From Syncephalis plumigaleata (lineage: Eukaryota; Zoopagomycota; Zoopagomycetes; Zoopagales; Piptocephalidaceae), in contig JAIXMF010000007.1 in assembly GCA_025201365.1 (NCBI GenBank), forward strand, positions 928,477 through 992,476: a DNA stretch of 64,000 nucleotides, in the 5' to 3' direction. Within the stretch, counting starts at the first letter, position 1, and every line of letters starts with the position of its first letter. Positions 1-64,000 of the stretch are shown one piece after another. The notes under the pieces were generated by a model. It ran no database searches. It saw only the letters and a list, made by a program, of their open reading frames with translations, and was not told where the DNA came from. The translations under genes and the position numbers were made by a program.

Positions 1-59
1 TTGATTTGTTTTCCTTAAATAAAGTGATATTTACTATTGTTTGTTTGTTTGATACTTAC

Positions 60-1572
60 ATGGCGGTGGTGGTGGTATAGGATTTGAATGATTATATGAT
101 TCTGAACCGAGAGATCGTGCCACATTCGATGGTGCTAATGCTGCTGCTGATGAAGGTGGTGGCGGTGGTGGTGGTGCACCACTAGTAACAGCAGGTTCAT
201 GTGAATGTACAGATCCATAATGTGAATAGTTGGACCTTGTATTGTTTGGTGGCATGTCCAAAGGCGATCTTGCAGCTGGATAGGAGGAACGATGATGATG
301 ATGATGATGGTGCGGTGGTGGTGGTGGTCCTGGTGGTGGTGCTGCATACGCGCTTTGTTGCATGTATGCATTCTGATATCGACGATCATGATGATCACGG
401 TAGTATCCTGGTTGTTGTTGTTGCTGTTGCTGTTGTTGTTCCTGTATACCTGCCATTGGTGGAGAGGATGCATAAGATGCATGCGATGGTGTAGGTTGTG
501 GTAGTGCTCCTGGTGCTCCTGGTGGTGGTGGTGGTGGTAGTGCCGATCCACTGGCATAAGGAGAGCGTTGTGAATAGTAATTATTATTACCATTATTACT
601 GTTATTGTTGTTGTTGTTATTATTAGGGGTAGCAGTATTGTGCAAGTTGCGTACATGTAGATTTGATCCATATGCATGTTCGCGCGAATCGGATGTCATC
701 ATTTGTTCACCTGATGTTATCGATGAGAGGTGTTGCTCGTAGGATGCAGTAAATGAAGATCGACGTGCAGTTGCTGCATCTCTAGACATTGATGAATGAT
801 GACTGTTGCCATTATCACTATTGCCATTATTGCCATTATTGTGAGTTACCATCATTGTAGTATTACCACTATGAGTGGGTTCCATTGGCATGGCATTACT
901 ACTAGATGGTGATCGATTTTGTTCTCTACCATATGGATCAGTATACCCTGATAGACTAGAGTGACGATGATGTTGATGATGCTGATGTTGTTGTTGTTGA
1001 CTATGATTGATAGATTCATTGGTTGACATCCATGCCTGTTTAACTGCTGATGATGATGATTCGTTGTTGTGGTTGTGATTGGTAACCCGCACTTTCTGTA
1101 GATGCAATGTTTACTGGTGCAGTTGACGTATTACGAGATTGATACCATCGTTCATCATTCTCATAATTAAGATTGCTATTGCTACGTGCACGCGTAGAAT
1201 GTGATAATGTGCCATTGTCAGTAGCAGATGAGACACTTGGAGCGTCAGAATGCCCCGATAACATCATTGAGGTTCGTAGGATGGATAACTATGTCCTGGA
1301 GGGCTAGGATGATGATAGTGTTGTTGTGGTGCTTGTGATAATGGCGGCGATAAACAAGGTACACCTGCTGAAATATCTCTAAACTCGTCACCTGATTTGA
1401 TCGATGTTGGTGGCGATAATCGTGGTTGCGGATCTACTCCTAAAGTGTGTAATGGGTGCTGTTGACTCGCTGCTGCCAGTGGGTTGCTATGACCGGAGTT
1501 GTTTAACGCCGTCTGCTGAACGGAAGATACAGCTGGCGTGTCGGTATGCTTGCAGGGTGATACCATGACCAA
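60..1572 (-). CDS. Pro/Gln/His/Asn-rich low-complexity protein, 3' part beyond window edge
   Basis: Three overlapping minus-strand reading frames join into one low-complexity protein: about 1572-1264, then 1267-1040, then 1107-60. It has polyQ (near 410-440), polyP runs, a polyHis run (near 290-305), polyAsn, and Ser/Pro stretches such as SPPTSIKSGDEF. The frame changes near 1265 and 1090 have no credible intron, so each probably reflects a one-base indel or decay. A good donor (minus GTAAGT) at 58-59 follows a PPPPPC-coding end, so the gene continues left of the window. The start is unsettled: the frame stays open upstream of the ATG at 1572. I recognise no domain. The composition resembles intrinsically disordered regulatory proteins of filamentous fungi, but no function can be assigned. 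Confidence 0.5.
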
Positions 1573-4500
1573 GGGGCACGATTGGCCTTTGGATAAAAAG
1601 TAACACCGAGAGTAGAACGGTAATTACAAATAGTAATTACTATGGTGCACCTAAACTAAAGAAAGTGCAAACAGGTAAAGTAGCGTCGCTTAGTTAACAA
1701 GAGTAGATCACGTGAGGATGACGATAATGATGATGAATTGATAATGATAATGATGATGTCGAGGATGATGGCGTACAATAAAAAAAGGTAGATGAACAAT
1801 TCAAGAATAAGAGTGATGTGGTGATGGTGTCAATGTAGTAAGAAGAAAAAAGGGATGAACCTACAGACTACACACCCAAATACGCACACAAAATATGGTG
1901 TTTCTAGACGCTGTTATCACTAATTCTACTACTACTACTACTAATACTAATAATAATAATAACTGCTATGCAACAAAAGCTATCAATGATTACAAGTGAG
2001 AATGAAGCATAAAAATAGAATGACCACAGTTAGACAATCAAGCAATGGTCATGAACGAATAAGAAATCGCCAAGCAGATAACAGGGGAACAGGAGAACAA
2101 GAGACCAAGAACTGCCGACAGAGAAAAGAAAAAAGACAGAGTGAAAGAGCAGAAGAGACAGAGACAGAGACAGAAAGAGACAGAGAGATAGCAGGATGTA
2201 CAAGTAAACAAGACTGATATAGACTGATAAACAGACAACAGTAGAGACAAACAGACAGTAGATGAACAGATACAGCGATGATAGCCAGGTAGGGAAAAGC
2301 AAGTGGATGAATGTGTGTGGCACCAATCAGTGCAGATGATTATGTATTGTTTTTTTACACAAGCAGCCCTAAGTGGTAGTGTAATGGAACAGAGATTATT
2401 TCAAAGCTTCTGTGTTGAACGATGACGAAATCGGTTCACAATACAAAATGGAAAAACAGGGGAAAACGTAACCAGTCAAAGACTGCAGACGCCGACAAGC
2501 GCAAAGAAGGAAAGAGAAAGAGAAAGACTAACTGACTGATTGATTGATTGACTGTAGCTAGTGGCGACAATCATTCATCGTACAATTAAGTAACAAAAAG
2601 AGTGTGTCAGCGTTGAGTATGAATGAGTAAGTGTACGTCGTCGTGTTGCTATTACTGTTGTACGTCGTGTTATAGGTGAACAATCACATTGATAGTACTG
2701 TCGAGAAAAGGCCAGCATCAATCAACTAGACGACGTTGTCCACATTCAATGGGGGTGACAATCGAAATGAAAAAAGAAGCACAAGCTTATCCATCATGAG
2801 ATGACATGAATAATAGTCATCGTCAATATTCGTAGATATAAACAAGTAAACGAATATGCATGCACGGCAATAGGATGGAGATGATATGCAATAGAGAATT
2901 ATAATCTTACTGCCACTCCCTCTCCTGTAATGATTATTGTTATGATTATTCCTATTGTTGTTATCCTACTTACAACACGATTACTACTGTTACTTCATAG
3001 TTGTTCTGCTATTATCATGGATTTGGTGTATGTAGTACGCCATTTGATACAACTAAAGTAAGGCATGGCGTGCATAGTGTAGTTAGAGGGAGGAAGAGAG
3101 AGAGGGAGAGAGACACTGCAAGCAAGGATGACAAACCCATCTGGATGTGCTTAGCTTAGTGACTCGAATGATTGTCTCGAGTTCATGTACGCACGATAAT
3201 AGGAGTAAAGCGAGGGTGGATAAAAGATAGTCCACGCGTACATACACATATACACGCGTATATACAGCAAGTGACATTATTCCACTGTTACCACTGCATA
3301 CAAACAAGGGGATTTCATTTAGTAGAAAAGGGAATACTAGTAATAATAATAATGATAGTAAAGATATACAAGCAATGTATGATGATTTTACAACATGATT
3401 ATAATGGATATTACCATTGTCATCATCATTTATCAATAATGACATTATCATGATAGTGATAGTAATTATGGATATTACTGTGACAACTGTGTTCCTTCCT
3501 CACAAGCAACATTTGTAATTATAGCACGACAGCTATTACACGTTCATGTTATTTGCCGAGCTGTAGCGTGTAAGCGTGTAAGAGTACGATGTATGTAGGC
3601 ATTCCATTCTGAAAACGGGTTTAGTAATTTCCATGGTGGAACCACAGGTAATCAAGGACCATGGGGCTAGATCCACACATACGCACACACTCGCACACGC
3701 ACACACACATCCTGAACATCAATGATTCCAAGTAAATACCGAGGTGGTACACAACAAACCTTTTAGAACAAAGTGACGACAAGAGTATAACAAAGGAAAT
3801 GGCATATCAATATGTACTAGGAATAGGAATGAGATTATCACAAGACTGATGCCACTCTTAATATTACCCTTAATATTATCATCATCATTATTATGCATCT
3901 AATAATAAAATAGAGTAGAACAAAAGCTCGTACATACTAATAAATGAATAAAGTAGAATATAATCACTATAGCCTATGGTCTACCTATATAATGGCTATA
4001 ATTATGCGCATTATAGCATATCAATCTCGACATTATCATTACTAATAGTAGTAGAGTAATAAGAACAGCCATTGTCATAGAATAGAGAAACTATTGTTCA
4101 ACAACATTTGACTGACTGAATGCGTTATACCAAAGGTGTACTAAAATAATAATAACTTAAAGCGTACATACACGCATACACACACAACGTTCCATTGTAA
4201 CTTACCTACTAGATATATGTGTATCTGTATATATGTATATATTAACCGGTGTCAATATCAATCAATGAAGCAGTTGAGAATACGGTTAAAACGATAAACC
4301 GTACGAATATATTGTGTATATATCAAGTAAAAATGGAGAAAAAGAAGTATAGTAGATAAAGTGTACTTGTATGCTAGTCAACCTACTTCTTTCTATCGAT
4401 TGTCTATGATATTACGTTTATCACGAACAATGAACGAAGCTAGTTGAAAACAAGAGTAGGGCCGTACAAATACAACAAGGGTGGATGAATGATATGTTGG

Positions 4501-7470
4501 CTAAAATCAAAGATGCAAAAATATCGGCGATATTGGAATATCCACGATGTTGATGCAGGTCGATTATAGTAAAATGTAGCAATAAACGACTAATGTGAGC
4601 AAAATACTTGAGTGCGTGTGCATATAAGACGATGTAGAAGAGAAGAATGGATAAAGGAAAGTGAAAGTGAAAGCGAGAAAGTAAAGAGAAAGAAAAGTGC
4701 AAGTGTGTGTGTGTGTGTTGTTGTTGTAATAGTAGTAGTAGGAAATACGCGATTTAGAAGGATAGGATGATAGCGACTAACTATGACAATTAACACGATA
4801 ACAATGATAACAGTAACGGCAGCGACTGGTTATCAAAAGTAGAAAAGCAGACTAGTGAAATAGCAGACACAAGCGTACATATACGTCTATGCACGCATAC
4901 ACACACAGAGAGACAGAGGAAGGGACAGACAAACAAACAGACAAATAGATTGGCAAATAGATGGATAGGCAGAAGAAAGCAGAGCATATAAGTGAAATAA
5001 AAGTGAAAGAGATGCGAACCCAATGTGTGAACCCAGCTGTGGTTCTTGTTAACAGGCAAAAGTGTTCTAATGGTAGGTTCTACGCGAAGGAACAATTGAG
5101 TGAACGCGCATTCGCGTGTGGATTGACTTGTTCTCCGACTACGATTACCACTCTAGCAATGGTTATTACACACTTTTAACATTATGCATTGTGTTGCACT
5201 ACTAAATACAGGTATGTGTTTTATTTTTACGGAAGAAAACTAGAAGATCTGTTTTCCTATATTGTCATTAGGAGCGAGTATGCCTTAGCAATCTATTCGT
5301 TTATTCATACGTTTACTAATGGATTATGCGGCCTTGACACCGCCATCATTACAAGCATTACAAGCATGCTTGATGCTATTCCAACCCTAGCCTAATGTCA
5401 TTTTACACTTACAAGCCATGTACTTTACATGGCGTGGAATAGAACAACGGAATAAATGGATGAATTACCATGCGACTACGGACACGGATATACATACACA
5501 CACTCGCACACCTGTATACACACACACACACACAACACGTGTCCGTTCCCTTGTTTCGTCTCTTTCGTATCGACCCAAAATGATCGAAATGGTCTGGCCC
5601 AATAACACATGAACTAATCATCATTCAGGATCGATCTATTGGTTTCCTTTTACTACACTCCAATATACTAACTAACTAATACACTACTATTTGATTTGAT
5701 TGAATAAAAGCTTATCAGTATACTTGCAACTGATAATATATGCTCACCATTGTGCGCGTTTATCAAGTGTGCAGATGGTGCAACCCATCATGTTTCACGT
5801 TTACTTTCCGTACTTCCTTGTTCATGTAAAAGCTTACAAATCAAGCAGGAAAACGAGGAATTCAACGGTCTAGACCTCCGACATATTGCATACTGCTATT
5901 ACTACTACTACTACTACTACTACTACGTATTCGCTACTATTATTACCTTTGCAATAGGTCTTTCCCTTCCAATGGGTAGCAACGTGAAGCTGATCCCATG
6001 GCGATTATTGGTGAACAAGAGCATGGCTCGGCATTACGACAGCACCGGACGAATATTTACGCGGCACCGGAGTTGCTATATTTTGTCAATAAATAGCCAT
6101 GATAGTTGTATTCCCACGTGGTATCTGTAAACTCGCTGACGAAATTACCGGCACATAATGTGTAAGCAGTTGATTTGCAGCCTCTCTCTCTCGCGCGCGC
6201 TACTCACTTACAAACGGGTTGTCACCGGCCTATTGCAGTATGCACACGCGTACATTTATGCGTAACACACGCTGATGAGAATGCACCTATCCAAATGAAT
6301 AGATGCCGTCATAGTTCTTCTGCCCTGTACACATGCAGCATGGTATGACAGAAAGAGAATATGTGACAGAAAGGAAGAGAGGAAGGAAGAAAGGAAGAAA
6401 GGAAGAAAGGAAAACAAGGGATGACTCTCGGTAAACTACTCGATAGGGACACTAGTAAACACAAGACGTAATCCGGATGAATAACGAGTGACAAATACTT
6501 GCTATTACTGTATTAAGAGCAATCACATTCTGTAATAACTAATTAATGGCTGTACTAGTAGTTCAAGGTATAACATCATCATTAATCATACCTATGTATA
6601 CATATCTATATACGCATGCATACTCGTACAAAAAGTACTCGTGCTATGCTTTGGATTGACAATGTATCAAGATCTTGGCTTATACCCGAATAGCTGCATA
6701 TGTATTGTGTATGTGTGTCTATTAAGATATCAGTAGTATCTCTTTTGGAGATGTCTATTACAGATGACTGATAATTGCTATTATCATTGAGTATATTGGT
6801 TAAAAGAAAAGAAGAAAATGCTACATACATAAGGCACCAATCATCATGTTTCAATTCGATATTGTCGCTTTTACTTTACGTATGCATGTATGCATGTACA
6901 TATGCATATACTTGTACATATACTTGTACGTGTACGTGTACGTGTATGGTCTAGCAAGTATCTGATGCCATAGTATTGGAAGTGACATGATTGCAATGAA
7001 TGCAGCTGACCGCATGTCATTCTACGCTTGCCAAAACAATTCAGTCCCAAAACATAGGAATAACCGTAAAGGTACCATTGTCATCATTACTATCATGCTA
7101 ATCAACATGGATGTGAATGCATAGACACGAACACATATGTAAAATGGAAACATGTGTTTGGTTCTTATTAGAATTCAACACTCGATGGTCGTGTCTATTC
7201 AAAATTGAGCGGAGTGGTCGGGAAAATCTGTTCTGCAAGTATTACTCGCTTTAGTCGAACGGCTACGGGTGTACTATGCATCAACAATCCATATCTCCAA
7301 ATTAGGAGGTACCTGATGGTACTGTAACACCGATAGAAGATTCCATCGCGCAACCTATTTCTCGCTTGTGTTTGCCACTTTTAATTATATCCTGAATGTC
7401 ATGTGAGCACACACGTATACACTCTTGTTATAGGGAGTCATTAGTAATGTGTGTGTGTGTACGTCAACTA
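1573..7470. other. Long intergenic region, no recognisable gene
   Basis: About 5.9 kb without a convincing coding exon on either strand. Open frames here are low-complexity products of microsatellites: AG-rich 2090-2190, CA-rich near 3690 and 5510-5535, GT near 4704-4718, TAC repeats near 5896-5925, and GGAA-type repeats 6360-6415. I see no tRNA B-box or rRNA signature. The distance to the next gene and the composition suggest ordinary noncoding DNA, possibly including the 5' UTR and promoter of the low-complexity gene at the left. Confidence 0.6.
6360..6415. repeat. GGAA-type microsatellite
   Basis: Imperfect tandem GGAAGAAA/GGAAGGAA units, purine-only on the plus strand. One of many simple repeats in the long intergenic region. 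Confidence 0.85.
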
Positions 7471-7698
7471 CAGTGTTTTTCCATCCAACTTGCGCATTTA
7501 TCCTTTAACTTTTGCAGTTTATCAATAAATAGATTAACACAATTGTTAACACCATTATCACCGTAGAAATGCCAATTGACACAGCATGATAATAATAACA
7601 ATTCAGTATTCAGTAATGGATCATTTATTGATAGCGATAACTATTATTTATTCGTAAAGACATAAGGCTAACTGCTCAAATTGGATGGAAAAAGCCTG
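7471..7698 (+). mobile_element. Element A: 228-bp MITE-like internal deletion derivative with imperfect TIRs and TA target duplication
   Basis: Left end CAGTGTTTTTCCATCCAACT, right end (reverse complement) CAGGCTTTTTCCATCCAATT, flanked by TA on both sides (7469-7470 and 7699-7700). The first about 170 bp match the left end of element B (21006 onward) and the last about 60 bp match its right end. The middle of B, which encodes a Fanzor-like tail, is absent. This is the usual structure of a nonautonomous derivative made by internal deletion. TA duplication and a CAG start fit the IS630/Tc1-mariner type of insertion, although no transposase is visible in the window. Confidence 0.8.
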
Positions 7699-8287
7699 TA
7701 GATTCATAGATTAGCATATGTGGGGGTTTATATCTAAACCTATTTTGACATATTTCTGTCATTATGAAATGGTTAACCATATTATCATACCACTACTACT
7801 AGCCAGGTACTTTGTTTAGTCAGTCAGTCAGACATGACAGTCTAGTCTATATATTAGCAATAGTTTAATTCGTGTCTATATAGATATATAGATATAGATT
7901 ATCTATTTATATTGTATTTATAAACAAGATGGTGATGATTTAATTCTACTATTATTATTGGATTGACTTACTGATTACATTCTATGACATGATGGATTAG
8001 CAAATACAATAATCTATTAATAATTAAAATGATCTATCCTAATCATTTCATTGCTACAATGCAACTTGCATTTCTTGCCTTACAACCTCACACATATCAA
8101 TATGCTATGTTTATTAGCGAATCGTGGTAATTGTGTAAACACACACTGTAACAACCGTTTCTTTCCATTATACATCTTGTCGTCCGAGTAACCTGGTCTC
8201 TACCTATTTAACCTACCCTCTCTGTCCTATAGTCTATGCAGCATTCTGGTATATATATATTGTTGATTAGCATTTCTACTTGACGGT
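7699..8287. other. Intergenic region upstream of ADP1-like gene
   Basis: About 590 bp of AT-rich sequence without a coding exon. It must hold the promoter and 5' UTR of the plus-strand transporter starting at 8288. A TATATATAT stretch at 8250-8260, about 30 bp upstream of the ATG, cannot be separated from simple repeat. Confidence 0.5.
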
Positions 8288-11200
8288 ATGCACCAACGAC
8301 GACGACGACGACCTGCCAGTACTCACTGGTTCTTGGTGGTCCTACTGAGCCTATGGCTTACCACCACGACCATCGTCGTCCAGGCTAAGCAGCAGCGTGT
8401 AATGCCATCGGCCACCTCTCCCAATCCTAGTCGTTTAATGCAGCATTGGTTACGTCGTGCCAAAGATGACGACGGTAAATGTCCACCCTGCTTCAATTGT
8501 ATGCTGCCTGGATATCCATGTTTACATTTCAGTAAATGTGACGAATTTACCGGTCGATGCACGTGTCCAGCAGGATTCGGTGGTGAGGATTGCTCGCAAC
8601 CAGGTAAATAAATCGATGAACTGTTTTATCTTATGCAATGCTCTATGATAAACTAACCTCTTTGTAATTGATCTAGTCTGTGGTGGTCTATCCGATGGTA
8701 CACATCGTTTGCCTCGAGAGGGTGACTCGTGCCAGTGCAAAGATGGCTGGGAAGGCATTCATTGTAATAGTAAGTGATAATCGTGTACTAATAATATGTA
8801 GGATACATATAATAGAGAACATTCTAAGATGATGACGATGACGATGACGATGATGATATATTAACCAAGTATGTTTATTTCATTTATGATATACATCATG
8901 CCTATTCAATAGTATGCACACGAGATGATGCTTGTTTACCACTCGTACCTACCAACCGTAATGCCACCTGTTTCCGTGGAGGACTTGTAGTCAAGGCAAA
9001 TCATCAAATGTGCAATGTAACCAGTAAGTATTGCATCAGAGTAATACTCGCTCAACATTCTAGCATGATATTTACTTTTATTAATACATAAAATAGACAA
9101 AAAGATTCTCGATATGTTACCGGATCGACCACCGCAGGTCACCTTCTCGTGCCAGAAAGAACCGGCCACTTGTAACTTTCAATTCTGGATCAAGGAGGTC
9201 GAGTCATTCTATGTGCGCTGGAGAAATGCCAATTCACACAGGATCCCGAGGATAGTACGCATTTAATGTATCAATGCAAGGATATTCAGTGTCGCTGTAA
9301 GCCGGGTGCCATGTTATGCGGTGAAGATGGTGGTATCGATCTGTCGGATTTCCTGACCCAAGAGATCAAAGGACCGGCATCGTTTAATTGCATCGATGAG
9401 CATTGTAAATTCGAAGAACCAGAAATGAACAAGCTAATTCTTAGCATATTTGGTGATGCGTTCATCGGTCTCGATTGTAAATCAGGCGAGTGCTTGCACT
9501 ACACGCAAGTCCAGGATTCAAGCGAACACCCAAACGAAGTAGTACACCATTGATGGCGGTATTGATTGTTGCCGTAGTACTACTATTAATAGCCGGTGTA
9601 GCCAGTAAGTGATACGTGCACATCTACACTCAATCATTATCATCATCATCGATGTCATATACTAATAGATGATATGTTATATGAATACGGTCATTGACAG
9701 GTATTCTAGTAATGGCTAAACGACAGAATGAGGGTATGATTCGATTGGCAGATTCAGATGATGCACACAATGAACGCTATCCGAATACTGACAACGAGAA
9801 TGGTAAACTCATGGCTGATCATACACCGGCTACGCTTTCATTCCGTGAAATCAACTACTTTGTCGGTAAGCTTCTTATACAACGACATAACTATGATGAT
9901 AATAATAATAATCACAATGCTCTCGTTATAGCGGGTAGTCAGGTTCTCAATAATGTTCTTGGTACCGTACAACCCGGTGAATTGATGGCTATCATGGGTG
10001 CATCCGGTGCTGGTAAAACATCATTGTTAGACATTCTAGCACAGCGTAATAAGTCAGGCGAGGTACAGGGTGATCTGTTTGTCAACGGGAAAACCATCGA
10101 TAATCAAACGTATCGTCGTGTTATCGGTTATGTCGACCAGGAAGACACGCTAATGCCCACACTTACCGTTTACGAGACTATTCTCTACTCGGCACTACTA
10201 CGCTTACCCGCCGACATGTCGACCGATGCGAAACACGCGCGAGTCATGGATGCAATCCACGAGTTAGGCATCTATCACATTAGGAATCGTCGTATTGGCG
10301 AGTCGGGTGCACGGGGTATTTCGGGTGGTGAGAAACGACGTGTCTCGATCGCTTGTGAACTCGTTACATCGCCGGCCATTCTATTCCTCGATGAACCGAC
10401 CTCAGGCCTAGATGCCTATAATGCACACAACGTCATAGAATGTCTACGTACATTGGCGCGCGACTATCGACGTACTATAGTATTTACTATTCATCAACCA
10501 CGTAGTGACATTTACGCCATGTTCGATCGTCTTATCCTACTCGCTGATGGTTGGCTTGTCTACTCGGGCAGTGCTCAAGGTGCTCGAAATCACTTTGCAC
10601 AGGCGGGCTACTCGTGTCCACTTGGCTATAACGTGGCAGACTTTCTAGTTGATGTAACCAAGAGTAACGCGTCGGCGACAAACAACACCTCTAAACAAAC
10701 ACTAGGTGCAGCTATGAATACTGCATCCAATACAAGAAATGGTGATGGCGATGATGATGATGACGACGAACCGGGTACTAGTCGGTTTACGCACGAGTCT
10801 AGTGAGCAATCACCCTTACTGCCTTCCATGCTACCATCCAACACGAATGGTAGTCATCGACCAACCAGTGGATTCAATCATCAAATGGGCGATTTCTACA
10901 CACCATCCACCATGCCAACTTACGATTCAGACGATGATATCATGGATATGGACGACGAACCACGAGCGGCTGCCTACTGGGAGAACAGTCTAAGTAGCAA
11001 TCCATGGGCATCACAACGACGTGTGACAAGGGCTGAACGACCGGCTAGCATGAAGAGTACAGACACGACAACCCTAATGCCCGATCAATCGGGTAATGAT
11101 GCAAATGTTCTAATAATGAGCCTACACTTGAAACGACTTGTAAAAGCGTATAGACGTTCTGAATTGGCACGTCAAACATTAGAGGATATTGAACGACAAA

Positions 11201-12469
11201 CAAGGTAAACAATCATCATCATCATCATCATTGATATTGATATTCATACTCACATACTCATACTGTTGTCATCTATCTAGTACAATTCATGGAGAACCAT
11301 TCGGTGTTGAGGTGCCCAGTTTCTTCGACATGACTGCACCTCGACGTAGCTCTTATTGGTCTCAATTCTGTATTCTTAGCAATCGTACATTCAAGAATCT
11401 CTACCGTAATCCGTATCTAATGCTTACTCATTATGCTATCAGCTTATTCCTTGCCGGTAAGCGATAATGCCGTTGCTTTTACTGTAGTTTAATCGACGAC
11501 AATGGCTCTTTCTTCATAGTATTCTGCGGTTTACTATTCTACAATGTTACCAATGATATCTCCGGCTTCCAGAATCGTATGGGATTGTTCTTTTTCGTAT
11601 GTGCACTATTTGGATTTAGTTGTCTCACCTCATTACAGGCAAGTTAATCCTATCATTTGATAGTATTTCGATTACTACTACAATGAATATATTCTGACCT
11701 GTATAATCACTTTATATACATATATATATATATATAGGTATTCTCGGCGGAACGTATTCTATTTGTGAGAGAACGTGCCAATGGTTACTATTCGCCCATC
11801 ACTTATTTCGTGGCCAAAGTTCTATTCGATATCATTCCATTACGTGTTGTGCCACCCATTCTATTAGGTCTAGTGGTCTATCATATGGTGGGCCTAGTAC
11901 CGGGCATTAGTCATTTTGCCAAATTCCTACTAGTACTAGTGATATTCAACTTGACAGCCGCCAGTATATGCTTACTATTGGGTGTTCTATTCAAGGATAT
12001 ATCGATTGCCAATCTATTATCCAGTCTTATGATGTTGTTTAGTATGTTATTCGGCGGTCTACTACTAAACAAAGGTAAGATTTCATTATTATTATCATGA
12101 ATGTAATCTAATACATTTTATTGTTATCTTAGATTCAATTCCTTTATATTTACGTTGGTTGAAACATTTATCATTCTTCAATTATGCATTTGAAGCATTG
12201 ATTGTCAATGAAATGGTGTACTTGCAACTAACTGAAAAGAAATACGGCTTAGAAATTGATGTAAGCATTGTTCATACACTTGTTATTCCATTTGACTTTA
12301 ATACTAATTGATATTTGATGATTAGGTACCTGGTGCCACTATTCTATCAACATTTGGATTTGATGCATCTGCATTCTGGCCTGATGTCATCAAGTTGAGT
12401 GTCATGTGTATGGGTTTCTTAGTAGCTGCCTATCTTGGTCTACATATTCTTGTACGTGAGCGTCGCTAG
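8288..12469 (+). CDS. ADP1: Adp1-type ABC transporter (ABCG half-transporter with N-terminal EGF-like Cys-rich domain)
   Basis: Eleven exons: 8288-8603, 8677-8769, 8913-9023, 9097-9604, 9701-9865, 9932-11204, 11281-11456, 11520-11638, 11738-12074, 12133-12260, 12326-12469. The product begins with a signal peptide, then a Cys-rich EGF-like domain ([26 protein letters not shown]) and a TM segment. An ABC domain follows, with Walker A GASGAGKT, signature ISGGEKRR, Walker B ILFLDEP and the H-loop in TIHQPRSD. After an acidic linker comes an ABCG membrane domain ([18 protein letters not shown]). This order and these strings match yeast Adp1, a putative ABC transporter of unknown substrate. Two single bases appear missing in exon 4 (near 9212 and 9513). 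Restoring them gives 3372 nt, about 1123 aa, in frame throughout. Intron 8 (11639-11737) is GC-AG. Poly(A)-like AATAAATAA lies at 12537. Confidence 0.93.
11639..11737 (+). other. GC-AG intron in ADP1-like gene
   Basis: Donor CAG|GCAAGT and acceptor TATATAG. The spliced frame LTSLQ|VFSAERI is continuous and matches the conserved ABCG membrane domain. The intron contains a TA microsatellite at 11718-11736. Confidence 0.85.
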
Positions 12470-13665
12470 TTAAAAGCTACAACAATTACAACAACTACTA
12501 CTACAATGTTGTGTGCTTCACATAGTAGTAATTAAAATAAATAATCCATTTGTCTAAATACTAGTGTTGCTATTACCTGTATATGAATATGAATAGTTTG
12601 ACCATTGATCGTTATTTGATATACAACTGTATTTCCATCATAGTATAGAAATCAATGAGTTGTATAACTACGTACATGCATATCATATATCATATATACA
12701 CGTATACATTAATAGATGTTGTATGTTCGCACATGCTATTCAATTATTATTATTGTTATTGTTGTTATTATAATAGAATTAGCAAAGCAACATTAATAAC
12801 GAAAGATAATTCGTCTATTAAAGAAAAAGACCAAACACAAAGAGAGAGAAAGAGAGAGAGACAAACACACGAACAATCACAAGGTAAACTGTACGAATAT
12901 TAAGAGAAAATATATAGTTGCACTATTACTGCTGCTATTACTGCTAATTACTGCTAATGCCACTGCTGTTACTGCTGTTACTGATGATGATGATGATGAT
13001 ATTGTCGATAATAGCTAGATTATTAAACGCATTCATAAAGGGAACAACATAACTGCAATCAGATAGCTGTACTGTATAGTAGTAAGAGTAGTAAGAGTAG
13101 TAGTAATGACGAATAACTATAATAAAGCTGATGCATGTCATAGATAAATCACGACCACATCAAGGAAATGCTAGACAAAATAACGAACAAGAGGAGAAAC
13201 AACCATAACATTGATAGTAAATAACCACAACAGCCAGATTGACGCTGGCTAGATAATAATAAATGTCACGGAAACAGGTGTTGATAAGAAGGTTAACAAG
13301 AAGCCCGCTTAATTGATATCAGCTATATTGGCACATTATAAAGGTCGATAATGGCCAATAATAACAACAACAGTAGTAGTAGTAGTAGTAGTAAGGACAG
13401 TAATAGCTGTAAACAGTGGTAGTACTAATAATAATAACGAAATCATTATCCAAATATACACACATATTTTGTTCATAACAAAACAGTTTCATATGGATAT
13501 ATGTTCATGCTAACCTATAATAATGGTAGTAATAGTTGTTGTTGTAGTTATAATAATAATAGTAATAGAAGTAGTAGAAGTAGTGGTACTAATGAGATGG
13601 TACTAATAGTAATAGTAGTAATAATAGTAGTAGTAGTAGTAATGTTTCAATTTCGTAACATCTTC
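12470..13665. other. Convergent 3' intergenic region with microsatellites
   Basis: About 1.2 kb between the 3' ends of the ABC transporter (+) and the kinase (-). It holds GA-rich (12840-12862) and AGT/TAG trinucleotide repeats (13371-13394 and 13600-13640). No coding exon, RNA gene or mobile-element signature is apparent. Confidence 0.55.
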
Positions 13666-15535
13666 TTAGAGGGCATCAACTGGTGTTGAGGGTGTACTGC
13701 TTCTATGTGTCGTCTTGGGCGAATGACTATTAGCATCGATTCCCGCCACGGTGGATGGTGGTAAATGAACATTAGGAACACGATTGGTGGGTGTTGTCGA
13801 GTTGGGCTCATTATCTACTCGCATCATTTGCATTGTATACACGGAACTGCCGCCATTCGTCATTACAGTATCCTCGCCTACTACGGCACTTCTATCAATG
13901 GCTGCCAAATCGATAAAGCTTCTCTCCTCGAGTTGCTGTTGTCGTTTCGCTTTAGTATAGTCATACACGGTAAATCGGTCCTCCATCGCGCGTTGCTCTT
14001 TAGTGAGTTCCGGCATTGGTTGACCGGGTTTCGGTTTTTGTCGCTTGCGTACTTTTAGTGGATTGTCCTCGAGTAGCAACTCCTCGAGCTCGTGGGTTGC
14101 ATCGAAATTAGCATGCTTAGAGTCAGGGATAAACGGTGCCTTGGCAGTTTTGTTCTCCAGTGCATGCCAGTCGATTCCCTCGAACCATGGGTGCTTTCGA
14201 ACGCCATCGAATCCATCCGAGTTACATCCAAGTCGTTTGGTAATGTCGCGTGTACAGAAACCTTGGATGGCTTGCATACATGCAGCGGAAACACGATCCT
14301 CCGCGTCAGGTGGAAAACGAAGATCATCATGAAGAATGGCCTGAGTAAGCGCGCTATTAGTTTTACCGCGGAATGGACGCTACAATAATAATAATAATGA
14401 TAAGGGTTATTACATGTACTTGTATAATGATCAACTCGTAGCATCATGATTGCTTACCTTGCCAAACAAAAGTTCATACACCACCACACCGAGTGACCAC
14501 CAGTCAACGGTGGCGAAATAGCCTTTCTTACGCAAAACCTCGGGCGCCATGTAAGCCATCGAGCCTGCAACCGCTGTTAATGGCTTTGACTCGCTGTACT
14601 GCACCGCAATGTTGAAATCGGTCAAGTGAGCGTGTCCCTCGGCATCGAGCAGCACGTTGTCCGGTTTCAAGTCACGATGCACGACGCGCTTCGAATGGAG
14701 ACAGTTGAGCCCGAGAGCAATTTCCGCGCACCAAAATCGAACATACTCCTCGGGCATACCGCCTTGACGACGATCAAGATGGAACCGTAGATCGCCGCCC
14801 AACATCAAATCTAGCACCATAAACAGGTTTTCATCATCCTGGAATGCGAATCGCAAGTTACAAATTAATGGATAGGTGATCTCCTCTAATAATCGGCGTT
14901 CCTGGATGATGTTTTCTACCGCACGCATCTTGATACATTTCGCCTTATTAATATACTTTAAGGCATAGTTTTTCTTGTCTCGTTTATGTTGAACAATTCG
15001 GACCTACAAATGCGTATATGTAGGAGTATGATGTTGTAAAAATGAAATAACGGCAATAGTAGCAGCAGTGCAATAATAATAATTCATAATCGATTAGTAA
15101 ATTGAATCTATAATATCAAGTAGCTATTAACCGCTAATGATAGGGAAAGCTTACCTTGCCAAAGGCACCCTTACCGACCGATCTCAACAAATGGAAATGT
15201 GCCAATTCGACTATAGAAATATCGTGTAGTGTTAGTATAATCCCATGATTATGCGTATTGATAGGGCTCTACACATTATTCGACGACAAGTGCAGATCAC
15301 TACTACTATTGCTACTAGTTGATGATATGCATCATCGTCTAGAAGATAATGGCAACACGTTCTTAATTCGCGCCCCTCTTCCTCCCTTTTGACTGATGTG
15401 TTTGTTTTATAGTCGCCTTTACTCCTCCTCCTCCTCCTCCTTCTACTACTACTACAACACCACGACTGATGTGTCTCGCTTACCTTCAACATTATCGTAG
15501 TCAATCGGCTCCTCTCTACAGCATATTACACCCAT
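13666..15535 (-). CDS. YANK/STK32-family AGC-type Ser/Thr protein kinase
   Basis: Four exons on the minus strand: 15535-15484, 15210-15155, 15003-14458, 14379-13666, totalling 1368 nt (455 aa) in perfect frame. The N-terminus MGVICC is a classic N-myristoylation site with adjacent palmitoylatable cysteines, so membrane anchoring is likely. The kinase domain shows VGKGAFGK, the ATP-binding lysine in YALKYINK, HRDLKPDN, and DFN in place of the usual DFG (HLTDFNIAV), followed by YMAPEVL and DWWSLGVVVYELLFGK. DFN and the C-terminal FIP...HELEELLLEDNPL tail are hallmarks of the STK32/YANK family. The last about 80 residues are Ser/Thr-rich and unconserved. Substrates are unknown. Confidence 0.92.
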
Positions 15536-17959
15536 TCTGACAGCTTCCGCGGAGGAATAGGTTTAAATAAAAAGAATAGGTAACTATAACCAACCGGTAA
15601 GCGTATATATATAGATATATTAATTAGTAAGCAATTAATAAAAGGGAAAATAAATGAGAAAAGTCACACTAAATAAAAGGATAGGCTTATGCAATTACTA
15701 TTGCTACTGCTATGCTGCGCACTACCAATGTATACTAAAAGACGATACAGCCAGATGAACAAAGAAATGCACGCTCAATAGTGTATGCCAACGAGTAATC
15801 CACAAAGAGGTTATTAGTGAATCACACAAGATAAAACGTGACAATCAATGTAAAAAAGAAGGAGAAAAAGTTCACAACAATTGCAGAGTAGGCGAGGACA
15901 AAGTAGGAAAAAAAGCAGTAGTGCTAGTAGTGACAGCAATATTTTCTGTAAGAAAAAAGGGGGCTAAACGCTTGGACGTTGTTGTCAATTAACAACCATA
16001 ACTATGTATTCATACACTCGTGCATATTATACCTGTAGAGGAACAAACACACTCACCCGTATGCGCGCGTACAATCGATAGATACGTACACTGCAAATAA
16101 GAAGAGGCTAGAGAAAGTACTAGAGGGAGAACTAGAAGGAGAAAAAGGTCCTTCAGGTTCAGGAAATGCACGAAGATGTCAATATAAACTATCGGAGCAA
16201 AATATCGAAATACTACAAGCGGGAAAGGGACGGTTAAAAATAAAGAGCCGTGTTGAATAGAGCAATAGCACTACTATATATCCGATAATATTACTAAACA
16301 AAGTGAAGCGGCGTGAATAAAAGGTTAAATATCGCTTCTTTTAAGGCCGATGAAACGTGTAGGATAGGAAAAGTCGGGGCTGACCGTTAATACTTTCTTA
16401 CTCCGCGAAAGTTTAGTAACGCGCTTACAACCGATAAACACCCATAACAATGAAGGGAAAAATCAAGTAAAAAAATGAGAGATTAATGGTGCTGAATGTT
16501 TACATGCATTTGTGAAACTACCGAGGTAACAAGTAGTGATAAATAAAGGACAAAGATTAATAGGTATAAGGGATATCGCTTATGAAACCACACGAGGATG
16601 TATGTGTGTGTGTCCTATTGACGTGCTAGTGTTGAGCTTGTTCCAGGATGGCAAGGATATGCGGCAAGTATACAACCAATGCCCACACCTATAGTGTCGT
16701 CGTTGTGGAATCAGCATAGCTTCTATGTCAACGGTCGTGCATACCACTGGGCCTTGGCATCTGTAACCTCAACCAGAATAACAACAACAACTCATAGAAT
16801 AGCACAAAGAGCACAGTTCAATCAGGCAGCAACAGCACACAATAGCAGCAATGGCATATCATACTAAATAGGCGGCATACACTCTCACTAGTGCAAAAGT
16901 GTTTCTCATATGTATATATGTATATATGTATATGTATATGTATGTAACGCACGTGAATACTTACAAGGAGATTCATACACCACGATGAACTGCGACTACA
17001 AGCAATCAAGTACTCGACACCGTCAGATGCTGTCGCAGATGCGAAGGTGTATGTAATAATAGGGAAGATTCAGTTAAGATGAGAGAAATGTATGTAAAAA
17101 AGGGAAAGAATGAATGAAACGGGTAAAGTGGCTGATATTGAAGAGCCATTTAGGACAACGAGCAATCAACCTCATCACCACCACCGCTACTACTCCACTG
17201 TAATGATGGATACCCGCATCCACACACACGTACACACACACACATGCACCCATACACCCATACTGTATGTTCATAGATAGATAGATAGATATATGCATAC
17301 ATATCGATAGAACATCCATTAATGTGAATGGTTAAACGCTAAGGCACAGACATACACGTGGGGCTGTACTTTTTACGATTAAACAATGAACGTAAAGTAA
17401 GTATAAATTCCAATAACAATGGATTGGCAAGTTTATCCATGGTGAATCATGCGTGGTTGTTTGTTCTTTTAATACTTACAGAATGTTCTTATAAGCTATG
17501 ATGTGTACTACGATGACATACAACGTTACTTCATTAATGATAGAAATGAACAAAGTAAGCACTATTCCTTTGTGATATAACTTGGCAATGTATGTAACTA
17601 GTAGTAAAGATTATTATTGTTATTGTTACATCGCCAAATATGGGGATATACTTACATGTGGCGACTAGCATTATAATAATGCTGATGTAAAGCTATAATC
17701 AGCAGCGTGAGTGTCCATTCCCATTATGCTATACTGGTTGCCCATCTATCACTCATTCACTCGTAATAGTAAACACGCAATCATGCCACTCTACTATACT
17801 AGTTCAATAGCCGTCGTACATAAGCCATTAGGATATGCAATGCGTGATTACTTGATGTACACCACGCGGTAAACAACAATGTTTGTACGATCAAAGCATG
17901 TGTAACTTTTGTGTGTGTGCGTGTGTAGTGCGTGATTACAATGAATGTTAAATGATCAT
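15536..17959. other. Intergenic region with two possible unassigned exons
   Basis: About 2.4 kb upstream of the kinase (-) and downstream of the J-domain gene (-). Most is AT-rich with simple repeats. Two plus-strand stretches look like exons: one ends near 17397 at a GTAAGT donor, and the next spans 17481-17553 between CTTACAG and GTAAGC. Together they read LRLNNERK|NVLISYDVYYDD without a stop. I found no further exons, so this may be a decayed gene, a noncoding RNA or chance. The open stretch at 16630-16865 (AYHWALASVTSTR) is also unassigned. Confidence 0.35.
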
Positions 17960-19017
17960 CTACTTGGATAGATTCGCTATACGTTCTTCTAACAGTGCTT
18001 TCTGACCCTCCCAACCTAGGTCTTTAGCTCGTCGATGCGCCATCTTCAACGCTTGACTCGCTTGCATGTTGAGTCGTCTAATCTACGCTGAACCCAGTTG
18101 GCTTGTCGTTGGATGCGCCAGTACTGCACGCTCGCCCCAATCACTGCAATGACAAGCACCAGCAAACGGAACCGCTGATTGGTCGTGTAGCGCAACGGAT
18201 GAGCTTGTCCATTCGATGGTTGGTGTTGACTAAAATCTAAACCCGCGTCATGACGATAGGCTGCATTGTGCGGATCATAAGCGTGTCGCCTAACAAAGGC
18301 GCTATAGGATGAAAATGAACCATTCCCATTGGTACGTGATGAGCATGCGGGTGACACCGCTAACGGACAGCCTTTAGAGCGATGTCGTTGCAGTGAACGC
18401 TGAACATCACCATCGCCATTATGGGCATTATAGCTGTTGCGATAGCTGTGCTTGCATGCTTGCTCGTAAGCACGTTGTACGGCGATGAATTGCGTGTTTC
18501 TACTTGAATGATTTCCTGCGACTACCCGCTTCTTAGTATGAGTCGCTTGCGTGTCAGGATGTGACTCGAGACAGCGTGCGTAGTACGCGCGTTTCAACTG
18601 GTGACGTGTAGTGGTCGGCGACACTTTCAAGATGTAGAACGGACAAGTGGTATCGGGTTGAGCACAACCACAACTGTGGCTATCATCTTCAATGGTCGTG
18701 TCTACACGAGTGGCACGATCAATACTTAGGAAGCGTTGGCACACGCTACTACCTATCAAATAGTGATGAACAGCAACGCTAATAGGAAACATACCATGCT
18801 GGTTGCGTCTACTATTGAGTCGAGTCACGCTAGATTGTCGAGTGCACCTAGCAGTACTGGTGATACCACACATTAAGCGTATTCCACCAATAGCGATAGA
18901 CCAACGTGTTCTCGTTTGTAGAAGACGGGGTAACACGTGGTAGAATCCAATCATGACTACATAAAGATAGCGAGAGAAGTAGGCGACGTTAAGACAATTA
19001 CAGTAGAAGAATAGCAA
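17960..19017 (-). CDS. J-domain (DnaJ-like) protein with single C-terminal transmembrane segment
   Basis: A single long exon on the minus strand from 19017, with alternative in-frame starts such as MIGFYHVLPRL at about 18957. The basic N-terminus looks like a mitochondrial presequence. A J-domain follows: PFYILKVSPTTTRHQLKRAY, then ESHPDTQ carrying the HPD motif that stimulates Hsp70, then FIAVQRAYEQA. Near the C-terminus is a hydrophobic stretch, FRLLVLVIAVIGASV. The main frame ends at 18046, but an adjacent frame continues with a helical, charged tail (AHRRAKDLGWEGQKALLEER) to a stop at 17960. One missing base near 18070 would join them (about 352 aa), so I extend the gene. It is probably a mitochondrial DNAJC4-like co-chaperone, not firmly assigned. 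Confidence 0.75.
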
Positions 19018-19397
19018 AAATGAGAAAGTAAGAGCAAGAGAGAAAGGAGGAAGAGGAGGATAATAGTAGCAATAATGCGACTTTACTTAGGAAGTGAATT
19101 AAAACATTTCATCCTGGTGTTCACAACTCAGAACCACATTTGAAAGTAAGTAAATGAATTATTTTTTATGGCTTGGTAGCAATTATATATTATTACTACT
19201 GCTCGAGATAGCTTGGTGATACGTGCAAGTTGTGTTATTTTGTGATAATAGCAATCCATATGAATGTACGGAATAGTTAATCCGACAGTCTTGACCTGTT
19301 GTTAATGTAGGAGAAAAACAAATACCCGCAACGACATTTGATAAACGACGTTTCGTTTCCGTTCTCTGTCCTTGATTGTCATCCACTACTCGTCGAT
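19018..19397. promoter_or_regulatory. Divergent intergenic promoter region (J-domain gene / hydrolase)
   Basis: About 380 bp between two divergently oriented genes, so both promoters must lie here. An alternative upstream ATG for the hydrolase at 19338 is in frame, but would add a polar leader before the hydrophobic N-terminus. Confidence 0.5.
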
Positions 19398-20843
19398 ATG
19401 GCTTTGTTCTATTTGTTTTCAGGTCTTCTAATGTTATTGGTGACGCTAGCCATCTATTTAGCACTGCGTGCACCGCCACTCACTGGCAAACTAACCAATT
19501 TGCGTATGGTATATCAAAATGCCTCACCTGAAGAGCGAAAACGTATACCCTATCCAGAGGATTTCTATCCAGGTAATAATGGACATGGATGCATGTTGTA
19601 ATAGGGAAACTAATCAATGTTGTATGTATTAGGTGGTGCGTATGTTACATTGGAACATGGAGATGTTCGCTATTTCCTACTTGGACCAGAGGACGGTCAA
19701 AAGGTAACGATGATGATAATGATGGTTCATTTGTTTATACGACATGTGACTTACTCTTCTTTTCTTTTGAATTAGGTTGTTCTAGTGCATGGCTTACAGA
19801 CACCGTGTGTGGTATGGGAAGCTATCGTGAACGATTTGGTTCAGCGTGGCTATCGTGTTCTAGCCTATGGCAAGTATTATATTTATTTACTCATTCATAT
19901 CTATCTAATATCAAGCAATGTCATATCTAGACAATTACGGTCGTGGCTATTCAGATGGACCCGATGTCACTAATGATGAATCACTCTACACGGGACAGCT
20001 GTATCAATTATTAAAGTATCTCGACTGGTCGGATGTATTCCTCGTTGGCTATTCAATGGTATAATAGACGATGATATGGCATAGGATACAAAGCTAATGC
20101 TGTAAATATACTACTGTAGGGTGGATCCATTGCTACGGCATTTACACGAAAGCATCCGCATCTCATAAACCGTCTTGTACTCATTGCACCAGCTGGTCTA
20201 ATAGGATCACTACCAAAGAATGTCGATCCAACTAAAATCGATAAAGACACCATAACTGGAGAATTATCCGTTATCGGACGCATTACAAAGAATCGATATC
20301 TACTGCCAATACTCATGGGTGCCATGTCCATAGTAAGGATCAAATCAATGTTTATTATTCCATTCTAATCAACCTTAATATACTGTAGTTAATGTCGAAT
20401 TCTAAGCTAGCTATTGAAAAGCCAAGTAATAAGAAGAAGGAAGAGAAGAAAGAGAAAGAGAAGGAGAAGAATGCTGCTGCTCGTATTATTTCCTACCAAT
20501 GGCTCATTGTCCATCAACTGTACGTGCTATCGCGTTAACTGTACGTGATTACCCATTAAGTACGCAGCATGCCACGTATCGAGATCTCGGTCGTCTCACC
20601 GATATACCAGTGATTGCCATTTGGGTAAGTAATAATGGCAATAGTGTATTCCTCGACTCATCATCATGCCATAATTTATACTATTAGGGAACGAAAGACC
20701 CCACTGTACCGTATGCTGATGCTGCACTATTTCGCTTATACGTGCCTCATGCTGAATTGGTAACCATTGAAGGTGGTACGCATGTCATAGTGCAAACACA
20801 TCATGATATGATTATGTCGGCCATGGATCGCTTCTTTGAATAG
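19398..20843 (+). CDS. Alpha/beta-hydrolase fold protein, membrane-anchored
   Basis: Seven exons: 19398-19572, 19633-19703, 19776-19869, 19931-20058, 20120-20332, 20389-20624, 20688-20843. The start at 19398 gives an N-terminal TM anchor (LFSGLLMLLVTLAIYLAL). The hydrolase core shows VVLVHG (oxyanion strand), YDNYGRGYSDGP, the nucleophile elbow GYSMGGS, an acid region GTKDPTVPY and the catalytic-His region EGGTHVIVQ. Exon 6 inserts a Lys/Glu-rich stretch (about residues 236-250). One base seems missing near 20500 (TACCAATGG); restoring it gives 1074 nt, 357 aa. Intron 3 (19870-19930) is GC-AG. The substrate is unknown; it is probably an ER or lipid-droplet serine hydrolase by analogy with membrane-anchored family members. 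Confidence 0.85.
19870..19930 (+). other. GC-AG intron in alpha/beta-hydrolase gene
   Basis: Donor TATG|GCAAGT, acceptor ATCTAG. Splicing restores the conserved YDNYGRGYSDG motif; a GT donor at any neighbouring position would break it. Confidence 0.85.
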
Positions 20844-21005
20844 TAGTCACGTGGATGCGGCAATCTATTTGCCGATAAAATGGAGAGGAATCAATATTGG
20901 TGAGAAATGAGTAACAACAAAGGGGAGCCAACCAAAGTTCTAATATTAATAATGACAATGATGATGATGATGATGTTTTGACATTGCTTAAATAGCGCGG
21001 TAATA

Positions 21006-21590
21006 CAGTGTTTTTCCATCCAATTTGCGCATTTATCCTTTAACATTTGCTGTTTATTAATAAATAGATTTGCACAATTGTCAACACCATTATCACTATA
21101 GAAATGCCAATTGACATAGCACGATAATAATAACAATTCAGTATTTAGTAATGGATCATTTATTGATAGCGATAACTATCATCATCAATTCTATAAGGTA
21201 GATGATACAAGTGTACTAGTATAGTTGGATATTGCCATGTCATGTACTTACAAGTAGCTATTAATGATCGTGTATGGAATCGGGATATGGCAGCATGTCT
21301 AAATTTTATTCAGATTATTCTCAGTCTTCGTGCTAAAGGCCGTATTCCAGAACAATTTGAACGAAGTACCATTCCTTCTAAACGTTCAAGCAATGATGAG
21401 CAAGGACAACGGGGGTCCAAACAACAAAAAACAATTCATCCGTGATGGTTATCGCTATCACCCCAGTCTTTCCCCCAAGGGAAGGAGGGCTGGGAAACAG
21501 AATACGGGGGTACTTGTACTTGTAAGTGTTAACTATTATTTATTCGTAAAGACAAAATGCTAACTGCGCAAATTGGATGGAAAAAGCCTG
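21006..21590 (+). mobile_element. Element B: 585-bp TA-flanked TIR element carrying a Fanzor/TnpB-like C-terminal fragment
   Basis: Left end CAGTGTTTTTCCATCCAATT, right end (reverse complement) CAGGCTTTTTCCATCCAATT, bounded by TA at 21004-21005 and 21591-21592. The TIRs agree over about 30 bp with a few mismatches. Element C at 39622-40209 has the same size and architecture on the other strand, and element A is a shorter derivative. The element lies between two hydrolase genes and contains an open fragment at 21242-21445. Confidence 0.82.
21242..21445 (+). pseudogene. Fanzor/TnpB-like RuvC-III tail fragment (element B)
   Basis: The open stretch reads RVWNRDMAACLNFIQIILSL and then IPEQFERS plus a polar tail. 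A WNRD-x-x-A-x-LN block is the third RuvC motif of TnpB/OrfB and eukaryotic Fanzor nucleases, where the Asp is catalytic. Fanzor genes are known to be carried by several eukaryotic DNA transposons, including mariner-type ones. Only the extreme C-terminus is present: the wedge, REC and first RuvC motifs are missing, and so is the zinc ribbon, which in the related copy at 36200-36540 precedes this block. It is therefore a remnant. The first ATG is not meaningful as a start. Confidence 0.7.
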
Positions 21591-21869
21591 TACATGTACC
21601 GATTACCGATATTAATAAAGAATTCGTACGCCTTGACTATTAACGTCCCAGCAAATGCATCATAGTTTTTAAACGGTGTAATCTTTACCACAATTGCGTA
21701 GGATTTATTGAAGTGTAATTTTATAATAAATCGATGTACGAATTGATGAAAAAAAAATCGTACGCCTTGACTTTCTCCCTATATTGACCACCACCACCAC
21801 TACTACTACTGCTAGTACTGCTAATACTGCTAATATTAGCTAACTGACTTGGTCATTACTATTACTACT

Positions 21870-23388
21870 ATGGAACAATTTATTATTGAACGTCATATTA
21901 TACCGGCTTCAGGCGATGGTAGTTTGAAACTAGCAGTTAACGTGTACACACCACGTACATCGAAACCAACGGTAGATGTGTTACTGGCACATGCCAATGG
22001 ATATCATAAGGAATTATGGCATCCGGTAATTAAACATCTTGCCTCAGCCAGTGCACGATTCATCGCCTATGATATTCGTAATCAGGGAGATAGCGCGGCA
22101 TTAAACACCGATAAGATTGGTAAAGACGACTGTAAGTACCAGGAAAATGTGATCATACTTACATGTGCCATTATTAATGAAAATGCGACAATAATATATA
22201 CACGTTGATTAGTTCTTTGGACGCAGAATGCCGCTGATATGCAAAGTATTATTAGTCATTTGAAGTTACGTAAACCACTTTTGGGCGTGGGTCATTCGAT
22301 TGGTGGTGCTTGCGTGTACGTAAATGAATCGTGAATCAACATTGATTACTTTTTAAATGACTACTATTACTAATACAGCAATGGTATACGTATCTATGTA
22401 TTGATTGGATAGATTGTCTATGGAGGAGGATGCACCGGGTACATTTCAACGATTGATTGCGCTTGATCCCGTGTGTAGTCCATTTTCACCTGATGATCCT
22501 GGTTATGACGATACTGCCAAATTCATTATTGGTCGATCAGCTAAACGTCGTTTCCAATGGAATGATCGGTAAGTATAAATCATCATGATCATCATCATCA
22601 TTATAGCATGTCTATAATCTAGTATCACCCACTCATATCTACACGCTTTCTATTAACGCACATTAGCGAAGAAGCAAGAGAGAAATTTTTACGCCGAGAA
22701 TTCTTCAAAGTATGGGACAAGGAAGTGCTTGATTTACATTTGGTATGTCATGATAGCCCTTACTATTCATTAAACTTGACAGCTAATTTCATCCTCTACA
22801 GGAACATGGATTAAAGAAGAATCCTGTCACGGGTGAGGTTGTACTGAAATGCACTCCCGAACAAGAAGTCGTAAGTTATCGAATGGAAATCATCGTAGCT
22901 AGTCTAACTAATGTATACGGTTCATTTCATGTAGAATACATTCCTGGGCAATAATCTATCAAAGAAATCGTGCGATGAACTACCAAAGATCCAGTGTCCC
23001 GTATTGTTTATCGGTGGATACGCGTCAGAATACAAGTAGGCATACATATGATTAGGTACACTAGTATACACATTCTACTACTAATACAACATCGATCTAG
23101 TCCACCGGGAAATACGGAGAATAACGCGGAACGTTGTCAACACGGTAGAGTAGTTATGCTTGATGGTGTTGGTCATTTAGTAAGTAGCTAGCTAGCTAGA
23201 TAAATAGATAGATAGATGAATGAATTATTAATTGCTACAATGGTGATAAGGTACCAATGGAGAAACCTGAACTTGTTGGTAAGCTACTAGTTGACCACAT
23301 CAATCTATAACTAATTGATCTTACATTAGGCGATTACATACGGCAAGAAATCGAAGCACTTCAAACTACTACTAATAGTAAATTGTGA
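21870..23388 (+). CDS. Alpha/beta-hydrolase, peroxisomal Lpx1-like lipase/esterase family
   Basis: Nine exons: 21870-22131, 22213-22315, 22413-22568, 22667-22742, 22802-22870, 22935-23035, 23101-23179, 23251-23278, 23330-23388. They total 933 nt (310 aa) in perfect frame. The product shows VLLAHANGYHKELW (HG-like oxyanion region with the HKELW pattern seen in fungal Lpx1-like hydrolases), YDIRNQGDS, the nucleophile elbow GVGHSIGGA, PVLFIGG, and the terminal catalytic-His region LDGVGHLVP. The C-terminus NSKL resembles a peroxisomal PTS1 tripeptide (SKL), which fits the Lpx1 family. It sits directly downstream of element B. It likely hydrolyses acyl esters in peroxisomes; the substrate is unknown. 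Confidence 0.85.
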
Positions 23389-23481
23389 ATAAACAATTGT
23401 AGTACATTAACCTCATAGAATATGTGCAAATATTTATTAGATGTATATGTGTATAGATGAGGCAAAGTATTATAATGCTGA

Positions 23482-25496
23482 TCACGTAGATGGCTCGGTA
23501 GGTAGCGGTATTTTCTCGACTGTTTTACTCGCACGATACCTTTCTATTCGTGCTCGTTCACCCTCCTCGTATTTTATTTGTCGTTTATGACGACGTGATT
23601 TAATATGATCCTTCCATTCAGCTTCACCGGATAATACCATATGCTTGCCATCCCGTTGAATGCAAATGGGACAAGTGTACTTTTTCCATTTCTCCAATGC
23701 CGTATTATAACCATCTCTACCATATAAATAACACTGTTAAGCATCGCTCTTACGTGATACTAAACTACTTACAAATGATCTGTCCTGAATTGTGGCATAT
23801 CACCCGGATGTACCTGCCAATCTTCCGGTATAGTATCACCATCGATAAATGCTATATCATTGATTAATGCTGTGTTTCTCCCATTTATGAGATGATAGGA
23901 TATGCATGTATAACTTACATTTGGCAATCCTTACTCCTCGTTCTCGTACTTGTTCATCCCAATGATCCAAATCTAATTGTCGTCAATGTTATGGCAATTG
24001 CTGATACATTTCATCGATTGATCACTTACTATTGGCATTCAATATGTAAATAGAGGCACTCTTCTCACCCTTGGAGCAAAGTGAAGCAGGAAGTAGCTTA
24101 TTACGAATCCAGCTAGTTTGCCGTTTAGCATATCTTCGTGTCGCCGCTTTCATCTGTTCTATACATGATGCTTGCAGTTGCTTCAATTCTTCATCTAAAA
24201 AACAAGTTGCATTAGATAACACCAGTTAATCATCTGCTTTACTAATCAACTATTCTCGATTATACAACATACCGGTAGATGTGCCCGATTCTAATGCATC
24301 AAAATAAGGCGCAAACTCCTTGAATCCTATTAATGTTTCATTCAACTGTTAGCTATTATTACATTAATGCTTATAGCAATGCCTTACCAATGCCCTGAGC
24401 AACTCCTCTTTGATAATCGACAGTGCCCGTATCATCACGTGCCATCTTTCGTAAATCAGCAATCTCCTCCAAAAGACCTTTCTAATAATAATAATGCATT
24501 ACTAAAAGGAAAGTATAATTGTGTAGACTATTAGTTACCTTGATCATATCATCCACACGAGCATCTAGTCTAGGGCATAAATATTCTGGATCAGCGTGTA
24601 TCCATATAATACAAACTGAATATCTATCAATAATGTATGTTAATCATCATCATGATCATCATCATAAAAGTGACAAGTAGCTTATTTCATACTGTGTATG
24701 ATGTTACCTTAATCGATCAGCTAATGATGTTTTACGCTGTTCTAGCATAATATCACTATGACGTCGACCTGTCTTCTCGTATACCTACAGTGAATATTGA
24801 CTACCTTAGTATTCATAAAGTACACGTATTCATTGGTAATCACCTGTAGACTACGAATAATCTTGCGTCGATCATTCGGATGCCATCGCTGTGCCATTAT
24901 TGGATCAACTTGTTGTAGTCGTTCATAGAGTGCACCCGTCTCCTCATTATTCAACGCGTCCTCGATGCCATTTGTCTCATTAGTCGATGATACATCGGCA
25001 GTTATGGCAGATGGCTGTTCATTAACGAGGAATTGATCCCAAAGTAAAGATTGTATATAGTAATGTGTTCCACCCACTAATACAGGTACTTGTTGTTGTG
25101 CCTGAATACTAGCAATCTATCATTATTACTACGTCATTAACGTGCTAATCAGTAGTAAGCTATACAAAAGATAACGCTACCTTTTGATGAGCATCTTGTT
25201 CAAATTGCACAACACGATACTCGGTCGATTTCGGATCGATAAATGACATTAAATGATGCGGTACATTTTGCTGTTCCTCCACTGTCATCTTATTGGTGAG
25301 TATATCATATCCACGATACACCTAGTAGCATTTGTTAATACACAAATACTTATTAAAGAAGTGCACTTGCCTGTAGTGAATCCGTATTAATGACTTGTCC
25401 CTTGATAGCTTTCGAAATCTCAACGGCTAACTGTGATTTCCCCACACCAGTATTGCCAATAACTGCTATTACACGTCCAGTATAACGTGAAGCCAT
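23482..25496 (-). CDS. MOD5: tRNA dimethylallyltransferase (MOD5/TRIT1)
   Basis: Eleven minus-strand exons from 25496 to 23482 (25496-25371, 25321-25181, 25116-24844, 24784-24708, 24623-24539, 24481-24388, 24326-24273, 24194-24030, 23972-23919, 23851-23773, 23716-23482) sum to 1383 nt, 460 aa in frame. The enzyme transfers an isopentenyl group from DMAPP to A37 of tRNAs. Visible motifs: P-loop IGNTGVGKSQLAVEI, INTDSLQVYRG, VGGTHYYIQSL, and the C-terminal zinc finger CPIC...WKDHIKSRRHKRQ typical of the eukaryotic enzyme. An upstream in-frame ATG (25607) would add a hydrophobic leader, reminiscent of the dual-start mitochondrial/cytosolic forms of yeast Mod5. Intron 1 is GC-AG. Confidence 0.95.
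25322..25370 (-). other. GC-AG intron in MOD5-like gene
   Basis: On the minus strand the donor is CTACAG|GCAAGT and the acceptor is CTAG before GTGTATCGTGG. The junction restores TDSLQ|VYRG, a conserved block of the family. Confidence 0.85.
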
Positions 25497-26052
25497 GGCT
25501 AATAACAAAGATATAGCTCTATAACTCTCAGTAGAATAATAAATGGATAAATAAAAAGAAAACTTTGTAAAAAAACAACAACTAATAAATGCTTTTATCC
25601 AATTCAACTGTTAGTGCATACACACTCACACTCACACTCGCACAGTCACATTTGCAGTGTAAGTAGAATGAGTGTGGCTCGGTCCATTCATTCACTTAGT
25701 CCGCTATTTTCACCCTACACCAATAATCACACCACTTTCCCGTTCCTCTTCAATCTTCATTTCTTACATTTCAGTTCAATACGGCAACGGTAAAGATCAT
25801 TGATAGGCGTGCTATTCATCCTGATTAATATCTTTTCCGTATTCCGTTCCTCATCACGTAGTCTATCCTATCCTATTCTATCCTATTCGATATCTTCTTA
25901 TAGTATTATACTCTCGTATTCACTCTCTTCATCTAGGCATTGGCGCGTTTGTGGCGTGTTTACCCTTCTGCTAGAAAGAGTCGTCCACTGTTCACTTGGT
26001 GCAACTATCCTTACTCGACGCATACACTCACACTCATACAGACAACGACAGC
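25497..26052. promoter_or_regulatory. Divergent promoter region between MOD5 and XRN1
   Basis: About 550 bp shared by the 5' ends of two divergent housekeeping genes. It contains pyrimidine-rich TATCC/TATTC repeats (25862-25890) and CACTCACA repeats (25621-25640). No specific factor site can be claimed. Confidence 0.55.
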
Positions 26053-29000
26053 ATGGGTATTCCTAAATTCTTTCGCTGGATCAGGTAGGACACAAGTGTC
26101 AACTGCATATAATCTTACTTACCATTGAGTGTGTGCGTGACATTATCAATGATAGCGAGCGTTATCCGCTATGTAGCCAGCTTATTAAGGAGAATCGAAT
26201 TCCAGAATTTGGTATTTAATTTTAGATTAATGTACTAGTTAGAAGACAGCATACTAATCATGAATCAATCATTTATCATTACGCGATACTATAGACAATC
26301 TTTATCTTGATATGAATGGCATCATCCATAATTGCTCGCATCCTAATGGAGGAGATGCGCATTTTCGCATCACGGAAGACAAGATGTTCCTTGATATGTT
26401 CAATTATATCGATCATTTATTTAGCAAAATTAAGCCAAAAAAAGTGTTTTTCCTGGCTATTGATGGTAAGGACTATTGGCAATAGAGGGCGCGTATACAC
26501 ACACGTAGAATATAGATTATTTAGCTGGATTAAATGAATAGGTGTGGCACCTCGTGCAAAGATGAATCAACAGCGTAGTCGTCGTTTCCGAACAGCAAAG
26601 GAAGCGCAGGAATTAGTGCGTATGGCAGAGCAACGAGGTGAAACTTTACCAAAGGAGAAAGCATTTGATAGTAATTGTATTACACCAGGTGAATATCAAT
26701 ACGATTAGCATAGATTAGGAGGGGAATATTGATTGATAACCATTGTAAATTGTCACGATTCATTAGGAACTCCATTTATGGCGAGACTCTCGAAGCAGTT
26801 GCACTATTTCATTAGAAAGAAGATTAGTGAAGACTCTAACTGGCAGAATGTACAAGTGATCCTGTCTGGTCATGAGGTACCAGGCGAGGGTGAACATAAG
26901 ATCATGGAGTATATTCGATTATCCAAGGCACAGCCTGACTATGATCCAAATGTTCGACATTGTCTATACGGATTGGATGCCGATCTCATAATGTTAGGAT
27001 TAGTTACGCACGAGCCACACTTTGCACTATTGCGTGAAGAAGTTAAATTTGGCAAACAATCATCGAAACGCGGGTAAGAAGCAAGCAATGACTAGTTATT
27101 CATTAGTACATATTTATTTACTAATACTATAATGAATAGAACGGTAGAAACGCAAAGATTCTTCCTAATGCATCTATCGATATTACGCGAATATTTGGAA
27201 CATGAATTCCAAGAGCTTCGCGAGGTGCTTCCCTTCCCCTACGACTTTGAACGTATCATTGATGACTACGTAATGATGGCCATGTTTATTGGTAACGATT
27301 TTCTACCTCATCTTCCATATCTTCACATCAACGAGGGTGCTATGGCCTTGATGTTCTCGGCGTATAAGCGTATACTGCCGCAACTAGACGGCTACTTAAA
27401 CGATGGCGGAGTGATCGATTTTGCAAAGGCCGAGTTGCTTATTCGTGAACTAGACGTCACGGAGGATCAAGCCTTCGAACAGGAGCAAGACAATGAAATG
27501 TTCTTGAAAAGCAAGAGAGCGTCTAGGAAACAACGACGCAATAAGAAGGCGCAGGAAGTTGACACGTTCGAGGAAGTGCCATTACCGAAAATTATCACCG
27601 AGGCACAGGCAGGACTCATAGATTCAATGGAGGAGTTTATTAATAATGCCAAAACATTCGGCACCAAGAAACTACATCTCACGTCAAATTTATCAGCCGG
27701 CGATCAAGCATTTGTTTATATCATGTGTGATCGATTCGGCCTAGTGTGCGACGAACAACCCGATGAGTCTGTTAAACAGAATGGCAACAACATCAATGGT
27801 GACAAATCTAGCGAACACGAAAGTAATGTAGATAACAGTGAATTGGAAGAACAAGAAGAACAAGAAGAAGCTGAGCAAGAGACGAAAGTGGGAGAGCAAG
27901 AGGAGGAGGAAGAAGAGGAAGAAAGCAGCAAGGATCCCAGTGACCTTGACGATACTTATCACTTGTGCATTCATTGGGAGGAGAATAAAACGGAAGCACA
28001 ATACAAGGAGATATTGGCACAGCTTAGGGATCTGACTGTACTAGGTCCAGAAGATGTAGACGTGGAAAAGGCAGAAAAGGAACATTTAGCGCAGAAGCGT
28101 ATTGAATGGAATAAGAGCTATTATCAGGTAGGCAGAAAGAAATACTCTAGTATTATCAAATGTTAACGCTAACTATTTATAATCTACTAGGAGAAAATGA
28201 ATATCGAGCAGGATGATACGGAACACCTTAGGAAGGTCGTATTACACTACATCGAGGGTCTTCAATGGGTGATGCACTACTACTATAATGGCGTGGTCTC
28301 ATGGGGCTGGTTCTACCCCTATCACTATGCACCGCGTACAACAGATCTAGTTAATCTGAGTGAGCTTGAATTCAAATTTGAACAAGGCAAGCCGTTTAGA
28401 CCATTTGAGCAATTGATGGGTGTATTGCCCGTTGCCAGTAAAGAGCATATACCGCTTGTATATCAGGTAGATATAATAGTAGTTGGGAATGTTTTACATG
28501 TATGGACATTGACTATTAGATGTTATTTTATAGGATTTAATGTACAGTGCCGACTCGCCCATTGTTGACTTTTACCCGCTTGACTTTTCTCAAGATTTGA
28601 ATGGTAAAAAGGCGGATTGGGAAGCTGTAGTACGTATTCCATTCATTGATCAGGATCGACTGTTATCGTCTATGCAAGGTAAGCGAGTCATTAAACGAGT
28701 AAATAGGCAGTTTTTGCTTATACACATAACTATCTATTATTCCTTTAGCACGCGAGCATTTATTGACAGATGAGGAGAAACAGCGTAACTCGACCGGTTG
28801 TAGTTATATATTCACCTATGACTCTAATATGGATGAGCATTTCATTTCATCCATTCCAGGCATATTCCCAGGTAATTATCATTGCTACTAGTAATATTAT
28901 TGTTGTTGTTATGTAGGAAATACTAACTATGACATGATTAGATATCTACCATTGTCATTGTCAGGTACTGCCGTATCAACTGCCAGTTCTATCGGCAGAA

Positions 29001-31617
29001 ATGAATTTCGTCAAGGGATTATGTGACGGGGTACGTCTAGGTGTGCATGCTATGGCGGGATTCCCATCTCTCCATACTATTCCACATGTGGCAGCATTGA
29101 AATTACATGGCATCACAGTGTTCCAACAAGAGAGCAGGTAATATATATATAATAGTATAAAAAGTGCATATTGTTTACTAATCATTTCACTATCATAATC
29201 CATATTACTTGTAGGAATGAAACAATGGTACTTACCCTGATGAACCCATACGAGAATATCGATATAAAGACATGGGCCAAGACTAAGCTGGGTCAAGTTG
29301 TTTATGTTGGTAGGTCACATAGTAATCATGAAGAGTAATAAATGATTAATGAATCGATTATTACATTATTGATAGATTGGCCATTCTTATCAGAGGCCAT
29401 GGTATCGGCAGTGTCTGATGCTACACATCGTTACGAGTTTGATGGGAAAACAGTGAAAGCAACTGAACATTCTCCACGCGATGCTAGTGACTGGAGGAGA
29501 TCGGTGGATCGACTTACACGCTATAATAGTAAACAATTGGGCATAGTAGTGGGCAATGTAAACACGCTTGTACACGTACGACGAATTAAGGGTAAGTAAA
29601 GATAAGCATATATATATATATATATATAGCTATTCACTTGAACAATAACTGACATTATCATAGGATTGATGAGAATGAACGATGGTGCATTCGTTAAGGA
29701 ATACGAGGATATGAGTATGCAGCAGGATTACATTCTACAAACAATTGTAGAACGTGTCGAGTATGTCGATCCACGCTTCCAAGTAAGTTGATATGTTGAT
29801 ACTCTTGAGACACTAGTGTTCATTAATGAATTCATAGGAACGACCACCATTATCAATTGAGGAGGAGTTCCCCATTGATTCACAAATATTCTTTTTGGGT
29901 AATCAATTCTATGGTTCACCCGGACAAGTACTCGAACATAACGGTGATCTACTTACTGTCAAATTAATCGTAAGTATTTTATATAGATGATAAACTTGTA
30001 TCCAACACTAAGATTACTTGTCATTTGCAAATAGATCAAGGCAAGCAAACCGCAACTTCCACCAGAGTATGGTCGTTTAATAGCGATGCAAGCTGAACGT
30101 GCCATGCAATTCGTTCCAAGTTACGTGGCAGCAAAACGAGCTCAAATGTCACCATTACTATTGAGTAAAATCACCTCGACACTACATGTGACTACCGGTG
30201 CGAATGACGAGGAACGTGTCAATTTAGGACTGAATCTTAAATTCAGTACAAAGAATCAAAAGGTACATGGATATTCGCGTAAGGGCATACGAGGATGGGA
30301 CTTTTCCGAGAAAACTATCCAAGTCATTCAGGAATACAAGGTAATTGCATAAACAAATTGTACAATATATATATAGTCTAATCCATTTGCTTTAATTACT
30401 ATTAGAGTCGATTCCCTGAGTTTATTGCAAAACTAGAACGTGATGTCAATGATGATATCTACAAATCACGTAAAATATTCCCACCAGAAACAGCTGCCAA
30501 GTGTATTGAAGAGATTAAAGCATGGTTAAAGACATTAGATTGTCGTAATCAGGAGCGTGTTCCAATTGATGCGGAAATACTTGGCAAAGTAAGTTAATAC
30601 ACGCACATACATATTACAAAAGTATAACTAATAATTGAACTATTAATCATCATCATTTACAACAAACAAAGGAAACGGTAGAATTGATTGAACAAGCAAC
30701 GGATAAGATACTTGCTGCATCAACGGGATACCGTTCCATAACAATACAAAATATTCCACGTTTTGTAAGCAACATTATATAATATACATATTTATATACA
30801 GGTTATTCATTGCTAATATTTGATATTTAGGCTTTGTTAAAACCTTCATTTGCTGCTACTCGTCTATCGAATCAACAATTCCAACTTGGTGATCGTGTAG
30901 TCTACGTACAAGACTCGGGCAATGTACCTATCGCTGCTGAAGGTACGGTTGTCGGTAAACAAGGCACCCAGTTGGATATTGTGTTTGATCGAACATTTAT
31001 GAGTGGAACAACCCTAGGTGATCGGTGAGTATTCAATTATTAGTGAGGGGTTGCAAATATACCAGTTTAACCCTAATGCTTCCTATTTATTCATTCATTC
31101 TAGCTGTTCACCATATCGTGGTATGAAGGTATCTCGTTTATCGGTGCTTAATCTACTTGAACCGCTTAGCTTGGAACCAGCAACTGCAACACCAAGTAAA
31201 CCAACACCAGTGAATACATCAGTACCAAGGTCTAAACTAGTTAATGGTCATCCACATCCACATAAACCTAGTAAACCATCTAACAATACACATCATCCAG
31301 CAAATCATCATCAGCATCAGCATCAGCATCCTGGACGTGGTAATGGTCGTGGTAGTTATGCTCATCCACGTGGACGTGGTGGTGCTAGTAATAGTGCATC
31401 AGGACGTGGTAGTCATCATCATACAGGACCATCAACAGCAGCCACTACTAATACCACTACGAATACTACTACGAATACATCTACTAAACCAAATGGTGCA
31501 CCACACAGAGGACGTGGTGGCACACGAGGTAATGGACATACTCGTGGCTATCGAGGCAATGCTTATCGAGGCAGTGGAGGACGTGGTCATCGTGGTGGTA
31601 ATCGTGGAGCACAATAA
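26053..31617 (+). CDS. XRN1: 5'-3' exoribonuclease 1 (XRN1/KEM1)
   Basis: Nineteen exons from 26053 to 31617 sum to 4293 nt, 1430 aa, perfectly in frame. XRN1 degrades decapped mRNA in the cytoplasm. The N-terminus [73 protein letters not shown] and [12 protein letters not shown] are the conserved nuclease motifs with the metal-binding acids. A strongly acidic insert (Glu-rich, 27838-27925) interrupts the second conserved region, followed by [27 protein letters not shown]-like, SH3-like regions ([28 protein letters not shown]) follow. The last about 140 residues are His/Asn/Pro-rich, then RG-rich ([18 protein letters not shown]), suggesting RNA binding or P-body contacts. All introns are 50-90 nt GT-AG. 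Confidence 0.97.
29608..29629. repeat. (TA)n microsatellite inside an XRN1 intron
   Basis: TATATATATATATATATA run within the intron 29592-29663; a likely length-polymorphic site. Confidence 0.9.
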
Positions 31618-31778
31618 ATCAGATATCAGGGTTAATAAGCATTCTACTCATTGGAATAATTACACTAAATAAACTGATATACAAATAAGATGATGGTGAA
31701 GAGTGTAGATTGTTCACTAACAGTGTAGTTCAATGTTTATCCTTCTTTCTTTCTTTCTCACTTTCATTTCCTTACACC

Positions 31779-33092
31779 ATGGAATCACACCTGCCTACTG
31801 AAGGCACTTTTGACGTTATAGTTAGCGATAAATTGCTTGCCGAATCGGAAACAACAAATAGAAACGAGAACGGTCTAGTCATACTAAAGTGTAAGTTATT
31901 CTATTATGATAATATTAACTAACTAAATAGCTGAATACGCTATAGACAATAAGCAAGCGACTGGTACTACGAAACATGGCACACTATTGTGTAATGACAA
32001 GACAGGTGATGCACTACTAAGTTGGGGCGATAATGCAGCTGTAAGTTGAATATGCTAGATAATAGTGAGATTGGAATTGATCTATTCATTAACCGCTGGC
32101 TATAGACTAGTTTACAATTTACAGGAAAGAGAGCAGACGCGCGTGCCACTGAGTGTCTACTAGTGTTTGATCCCGACACCAATGTGAGTATAAGCTTCTT
32201 ATATTGTCATGAATATTTGTTAATAAATAATAATGGTGCTTGTTGATGTATGTAGTCATTTACACTAGAGCATCAACCGCAAATTTATCAGTTCTCATCG
32301 ACTGCTACCGCAATAGCACGTAATAGTGCAAGCACTACAGAAGAATCAAAGACTAATAGCACGACATTACTACTGCCTACACCACAATCTAATGCTAACA
32401 CTACAAAATCCAGTGTTGATCATGTAAAACCGTCAAGGAGAACAGCGAAATCAGCGCAATCTGTATCGACAAATCAAAAGGTCAAACCATCTTCTTCGCC
32501 ATCTGCACCATGTGATGACTTTGAAGACGTGTTCATTGAGATTGATCCTACCGTGCCGAGTTCCTCATCCATGGCAAGGAATACAGCTGGATCAATTAAT
32601 CAGCAGAAACCGCCCATCTACGCACCAGTTACCGTGAATGCAAGCAACATATTCTCATCGACCAATGTAACTGCCACCGCTACCGATATCTACTCGTCAA
32701 CTAGTTCTGAGGATAATGACGACGATGACGATAATGATGATGCTAGTGGTACATCTTCTGATAGTGGTAGTTCGAGTTCTGGTAGTTCAGGGTCGTCATC
32801 CGGTTCAGATGATTCTGACTCGTCGACCGACTCGGACGAGGATGGAACGTCGAATGTGCCGCTAAACAAAGATGGTGCCGTTATAGCAAAGCCATTGCCA
32901 CCCATTCAGTCACCTATCGATGATAATGCTGAAATGAGCATAGATGATTTAGAGAGTGCTATTGCGGCAGCCATGGAAGGTGTAGAGGAGAAGGAGCATG
33001 ATGGTGCTAATAATGGTCATAGTGGCGCAGATGATGACGATGATGACAATTATGACTGGCTTCAGAATGAGATTGAAGCTGAAATGTCCTAA
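31779..33092 (+). CDS. EAF-like (ELL-associated factor) transcription elongation protein
   Basis: Four exons: 31779-31890, 31931-32040, 32106-32183, 32256-33092, summing to 1137 nt (378 aa) in frame. The first about 120 residues form a beta-rich domain (FDVIVSDKLL, SEYAIDNKQATG, TGKRADARATECLLVFDPDT, LEHQPQIYQF) that resembles the Eaf N-terminal domain, including the typical late block ending at the family's TGEC/LEK-like region. The remainder is disordered: Lys/Ser-rich, then Ser/Asp-rich acidic stretches (SSEDNDDDDDNDDASG, SGSDDSDSSTDSDEDG), then a short ending NYDWLQNEIEAEMS. Eaf proteins act with Ell to stimulate RNA polymerase II elongation. The family call rests on pattern resemblance, so moderate confidence. 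Confidence 0.6.
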
Positions 33093-33335
33093 TAACAAGT
33101 AGATTTATAGAGATATATATAGAGAGAGTGGATACGATGATGTTTGCAGATTCATTTGTACAATAAATTACAACTATTAGTTAATATTGAAGTAGAAGAT
33201 TATAAATTAGGATATACATTTGTTAATATGTTCAATGTAATGTATCGTTTATTATACGATTATTTAATAAGTAGTTTTCCTTTGTTAACGTGTATAATAA
33301 TGTGATAATTGAAGTGTCATTCCAGCTATTGCTGT

Positions 33336-34981
33336 TTAATCAGTTTTATCCGATGTTACAGTCGATGATTTAGCAGTGATGGTAGTGGTGGTAGGTTTCT
33401 TTGTACTAGCATAGGAATACAAAAGCGTACCGATAAATACGAGAAGACAGCCTAGACTAGCCAGCAATCCCAAATGATTACCGAATAACCATACAGATAG
33501 TAGTAGGCTGGTCATTTTACGAATATTCAGAACAAGATTGACAGTCAACGACGAAGTAATGGAAGTTAATCGATTTACACCAGTGATACACACATATCTA
33601 TCAAAGTGCATTAAAAGTCAATTGTGGTAATGGGACATTAGTGGATCTATGATAACTTACTGAGTAAGCACGTTGAGTGCCAGGTATATCCACAATTCTG
33701 GTATGGCCATTCGTGGCATCAATAAATTAACAAGCATCGCCATATCTTTGGCAGATAGTTGCGTATCCATTGGTCAAGACGAATGTAGGCGATGCATTGA
33801 CAGTGGCAAGTTGTTGCATGATATCACTTCGTACTAGAAGAACATTGGTAGCGATAAGAAATGCTAGATATATATATGTATTAGCGATTAGTGCTTAGTT
33901 GATTGATTAGTTGATCTACTACTTACCACGTAGAACATAGACTCGCGCCAGTGTTTACCGTAGGTTGCATAGGTACGCTCCTGCAATAAGCCTAGACCTG
34001 CCGTAAGGAACATGGCTGTAATCAAGAGTGAAATACCGATAAGCCATTCCGAGTATGAAGTATCGTCTTCAACTGCATCTAATATCAATCTAATGATTAG
34101 TTGATGTCATTCGTATGTATATATTGTATTCTACTATGTCGATATTACCGATGATACGGATGATGTACTAGAATAGATGGTAGCCAACACGACACCGCCT
34201 GTCACTAGCATGATAGATCCAAATTGCATGATGCTATAACTATAGATGATACGTATTTAGCAAATACTTGCTAATCATCATAGTCATATAAAAGCGAGAC
34301 CTACCGTTTACCCGCTAGTAACCATCCGAATAGCATGTTAACGAATAGTCCACCCGATCTAAACACAATATGAAGCGGTATGGATATACGATAGCCAAGT
34401 GCACGATTGTTCAACGTGGATAGCGTAAAGAATAATAGTACCATATAAATCCATTTAGTGATAGGAACAGCTCGTGGTTTGAGTAGACCATGTCGTGAAA
34501 ATTGAACATGACCAATGAATCCCTCTATCGCTACAAATGCAAACTGTATAAACGTTACTAGATCGCCTAATGATAGTTGTACAATACATATTAGATCATT
34601 ATTATTATTGTTGTTATTAATCAATGCAGTATTAACTAAGCGGTCAGATGTTACTTGCCACTCTTTGGTACATCGCTAATACGTATATCAATATTGTTAT
34701 TATTATGGTAAGTACAATATATACTGTATGTATCAAATTGCTCTTTACCTTATTATCCTCTCTAGCGTGTAGACATTGCTACAGCAGCCACCCATAATTA
34801 GCGATATCACAAGTAGCCATTGACTAAATGACACTTGTGCCATTGACTTTACTACAGCTGAAGTCTGATTCCCCTTGAACAACGAAGTTGATGACTTGTC
34901 ATTGCCTTTATGTGCTTCAATAGTTGCTGGCTGGTGGTCGTGAGTGCCCGCTTCATGAGCATTGGCTTTATAACGAGGCAT
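33336..34981 (-). CDS. YEA4: UDP-GlcNAc/UDP-sugar transporter, SLC35B4/Yea4 family
   Basis: Minus-strand exons: 34981-34749, a small one near 34678-34658, 34566-34305, 34239-34149, 34089-33927, 33863-33661, 33597-33336. The multi-pass membrane protein shows GGCCSNVYTLE (TM1), LVTFIQFAFVAIEGF, LNNRALGYRISIPLHIVFRSG, GWLLAGKRYS, QERTYATYGKHWRES, YVCITGVNRL, VLNIRKMTSLLLSV and FIGTLLYSYAS, the motif series of Yea4/SLC35B4 Golgi or ER UDP-GlcNAc transporters that supply chitin and glycan synthesis. The exon joins are not all in phase: exon 33661-33863 needs two compensating frame changes (near 33835 and 33775), and other joins are uncertain. Base errors or decay are both possible. The long polar N-terminus (about 45 aa) is unusual. 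Confidence 0.8.
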
Positions 34982-35585
34982 ACTGACACTGAAATGACAC
35001 CGGCAAGTACAGAGCGGTGTGTAAACGTTGAACTATTGTGGTGTTACAAAAGAGAAAGATGATGAAATGTTTGTGGCGTGTTAGGCAATTAATTAATTTC
35101 ATGAATGCCAGCCTTCAACACTTGCGTGTATTTATACTGTCTCTCTCGTGCCAGCAATTATCGACTATGACCATGTGTTTGGTAAGGTCACACGTCGCCT
35201 TGTATGCCATCGGATAAGCGTAATATCAGAATCATTATTGATATTAAATATGCACATATGATTGAGGCTACAAGCAGTACAGCAGATGTATTTGCTTTCT
35301 TATTACTCCTCTATGATATAGCATGCTATCGTGCAATAAATACTATTTAGTATGCTTCTATGCATATACACTTATTTAGGTTAATACTTGATATTTATTT
35401 TATCATGCTAACAAGTTGTTTATGCTATTGCTACGCGGTTAACAAGCCGGTGTTTCGGATAAATAGATGAACAATTACGCGTTTACTAGTGACATCGTTG
35501 CTAGTCGACCATTTCTATTGCGTGGCATTACTCCTATGTTAATAAGCAAACTAGGCTTGTTGCGAACCAACATTAGCGGTAGAAG
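34982..35585. other. Intergenic region, nothing recognised
   Basis: About 600 bp with no coding exon. It presumably includes the promoter of the sugar transporter (-) and the 3' flank of the Cmc1-like gene (-). Confidence 0.5.
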
Positions 35586-35978
35586 CTAACGCCGCTTCTC
35601 TTGTAGTCGAGCCAATTTCATTTTATCAAGTTCACCGCTTTCACCACTATATATGTGTTGATATACGATTCAGTTATCACGTATGTCGTCGACAACTACT
35701 ATTAGTATATGGTAATATACTTACTAGGCTTTGAGACAGGCATTCATTTTCTTTTGTAAGTCGCGACAAGCAAATATCACCTAACTGTACGCCTGCTGCA
35801 CAAGCGGCGAATGCTTTAACAGTAATAATAACAAGTATTAGACGATATACCATTGAATACGCGTTGCAAACACTTTAACGGATGAATTCTACCTTTAATG
35901 TCCAGATCACAAGCTTTCCGAGCCTTAACCGAATTCCTCGAGCAGCTTTTCTTCTTCCTGGCGTGTAAGAGTGTGCAT
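35586..35978 (-). CDS. Cmc1-like twin CX9C mitochondrial protein (frameshifted)
   Basis: Three minus-strand exons: 35978-35893, 35813-35725, 35646-35586. The start MHTLTRQEEEKLLEEF is followed, after a frame change, by KARKACDLDIKAFAACAAG, a perfect Cys-x9-Cys helix. A second frame then gives ACRDLQKKMNACLKAY, again Cys-x9-Cys, which splices in phase into a charged tail, KLARLQEKRR. Twin CX9C with this spacing and a KMNACLKAY-type second helix matches Cmc1, an intermembrane-space factor for Cox1/complex IV assembly. Two frame changes (near 35930 and 35775) are needed, so the gene is either affected by base errors or recently broken. Its partner in copper/COX assembly, Sco1, is also in this window about 10 kb away, but there is no reason to think this is functional clustering. 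Confidence 0.65.
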
Positions 35979-36199
35979 TCTGTTAAATGACGAAAGAAGA
36001 GAGAAAGAGAAACGAATAGTAGTTTATTTCTATACTAAAATAAACATTACACAAACCAGATAGCTGAATATTTTTACGTAGAACCAAATATTCTATTAGT
36101 ATCATGTCACAACCCAAGCACCTGAGAGAGATGTTAATGATCGCAATATCATATATTGCAATTAGTGATAATAAAACTTGATGTAAGTAGCGATAACCA

Positions 36200-36540
36200 T
36201 CACGAATAAGTTGTTTGTTGTTGTCCTTCATTTCTTGAACGTTTAGAAGTAATAGCACTTTGATGTAATTGTGTTGGAACACCACTTCCATTGCGAAGAC
36301 TGAGAATAATCTGAATGACATTCAGACATGCTGCCATATCCCGATTCCATACACGATACTCGAATCCTTTACCTTTCATGTCACCTTTACAATTATGATG
36401 TGTGCATCTAATAGAATAATGAATTAGTATATTGTAATAGATTATACTCATATTAACAAGGCATGACAAGTGACAGTAGGATATCTCGTCAATTAGAAAA
36501 ACTTAAACACCATGCTTCATTGTTATCCACACTTGCCTAT
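36200..36540 (-). pseudogene. Degenerate Fanzor/TnpB-like C-terminus with zinc ribbon (copy D)
   Basis: On the minus strand, sequence near 36520-36480 reads KHGV(stop)VFLIDE and, one frame over, YPTVTCHAL. After a probable intron ending ATTCTATTAG comes CTHHNCKGD, then YRVWNRDMAACLNVIQIILS. An (L/V)IDE-x-x-T-x-x-C-x-x-C block, a second Cys pair and NRD-x-x-A-x-LN are the RuvC-II, zinc-ribbon and RuvC-III features of TnpB/Fanzor nucleases. An in-frame stop and a frame change show it is inactive. The downstream flank (36000-36200) resembles sequence following the fragment in element B. I could not find both TIRs around this copy. Confidence 0.65.
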
Positions 36541-36618
36541 GATTTATTTGTGTATTCTTGATTAAAATAACGTCATTGTATTACTCTACCCCATATCGCC
36601 TTTCTTATTCCATTCCAC

Positions 36619-38184
36619 TATGTCTACTACTACTCCTACTGAAATATCGAGTAATTCCAACTCGTCTTGTAGATTACTAGTTTGTCTGAATACTCTTCCA
36701 TTTCATGACCAGCGTGTCTTCCGTAGTCTATTGGTCATATCGAATTAGTGCGTTTATCAGCATGTTGTCGCTCGTTAAGAACAGTATTCGACATGATAAA
36801 TATTATGGCAAGCACTATACCATAGGGATTTCCTATCGGGAGGTATTATGCAAAGAAATGGATTCGTATTATGGTGTATACGCACGGATGCAACAATCCA
36901 TGTACATCGGATAAACAGCCGATCTACTAGAGAATGTAGACTGGTACAACACATATCGTCGACGAGTGAGCACTGAGAATAATTGGCGATATGGACGATG
37001 CAATACACGCATATCGATATGAATCTGGCAAGGATGAATATGTTATTACAAAATGGAGATAATAGTTAGTTACATACCAAAGTCCTTAGACGGGCACCAA
37101 GCCATATTTATACTTTAGAATATTCGCCACATTCAGATCTTAGATCAAGCAATAACATTATGTATAACAGTACGCTATCCGCGTCGCCAAACGTTCTTTC
37201 GCTAGCGTAGTAATGAAGTTCAGTATACTCATGTCCTGGGTGACCATTACATAGCCGTATTTCCTAGGTATTCGAGCGATACCAATATAATGTAAAAATA
37301 CTTTCTCGCAGGCATGGTGGTATTTTCACTACATTCGATGTTCCAGTACCATATAAAGTGGTGACAATCGAAGGGAAATGGGCATTATTAGTACATGAAT
37401 CACAAGAAGTATATGATGATTTGCTAAGTTGGAAAAGTAAGTGTAGTAACTATACAATAATGCAATATAACTAGTACTAACAATCAATGGATCTAGCCAA
37501 TGTAATGGTATTCGATATAGATAATAGTATCATGTGTCCAGGAAGCATTGGTGATACATGGGATGCGACTTGTTTCTACAAAACAACCAATAATACAGCA
37601 ATAGTATATACGGCAAGATAGTCAAGGATGATACGATCGTATTGATGGGTATATACCAGTTCTCGAGTAATAATCCTGTTATACAATTGCGAAATGGTGG
37701 TTTTATCTACCTGAGGAAATAACGACTATGTCGATATATCTTGCTCATAATTCATACGATTCGCATATGATTATCAAATTATATAATCCTGATCATGATC
37801 CATACATAATCCATAGTGTAGCATCCAGTGGTCAAAGCCATACTCCACGTAATTGCTACGTTTATCTAACCTCATATACCATATCATTATTAAGGATTGG
37901 ATGCAAATATTTCACATTCAGTTCCAAACCAACAAAAGTATGGACAGACTTATCCTACAACGACGATCAAGTACTACAAATACCGGATACAGCATACGTT
38001 GGAAATCTTATTGGGATCTATATATTTTTACCTTAAAAAACGTAAGGGTATAGAAAGTCAATTGCTTGTAGACATCAATACAAAAGAAATAATACGTAAA
38101 TTGGAAATACCAGATATGAGCTCGGACCTGCCTGACTATGCAATAGTCAGTACAATATATAGTTCCAATGAAGGCATACGCTAG
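36619..38184 (+). pseudogene. Decayed F-box-like protein gene
   Basis: A series of short plus-strand open pieces looks coding but never joins cleanly. They are MSTTTPTEIS...LPFHDQRVFRSL (36619-36747), DWYNTYRRRVSTENNWRYGR (36940-37005), FTTFDVPVPYKVVTIEGKW to LLSWK (37320-37438), and a clean GT-AG intron (37439-37497) with an ACTAAC-like branch site. After it come NVMVFDIDNSIMCPGSIGDTW, then DTIVLMGIYQFSSNNPV (about 37629-37680) and MSIYLAHNSYDSHMI (37728 on). The W-x(2)-YRRRV-x(3)-NWRYGR pattern is typical of the linker after an F-box in F-box/WD-type proteins. Several frame changes and stops separate the pieces. The function is a guess; decay is more likely than sequencing error alone. Confidence 0.4.
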
Positions 38185-38709
38185 TGATAGAAGAATACGG
38201 CGAATTATAACAAACATCAATAAATAAATAAATAACATTGCTGCAAATGTATAATGCCACTTCAATATCCAATTACAATTTATCAACTAGTAGATACAAG
38301 TGACAACATCAAGTTACATGATTGAGCATTGCTGTAGAATAGCACAAGTAGAAAATACAAGTGCTACTCAAGCCAAATGCAATCGAGGAATCTATTGATA
38401 GAGTAAACTGCATGTGTATACCTAATAGTTATCATTCATCATCATTTATATCAACTGGAAATGGATCAATTTATTTATAGACTTGATACGATATGGTATC
38501 ATGTACATGATATGCATCCGTTTAGAGTAAGCATGGCACATGGTGTATTCCATTTGCGCTTATCATCGTGCTTCGTGTTAGATGTTTTGGAATTGTCATT
38601 CAACATGATACGGGCTATTAAATCAACTTCTGAGGCGGACATTTCGCAAAAACGATACTCTTTTTCCGCTTCATCCGCTTTAATCATTGTCTATTAGTTA
38701 TATACGCTA
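38185..38709. other. Intergenic, no clear gene
   Basis: About 520 bp. Open frames on both strands at 38461-38697 overlap each other and neither shows a domain, so neither is called as a gene. Confidence 0.4.
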
Positions 38710-39584
38710 ATGTTTACGCAAATTAAATTGGCCGTTGTTGCCGCCTTCACCATCATCCATGGCATTAAATTGGCTAATGCCATTCCAGGTTTAAAGTATA
38801 CCGATCCTGGTATGTTTAGCCCTTTTTCACTTATTCATTACCGCTAGTTGCTAACATGATTTATTGGTATAGTTTATTACGAAATATTAGATGCTCCACC
38901 GGTACTACCAGGAGAATTATTAGGCTTGAAAAAGAGCCCTACCTAAAAGACGCGGAAAAGATCATCTTTAATGGAATGTACGCCCTTGGTAATAGAGCAG
39001 ATAGGGTCTACATCACTTGTGGAGCAAACATACGGAAATCTTATTTGTTGGATTTTACGAGGTAATTCGCGTAGTGCTCTTTTTTACTTTCTCTCAAATA
39101 CATCAACTAACGCTTTAATCCTTCAGTATCTTTTAGATCCAGTGATCAGGAAAGATATAGCAGACCCAGTGAAAAAACGGATGTCATTGCCAATCGGTGC
39201 GTTCCCATCCAGAACGCATCGCTGTTATATCACATTGAATAGGTGTGATCGAACATTGAAGGATCTCACTAAAGCGCCAGACTATGAGCAAAATGGCAGG
39301 CAGTTTCATCGTGATCAACTCATGCAGGCAGACTCGGGTATGTCATTCGCAATCATGCAACTTCATGAGTTAACCATACTTCTTTTAGTAACACGGTATT
39401 TTACGAAAGACGATTGGATTGTTAGTATTCCACCAGATGGTAAGTGCTTATGTATGTACTTCACGGTCAATACCACATTTACAATTGAGTGTTTATAGAT
39501 ATTTGCCTAAACAAATACAGCGATGGTGAACTCATCTTTTTATTCGGTCCTAATCCTAGTATTTCACGACTTGAAAGGGGATAA
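38710..39584 (+). CDS. Secreted protein of unknown function, frame-disrupted
   Basis: The start MFTQIKLAVVAAFTIIHGIK gives a clear signal peptide ending near LANAIPGL. Likely exons: 38710-38809; 38873 to about 39060; about 39128 to 39340; an exon after a GTATGT...TTTTAG intron (39341-39390) reading TRYFTKDDWIVSIPPD; and a last exon (39500-39584) reading DICLNKYSDGELIFLFGPNP and ending LERG. The central exons read KDAEKIIFNGMYALGNRADR and YITCGANIRKSYLLDFTR. One or two base changes (near 38930 and in the third exon) are needed for a single frame. I do not recognise the family. It sits between Fanzor-like copy D and element C, so this patch may be an unstable accessory region. Confidence 0.45.
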
Positions 39585-39621
39585 TAAATGTAGCCGATAA
39601 TAAAGGATAACATTTCATTTA

Positions 39622-40209
39622 CAGGCTTTTTCCATCCAATTTGCGCAGTTAGCCTTCTGTTTTTACGAATAAATAATAGTTAACACTTACAGTATTGCTA
39701 CCCCGTATTTTTTTTGAGGATTGACGATACAATCCGGTTAATTCGTTTTTTGATGTTTGTGTTCCTCTTGATCTTGCTCATCTTGATCTTGATCTTCATT
39801 TAGTGAATGCTTGGCGGATGTACTAGGCTCAGGAGGAGAAACGGCACCTCGTTGGAATTGTGTTGGAATAGGGTTGTCCTCACGAACACTGCGGATAATC
39901 TGAATAAAATTCAGACATGCAGCCATATCCCGATTCCATAAACGATAATCAATAACTACTTGTAAGTACATGACATGGCAATATCCAACTATACTAGTAC
40001 ACTTGTATCATCTACCTTATAGAATTGATGATGATAGTTATCGCTATCAATAAATAATCCATTACTAATACTGAATTGTTATTATTATTATCGTGCTGTG
40101 TCAATTGGCATTTCTATGGTAATAATGGTGTTAACAATTGTGTGAATCTGTTTATTAATAAACTGCAAATGTTAAAGGATAAATGCGCAAATTGGATGGA
40201 AAAACACTG
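39622..40209 (-). mobile_element. Element C: 588-bp TA-flanked TIR element with Fanzor/TnpB-like tail
   Basis: Same family as element B in opposite orientation. The plus-strand left end is CAGGCTTTTTCCATCCAATT and the right end (reverse complement) is CAGTGTTTTTCCATCCAATT, flanked by TA at 39620-39621 and 40210-40211. Its length (588 bp) is almost that of B (585 bp), which suggests a standard deletion derivative that transposed more than once, not independent random deletions. Confidence 0.82.
39738..39971 (-). pseudogene. Fanzor/TnpB-like RuvC-III tail fragment (element C)
   Basis: Reads RLWNRDMAACLNFIQIIRSV, then IPTQFQRGAV and a Glu/Asp/Gln-rich terminus. It aligns with the fragments in element B and copy D over the NRD-x-x-ACLN block, then diverges in the polar tail. 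No upstream nuclease domain remains. Confidence 0.7.
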
Positions 40210-40429
40210 TACTAAATGAGCAACAAGTTTACATGAAGCATATGATATTTTATTAATTTTAGTATGAGTTTATACTCTGTGATTATCAACTGTATTTGCA
40301 AAAGAAATGCCTTACTACGAGATTAATGTTTACATGCCTAGTTGTTATGGACACGTCAGATATATGTATATGATGTATGTATGTATGTATGTAGGTGTGT
40401 ATGTAGGTGTGTTAGCGTATGAATGATGA

Positions 40430-41389
40430 TCAGTCCAGGTTCATATCAACTACTTGATCCTGTTCTTCGCCTGTACTATCCTCTGATGATAACTCTTCGA
40501 TGATAGGACCATGATAGTCGTCATCACCGTAGTGCGTCATTGTAGGATAATAGTCATCAGGTCGATATAGTACCATTGCATATTTAGAATGATCGTCATT
40601 GCTTTCTGCTTCCTCGTTTCCTACTTTCGCTTGTTCCCTATAATTAGATGATGGCCAGTATCGCATAGATAATGGCGACGAATGACCATTTGGACACCAC
40701 CAATTTTCTGATGAACTTGGTAGAATTATCTTATCCGGTAATCTTGGTGACGACGATACCTTTCCCGACCATGGCACTAGTGTCATTGAAGAAGAGGAAG
40801 AAGAATGTGCATCCCCAGTTTGATTTAACGATTGAACTTCATGATTAGCAAGTGGAGGCAGCGGCTCCCAGGTGTCCATGGATAGAATTCGCGTATTATT
40901 TCCATGTGGCAAGTATCGTGTATTATCACCATATATCCGATCCTCATTCAACTTATTATCGTATCCTGTAAACGGTGAATTTGCACGTAATCGTTTTACC
41001 CATGATGACGTATTATTACTAAGCTCGTTGGATGGAGATTGTGCCAAATTGCTACTTGCTTCATTTGCTGGCAATGACGACCCATTATTAATAAAATCGT
41101 CATCATGATCAGTATTAGCTAGCTTTCGTTTAACGCCTAATTGTTGCAATGGTGCTTGTTCCGCGCCAAATGTGGATGTACAATTAGAAAGAGCACGTAA
41201 TCGTTTTGTTGAGCAGGCATTCGTGCTTAACTCGTTACTTTCATTATAATCATAGTCACTACGTGATCTTTTTCCAGCACTAGCACCGCTATTGCTATTC
41301 ATGCAGGATATAAGCTCTGGAACAGCGTTGCTATGCGATAACGAATTAGGGTGCTTATTTGCTTGGAATGACGACGTATATCGACTCAT
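40430..41389 (-). CDS. Intrinsically disordered, probably nuclear protein of unknown function
   Basis: A single uninterrupted 319-codon exon on the minus strand, MSRYTSSFQANKHPNSLSHS to VVDMNLD. It is Ser/Asn-rich and shows three basic patches resembling nuclear localisation signals (GKRSRSDYD, STKRLRALS, VKRLRANSPF), the last two being an internal repeat. The middle contains WEPLPPL and TLVPWSG; the C-terminal 60 residues are acidic (YGDDDYHGP, EELSSEDSTGEEQD). I recognise no domain. An intact frame of this length in a genome with frequent indel problems argues that it is real. It lies immediately next to element C. Confidence 0.6.
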   Translation of the reverse strand: MSRYTSSFQANKHPNSLSHSNAVPELISCMNSNSGASAGKRSRSDYDYNESNELSTNACSTKRLRALSNCTSTFGAEQAPLQQLGVKRKLANTDHDDDFINNGSSLPANEASSNLAQSPSNELSNNTSSWVKRLRANSPFTGYDNKLNEDRIYGDNTRYLPHGNNTRILSMDTWEPLPPLANHEVQSLNQTGDAHSSSSSSMTLVPWSGKVSSSPRLPDKIILPSSSENWWCPNGHSSPLSMRYWPSSNYREQAKVGNEEAESNDDHSKYAMVLYRPDDYYPTMTHYGDDDYHGPIIEELSSEDSTGEEQDQVVDMNLD

Positions 41390-42012
41390 AGGAAGATATG
41401 TTGAATGGAAGAATAGTGTTTGTTCAATAGCCAGAAAGAAAATAACGACAACAACAACAACAGTATAGATGGATAGAGAACCCTATGCACACGCTAGCCA
41501 CACAATCTCCAATATCAATGACAATAGAGTATAATAGACATGCTAGCGATACTAGGTTAGGATAACGAGACTTTTCTAGCGTTTATAACTCAATGTTAAA
41601 AAATAGAATACTAGAGAATACAATAGACGCCTATATCCATTACTCTAGTATACACGGAATGAAAAAGTAAACCAACAACAACAACATGAAACCGTTGTGT
41701 TTCTTCTTGGCCTAGAAATAAAGTAAAATAAAAAGGAGGAATGTAGTATATTCAACTCGAGAAGAAGCAAACAAGTCGATACAATGTACTTGATCGATTA
41801 AATAAGGAATATCAATAAAATGTAATAGAAAGTGCTAGAACCTTTCCTATTTAATGTTATTATCTACACCATCGCCTTGCTGTCTCATTCTCTCTGATTC
41901 ATTTGTTACACCTACAGTTCTTCTGTGAAACCTTCATTGTTGTATAACTGCTAAATATTGATAATTGCAATTTTATTATAAAGCTTGACTAGATATATAT
42001 ATTCTATTACTG
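41390..42012. other. Intergenic region, nothing recognised
   Basis: About 620 bp between the 5' side of the disordered-protein gene (-) and the 3' end of the DEAH helicase (-). AT-rich; no exon-like open frame or repeat family. Confidence 0.5.
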
Positions 42013-45086
<3,074 letters not shown>

Positions 45087-45187
45087 AATAATAATAATTA
45101 TAGTAAAATAGCGATAATAAATAAACTAAGAAAAAAAAGAAAAAAGTTGACGAAGCATTCTCTCGTTCTTATAATTCACTTTCAACC

Positions 45188-46379
45188 ATGTTACGTACAT
45201 TATCCTCGAAATTCACTGCACCTAGTCTATTGGGCACACGAGCATTACGCCCAAGTATTGTGCAGCAACCGTTCTATCGCGTAGCAACACTACCAACCAC
45301 TACCATAGCACGTCGTGCTTATACTGTAGACCCGCAATCGAGTAAAGCACGCGCTAAAACACTTATTGGAGTAGGTAGCATCATATCATTGATATCTCAA
45401 GTAGTAGTAATAGCAGCAGCATCATGTACTGACCACTTGTTAGATATTCAATTGGAAATCATCTGCGTTGTTTGTCCTTACGGGTGCCGGTCTATTCTGG
45501 TATTTCCGAAATGAAAAAGCTAAAGTTGAACAAGCACGTAAGTTATTCAGACCAGTTAAAAAGTCTTATAATACAATTGTATTAATATGTAATGACAAAC
45601 AATTCATGTATTAGGCAAAGAACAATTTGCTACGAAAAGCTACGGCAAACCAAAGCTAGGTGGTCCATTTGAGCTTATTGATCATCATGGCAACGTACGC
45701 ACTGATCGTGATTTCCTGGGCAAGTTCATGCTAGTCTACTTTGGATTCACGCATTGTCCCGATATTTGTCCCGAGGAATTGGATAAAATGGCTGAGGTTG
45801 TCGATGAACTAGGTGGGTTATTCATTCCTACATTGATATACTAGTCAGTATCAAGTGTTTATTTAGCTAAATAATGCTTGTATAGATAAAGTGCCGGAAT
45901 TCAAGGATAAAATAATTCCCGTGTTTATTACATGTGATCCACAACGAGATACCGTTGAACGTGTACGCGATTATGTTAAAGGTACGCTATCCATAGGATA
46001 TGTCTAGTAGTTTATCGTTTATTTCTAGATACTAACTGAGCGATTAGAATTCCATTCGAAAATGGTGGGATTAACGGGTACTCATGAACAAGTGGCGCAA
46101 GCAGCTCGTGCCTATCGTGTTTACTATAGTAAGCCACCTAAAATGGACGCAGGTGAAGATTATCTCGTAGACCATTCGATCTTCTTCTACCTGATGGATC
46201 CACACGGTCAACTAGCCGACTTTTATGGCAAGGATTACTCGGCGGAATACGTGACGAATAGCGTTCAACAATATATACGCGACTATCTAGCAACTACTGG
46301 TGGAGAGTGGCCTACTATAACTACACCATCGACTGCATCTTCTAGTGAGGATGTGATGACAACTACGACAACAAAATAA
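45188..46379 (+). CDS. SCO1: Sco1-type cytochrome c oxidase copper chaperone
   Basis: Five exons: 45188-45370, 45444-45537, 45615-45812, 45886-45981, 46048-46379; 903 nt, 300 aa, in frame. It delivers copper to the CuA site of Cox2 in the mitochondrial inner membrane. The N-terminus (MLRTLSSKF...RVATLP...RRAYTVDPQ) is a presequence, followed by one TM segment ([16 protein letters not shown]). The thioredoxin-like domain has [25 protein letters not shown] with the CxxxC copper ligands, [10 protein letters not shown], and [14 protein letters not shown] with the conserved histidine. The last about 30 residues are Thr/Ser-rich. It is divergent from the helicase, which starts only about 100 bp upstream. 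Confidence 0.96.
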
Positions 46380-46496
46380 TAAAATGACAAATAATTGACT
46401 TTCCGAATTTATCCGATTTATCCCGATTCGCGCATATCACGCGTTTCGTGTATAGAATTGAAGAGGTTGAGCACAGACACAGACACAGCGGAAAAG

Positions 46497-46516
46497 CAAG
46501 AGAGAGAGAGAGAGAG
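46497..46516. repeat. (AG)n microsatellite between SCO1 and fumarase
   Basis: AGAGAGAGAGAGAGAGAG run in the about 270-bp spacer that serves as 3' flank of SCO1 and promoter of fumarase. Confidence 0.9.
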
Positions 46517-46646
46517 AAGGAAAGTGCTAATCACCCTCACACGACGCGGGGAACTTTCCTTCTTTTTTCTCGCTTTCTCTACTTCTACTTCTTCTGCTTC
46601 TATTATTATTACTTGTTATTTACTACGCTTTTAAGCGAATACTAAA

Positions 46647-49168
<2,522 letters not shown>

Positions 49169-50100
49169 TTTATTGTTTAAACGATAAGCAATCCTATGAT
49201 TTTGCTAATTTCTTCTTGAATAAATTACAGCAAGATTAAGAGAATAATGAGAGAATAATGAAATGTAACAATAGAATACTATTAAGAAAGGAGTAGAATC
49301 CACGTCATAACTAGATGTCATGCAATGGGAGTAGCAAGTATGAAGGACAATAATATTTCTAGACAATAGCGTAGATTCAAAATAACGAGTTGTTGGAATT
49401 CAATTATATTTGAATTGATGCATAACAGCTTCATTACATAAATGTAATAAAATCGGACTTTCCTTCTTTCAATACAAGGACATCAACATGCTAATACTAA
49501 AATAGTGGTAGATTAGCCATTTGTCAGTGCATAAACTATTTTATTTGCAATAAATCTGTCCAATATCAGTTTGTATTATGCATAGCTAGTAATCATTCAT
49601 ATTTCCATGCTAGTTTATTGCTACTGTAAGTACATGGCAATATCCAACTATACTAGTACACTTGTATCGTTTACCTTATAGAATTGATATGAGGTTCTTG
49701 ACATGTGTCTGATGTTTTACTGCTCTACAGGTCATTAAATTGTAATAGCGTGATAGTCCATCTATTATAAGATATTATGGAATGTATCGGTTGCAAATGC
49801 TTGATACATATCTTTATTTATATTGATATGTGTTTAGGTTAATTTGCCATCATAGTATCATTTAAATAATGCTTGCCATGATATTTGATCATCACTCATT
49901 CCATTCTGCATTGCTCGTTTCTCTATCAAAGCATTTCAATACAAATGACAATGTTACATAATATAGTGTATATATATACACTAGTTATTTGGCTTCATCT
50001 ATTGTTTATTAATCCAAGGCATTGTTCCATTGGCGATATATAGTCTACCTATTGCTGCTTCTATTATTGTTCAGCAATATGTTAAACTCAGTTTAGAAAC
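49169..50100. other. Intergenic region with a fragment of the Fanzor-carrying element
   Basis: About 930 bp with no gene. It includes a short copy of the interior of elements B/C (next entry). Near 49395-49420 it contains sequence similar to the 3' flank of the right-hand secreted gene (59920-59940), so the similarity between the two palindrome-edge genes reaches into their 3' flanks. Confidence 0.55.
49626..49688. mobile_element. Internal fragment of the element B/C family
   Basis: The GTAAGTACATGGCAATATCC...TTACCTTATAGAATTGAT stretch matches 39960-40028 of element C with few differences. No TIR is present on either side, so this is a fossil piece. Confidence 0.75.
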
Positions 50101-50678
50101 TCAAGCCACTGGCCGTTGCAATTGCGCTAATTGCAGTCGCAGTGTGTTGCTAGTTTTTTGCCGTGACTCATACGTCTGCTGTAGAGACGGTAATTCTAGT
50201 TCCATTTTGTTTAATAGTATGTTTTCCGTGATTGTTAGTGTCCGCTGGGGGGCTTGCTTCAGTTCATCTATTTTCCGTTTACATTGGGTTATTCTCTCTT
50301 CCACTCGCGATAACCCTTGTTCCATTAGCACTAGTATCTGTCGCAACTCGGGTACATTGATTTATTGAGTGCAGGTTCTAGTCTTGTTATACTCTTCTGT
50401 AGCTTTGATTCCTGGTCCATGCATCTTGTTCCAGTTTTCTTTCCGCTAATATCCGATCCAGTCCGCTGGTGTCACTTGGGATGTGGGTGGCTGGTTCTTT
50501 ATCAGTCCTGGCTTGATGCTCGTTTTAGGCCTCCTATCTGCCCTGCTTGCAGCTGTGGCTGCCCTGTCCGCCAGTTAGAGACTGGGAACCAGGGGTGAAT
50601 GCATAGGAGCAGCATGGCACAGCCAAGGATGGCCAAGACTACGATGGCGGTGAACGATAATGACCGGAAGGAGACCAT
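50101..50678 (-). pseudogene. Secreted coiled-coil protein, left paralogue at the palindrome edge (frame-disrupted)
   Basis: On the minus strand, ATG at 50678 opens MVSFRSLSFTAIVVLAILGC, a signal peptide. The downstream body is helical and charged, ending in RQILVLMEQGLSRVEERITQ to LRLQLAQLQRPVA (stop at 50101). Compared with the right-hand copy, at least four single bases are missing in the first 220 bp (near 50613, 50571, 50512, 50460), breaking the frame. From ATG to the codons for MEQG the nucleotide sequence is otherwise the same as the right copy; beyond that the two proteins are only about 40 percent similar by eye. The function is unknown; the small secreted helical type is seen among fungal effector-like or cell-surface proteins, which is speculation. 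Confidence 0.5.
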
Positions 50679-52297
50679 GTTGTTGTATAGAACTGTCGAT
50701 AATCCGTTAGAGCAAGTTTAAACGTTACTTGAAAGAAGAGCGATAGGTGAAGGTGTGGTCGTTGCAGTCGTTGTAGATGAGTGTAGAATATCGAATAAAG
50801 CCACAAATAATACGCTGCTTTTATGTTCGAGATGAGATTGCTATTCGGTGTTAACCACTTACACAACATCTTCATATTCATTGGGGTACATGTTTTCAAT
50901 AACCATAGTATCCTCTTTTCTCTTTCTACTAACCATGAATTCTTATTGTATCAATATGTGTGGAACCAATGTGCGTCATAAGAAACCACGTTCCTAATCT
51001 AATAAGGGAATTAAACAATGTACATTAGTAAAGGGCGAATCAATGTTTCTTAATTTAGCACCATGCTGTAACCATGATAACTGCGACAGCAACAGAGCGT
51101 TATGCGGAGTAAGCGAGGCGGCAAAGTTGGAAAAACTATCTCGTTTGTATGGTTGGCCATGCTGTCACATTATGTCGTGTATCCTTTTTAAGGATAAATT
51201 GATGAAACATATTGTGTTTCCACTAGCTCTATGCTTGTTTCCTTCCTTTCAACGACCTCCAAACTGCTAATAGAGAGAGCGGTTATCATGCTGCTTACAC
51301 CCCGTAGTATTGCTAAACACCGTCTACTTGACTGAATCAACCATGCTTACAATCTATAGACAAATCTACAGTAGCTATCGGTAACATTCAAGAGTGCTTT
51401 ATTATGAATAGCGCCAATCGTTATTGTATATTAATTATGATATTTGTGAGTGTACTATTCATTTGCATGAGATTTGCTCATATACTTGTTGTTTTATATT
51501 GATTTCTTTATCGATGGATAGAGTGTTCAATGCTAAATAAGCGATTATATTACATCAAATGAATGGAATAGTTGTCAGTCATGCTATTACAGATATTCGC
51601 ATACTCCATAAGCAGCTGACTGTATTCAATAAACAGTTAAGACCGTGCATTTATTCAATAAACTATGATAATAATGCTTACGGTTAATTGCATAGATAGC
51701 AACGAGTGAACAAATAGAATACACGATAAACAATGTAATAAACAAGCAGTAACTAGTAGAATGACTGACTTGTCACGAACGAGCAAGGAAGGAGCGAGGA
51801 AGAGTACATGAACACGTATGTCAGTTTATTTGGAGAAGCAGCGTATGCTTGTAGGTAAATAGAGTATGTAGATGGCAGTAAACAAATAAAATACAAATAA
51901 CAGCATGACGTAAGGGTGGCATACAAACAGATGACGGAAAGAGTGGTAAAAGTAAAAGGTACATATTACAACGAGAGCAGTGAACGCTTAAACATTGATA
52001 AATAAGCAGGCAGTGATGGAAAACAAAGACTAGAACGAACAATAAACAATGCTTATTGGTATAATAACAATAACGACAAATGAGCATGTAGATAGTTTAG
52101 AGCAAGAGGAAAACAGAGAGATAAATAAAAGTCATAGAGATAGTATGACAGAATAGCTGCTATTGGGAATGTGTATGCTAAAATGAAAGAGAAAGTAAGT
52201 GGAATGCGAATGACACGAAGAAGACGCGTATTACTAAGAAAGTAAACAGAAGAGAAAGAAACAACTAGCATATAATTGAGATGAAGTAGACGCGTGT

Positions 52298-52485
52298 TGT
52301 TTAATGACAAGTGGAATGTAGTTGACATAAAAAAGGCACTTACTGTTTAGTGGTGGTAAGGGAAATGACAAGGAAATGAGGTTGGCACGAATAAGACAGT
52401 ACGTGAAAGAAGTCAACGACAAGTGGAAGGTAGTCAAGGCTAAGAATATGTGTATTGTTTAATGACAAGTGGAATGTAATTGACA
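52298..52485. repeat. Degenerate tandem units within the left arm
   Basis: The phrase TTTAATGACAAGTGGAATGTA followed by a TTGACA-like stretch recurs at about 52299 and 52458, with a weaker copy at 52418 (ACGACAAGTGGAAGGTAGTC). In the right arm the mirror copies lie at about 57436-57622. The small open frames covering them share the peptide pattern TTFHLSL and are not called as genes. Confidence 0.6.
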
Positions 52486-52791
52486 CAAAGAAAACAACAT
52501 TGGTAAAGAAGTAAAGGAGAAGGAAAGGAAGAGGGAAACAACAATGAAATGGATACTTAGAAATGGATTAGTAGATCGTTAATGCTGTTAACGAATGTGC
52601 AAAATTGTAATGTGGTCCTTCAGACTACAAGAACATAGAATCTAACTAGTTTGCTGTTATCGTTTTCTTTTATTACTTAATCGAAAAATAAAGCTATAAA
52701 ATCTTTCTCCCCTATAAAAAGGAGCTACATCTGTCATGTATATGTTGATTCCTTGATCATCTCGTAACAAAAATGGTGGATGGAAGAAGGA

Positions 52792-52810
52792 TGTAAGACG
52801 TTACACACTA
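52792..52810 (+). mobile_element. LTR-end-like sequence, left arm
   Basis: TGTAAGACGTTACACACTA occurs here, at 55474-55492 in the spacer, and inverted at 57113-57131 in the right arm. In each case weaker similarity continues for about 150 bp (GTCTTACG, AAGAGAAAGGT). TG-start, recurrence and context suggest ends of related solo or truncated LTRs; the opposite ends were not located. Confidence 0.45.
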
Positions 52811-53727
52811 GGAAGGAAGGAATAGAGGGATGAAGCGATAAGTGAGGTCTTACGTAGAACGAGATCGCGAGAGAACCTTATGACACAAACTACACGAACT
52901 CAAATAATAAAGCAAGTTACGAATAGTCAGAAGTGTCAAGAGAAAGGTCATATATGGTTATTGATATGTGTAACGTCGTTAGTTTATATACGCAACATCC
53001 GCCGCTCTATGGACGTAGCAGAGCTACGTTCTCTATATCAAAAGAGACTTCTCCAGTGAGAAGTGCTTAATCGGTAGGAGGGAGTGATGTTGAGTAAGAT
53101 GAATATAGCAACGTTAGTGGTGTTAAGGATAGCGTTAATGATTATTTGTCTAAAGAAATATACAGAGTACAGTATGCTTTTCCATTTTCCTTTTCATTTA
53201 ACCGAAATAGTAATAAAGTAAATCTTAAAACTATAAATAAAAGTGCCACCGTGTCATGCAAATAAACCTTATCCTGCTTTCGCGGTTTCTTTATGGGTGG
53301 GTAATAGAGGCTGGGTAACTCTATACTCTGTATATTTCTTTAGACAAATAATTATAGTATGGGTGGTGACGCCGATGACGACACTAGCTATTATTTTCAT
53401 TCACAATAAGTTTTCCTTGAAATTGCTCAAGTCCGTCGGATTTTACGAGCATGTACCTATATAGTGCTGTAATCATCCTTTCATTCTTTTAAACGAAAAT
53501 AAAACCGTCTTAAACTTCTAGAAAGTTCTTAGCGCTCTATTATAAGAGTGCGTAAGGACGGTGTACTGAACTAATGCTCTTTGATCATGATTGAGCCGGT
53601 CATGGGAGGGATGAGGTAGGAAGTTATATAGGTACATGCTCGTTTAGTCCTCTGGACTAAACTACAAGTATCATCATGATCGTCAATGAATTGAGTGAGA
53701 GGCGTCACAGAAGAGTTTGGGTTCTAT

Positions 53728-53819
53728 GTTATTGGAGTCTGATGGGCTACATACAATCTTCTGAAAATATATATTTATATATCGGCAGAAAATTCTAAAG
53801 TCCATCAGACTCCAATAAC
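53728..53819. repeat. 18-bp foldback (hairpin) at the inner edge of the spacer
   Basis: GTTATTGGAGTCTGATGG (53728-53745) is the exact reverse complement of 53802-53819, with a 56-bp AT-rich loop. The right half is part of the copia RNase H coding fragment (codes for MLLESDG on the minus strand), so the left half is an inverted duplicate of coding sequence, not an ancient hairpin. Confidence 0.85.
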
Positions 53820-53884
53820 ATTGATTCTTTTGCCGCTTCGGTCGTCGCCATGTATTCGGCTTCGGTCGAGGATAGCGCAACTGG
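53802..53884 (-). pseudogene. Ty1/copia-type RNase H fragment
   Basis: The minus strand reads PVALSSTEAEYMATTEAAKE, the classic ALSSTEAEYMA block of copia RNase H, then SMLLESDG before the frame is lost at the foldback. No RT or integrase motif is next to it, so this is a small remnant. Confidence 0.85.
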
Positions 53885-53966
53885 GCTCCACAAAGATCTT
53901 GAAATAATCCGTTTTGAATAGATTCCTATACTGCACACGCAAATAAACTATTCAAACGGAACTTAC

Positions 53967-54164
53967 CTTTTGATTATATTTAACGTGCTTCATAGAAGCT
54001 TTTATACGTAGGTGTGTGCTCAGTTGACGTGAGCGAGTGCCTCCTTGTTTGTTCACATACGATTTCGCCGTTGTGTTGTCGGTTCGTATCAGAATCGTCG
54101 TATTCGATATCTGTGTTAGAAATTTCAGCACTAATTCGATTGCTTTCAGTTCTCTCCAGTTGAT
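53967..54164 (-). pseudogene. DIRS-type RNase H fragment, C-terminal half
   Basis: The minus strand reads INWRELKAIELVLKFL, then ILIRTDNTTAKSYVNKQGGT with RS following. The RTDNTTA-x-x-YVNKQGGTRS block is diagnostic of RNase H in DIRS-like (tyrosine recombinase) retroelements. Its N-terminal half is at 55270-55362; the two are separated by the LTR/gag remnant. Confidence 0.75.
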
Positions 54165-54208
54165 TGTAACGCCGTATCCTGGTCCGTTAGGATACTCGTT
54201 ACTCCTCC
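54165..54208 (-). mobile_element. Truncated LTR end fused to gag
   Basis: TGTAACGCCGTATCCTGGTC and the following 24 bp repeat almost exactly (one difference) at 54773-54816. On the minus strand it ends in ...GGCGTTACA and abuts the DIRS fragment. The gag reading frame terminates inside it, so all of pol and most of the 3' LTR have been deleted. Confidence 0.7.
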
Positions 54209-54690
54209 TTCAGTAACATCGCTCTGGCTCTGGCGTACGTGTCTGATGCCTTCTTGTTGAATTCGCGTTGATACTTGGGCTGCATGGCTTGCTCAAGCAA
54301 TAGAAGCTTGATATCCTCGTCCTTGATGTTGCCTCGGTCGAATAGGTTGTCCAACGTCATCAGGAGCTCCTCGATCGTCTCGGATTCCTTCTGTCGGTAG
54401 GTGAGGGCCATACGTCGAGCCTTCTTCTGATAGTCCTTTGTGATGAACCGATCACGGAAAGTCTTCTCGAAGTCCGACCATTGCGCCCATTCCGATGCCT
54501 GGTTGCGAAACCAGGCATCAGCGACGCGGGTAAGCAGGCACCGACGATGTTCAGGCTAACTTCGTCAGTCCATTGGTTGATGCGTTTACTACGCTCAAAC
54601 GTCTCGAGCCAGTGGATGGGGTCCTCGTCCTTGGTTCCTCCGAAGACCTCGGGGCGGGCGAGCCATCCAACCGCTGGGTTCATGTCGTAA
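54199..54690 (-). pseudogene. Ty3/gypsy-type gag remnant
   Basis: Minus-strand pieces in two frames give MNPAVGWLARPEVFGGTKDE, then DPIHWLETFERSKRINQW, and after a frame change AQWSDFEKTFRDRF, RQKESETIEELLMTLDNLF and ARARAMLLKEE. The WL..FE / F..F..RF / R.Q...E.I..Y/L pattern is the retrotransposon gag domain. A primer-binding-like TGGCGCTCCCGGGTGGGC lies just upstream on the minus strand (54768-54751), next to the LTR end at 54773. No pol follows. Confidence 0.8.
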
Positions 54691-54772
54691 GTATAAAGAT
54701 AATGTAAAAAGGGGGTATAGGGGGGTGTGTCGCACTAACGCTTTCTCGTGGCCCACCCGGGAGCGCCAAAAC

Positions 54773-55269
54773 TGTAACGCCGTATCCTGGTCCCTTAGGA
54801 TACTCGTTACTCCTCCACCAGTCACTCGGGGAGGGAACACAATAGAACTAGAACAGGGCCACTCGAAGAGTGCACACAGAGACTCGTAGGTAAAGATGGA
54901 TAAGTAATACTTTATTTAAGGTTGGTTACGGCTTTTATTTATAGAGCGTTCTCGTTAGTTTCATAAGAAGATAAGAAAATAAAAGATAAAAATAAAAGAG
55001 CAAAGATTCTTCGATTAGAATCTGGTGTTGTAATTTGTTTTTCGTGCGCGTGGCGACCATGGGAAGCCGTGCATTTTCTACTGAATATATGTTGAGCAAT
55101 TTAGCGAGATAGAAATAAGATAAGAATAAGAAATAGTCCTTGCTATAAGAGGACACTAATATGGGTAATAAGAATTAGCGAAAGTTCGTAGGGACTCCGC
55201 AAGATGTCGTTAGCGATAGATCGTGAAATGGCGTCAGAGGAACCCGCGTAGCTAAAGGTACCACGATCG
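54773..55269 (-). mobile_element. Probable 5' LTR of the gag remnant
   Basis: Between the primer-binding-like site and the N-terminal DIRS fragment lie about 500 bp without coding potential. The 3' end (minus strand) is CGTTACA and its last 44 bp recur at 54165-54208. I could not fix the 5' end: the junction with the DIRS fragment shares AATC with the other side, compatible with a short target duplication. Confidence 0.5.
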
Positions 55270-55362
55270 GATTTCATGATCGACTGATCGGCTTTGATGA
55301 GTCCACAGTCCTTGTATCGTTTTGTTGCAATACACGCCACTCCATCCTATGTCGCTGGCGTT
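55270..55362 (-). pseudogene. DIRS-type RNase H fragment, N-terminal half
   Basis: The minus strand reads NASDIGWSGVYCNKTIQGLW, then THQSRSVDHEI, where the sequence is interrupted. The DAS-x-x-GW-x-G-V...QG-x-W block is the beginning of DIRS RNase H. The continuation INWRELKAI is found about 1.1 kb away on the same strand. Confidence 0.7.
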
Positions 55363-55473
55363 CACGTGTACCGTATGCGTTGATACTGATGTAACGAAAG
55401 ATCGTCCATTCCATTTGCTGAGATTGTCCCTCCACCATTTCAGTTCCTGTTTCTTCGGCGAAAAATAGGACGG

Positions 55474-55492
55474 TGTAAGACGTTACACACTA
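55474..55492 (+). mobile_element. LTR-end-like sequence in the spacer
   Basis: Same TGTAAGACGTTACACACTA start as in the two arms, again followed by related but diverged sequence to about 55640. It indicates that a relative of the arm-borne LTR also sits in the spacer. Confidence 0.45.
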
Positions 55493-55864
55493 AAAGGGTA
55501 AAAATAGAAAGATTGGCGCGAGGAGTATCGTCTTACGAATACGGGTCGCAAGCACAAACATGCATGTTATCACCACAAACACAAATAAAGAAAGTTCAAT
55601 AGTCAATACGCGTTAAGAGAAAGGTTATCTATTTTACTATAGCTGTGTTAAGAAGGCAAGTTTACATACTCGTCTTCTGGTATACTCGCTAGCTGTAGCG
55701 GAGTTAGTTGTGTATTCAAGGCAACTCCTGCGCAAGGGAGTGCAAAATAGGGAAGCATGTATTTACAGTGCGAATAAGAATGATAATAATAATAAGAGTA
55801 TCGATGGTGACGGCGATGATGATACTCATCACTATTATCATTGTTACAACCAGTATCTTGTTTG

Positions 55865-56188
55865 TTAGGCTGAAAAAGGGATGGTAGAAAAGGATTGAGT
55901 AATGAGGGAAAGTGTTTTGTTGAAGTGTATACGAAAATCGTCGTGTACAACCGAGTGTACCCCCTTGTTATTGGTTAGACGTATCCAAGCTGTGTAGAAC
56001 TTGTGTAGGCGATCACCTACTGGTTGTTCTGTGGGTGATGGCCGTTGTTGTTGTTGTTGTTTGCAGCGTGATAGGGTCTCGGCGGCTGTTGTTATGACCG
56101 TGAAAGTTCCCTCTCCTGTTTCGATGCTGATTGTTGATCCGTCGATGTGAATATTGGAACTCATCCTCTGCCTGTGATGGGCCTGCAC
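55865..56188 (-). CDS. Unassigned open reading frame in the spacer
   Basis: A 107-codon frame (or from an internal Met, MSSNIHIDGSTISIETGEGT) with VITTAAETLSRC, a polyGln run and LHKFYTAWIRLTNNKG. It lacks recognisable retroelement or cellular motifs. Position next to retroelement debris makes a transposon origin possible. Not supported as a real gene beyond its open frame. Confidence 0.25.
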   Translation of the reverse strand: MQAHHRQRMSSNIHIDGSTISIETGEGTFTVITTAAETLSRCKQQQQQRPSPTEQPVGDRLHKFYTAWIRLTNNKGVHSVVHDDFRIHFNKTLSLITQSFSTIPFSA

Positions 56189-56255
56189 GAAATAACTGTG
56201 ACTTGTGTGTCAATTTACGCGGCTTTGCTTCCATGACTGCCTTTTGTCAATGAAA

Positions 56256-59200
56256 TTGTAGTTTAGTCCAGAGGACTAAACGAGCATGTACCTATATAAC
56301 TTCCTACCTCATCCCTCCCATGACCGGCTCAATCATGATCAAAGAGCATTAGTTCAGTACACCGTCCTTACGCACTCTTATAATAGAGCGCTAAGAACTT
56401 TCTAGAAGTTTAAGACGGTTTTATTTTCGTTTAAAAGAATGAAAGGATGATTACAGCACTATATAGGTACATGCTCGTAAAATCCGACGGACTTGAGCAA
56501 TTTCAAGGAAAACTTATTGTGAATGAAAATAATAGCTAGTGTCGTCATCGGCGTCACCACCCATACTATAATTATTTGTCTAAAGAAATATACAGAGTAT
56601 AGAGTTACCCAGCCTCTATTACCCACCCATAAAGAAACCGCGAAAGCAGGATAAGGTTTATTTGCATGACACGGTGGCACTTTTATTTATAGTTTTAAGA
56701 TTTACTTTATTACTATTTCGGTTAAATGAAAAGGAAAATGGAAAAGCATACTGTACTCTGTATATTTCTTTAGACAAATAATCATTAACGCTATCCTTAA
56801 CACCACTAACGTTGCTATATTCATCTTACTCAACATCACTCCCTCCTACCGATTAAGCACTTCTCACTGGAGAAGTCTCTTTTGATATAGAGAACGTAGC
56901 TCTGCTACGTCCATAGAGCGGCGGATGTTGCGTATATAAACTAACGACGTTACACATATCAATAACCATATATGACCTTTCTCTTGACACTTCTGACTAT
57001 TCGTAACTTGCTTTATTATTTGAGTTCGTGTAGTTTGTGTCATAAGGTTCTCTCGCGATCTCGTTCTACGTAAGACCTCACTTATCGCTTCATCCCTCTA
57101 TTCCTTCCTTCCTAGTGTGTAACGTCTTACATCCTTCTTCCATCCACCATTTTTGTTACGAGATGATCAAGGAATCAACATATACATGACAGATGTAGCT
57201 CCTTTTTATAGGGGAGAAAGATTTTATAGCTTTATTTTTCGATTAAGTAATAAAAGAAAACGATAACAGCAAACTAGTTAGATTCTATGTTCTTGTAGTC
57301 TGAAGGACCACATTACAATTTTGCACATTCGTTAACAGCATTAACGATCTACTAATCCATTTCTAAGTATCCATTTCATTGTTGTTTCCCTCTTCCTTTC
57401 CTTCTCCTTTACTTCTTTACCAATGTTGTTTTCTTTGTGTCAATTACATTCCACTTGTCATTAAACAATACACATATTCTTAGCCTTGACTACCTTCCAC
57501 TTGTCGTTGACTTCTTTCACGTACTGTCTTATTCGTGCCAACCTCATTTCCTTGTCATTTCCCTTACCACCACTAAACAGTAAGTGCCTTTTTTATGTCA
57601 ACTACATTCCACTTGTCATTAAACAACACGCGTCTACTTCATCTCAATTATATGCTAGTTGTTTCTTTCTCTTCTGTTTACTTTCTTAGTAATACGCGTC
57701 TTCTTCGTGTCATTCGCATTCCACTTACTTTCTCTTTCATTTTAGCATACACATTCCCAATAGCAGCTATTCTGTCATACTATCTCTATGACTTTTATTT
57801 ATCTCTCTGTTTTCCTCTTGCTCTAAACTATCTACATGCTCATTTGTCGTTATTGTTATTATACCAATAAGCATTGTTTATTGTTCGTTCTAGTCTTTTG
57901 TTTTCCATCACTGCCCTGCTTATTTATCAATGTTTAAGCGTTCACTGCTCTCGTTGTAATATGTACCTTTTACTTTTACCACTCTTTTCCGTCATCTGTT
58001 TGTATGCCACCCTTACGTCATGCTGTTATTTGTATTTTCATTTGTTTACTGCCATCTACATACTCTATTTACCTACAAGCATACGCTGCTTCTCCAAATA
58101 AACTGACATACGTGTTCATGTACTCTTCCTCGCTCCTTCCTTGCTCGTTCGTGACAAGTCAGTCATTCTACTAGTTACTGCTTGTTTATTACATTGTTTA
58201 TCGTGTATTCTATTTGTTCACTCGTTGCTATCTATGCAATTAACCGTAAGCATTATTATCATAGTTTATTGAATAAATGCACGGTCTTAACTGTTTATTG
58301 AATACAGTCAGCTGCTTATGGAGTATGCGAATATCTGTAATAGCATGACTGACAACTATTCCATTCATTTGATGTAATATAATCGCTTATTTAGCATTGA
58401 ACACTCTATCCATCGATAAAGAAATCAATATAAAACAACAAGTATATGAGCAAATCTCATGCAAATGAATAGTACACTCACAAATATCATAATTAATATA
58501 CAATAACGATTGGCGCTATTCATAATAAAGCACTCTTGAATGTTACGCGATAGCTACTGTAGATTTGTCTATAGATTGTAAGCATGGTTGATTCAGTCAA
58601 GTAGACGGTGTTTAGCAATACTACGGGGGTGTAAGCAGCATGATAACCGCTCTCTCTATTAGCAGTTTGGAGGTCGTTGAAAGGAAGGAAACAAGCATAG
58701 AGCTAGTGGAAACACAATATGTTTCATCAATTTATCCTTAAAAAGGATACACGACATAATGTGACAGCATGGCCAACCATACAAACGAGATAGTTTTTCC
58801 AACTTTGCCGCCTCGCTTACTCCGCATAACGCTCTGTTGCTGTCGCAGTTATCATGGTTACAGCATGGTGCTAAATTTAAGAAACGATTGATTCGCTCCT
58901 TTACTAATGTTACATTGTTTAATTCCCTTATTAGATTAGGAACGTGGTTTCTTATGACGCACATTGGTTCCACACGTATTGATACAATAAGAACTTCATG
59001 GTTAGTAGAAAGAGAAAAGAGGATACTATGGTTATTGAAAACATGTACCCCAATGAATACTGAAGATGTTGTGTAAGTGGTTAACACGCGAATAGCAATC
59101 TCATCTCGAACATAAAAGCAGCGTATTATTTGTGGCTTTATTCGATATTCTACACTCATCTACAACGACTGCAACGACCACACCTTCACCTATCGCTCTT

Positions 59201-59630
59201 CTTTCAAGTAACGTTTAAACTTGCTCTAACGGATTATCGACAGTTCTATACAACAACATGGTCTCCTTCCGGTCATTATCGTTCACCGCCATCGTAGTCT
59301 TGGCCATCCTTGGCTGTGCCAGTGCTGCTCCTATGCATTCACCCCTGGTTCCCAGTCTCTAACTGGCGGACAGGGCAGCCCACAGCTGCAAGCAGGGCAG
59401 ATAGGAGGCCTAAAACGAGCATCAAGCCAGGGACTGATAAAGAACCAGCCACCCACATCCCAAGTGACACCAGCGGACCTGGATCGGATATTAGCGGAAA
59501 GAAAACTGGAACAAGATGGCATGGACCAGGAATCAAAGCTACAGGAAGAGATAATAACAAGACTAGAACCTGCACTCAATAAATTCAATGTACCCGAGTT
59601 GCGACAGATACTAGTGCTAATGGAACAAGG
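56256..59630. repeat. Right arm of a large inverted repeat
   Basis: Reverse complement of 50315-53667, slightly longer (3375 against 3353 bp) because the left arm lacks many single bases. The inner end is TTGTAGTTTAG at 56256; the outer end is within the right secreted gene at 59630. The spacer between arms is 2588 bp (53668-56255). The LTR-end-like sequence at 57113-57131 is the mirror of 52792-52810. Confidence 0.93.
58659..59159 (-). CDS. Unassigned Cys-rich reading frame in the right arm
   Basis: A 166-codon frame starting MSVEYRIKPQIIRCFYVRDE, with a Cys-rich part (LAPCCNHDNCDSNRALCG, YGWPCCHIMSC). It is transcribed away from the secreted gene, whose ATG lies 99 bp from this start. In the left arm (50784-51270) the same sequence is broken by several one-base gaps and only 75 codons remain open. 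No family recognised. Being open in one arm and broken in the other gives no evidence of selection. Confidence 0.25.
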   Translation of the reverse strand: MSVEYRIKPQIIRCFYVRDEIAIRVLTTYTTSSVFIGVHVFNNHSILFSLSTNHEVLIVSIRVEPMCVIRNHVPNLIRELNNVTLVKERINRFLNLAPCCNHDNCDSNRALCGVSEAAKLEKLSRLYGWPCCHIMSCILFKDKLMKHIVFPLALCLFPSFQRPPNC

Positions 59631-59877
59631 TTCATCGCGAATGGAGCAGAAAATAGCCGAACGACGAAAGATAATAAGGCAACTAAAACCAATCCCCGAG
59701 CAGACACGAACAACTCAACAGAAAATAATATTAATCCAAATGGAAAATGGATTATTGCATCTACAAAAGGAATATGATGAATGGAAACCGCTAATCGCCG
59801 GACTGAAAGAAACATTCGCGAAATTGGGACAACTACAGCAACGATCTAATACCCGATCTACGCCAACAGCTGATTAA
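59258..59877 (+). CDS. Secreted coiled-coil protein, right paralogue at the palindrome edge
   Basis: ATG at 59258 opens MVSFRSLSFTAIVVLAILGC followed by ASAAPMHSP, a signal peptide with an Ala-x-Ala type cleavage site. In the next frame a long helical, charged body follows: QSLTGGQGSPQLQAGQIGG, then TPADLDRILAERKLEQDG, LQEEIITRLEPALNKFNVPE, LRQILVLMEQGSSRMEQKIA and on to a stop at 59877. One frame change between about 59305 and 59360 is needed to join leader and body. The heptad-like pattern suggests a coiled coil; no known domain is seen. The left paralogue (50101-50678) has the same leader and diverges after MEQG. Confidence 0.55.
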
Positions 59878-60155
59878 GCCACCGTTTTGGATCTCTAAAC
59901 TGAGTTTAATAATATAATTCAAATAGAATTGAATCTACTAATAATAAAAGACTATTGTCATAATATTGCACAATGAAGTGGAGACATGTAAGACACATTA
60001 GAGCTGATCATTTGACTATCATTCTACAGAATAATATATCGGTGCTAACGAATATGCAAATTTATTTATTAATAAAGACAAAAGTAAAGGCTAAGAGTGT
60101 TGATCAGTTGGGAGAACATTGTAATTAGATAGAATAAACAGTGACTGCGATAACA
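59878..60155. other. Convergent intergenic spacer
   Basis: About 280 bp between the 3' ends of the right secreted gene and BRF1. The first part resembles the 3' flank of the left secreted gene (TCTAAACTGAGTTTAA shared). Nothing else is seen. Confidence 0.5.
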
Positions 60156-62539
60156 TTAGTCATAGTCATTATACTCGTCGTAGCCGTAAGCATGCATATC
60201 ATCATTGCCATACTCCTCCTCGTCATCATCATCGTCATCATATTCCTCCTCTTCTTCTTCCTCCTCTGCTGCTGCTTCAGTCGTTGTTGCTGTTGTTGTA
60301 GTTGCTGTCGTATTCGTTGTTTGTGCAAGTGCCTCATTCTTGATCTGTAGCTCACTACTATTCGTATTATCCTGCGATGGTTTACCACTTTCCGGCGATG
60401 CTACCGATGAAGAATTATTTGACATGTCCGATTTAACTGGTTCAACTCCTGGTTCCTCAACAATCTCATATTTAATGGGTGACATTGCAGCAGCAGCTTC
60501 CTCCTCTTTCTCAGTAGCTGTCGGCTCATCGTCGAATAATGCATCGATGACCGCGTAATTAATTTTACGTGAGAACTTTTTGGTAAACAACATTTTCTTG
60601 GCTGATTCTGCCGCCGAGCGCGATGATTCATCCACCGGTACATCACCACGTCGTCGTCTCTATATACATAGATAATAATAATAGTAGTAGTAATGTAAGT
60701 AATACTATTGTGACAAGTATGTGAATTGTTTGTACTACCTTACGAGAAGGACGTGGTGCAAACTTTTCTCCTGCTGCTTCGCGTTTCTCGCGTTCTACAC
60801 TCATCCATCATATATGATCATCAGTATACACGTTGAATATTGATACAATCAAATAAACAAAGTAGGAACTCACCCGCCATTTTCTCAATATAATCTCGAT
60901 TGTTCTCCTCCCATAACTCTGTTTTCATGACCACTTCATCTTGTGTTAGGAATACTTGCTCAATCTCGTCGTCATCAATATCTGTCCAATTCTCGACATT
61001 CTCATCAACTAAATAATATAGGTGTACATATTAGTAATGCCGGTGTCATCAATCATTACATATCTGCGTATGCTCTGTTACTTACCTTTCTCCATTTCCG
61101 GTTGTTTCGGTGTTGATCCATTCATTGACATGAGTGCGGTGGCTGCCTCTTTCAATAGTGCCTGTGCTGAACTATCTGTTTCCGTGTTGGTCACCTCCGC
61201 TATCAAGGGCTTCATTCTCATTTTGCCCACAATGAATGCCGGTGGATCGTAGGATTCCTCAAGGAACATTGACTGGAAATCAGCCATGGTCAGCTTGCTT
61301 GATGGCGTGGCCATGAACTCTTCCATACTAATTGACAAATGAATGATCGCTTACAATTAGCATGTCTAATCGGCTACAATAATACAAATGAGCAATTACC
61401 GTCGTTTTAGAGTGGCATCACCAATCTTAACTACTCGCATTACTTCGGCACTTGTTCGACGGAAATTATGCATTCTAGCTGCAATCAATAGGCCTAAATG
61501 ATTGTTTACATCGTCAGTACGAGTGGTAAACTATATGAGACCATTAAATAATCTTACATGCACCGCATATACCAGCTGGCCGTCGACCCGTTTGAATCCA
61601 ATCTCGATTCATACGCTGTACTAGACGTAAAGCATCCGATGCCACTACAGGTGTAGCATCGCCAAACTCCAACATTGCCGCAAAACGATGTATATAAATC
61701 GATGGATCGACCAATGGCAAGCGTAGACTTAGTTCCTTTACTAGTTTCAAAAATGTATTACCCAGTGCAAATACATTGATCTATAGTATTATTAGCGTTG
61801 CTACATTCCTTGTCAAATCAATGCTATATGTCAATCCTACCTGAAGTACATCCGAGAAATCAATCAACATATGACTAGTACGTTCCATACGACAAGCAAT
61901 GTATAGACAGGCTGCAGCCACACTTTGAGTCGTACGACCACGCGTAAAGTTATACGCTAATGCCAAGTTAAAGTATCTCTGTGCAGCATCAACGTATCGT
62001 TCCGATATGCGTAATGCGGTAGCCAATGCCTGGATACGACGTCGACCTAATAAACACGAGTCATCAAGACTAATTGTAAGTAGAGTTGTTACATGGATTA
62101 TATCACAAAGCATGAGCATGAACATGCACGCTACTTCTTACCATTAGCCATACTCTGCTCCTTTGACTCCATCGTTGTTTGTCGTCTATTTAAACCGAAA
62201 GACATGGCACGTCCTATATCGATATATTGATTGATTTCAATTAACTTTTCCATTTATCATGCTTATGTCATATCTTTCTCTTTTACCTTGGTTGGCACCA
62301 ATGTAGGAGCCCATTAAGACGGCAGCACCATTGGATTTCTCTCCAAATTCAACCTCTTTTGATAAGGCATTTTCCTCAAACACCTACAATAACAATATAG
62401 GAGATACTCATCGTGTAAGTGAATCAAGAATGCCCGCTTATTTATCTTTATAACATACCACACCGCATTGCACACAGAATGCATTGCCTTGAACGTCATC
62501 ATGCTCGAACGTATTGCCGCCGCAACCTTGGCACGGCAT
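60156..62539 (-). CDS. BRF1: TFIIIB subunit Brf1
   Basis: Ten minus-strand exons (62539-62459, 62383-62287, 62213-62142, 62046-61841, 61780-61558, 61493-61400, 61327-61086, 61008-60874, 60794-60739, 60659-60156) sum to 1710 nt, 569 aa, in frame. Brf1 recruits RNA polymerase III to tRNA and 5S genes. It shows a zinc ribbon (CQGCGGNTFEHDD, AFCVQCGVV), VEFGEKSNGAAVLMGSYIG, and two cyclin repeats (RRRIQALATALRISERYVDA, TQSVAAACLYIACRMERTSH; LVKELSLRLPLVDPSIYIHR, RRPAGICGACLLIAARMHNF). A Brf1-specific C-terminal block follows (VDENVENWTDIDDDEIEQVF, KINYAVIDALFDDE). The tail is Thr/Glu-rich and ends in an unusual acidic, Tyr-containing run ([18 protein letters not shown]). Confidence 0.96.
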
Positions 62540-62747
62540 GACCTACTAGTAATACTAAGAGAATGAACGGGTATCAAGGATAGTGTTGTAATTATTAGAA
62601 ATAAAAAAAACGATATTTGGTTAGTAAAGGAAAAAAAATAATATCTATCAATTACTTAATATTTTCCTCTTTATTCAACTAGCAAAAACTATGCTCTTCA
62701 TTCTTTAACAACAACTTACAGTATTTACTAATTACTATTACAACAAC
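62540..62747. promoter_or_regulatory. Short divergent promoter (BRF1 / ATRIP-like)
   Basis: 208 bp separate the start codons of two divergent genes, so both promoters and 5' UTRs must fit here. Poly(dA) tracts at 62603-62638 could help exclude nucleosomes. Confidence 0.6.
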
Positions 62748-63835
62748 ATGGATGTAGAACAGGTGTCAACAACGAATACTACAGAAAGTGCAGCCTGTTT
62801 GGTTACTGCTTCAATTAATTCGGATGACATGAACGAGAATGACGACTATTTCGACGACGACGATACACTAGACTTTGATGCTATGGCTAGTGCATTGGAA
62901 ATAACAGAACAGAACTTTTTATCGCAACAACAGCATCAATATCAGCATCAACAACAACAACAACAACAAGATCATCATCAGCAACAAGATGACGTGTCTA
63001 CATTAAATAACTACGAGAGAATCATGGATACCTATAATGATGAAATGGCACCCACTCAAGTAGGATGTTAATTATCGTAGATTAGACATATCCATTAACA
63101 ATCATTAATGCTTATTAGACATTACGTATTCCTATGACACAACCAGGTCCCAATCCATTAGAGATTAATATTCTACAGAAAGATGGTGAAATATCGATAT
63201 TACGTCAAAAATTACAACAGGTAAATAGACATATGACATATAACATAATTACTTACTTATATGAATGACTAGACGATGGATCAACTGGCCGGTCTACAAC
63301 AGGAGATGATGATGATTAAGGAGACTACGCAACAGGAGCGACAACAACGAGAACGGGAATTTTATCGAGAGAAAAGTGGATTAGAAGCACAATTACAATT
63401 TGCCGTAAGTTATTCGATCTATAGATTAGTAGAGTATTTTATTAATGATAAATGTTTTACATGTGTATATATGTGTGTATACGTATAATATAGAAATTGG
63501 AGCAGAATGCTCAATCAATGGATAGCAAATCATTACCGCGTCATGTCAATGAGATACGATCTAATCTGCATGAGTTTCATTCAGTATATCGAAAGGAACC
63601 TCCATTGAATGCACCATCCACTATTATGGCCATGGCTCATACTACTACTGATACTGCTGCTAATACTGCTAATACTAATACTATTGAGGCAGATGAACAT
63701 TGTGTACAACCAGTAGCCTCATCATTACTGCCGTCATCTCCTACTTCTCCTACTTCTTCTCCTTTAGCAGATCATCCGAATATGACACCGTATCGACAAT
63801 GTTGGCGTCATTTCCAGTCACTTAAATATTTGTAA
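62748..63835 (+). CDS. ATRIP/Rad26/Ddc2-like checkpoint protein, N-terminal part or short form
   Basis: Four exons: 62748-63059, 63119-63220, 63273-63404, 63494-63835; 888 nt, 295 aa in frame. After an acidic start (DDYFDDDDTLDFDAMASALE) and His/Gln repeats comes a coiled coil: LQKDGEISILRQKLQQTMDQ, then REREFYREKSGLEAQLQFAK. The GEI-x-ILR ... E-x-x-LQFAK pattern is characteristic of the ATRIP/Rad26 coiled coil that binds the ATR kinase. ATRIP homologues are usually longer, so the stop at 63833-63835 is suspicious. A further intron (63830-63895) could add only a few codons before another stop. Either the gene is short here, a base error truncates it, or the family call is wrong. Confidence 0.55.
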
Positions 63836-64000
63836 TCTTCTAGCTGTGTCTTCATATCATTAAAATACTGTTATCAATTCATTAGGGCAACCATTGTATA
63901 GCATCGTAGGATGACCAATTACGCTCGTAATTCATAATTCCGCTAAATCATTACTCATATTAGTACACTCATTGATGTAAAATGATTCTACACTATTCGT
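63836..64000. other. 3' flank of the ATRIP-like gene to the window end
   Basis: 165 bp, AT-rich, no independent feature seen. It may contain further exons of the preceding gene that extend past the window. Confidence 0.4.

What the first reader, a model, noticed from the sequence alone, without database searches (positions are those of the whole stretch)
50101..59877. Near-10-kb palindrome whose two edges fall inside paralogous secreted-protein genes
Arms of about 3.4 kb are near-identical inverted copies around a 2.6-kb spacer. The outer identity stops inside the coding region of a secreted coiled-coil gene on each side. Beyond that point both genes continue as recognisable but diverged paralogues, down to similar 3' flanks. 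A simple assembly duplication would not leave homologous-but-different sequence outside. The pattern fits an inverted paralogue pair homogenised by gene conversion, with conversion ending mid-gene, so that a common leader is joined to two different C-termini.
Basis: partly seen in the sequence, partly recalled or inferred. Interest (0 to 1): 0.75.

Follow-up and report, generated by a model that had tools for sequence, protein, structure and literature searches.

The report
Self-copying palindrome with a flipped centre
A near-10-kb DNA palindrome in a fungal-type genome has mirror-image arms that appear to copy themselves onto each other, and in a second version of the same locus its centre is turned round; other palindromes sharing one dispersed repeat show the same pattern, so this looks like a real recombination feature rather than an assembly mistake.

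Summary
Observation confirmed. Arms 50315-53667 and 56256-59630 flank a 2,588-bp spacer; the inner 1,648 bp are identical; identity ends inside two diverged copies of a small secreted coiled-coil gene. Contig C277, a second version of the locus, supports gene conversion. Outside the arms, sites follow locus (206 sites); inside, they follow contig (72 sites; none crossed). The conversion edge differs by about 240 bp between contigs, and the C277 spacer is inverted. Two further loci repeat this signature; another does in part. A pair with arms about 70% alike is not inverted. All five carry the end of a dispersed repeat, T; neighbouring T ends within 6 kb are 12 inverted, 0 direct. In the gene family, the promoter-plus-leader segment seems exchanged between loci while C-termini stay locus-specific. 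Corrections: all four palindrome gene copies are broken as assembled; the left arm holds 17 private short deletions that look like consensus errors. The mechanism is known (yeast flip/flop, mammalian palindromes). No reads were available, and contigs that escape collapse are biased towards rearranged loci.

The parts
50101..50314 (-). 3' end of the left secreted-protein gene copy, outside the arm; diverged from its right-hand counterpart
   Evidence: 73% to the right-hand counterpart over 50168-50363; sites group left with left between contigs
50315..53667 (+). left palindrome arm
   Evidence: outer edge inside the gene
50101..50678 (-). left copy of the secreted coiled-coil gene (start near 50678), frame broken as assembled
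   Evidence: three-frame translation
50366..52027 (+). stretch of the left arm with 17 private 1-3 base deletions, probably consensus errors
   Evidence: the other three arms have these bases
51611..52583 (+). left copy of dispersed repeat T (about 975 bp)
   Evidence: its outer-end motif has 96 matches in the genome, control 0
53668..56255 (.). spacer, inverted in contig C277 (98.2% identical when reversed, 41% in the same direction)
   Evidence: two full-length matches listed in the genome
54202..54555 (-). weak retrotransposon gag-like remnant in the spacer
   Evidence: PF03732, E 0.00054, 20.6 bits, below the cut-off of 24.1
56256..59630 (-). right palindrome arm
57340..58316 (-). right copy of dispersed repeat T
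59258..59877 (+). right copy of the secreted coiled-coil gene, frame broken as assembled
   Evidence: its open coiled-coil stretch is ORF 59464-59877, which has no Pfam match

Best explanation
The window holds an inverted pair of secreted-gene loci whose facing 3.35-kb parts form a palindrome. The arms pair with each other. Most events resolve as arm-to-arm gene conversion, which keeps the arms alike within one chromosome copy and ends at variable points inside the genes. Some resolve as crossovers, which invert the spacer. Paired copies of dispersed repeat T are the probable substrate, because other inverted T pairs show the same behaviour and the one compared pair with diverged arms does not. 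Shown at sequence level: near-identical arms, the flank and arm site patterns, the shifted conversion edge, the inverted spacer, recurrence at other loci, and shared 5' modules between loci. Inferred: that C351 and C277 are alleles, that homologous recombination is the agent, and that T is causal rather than a passenger.
For: Window and C277, four-arm alignment: 206 flank-type sites, all at or before 50396; 72 sites grouping arms by contig, 50373-53433; 0 crossed. Of 46 sites private to C277's left copy, 45 lie at 50322-50553, so the edge differs between contigs. Spacer inverted. Locus 2 (C46:324931-329190 / C228:535-4797): 26 flank-type, 53 contig-type, 8 crossed just inside; the whole cassette matches reversed; right flank collinear at 98% over 1482 bp. 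Locus 3 (C46:127527-131875 / C50:16850-21198): outer 87 flank-type against 1 contig-type, arms 46 contig-type against 1 flank-type, spacer 413 crossed. Locus 4 (C318:1502504-1507005 / C339:19988-24488): interior matches only reversed, left flank collinear over 1566 columns. C24/C324, arms 68.7% and 72.7% alike: not inverted. T ends within 6 kb: 12 inverted, 0 direct.
Against: No reads. The loci were seen because a second contig escaped collapse, which favours rearranged or diverged loci; control region 43000-47000 has no second copy. Allelism is inferred from flank identity. Locus 2 is not a plain flip: its cassette is only 89% alike between contigs while the right flank is 98%, the C46 arms are only 90% alike, and 66 sites are private to one C46 arm. 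At locus 4 the right flanks did not match in the stretches fetched. C277's left inner arm is broken by a 663-bp insertion beside a small inverted piece. Two flank-type sites (50365, 50396) lie just inside the window arm and one in the locus 3 arm. One diverged-arm pair is a thin control.
Confidence: 0.8

Rival explanations
1. Assembly artefact: the assembler mirrored one arm or set the spacer orientation at random.
For: The left arm has 17 private short deletions in 50366-52027, so part of it is poorly supported. No reads are held. The palindrome ends about 4.4 kb from the end of contig C351.
Against: A separate contig carries both arms and both flanks. The private deletions show that the left arm was not simply copied from the right. 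The contigs differ at 72 arm sites yet agree within a contig. Loci 2 and 3 have arms of only about 0.97 and 1.36 kb, short for an assembly with a 3.0-Mb contig, which I take to be from long reads (inference). The outer gene ends are diverged.
Confidence: 0.12
2. Recent inverted duplication that arose separately in each chromosome copy, without conversion.
For: It would also give arms that match by contig.
Against: Left and right genes continue outside the arms as old paralogues in both contigs (206 flank-type sites), so two loci existed before. The edge moved by about 240 bp between contigs.
Confidence: 0.04
3. The arms are simply two insertions of one transposon in opposite directions; T is its terminal repeat.
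For: T is dispersed (96 end motifs) and stands as inverted ends around gene cassettes at C46 and C228.
Against: Insertion alone does not make arms match by contig or invert spacers between contigs. No target-site duplication was recognised by eye at C46. The arms extend beyond T. It could explain how the pair was seeded, so it is compatible with the best explanation.
Confidence: 0.25
4. The shared 5' part of the gene family reflects purifying selection on promoter and leader, not conversion.
For: A secretion leader can be conserved, and 5 of 11 close copies are open as assembled.
Against: C71 and C351b, taken as alleles, differ at 42 sites in the 5' module and 1 in the C-terminal part. C329:804k and C329:895k, different loci, are identical over -600 to -300, while C329:895k and C378 differ there by 7.1% though nearly identical in the C-terminal part. 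Selection alone does not give that.
Confidence: 0.06

Closest known systems
Saccharomyces chromosome XIV flip/flop region (PMC9731477; abstract and section list seen)
   Same: An almost identical inverted repeat made of genes, homogenised, with the interior found in both orientations.
   Different: One 24-kb region with 4-kb repeats and 15 genes, conserved across a genus. Here several small palindromes share a dispersed repeat, the arm edge falls mid-gene, and orientation differs between contigs of one assembly.
Human Y palindrome P6 (PMC3723533; abstract and section list seen)
   Same: Arm-to-arm gene conversion in long tracts with occasional inversions.
   Different: Sex-chromosome palindrome studied in 378 chromosomes; here two contigs of one genome, with diverged paralogues directly outside the arms.
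C. elegans long inverted repeats of divergent and convergent gene pairs (PMC1803023; abstract and section list seen)
   Same: Homologous gene pairs in near-perfect inverted repeats that seem actively maintained.
   Different: Those repeats take in gene pairs and complete intergenic sequence; the abstract does not mention inversion between haplotypes.
Repeat-rich genome and secreted gene families of Batrachochytrium (PMC9926174; passages seen)
   Same: Secreted gene families in repeat-rich, gene-sparse regions of a chytrid.
   Different: 'Gene conversion' and 'inverted' do not occur in its main text. Gene conversion in Batrachochytrium as such is treated in other papers, seen only in a listing (PMC7017293, PMC8607637, PMC2680619).

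Membership tests
Palindrome maintained by arm-to-arm gene conversion | Near-identical inverted arms with a unique spacer | tested here: met
Palindrome maintained by arm-to-arm gene conversion | Arms more alike within a chromosome copy than to their counterparts on the other copy | tested here: met
   72 contig-type and 0 crossed sites; 2 flank-type sites inside the arm, near its edge
Palindrome maintained by arm-to-arm gene conversion | Conversion seen directly or in read data | not testable with these tools
   no reads held
Flip/flop inversion between inverted repeats | Interior found in both orientations between collinear flanks | tested here: met
   window/C277, C46/C228, C46/C50; C318/C339 with the left flank only
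Flip/flop inversion between inverted repeats | Repeated re-inversion across strains or species | not tested
   no other isolate was compared
Terminal-inverted-repeat DNA transposon (for T) | Inverted ends around a unit, dispersed copies | tested here: met
   C46 and C228 cassettes; 96 end-motif hits
Terminal-inverted-repeat DNA transposon (for T) | Target-site duplication | tested here: inconclusive
   none recognised by eye at C46; the T boundary is not exact
Terminal-inverted-repeat DNA transposon (for T) | Transposase, own or related | not tested
   the five ORFs of loci 3 and 4 searched gave no transposase family; no systematic search was made

The most novel reading that the evidence does not exclude
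Repeat T makes a genome-wide set of small recombination cassettes. Paired inverted T copies keep flipping their interiors and homogenising their arms, and the exchange spreads one promoter-plus-leader module over many secreted genes while each locus keeps its own C-terminal coiled coil: a way to vary secreted proteins behind a common secretion front.
Probability: 0.3. Interest if true: 0.75.

Novelty: new member of a known kind. Interest (0 to 1): 0.5.

Why it matters
It turns a suspected assembly oddity into a testable class: small palindromes sharing one dispersed repeat, where conversion and inversion can be read by comparing two versions of a locus. It also gives a concrete route, exchange of the 5' module, for leader sharing in a secreted gene family. 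Assemblies of such genomes should be checked for inverted alternative contigs and for consensus error in palindrome arms.

Tried and rejected
Organism: not established. 51 M36-peptidase matches suggest Batrachochytrium or a near relative; the passages of three papers that I read describe no assembly of this size and contig number. C318:184527-190745 palindrome (arms 2.27 kb, 98.7%): neither its spacer nor its right flank gave a second full-length copy, so no orientation test. C381 palindrome (arms at least 1520 bp, 100%): a relative of its spacer at C351:706360 (89%) was not compared further. C249 pair (arms 78.6%) and the C1 and C335 pairs: second versions not sought. Pfam on spacer and palindrome ORFs gave a weak gag and a ricin-B-like hit, both below cut-off, and a Mad3/BUB1 domain; the one open coiled-coil stretch searched had none. 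Gene family: of 16 copies (two more rows are fragments of listed copies), 11 close ones went into; 5 distant ones (67-76%; C57, C38, three on C113) were left out. Papers: among the titles and abstract starts listed (8 of 8; 1 of 1; 10 of 34; 10 of 515; 12 of 33; 12 of 12), I saw none that reports this for a chytrid; most subscription papers are not held. T-pair orientation: eight distinct loci after merging allelic contigs, all inverted, would be 1 in 256 on a coin model (my arithmetic); the direct pair at 6.1 kb appears at the 10-kb limit (13 to 1), and at 20 kb it is 16 to 4.

Full report
What is there. The window is the right end of contig C351 (992,476 bp) in a 32.6-Mb, 383-contig genome. 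Two arms, 50315-53667 and 56256-59630, are inverted copies around a 2588-bp spacer. The inner 1648 bp are identical. At each outer edge the arm stops inside a gene for a small secreted coiled-coil protein; the genes start near 50678 (minus) and 59258 (plus) and run outward. Beyond the edge they are 73% alike.

Technical caution. The left copy has 19 private 1-3 base deletions, 17 of them in 50366-52027, where the other three arms have the bases. That looks like uncorrected sequencing error. It also shows that the left arm was not simply copied from the right by the assembler. All four palindrome gene copies are frame-broken as assembled. Of the 11 close copies in the genome, 5 are open (C71, C329:804k, C351:638k, C378, C46) and 6 broken.

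A second version of the locus. Contig C277 (14,273 bp) aligns to window 49782-63406; the right flank is 98.5% identical over 3815 columns. A control stretch, 43000-47000, has no second copy, so the assembly is mostly collapsed there. In a four-arm alignment 206 sites group left with left and right with right; all lie at or before 50396. 72 sites, 50373-53433, group the two arms of one contig against the two of the other; none is crossed. 73 sites are private to one copy and 9 have three or more letters. Of 46 private to C277's left copy, 45 lie in 50322-50553 where the other three agree: the conversion edge reaches about 240 bp further into the left gene in the window. The spacer is inverted: 98.2% identical reversed, 41% in the same direction. 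Arms differ more between contigs than the right flank does: 92 mismatches in 3254 columns for the right arm, 31 in 3815 for the flank. C277 also has 663 bp inserted at the inner end of its left arm, next to a small inverted piece of arm.

Recurrence. The arms contain a repeat, T, of about 975 bp. A 32-base motif from its outer end has 96 matches in the genome and none for the reversed control. Neighbouring T ends within 6 kb are 12 inverted and 0 direct, from eight distinct loci if allelic contigs are merged; at 10 kb 13 to 1, at 20 kb 16 to 4. Besides the window I compared four inverted T pairs with a second contig. C46/C228: cassette reversed, left flank of about 90 bp and right flank of 1482 bp collinear; 26 flank-type, 53 contig-type, 8 crossed sites, with 66 private to a C46 arm. 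The C228 arms are identical over 919 bp, the C46 arms only 90% alike, and the cassette is 89% alike between contigs against 98% for the flank: something besides a flip, perhaps replacement from another locus, has happened there. C46/C50: outer 87 flank-type and 1 contig-type; arms 46 contig-type and 1 flank-type; spacer 413 crossed. C318/C339: interior matches only reversed, left flank collinear, right flank not matched in the stretches fetched. C24/C324: arms 68.7 and 72.7% alike, interior not inverted. So arms 90-100% alike go with inversion at 3 of 3 loci with both flanks tested, the window included, and in part at a fourth; the one pair with diverged arms is not inverted. Because these loci were found through contigs that escaped collapse, this is not a rate.

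The gene family. Eleven of 16 copies were compared. Over 50 pairs classed as different loci, with left and right window copies counted apart, mean divergence is 7.0% in -830 to 0, 6.9% in 0 to 200, 35.3% in 200 to 620 and 23.7% in 620 to 740. C71 and C351b differ at 42 sites in the 5' module and 1 in 200-620. C329:804k and C329:895k are identical over -600 to -300, while C329:895k and C378, identical over 420-620, differ there by 7.1%; these two stop matching about 1 kb past the gene start, so their allelism is less sure. Of 168 differences between paired contigs in the 5' module at four loci, 92 have both variants at other loci (19 of 32, 31 of 42, 19 of 38, 23 of 56); in 200-620 it is 12 of 46.

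How it likely works. Facing arms pair. Non-crossover repair copies one arm onto the other and can end mid-gene; crossover flips the spacer. T supplies or seeds the homology. The first two steps fit the site patterns; the agent and the role of T are inferred. At this locus the broken genes make a present function of the encoded proteins doubtful.

Known relatives. The yeast chromosome XIV flip/flop region has the same logic of homogenised inverted genes and a reversible interior (PMC9731477, abstract and section list). Human palindrome P6 shows conversion with rare inversion (PMC3723533, abstract). C. elegans has maintained inverted gene pairs (PMC1803023, abstract). The mechanism is therefore known; recurrence around one dispersed repeat and the mid-gene edge are what this case adds. 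None of the titles and abstract starts listed reports it for a chytrid; those lists were capped.

Noticed in passing
window 50366-52027: 17 private 1-3 base deletions in the left arm only: probable consensus error.
   Followed up: partly
C318:1495951-1513555 (L063, L068, L069, L072, L073): A palindrome of about 17.6 kb with a T-end pair placed symmetrically near its outer ends. The 2.7 kb of arm read is 99.9% alike in C318 (98.9% in C339), the outer 0.55 kb 95.3%. A Mad3/BUB1 region 1 ORF (PF08311) reaches into the left arm, and the spacer holds a ricin-B-like ORF below cut-off.
   Followed up: partly
C381:4720-5780 and relatives: Relatives of this spacer sit in plus/minus pairs roughly 6-10 kb apart on C157, C111, C290, C72, C373, C24, C383 and C324: perhaps a second family with long inverted ends.
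   Followed up: no
C318:184527-190745 (L037, L042, L043): Another T palindrome, arms 2.27 kb at 98.7%, in which no copy of the secreted gene was seen and for which no second version was found.
   Followed up: partly
C277:3747-4409 (L009): 663-bp insertion inside the inner left arm; a 231-codon open frame over it has no Pfam match.
   Followed up: partly
whole genome: 51 M36-peptidase matches on many contigs; two pairs of top matches have equal scores on different contigs.
   Followed up: no
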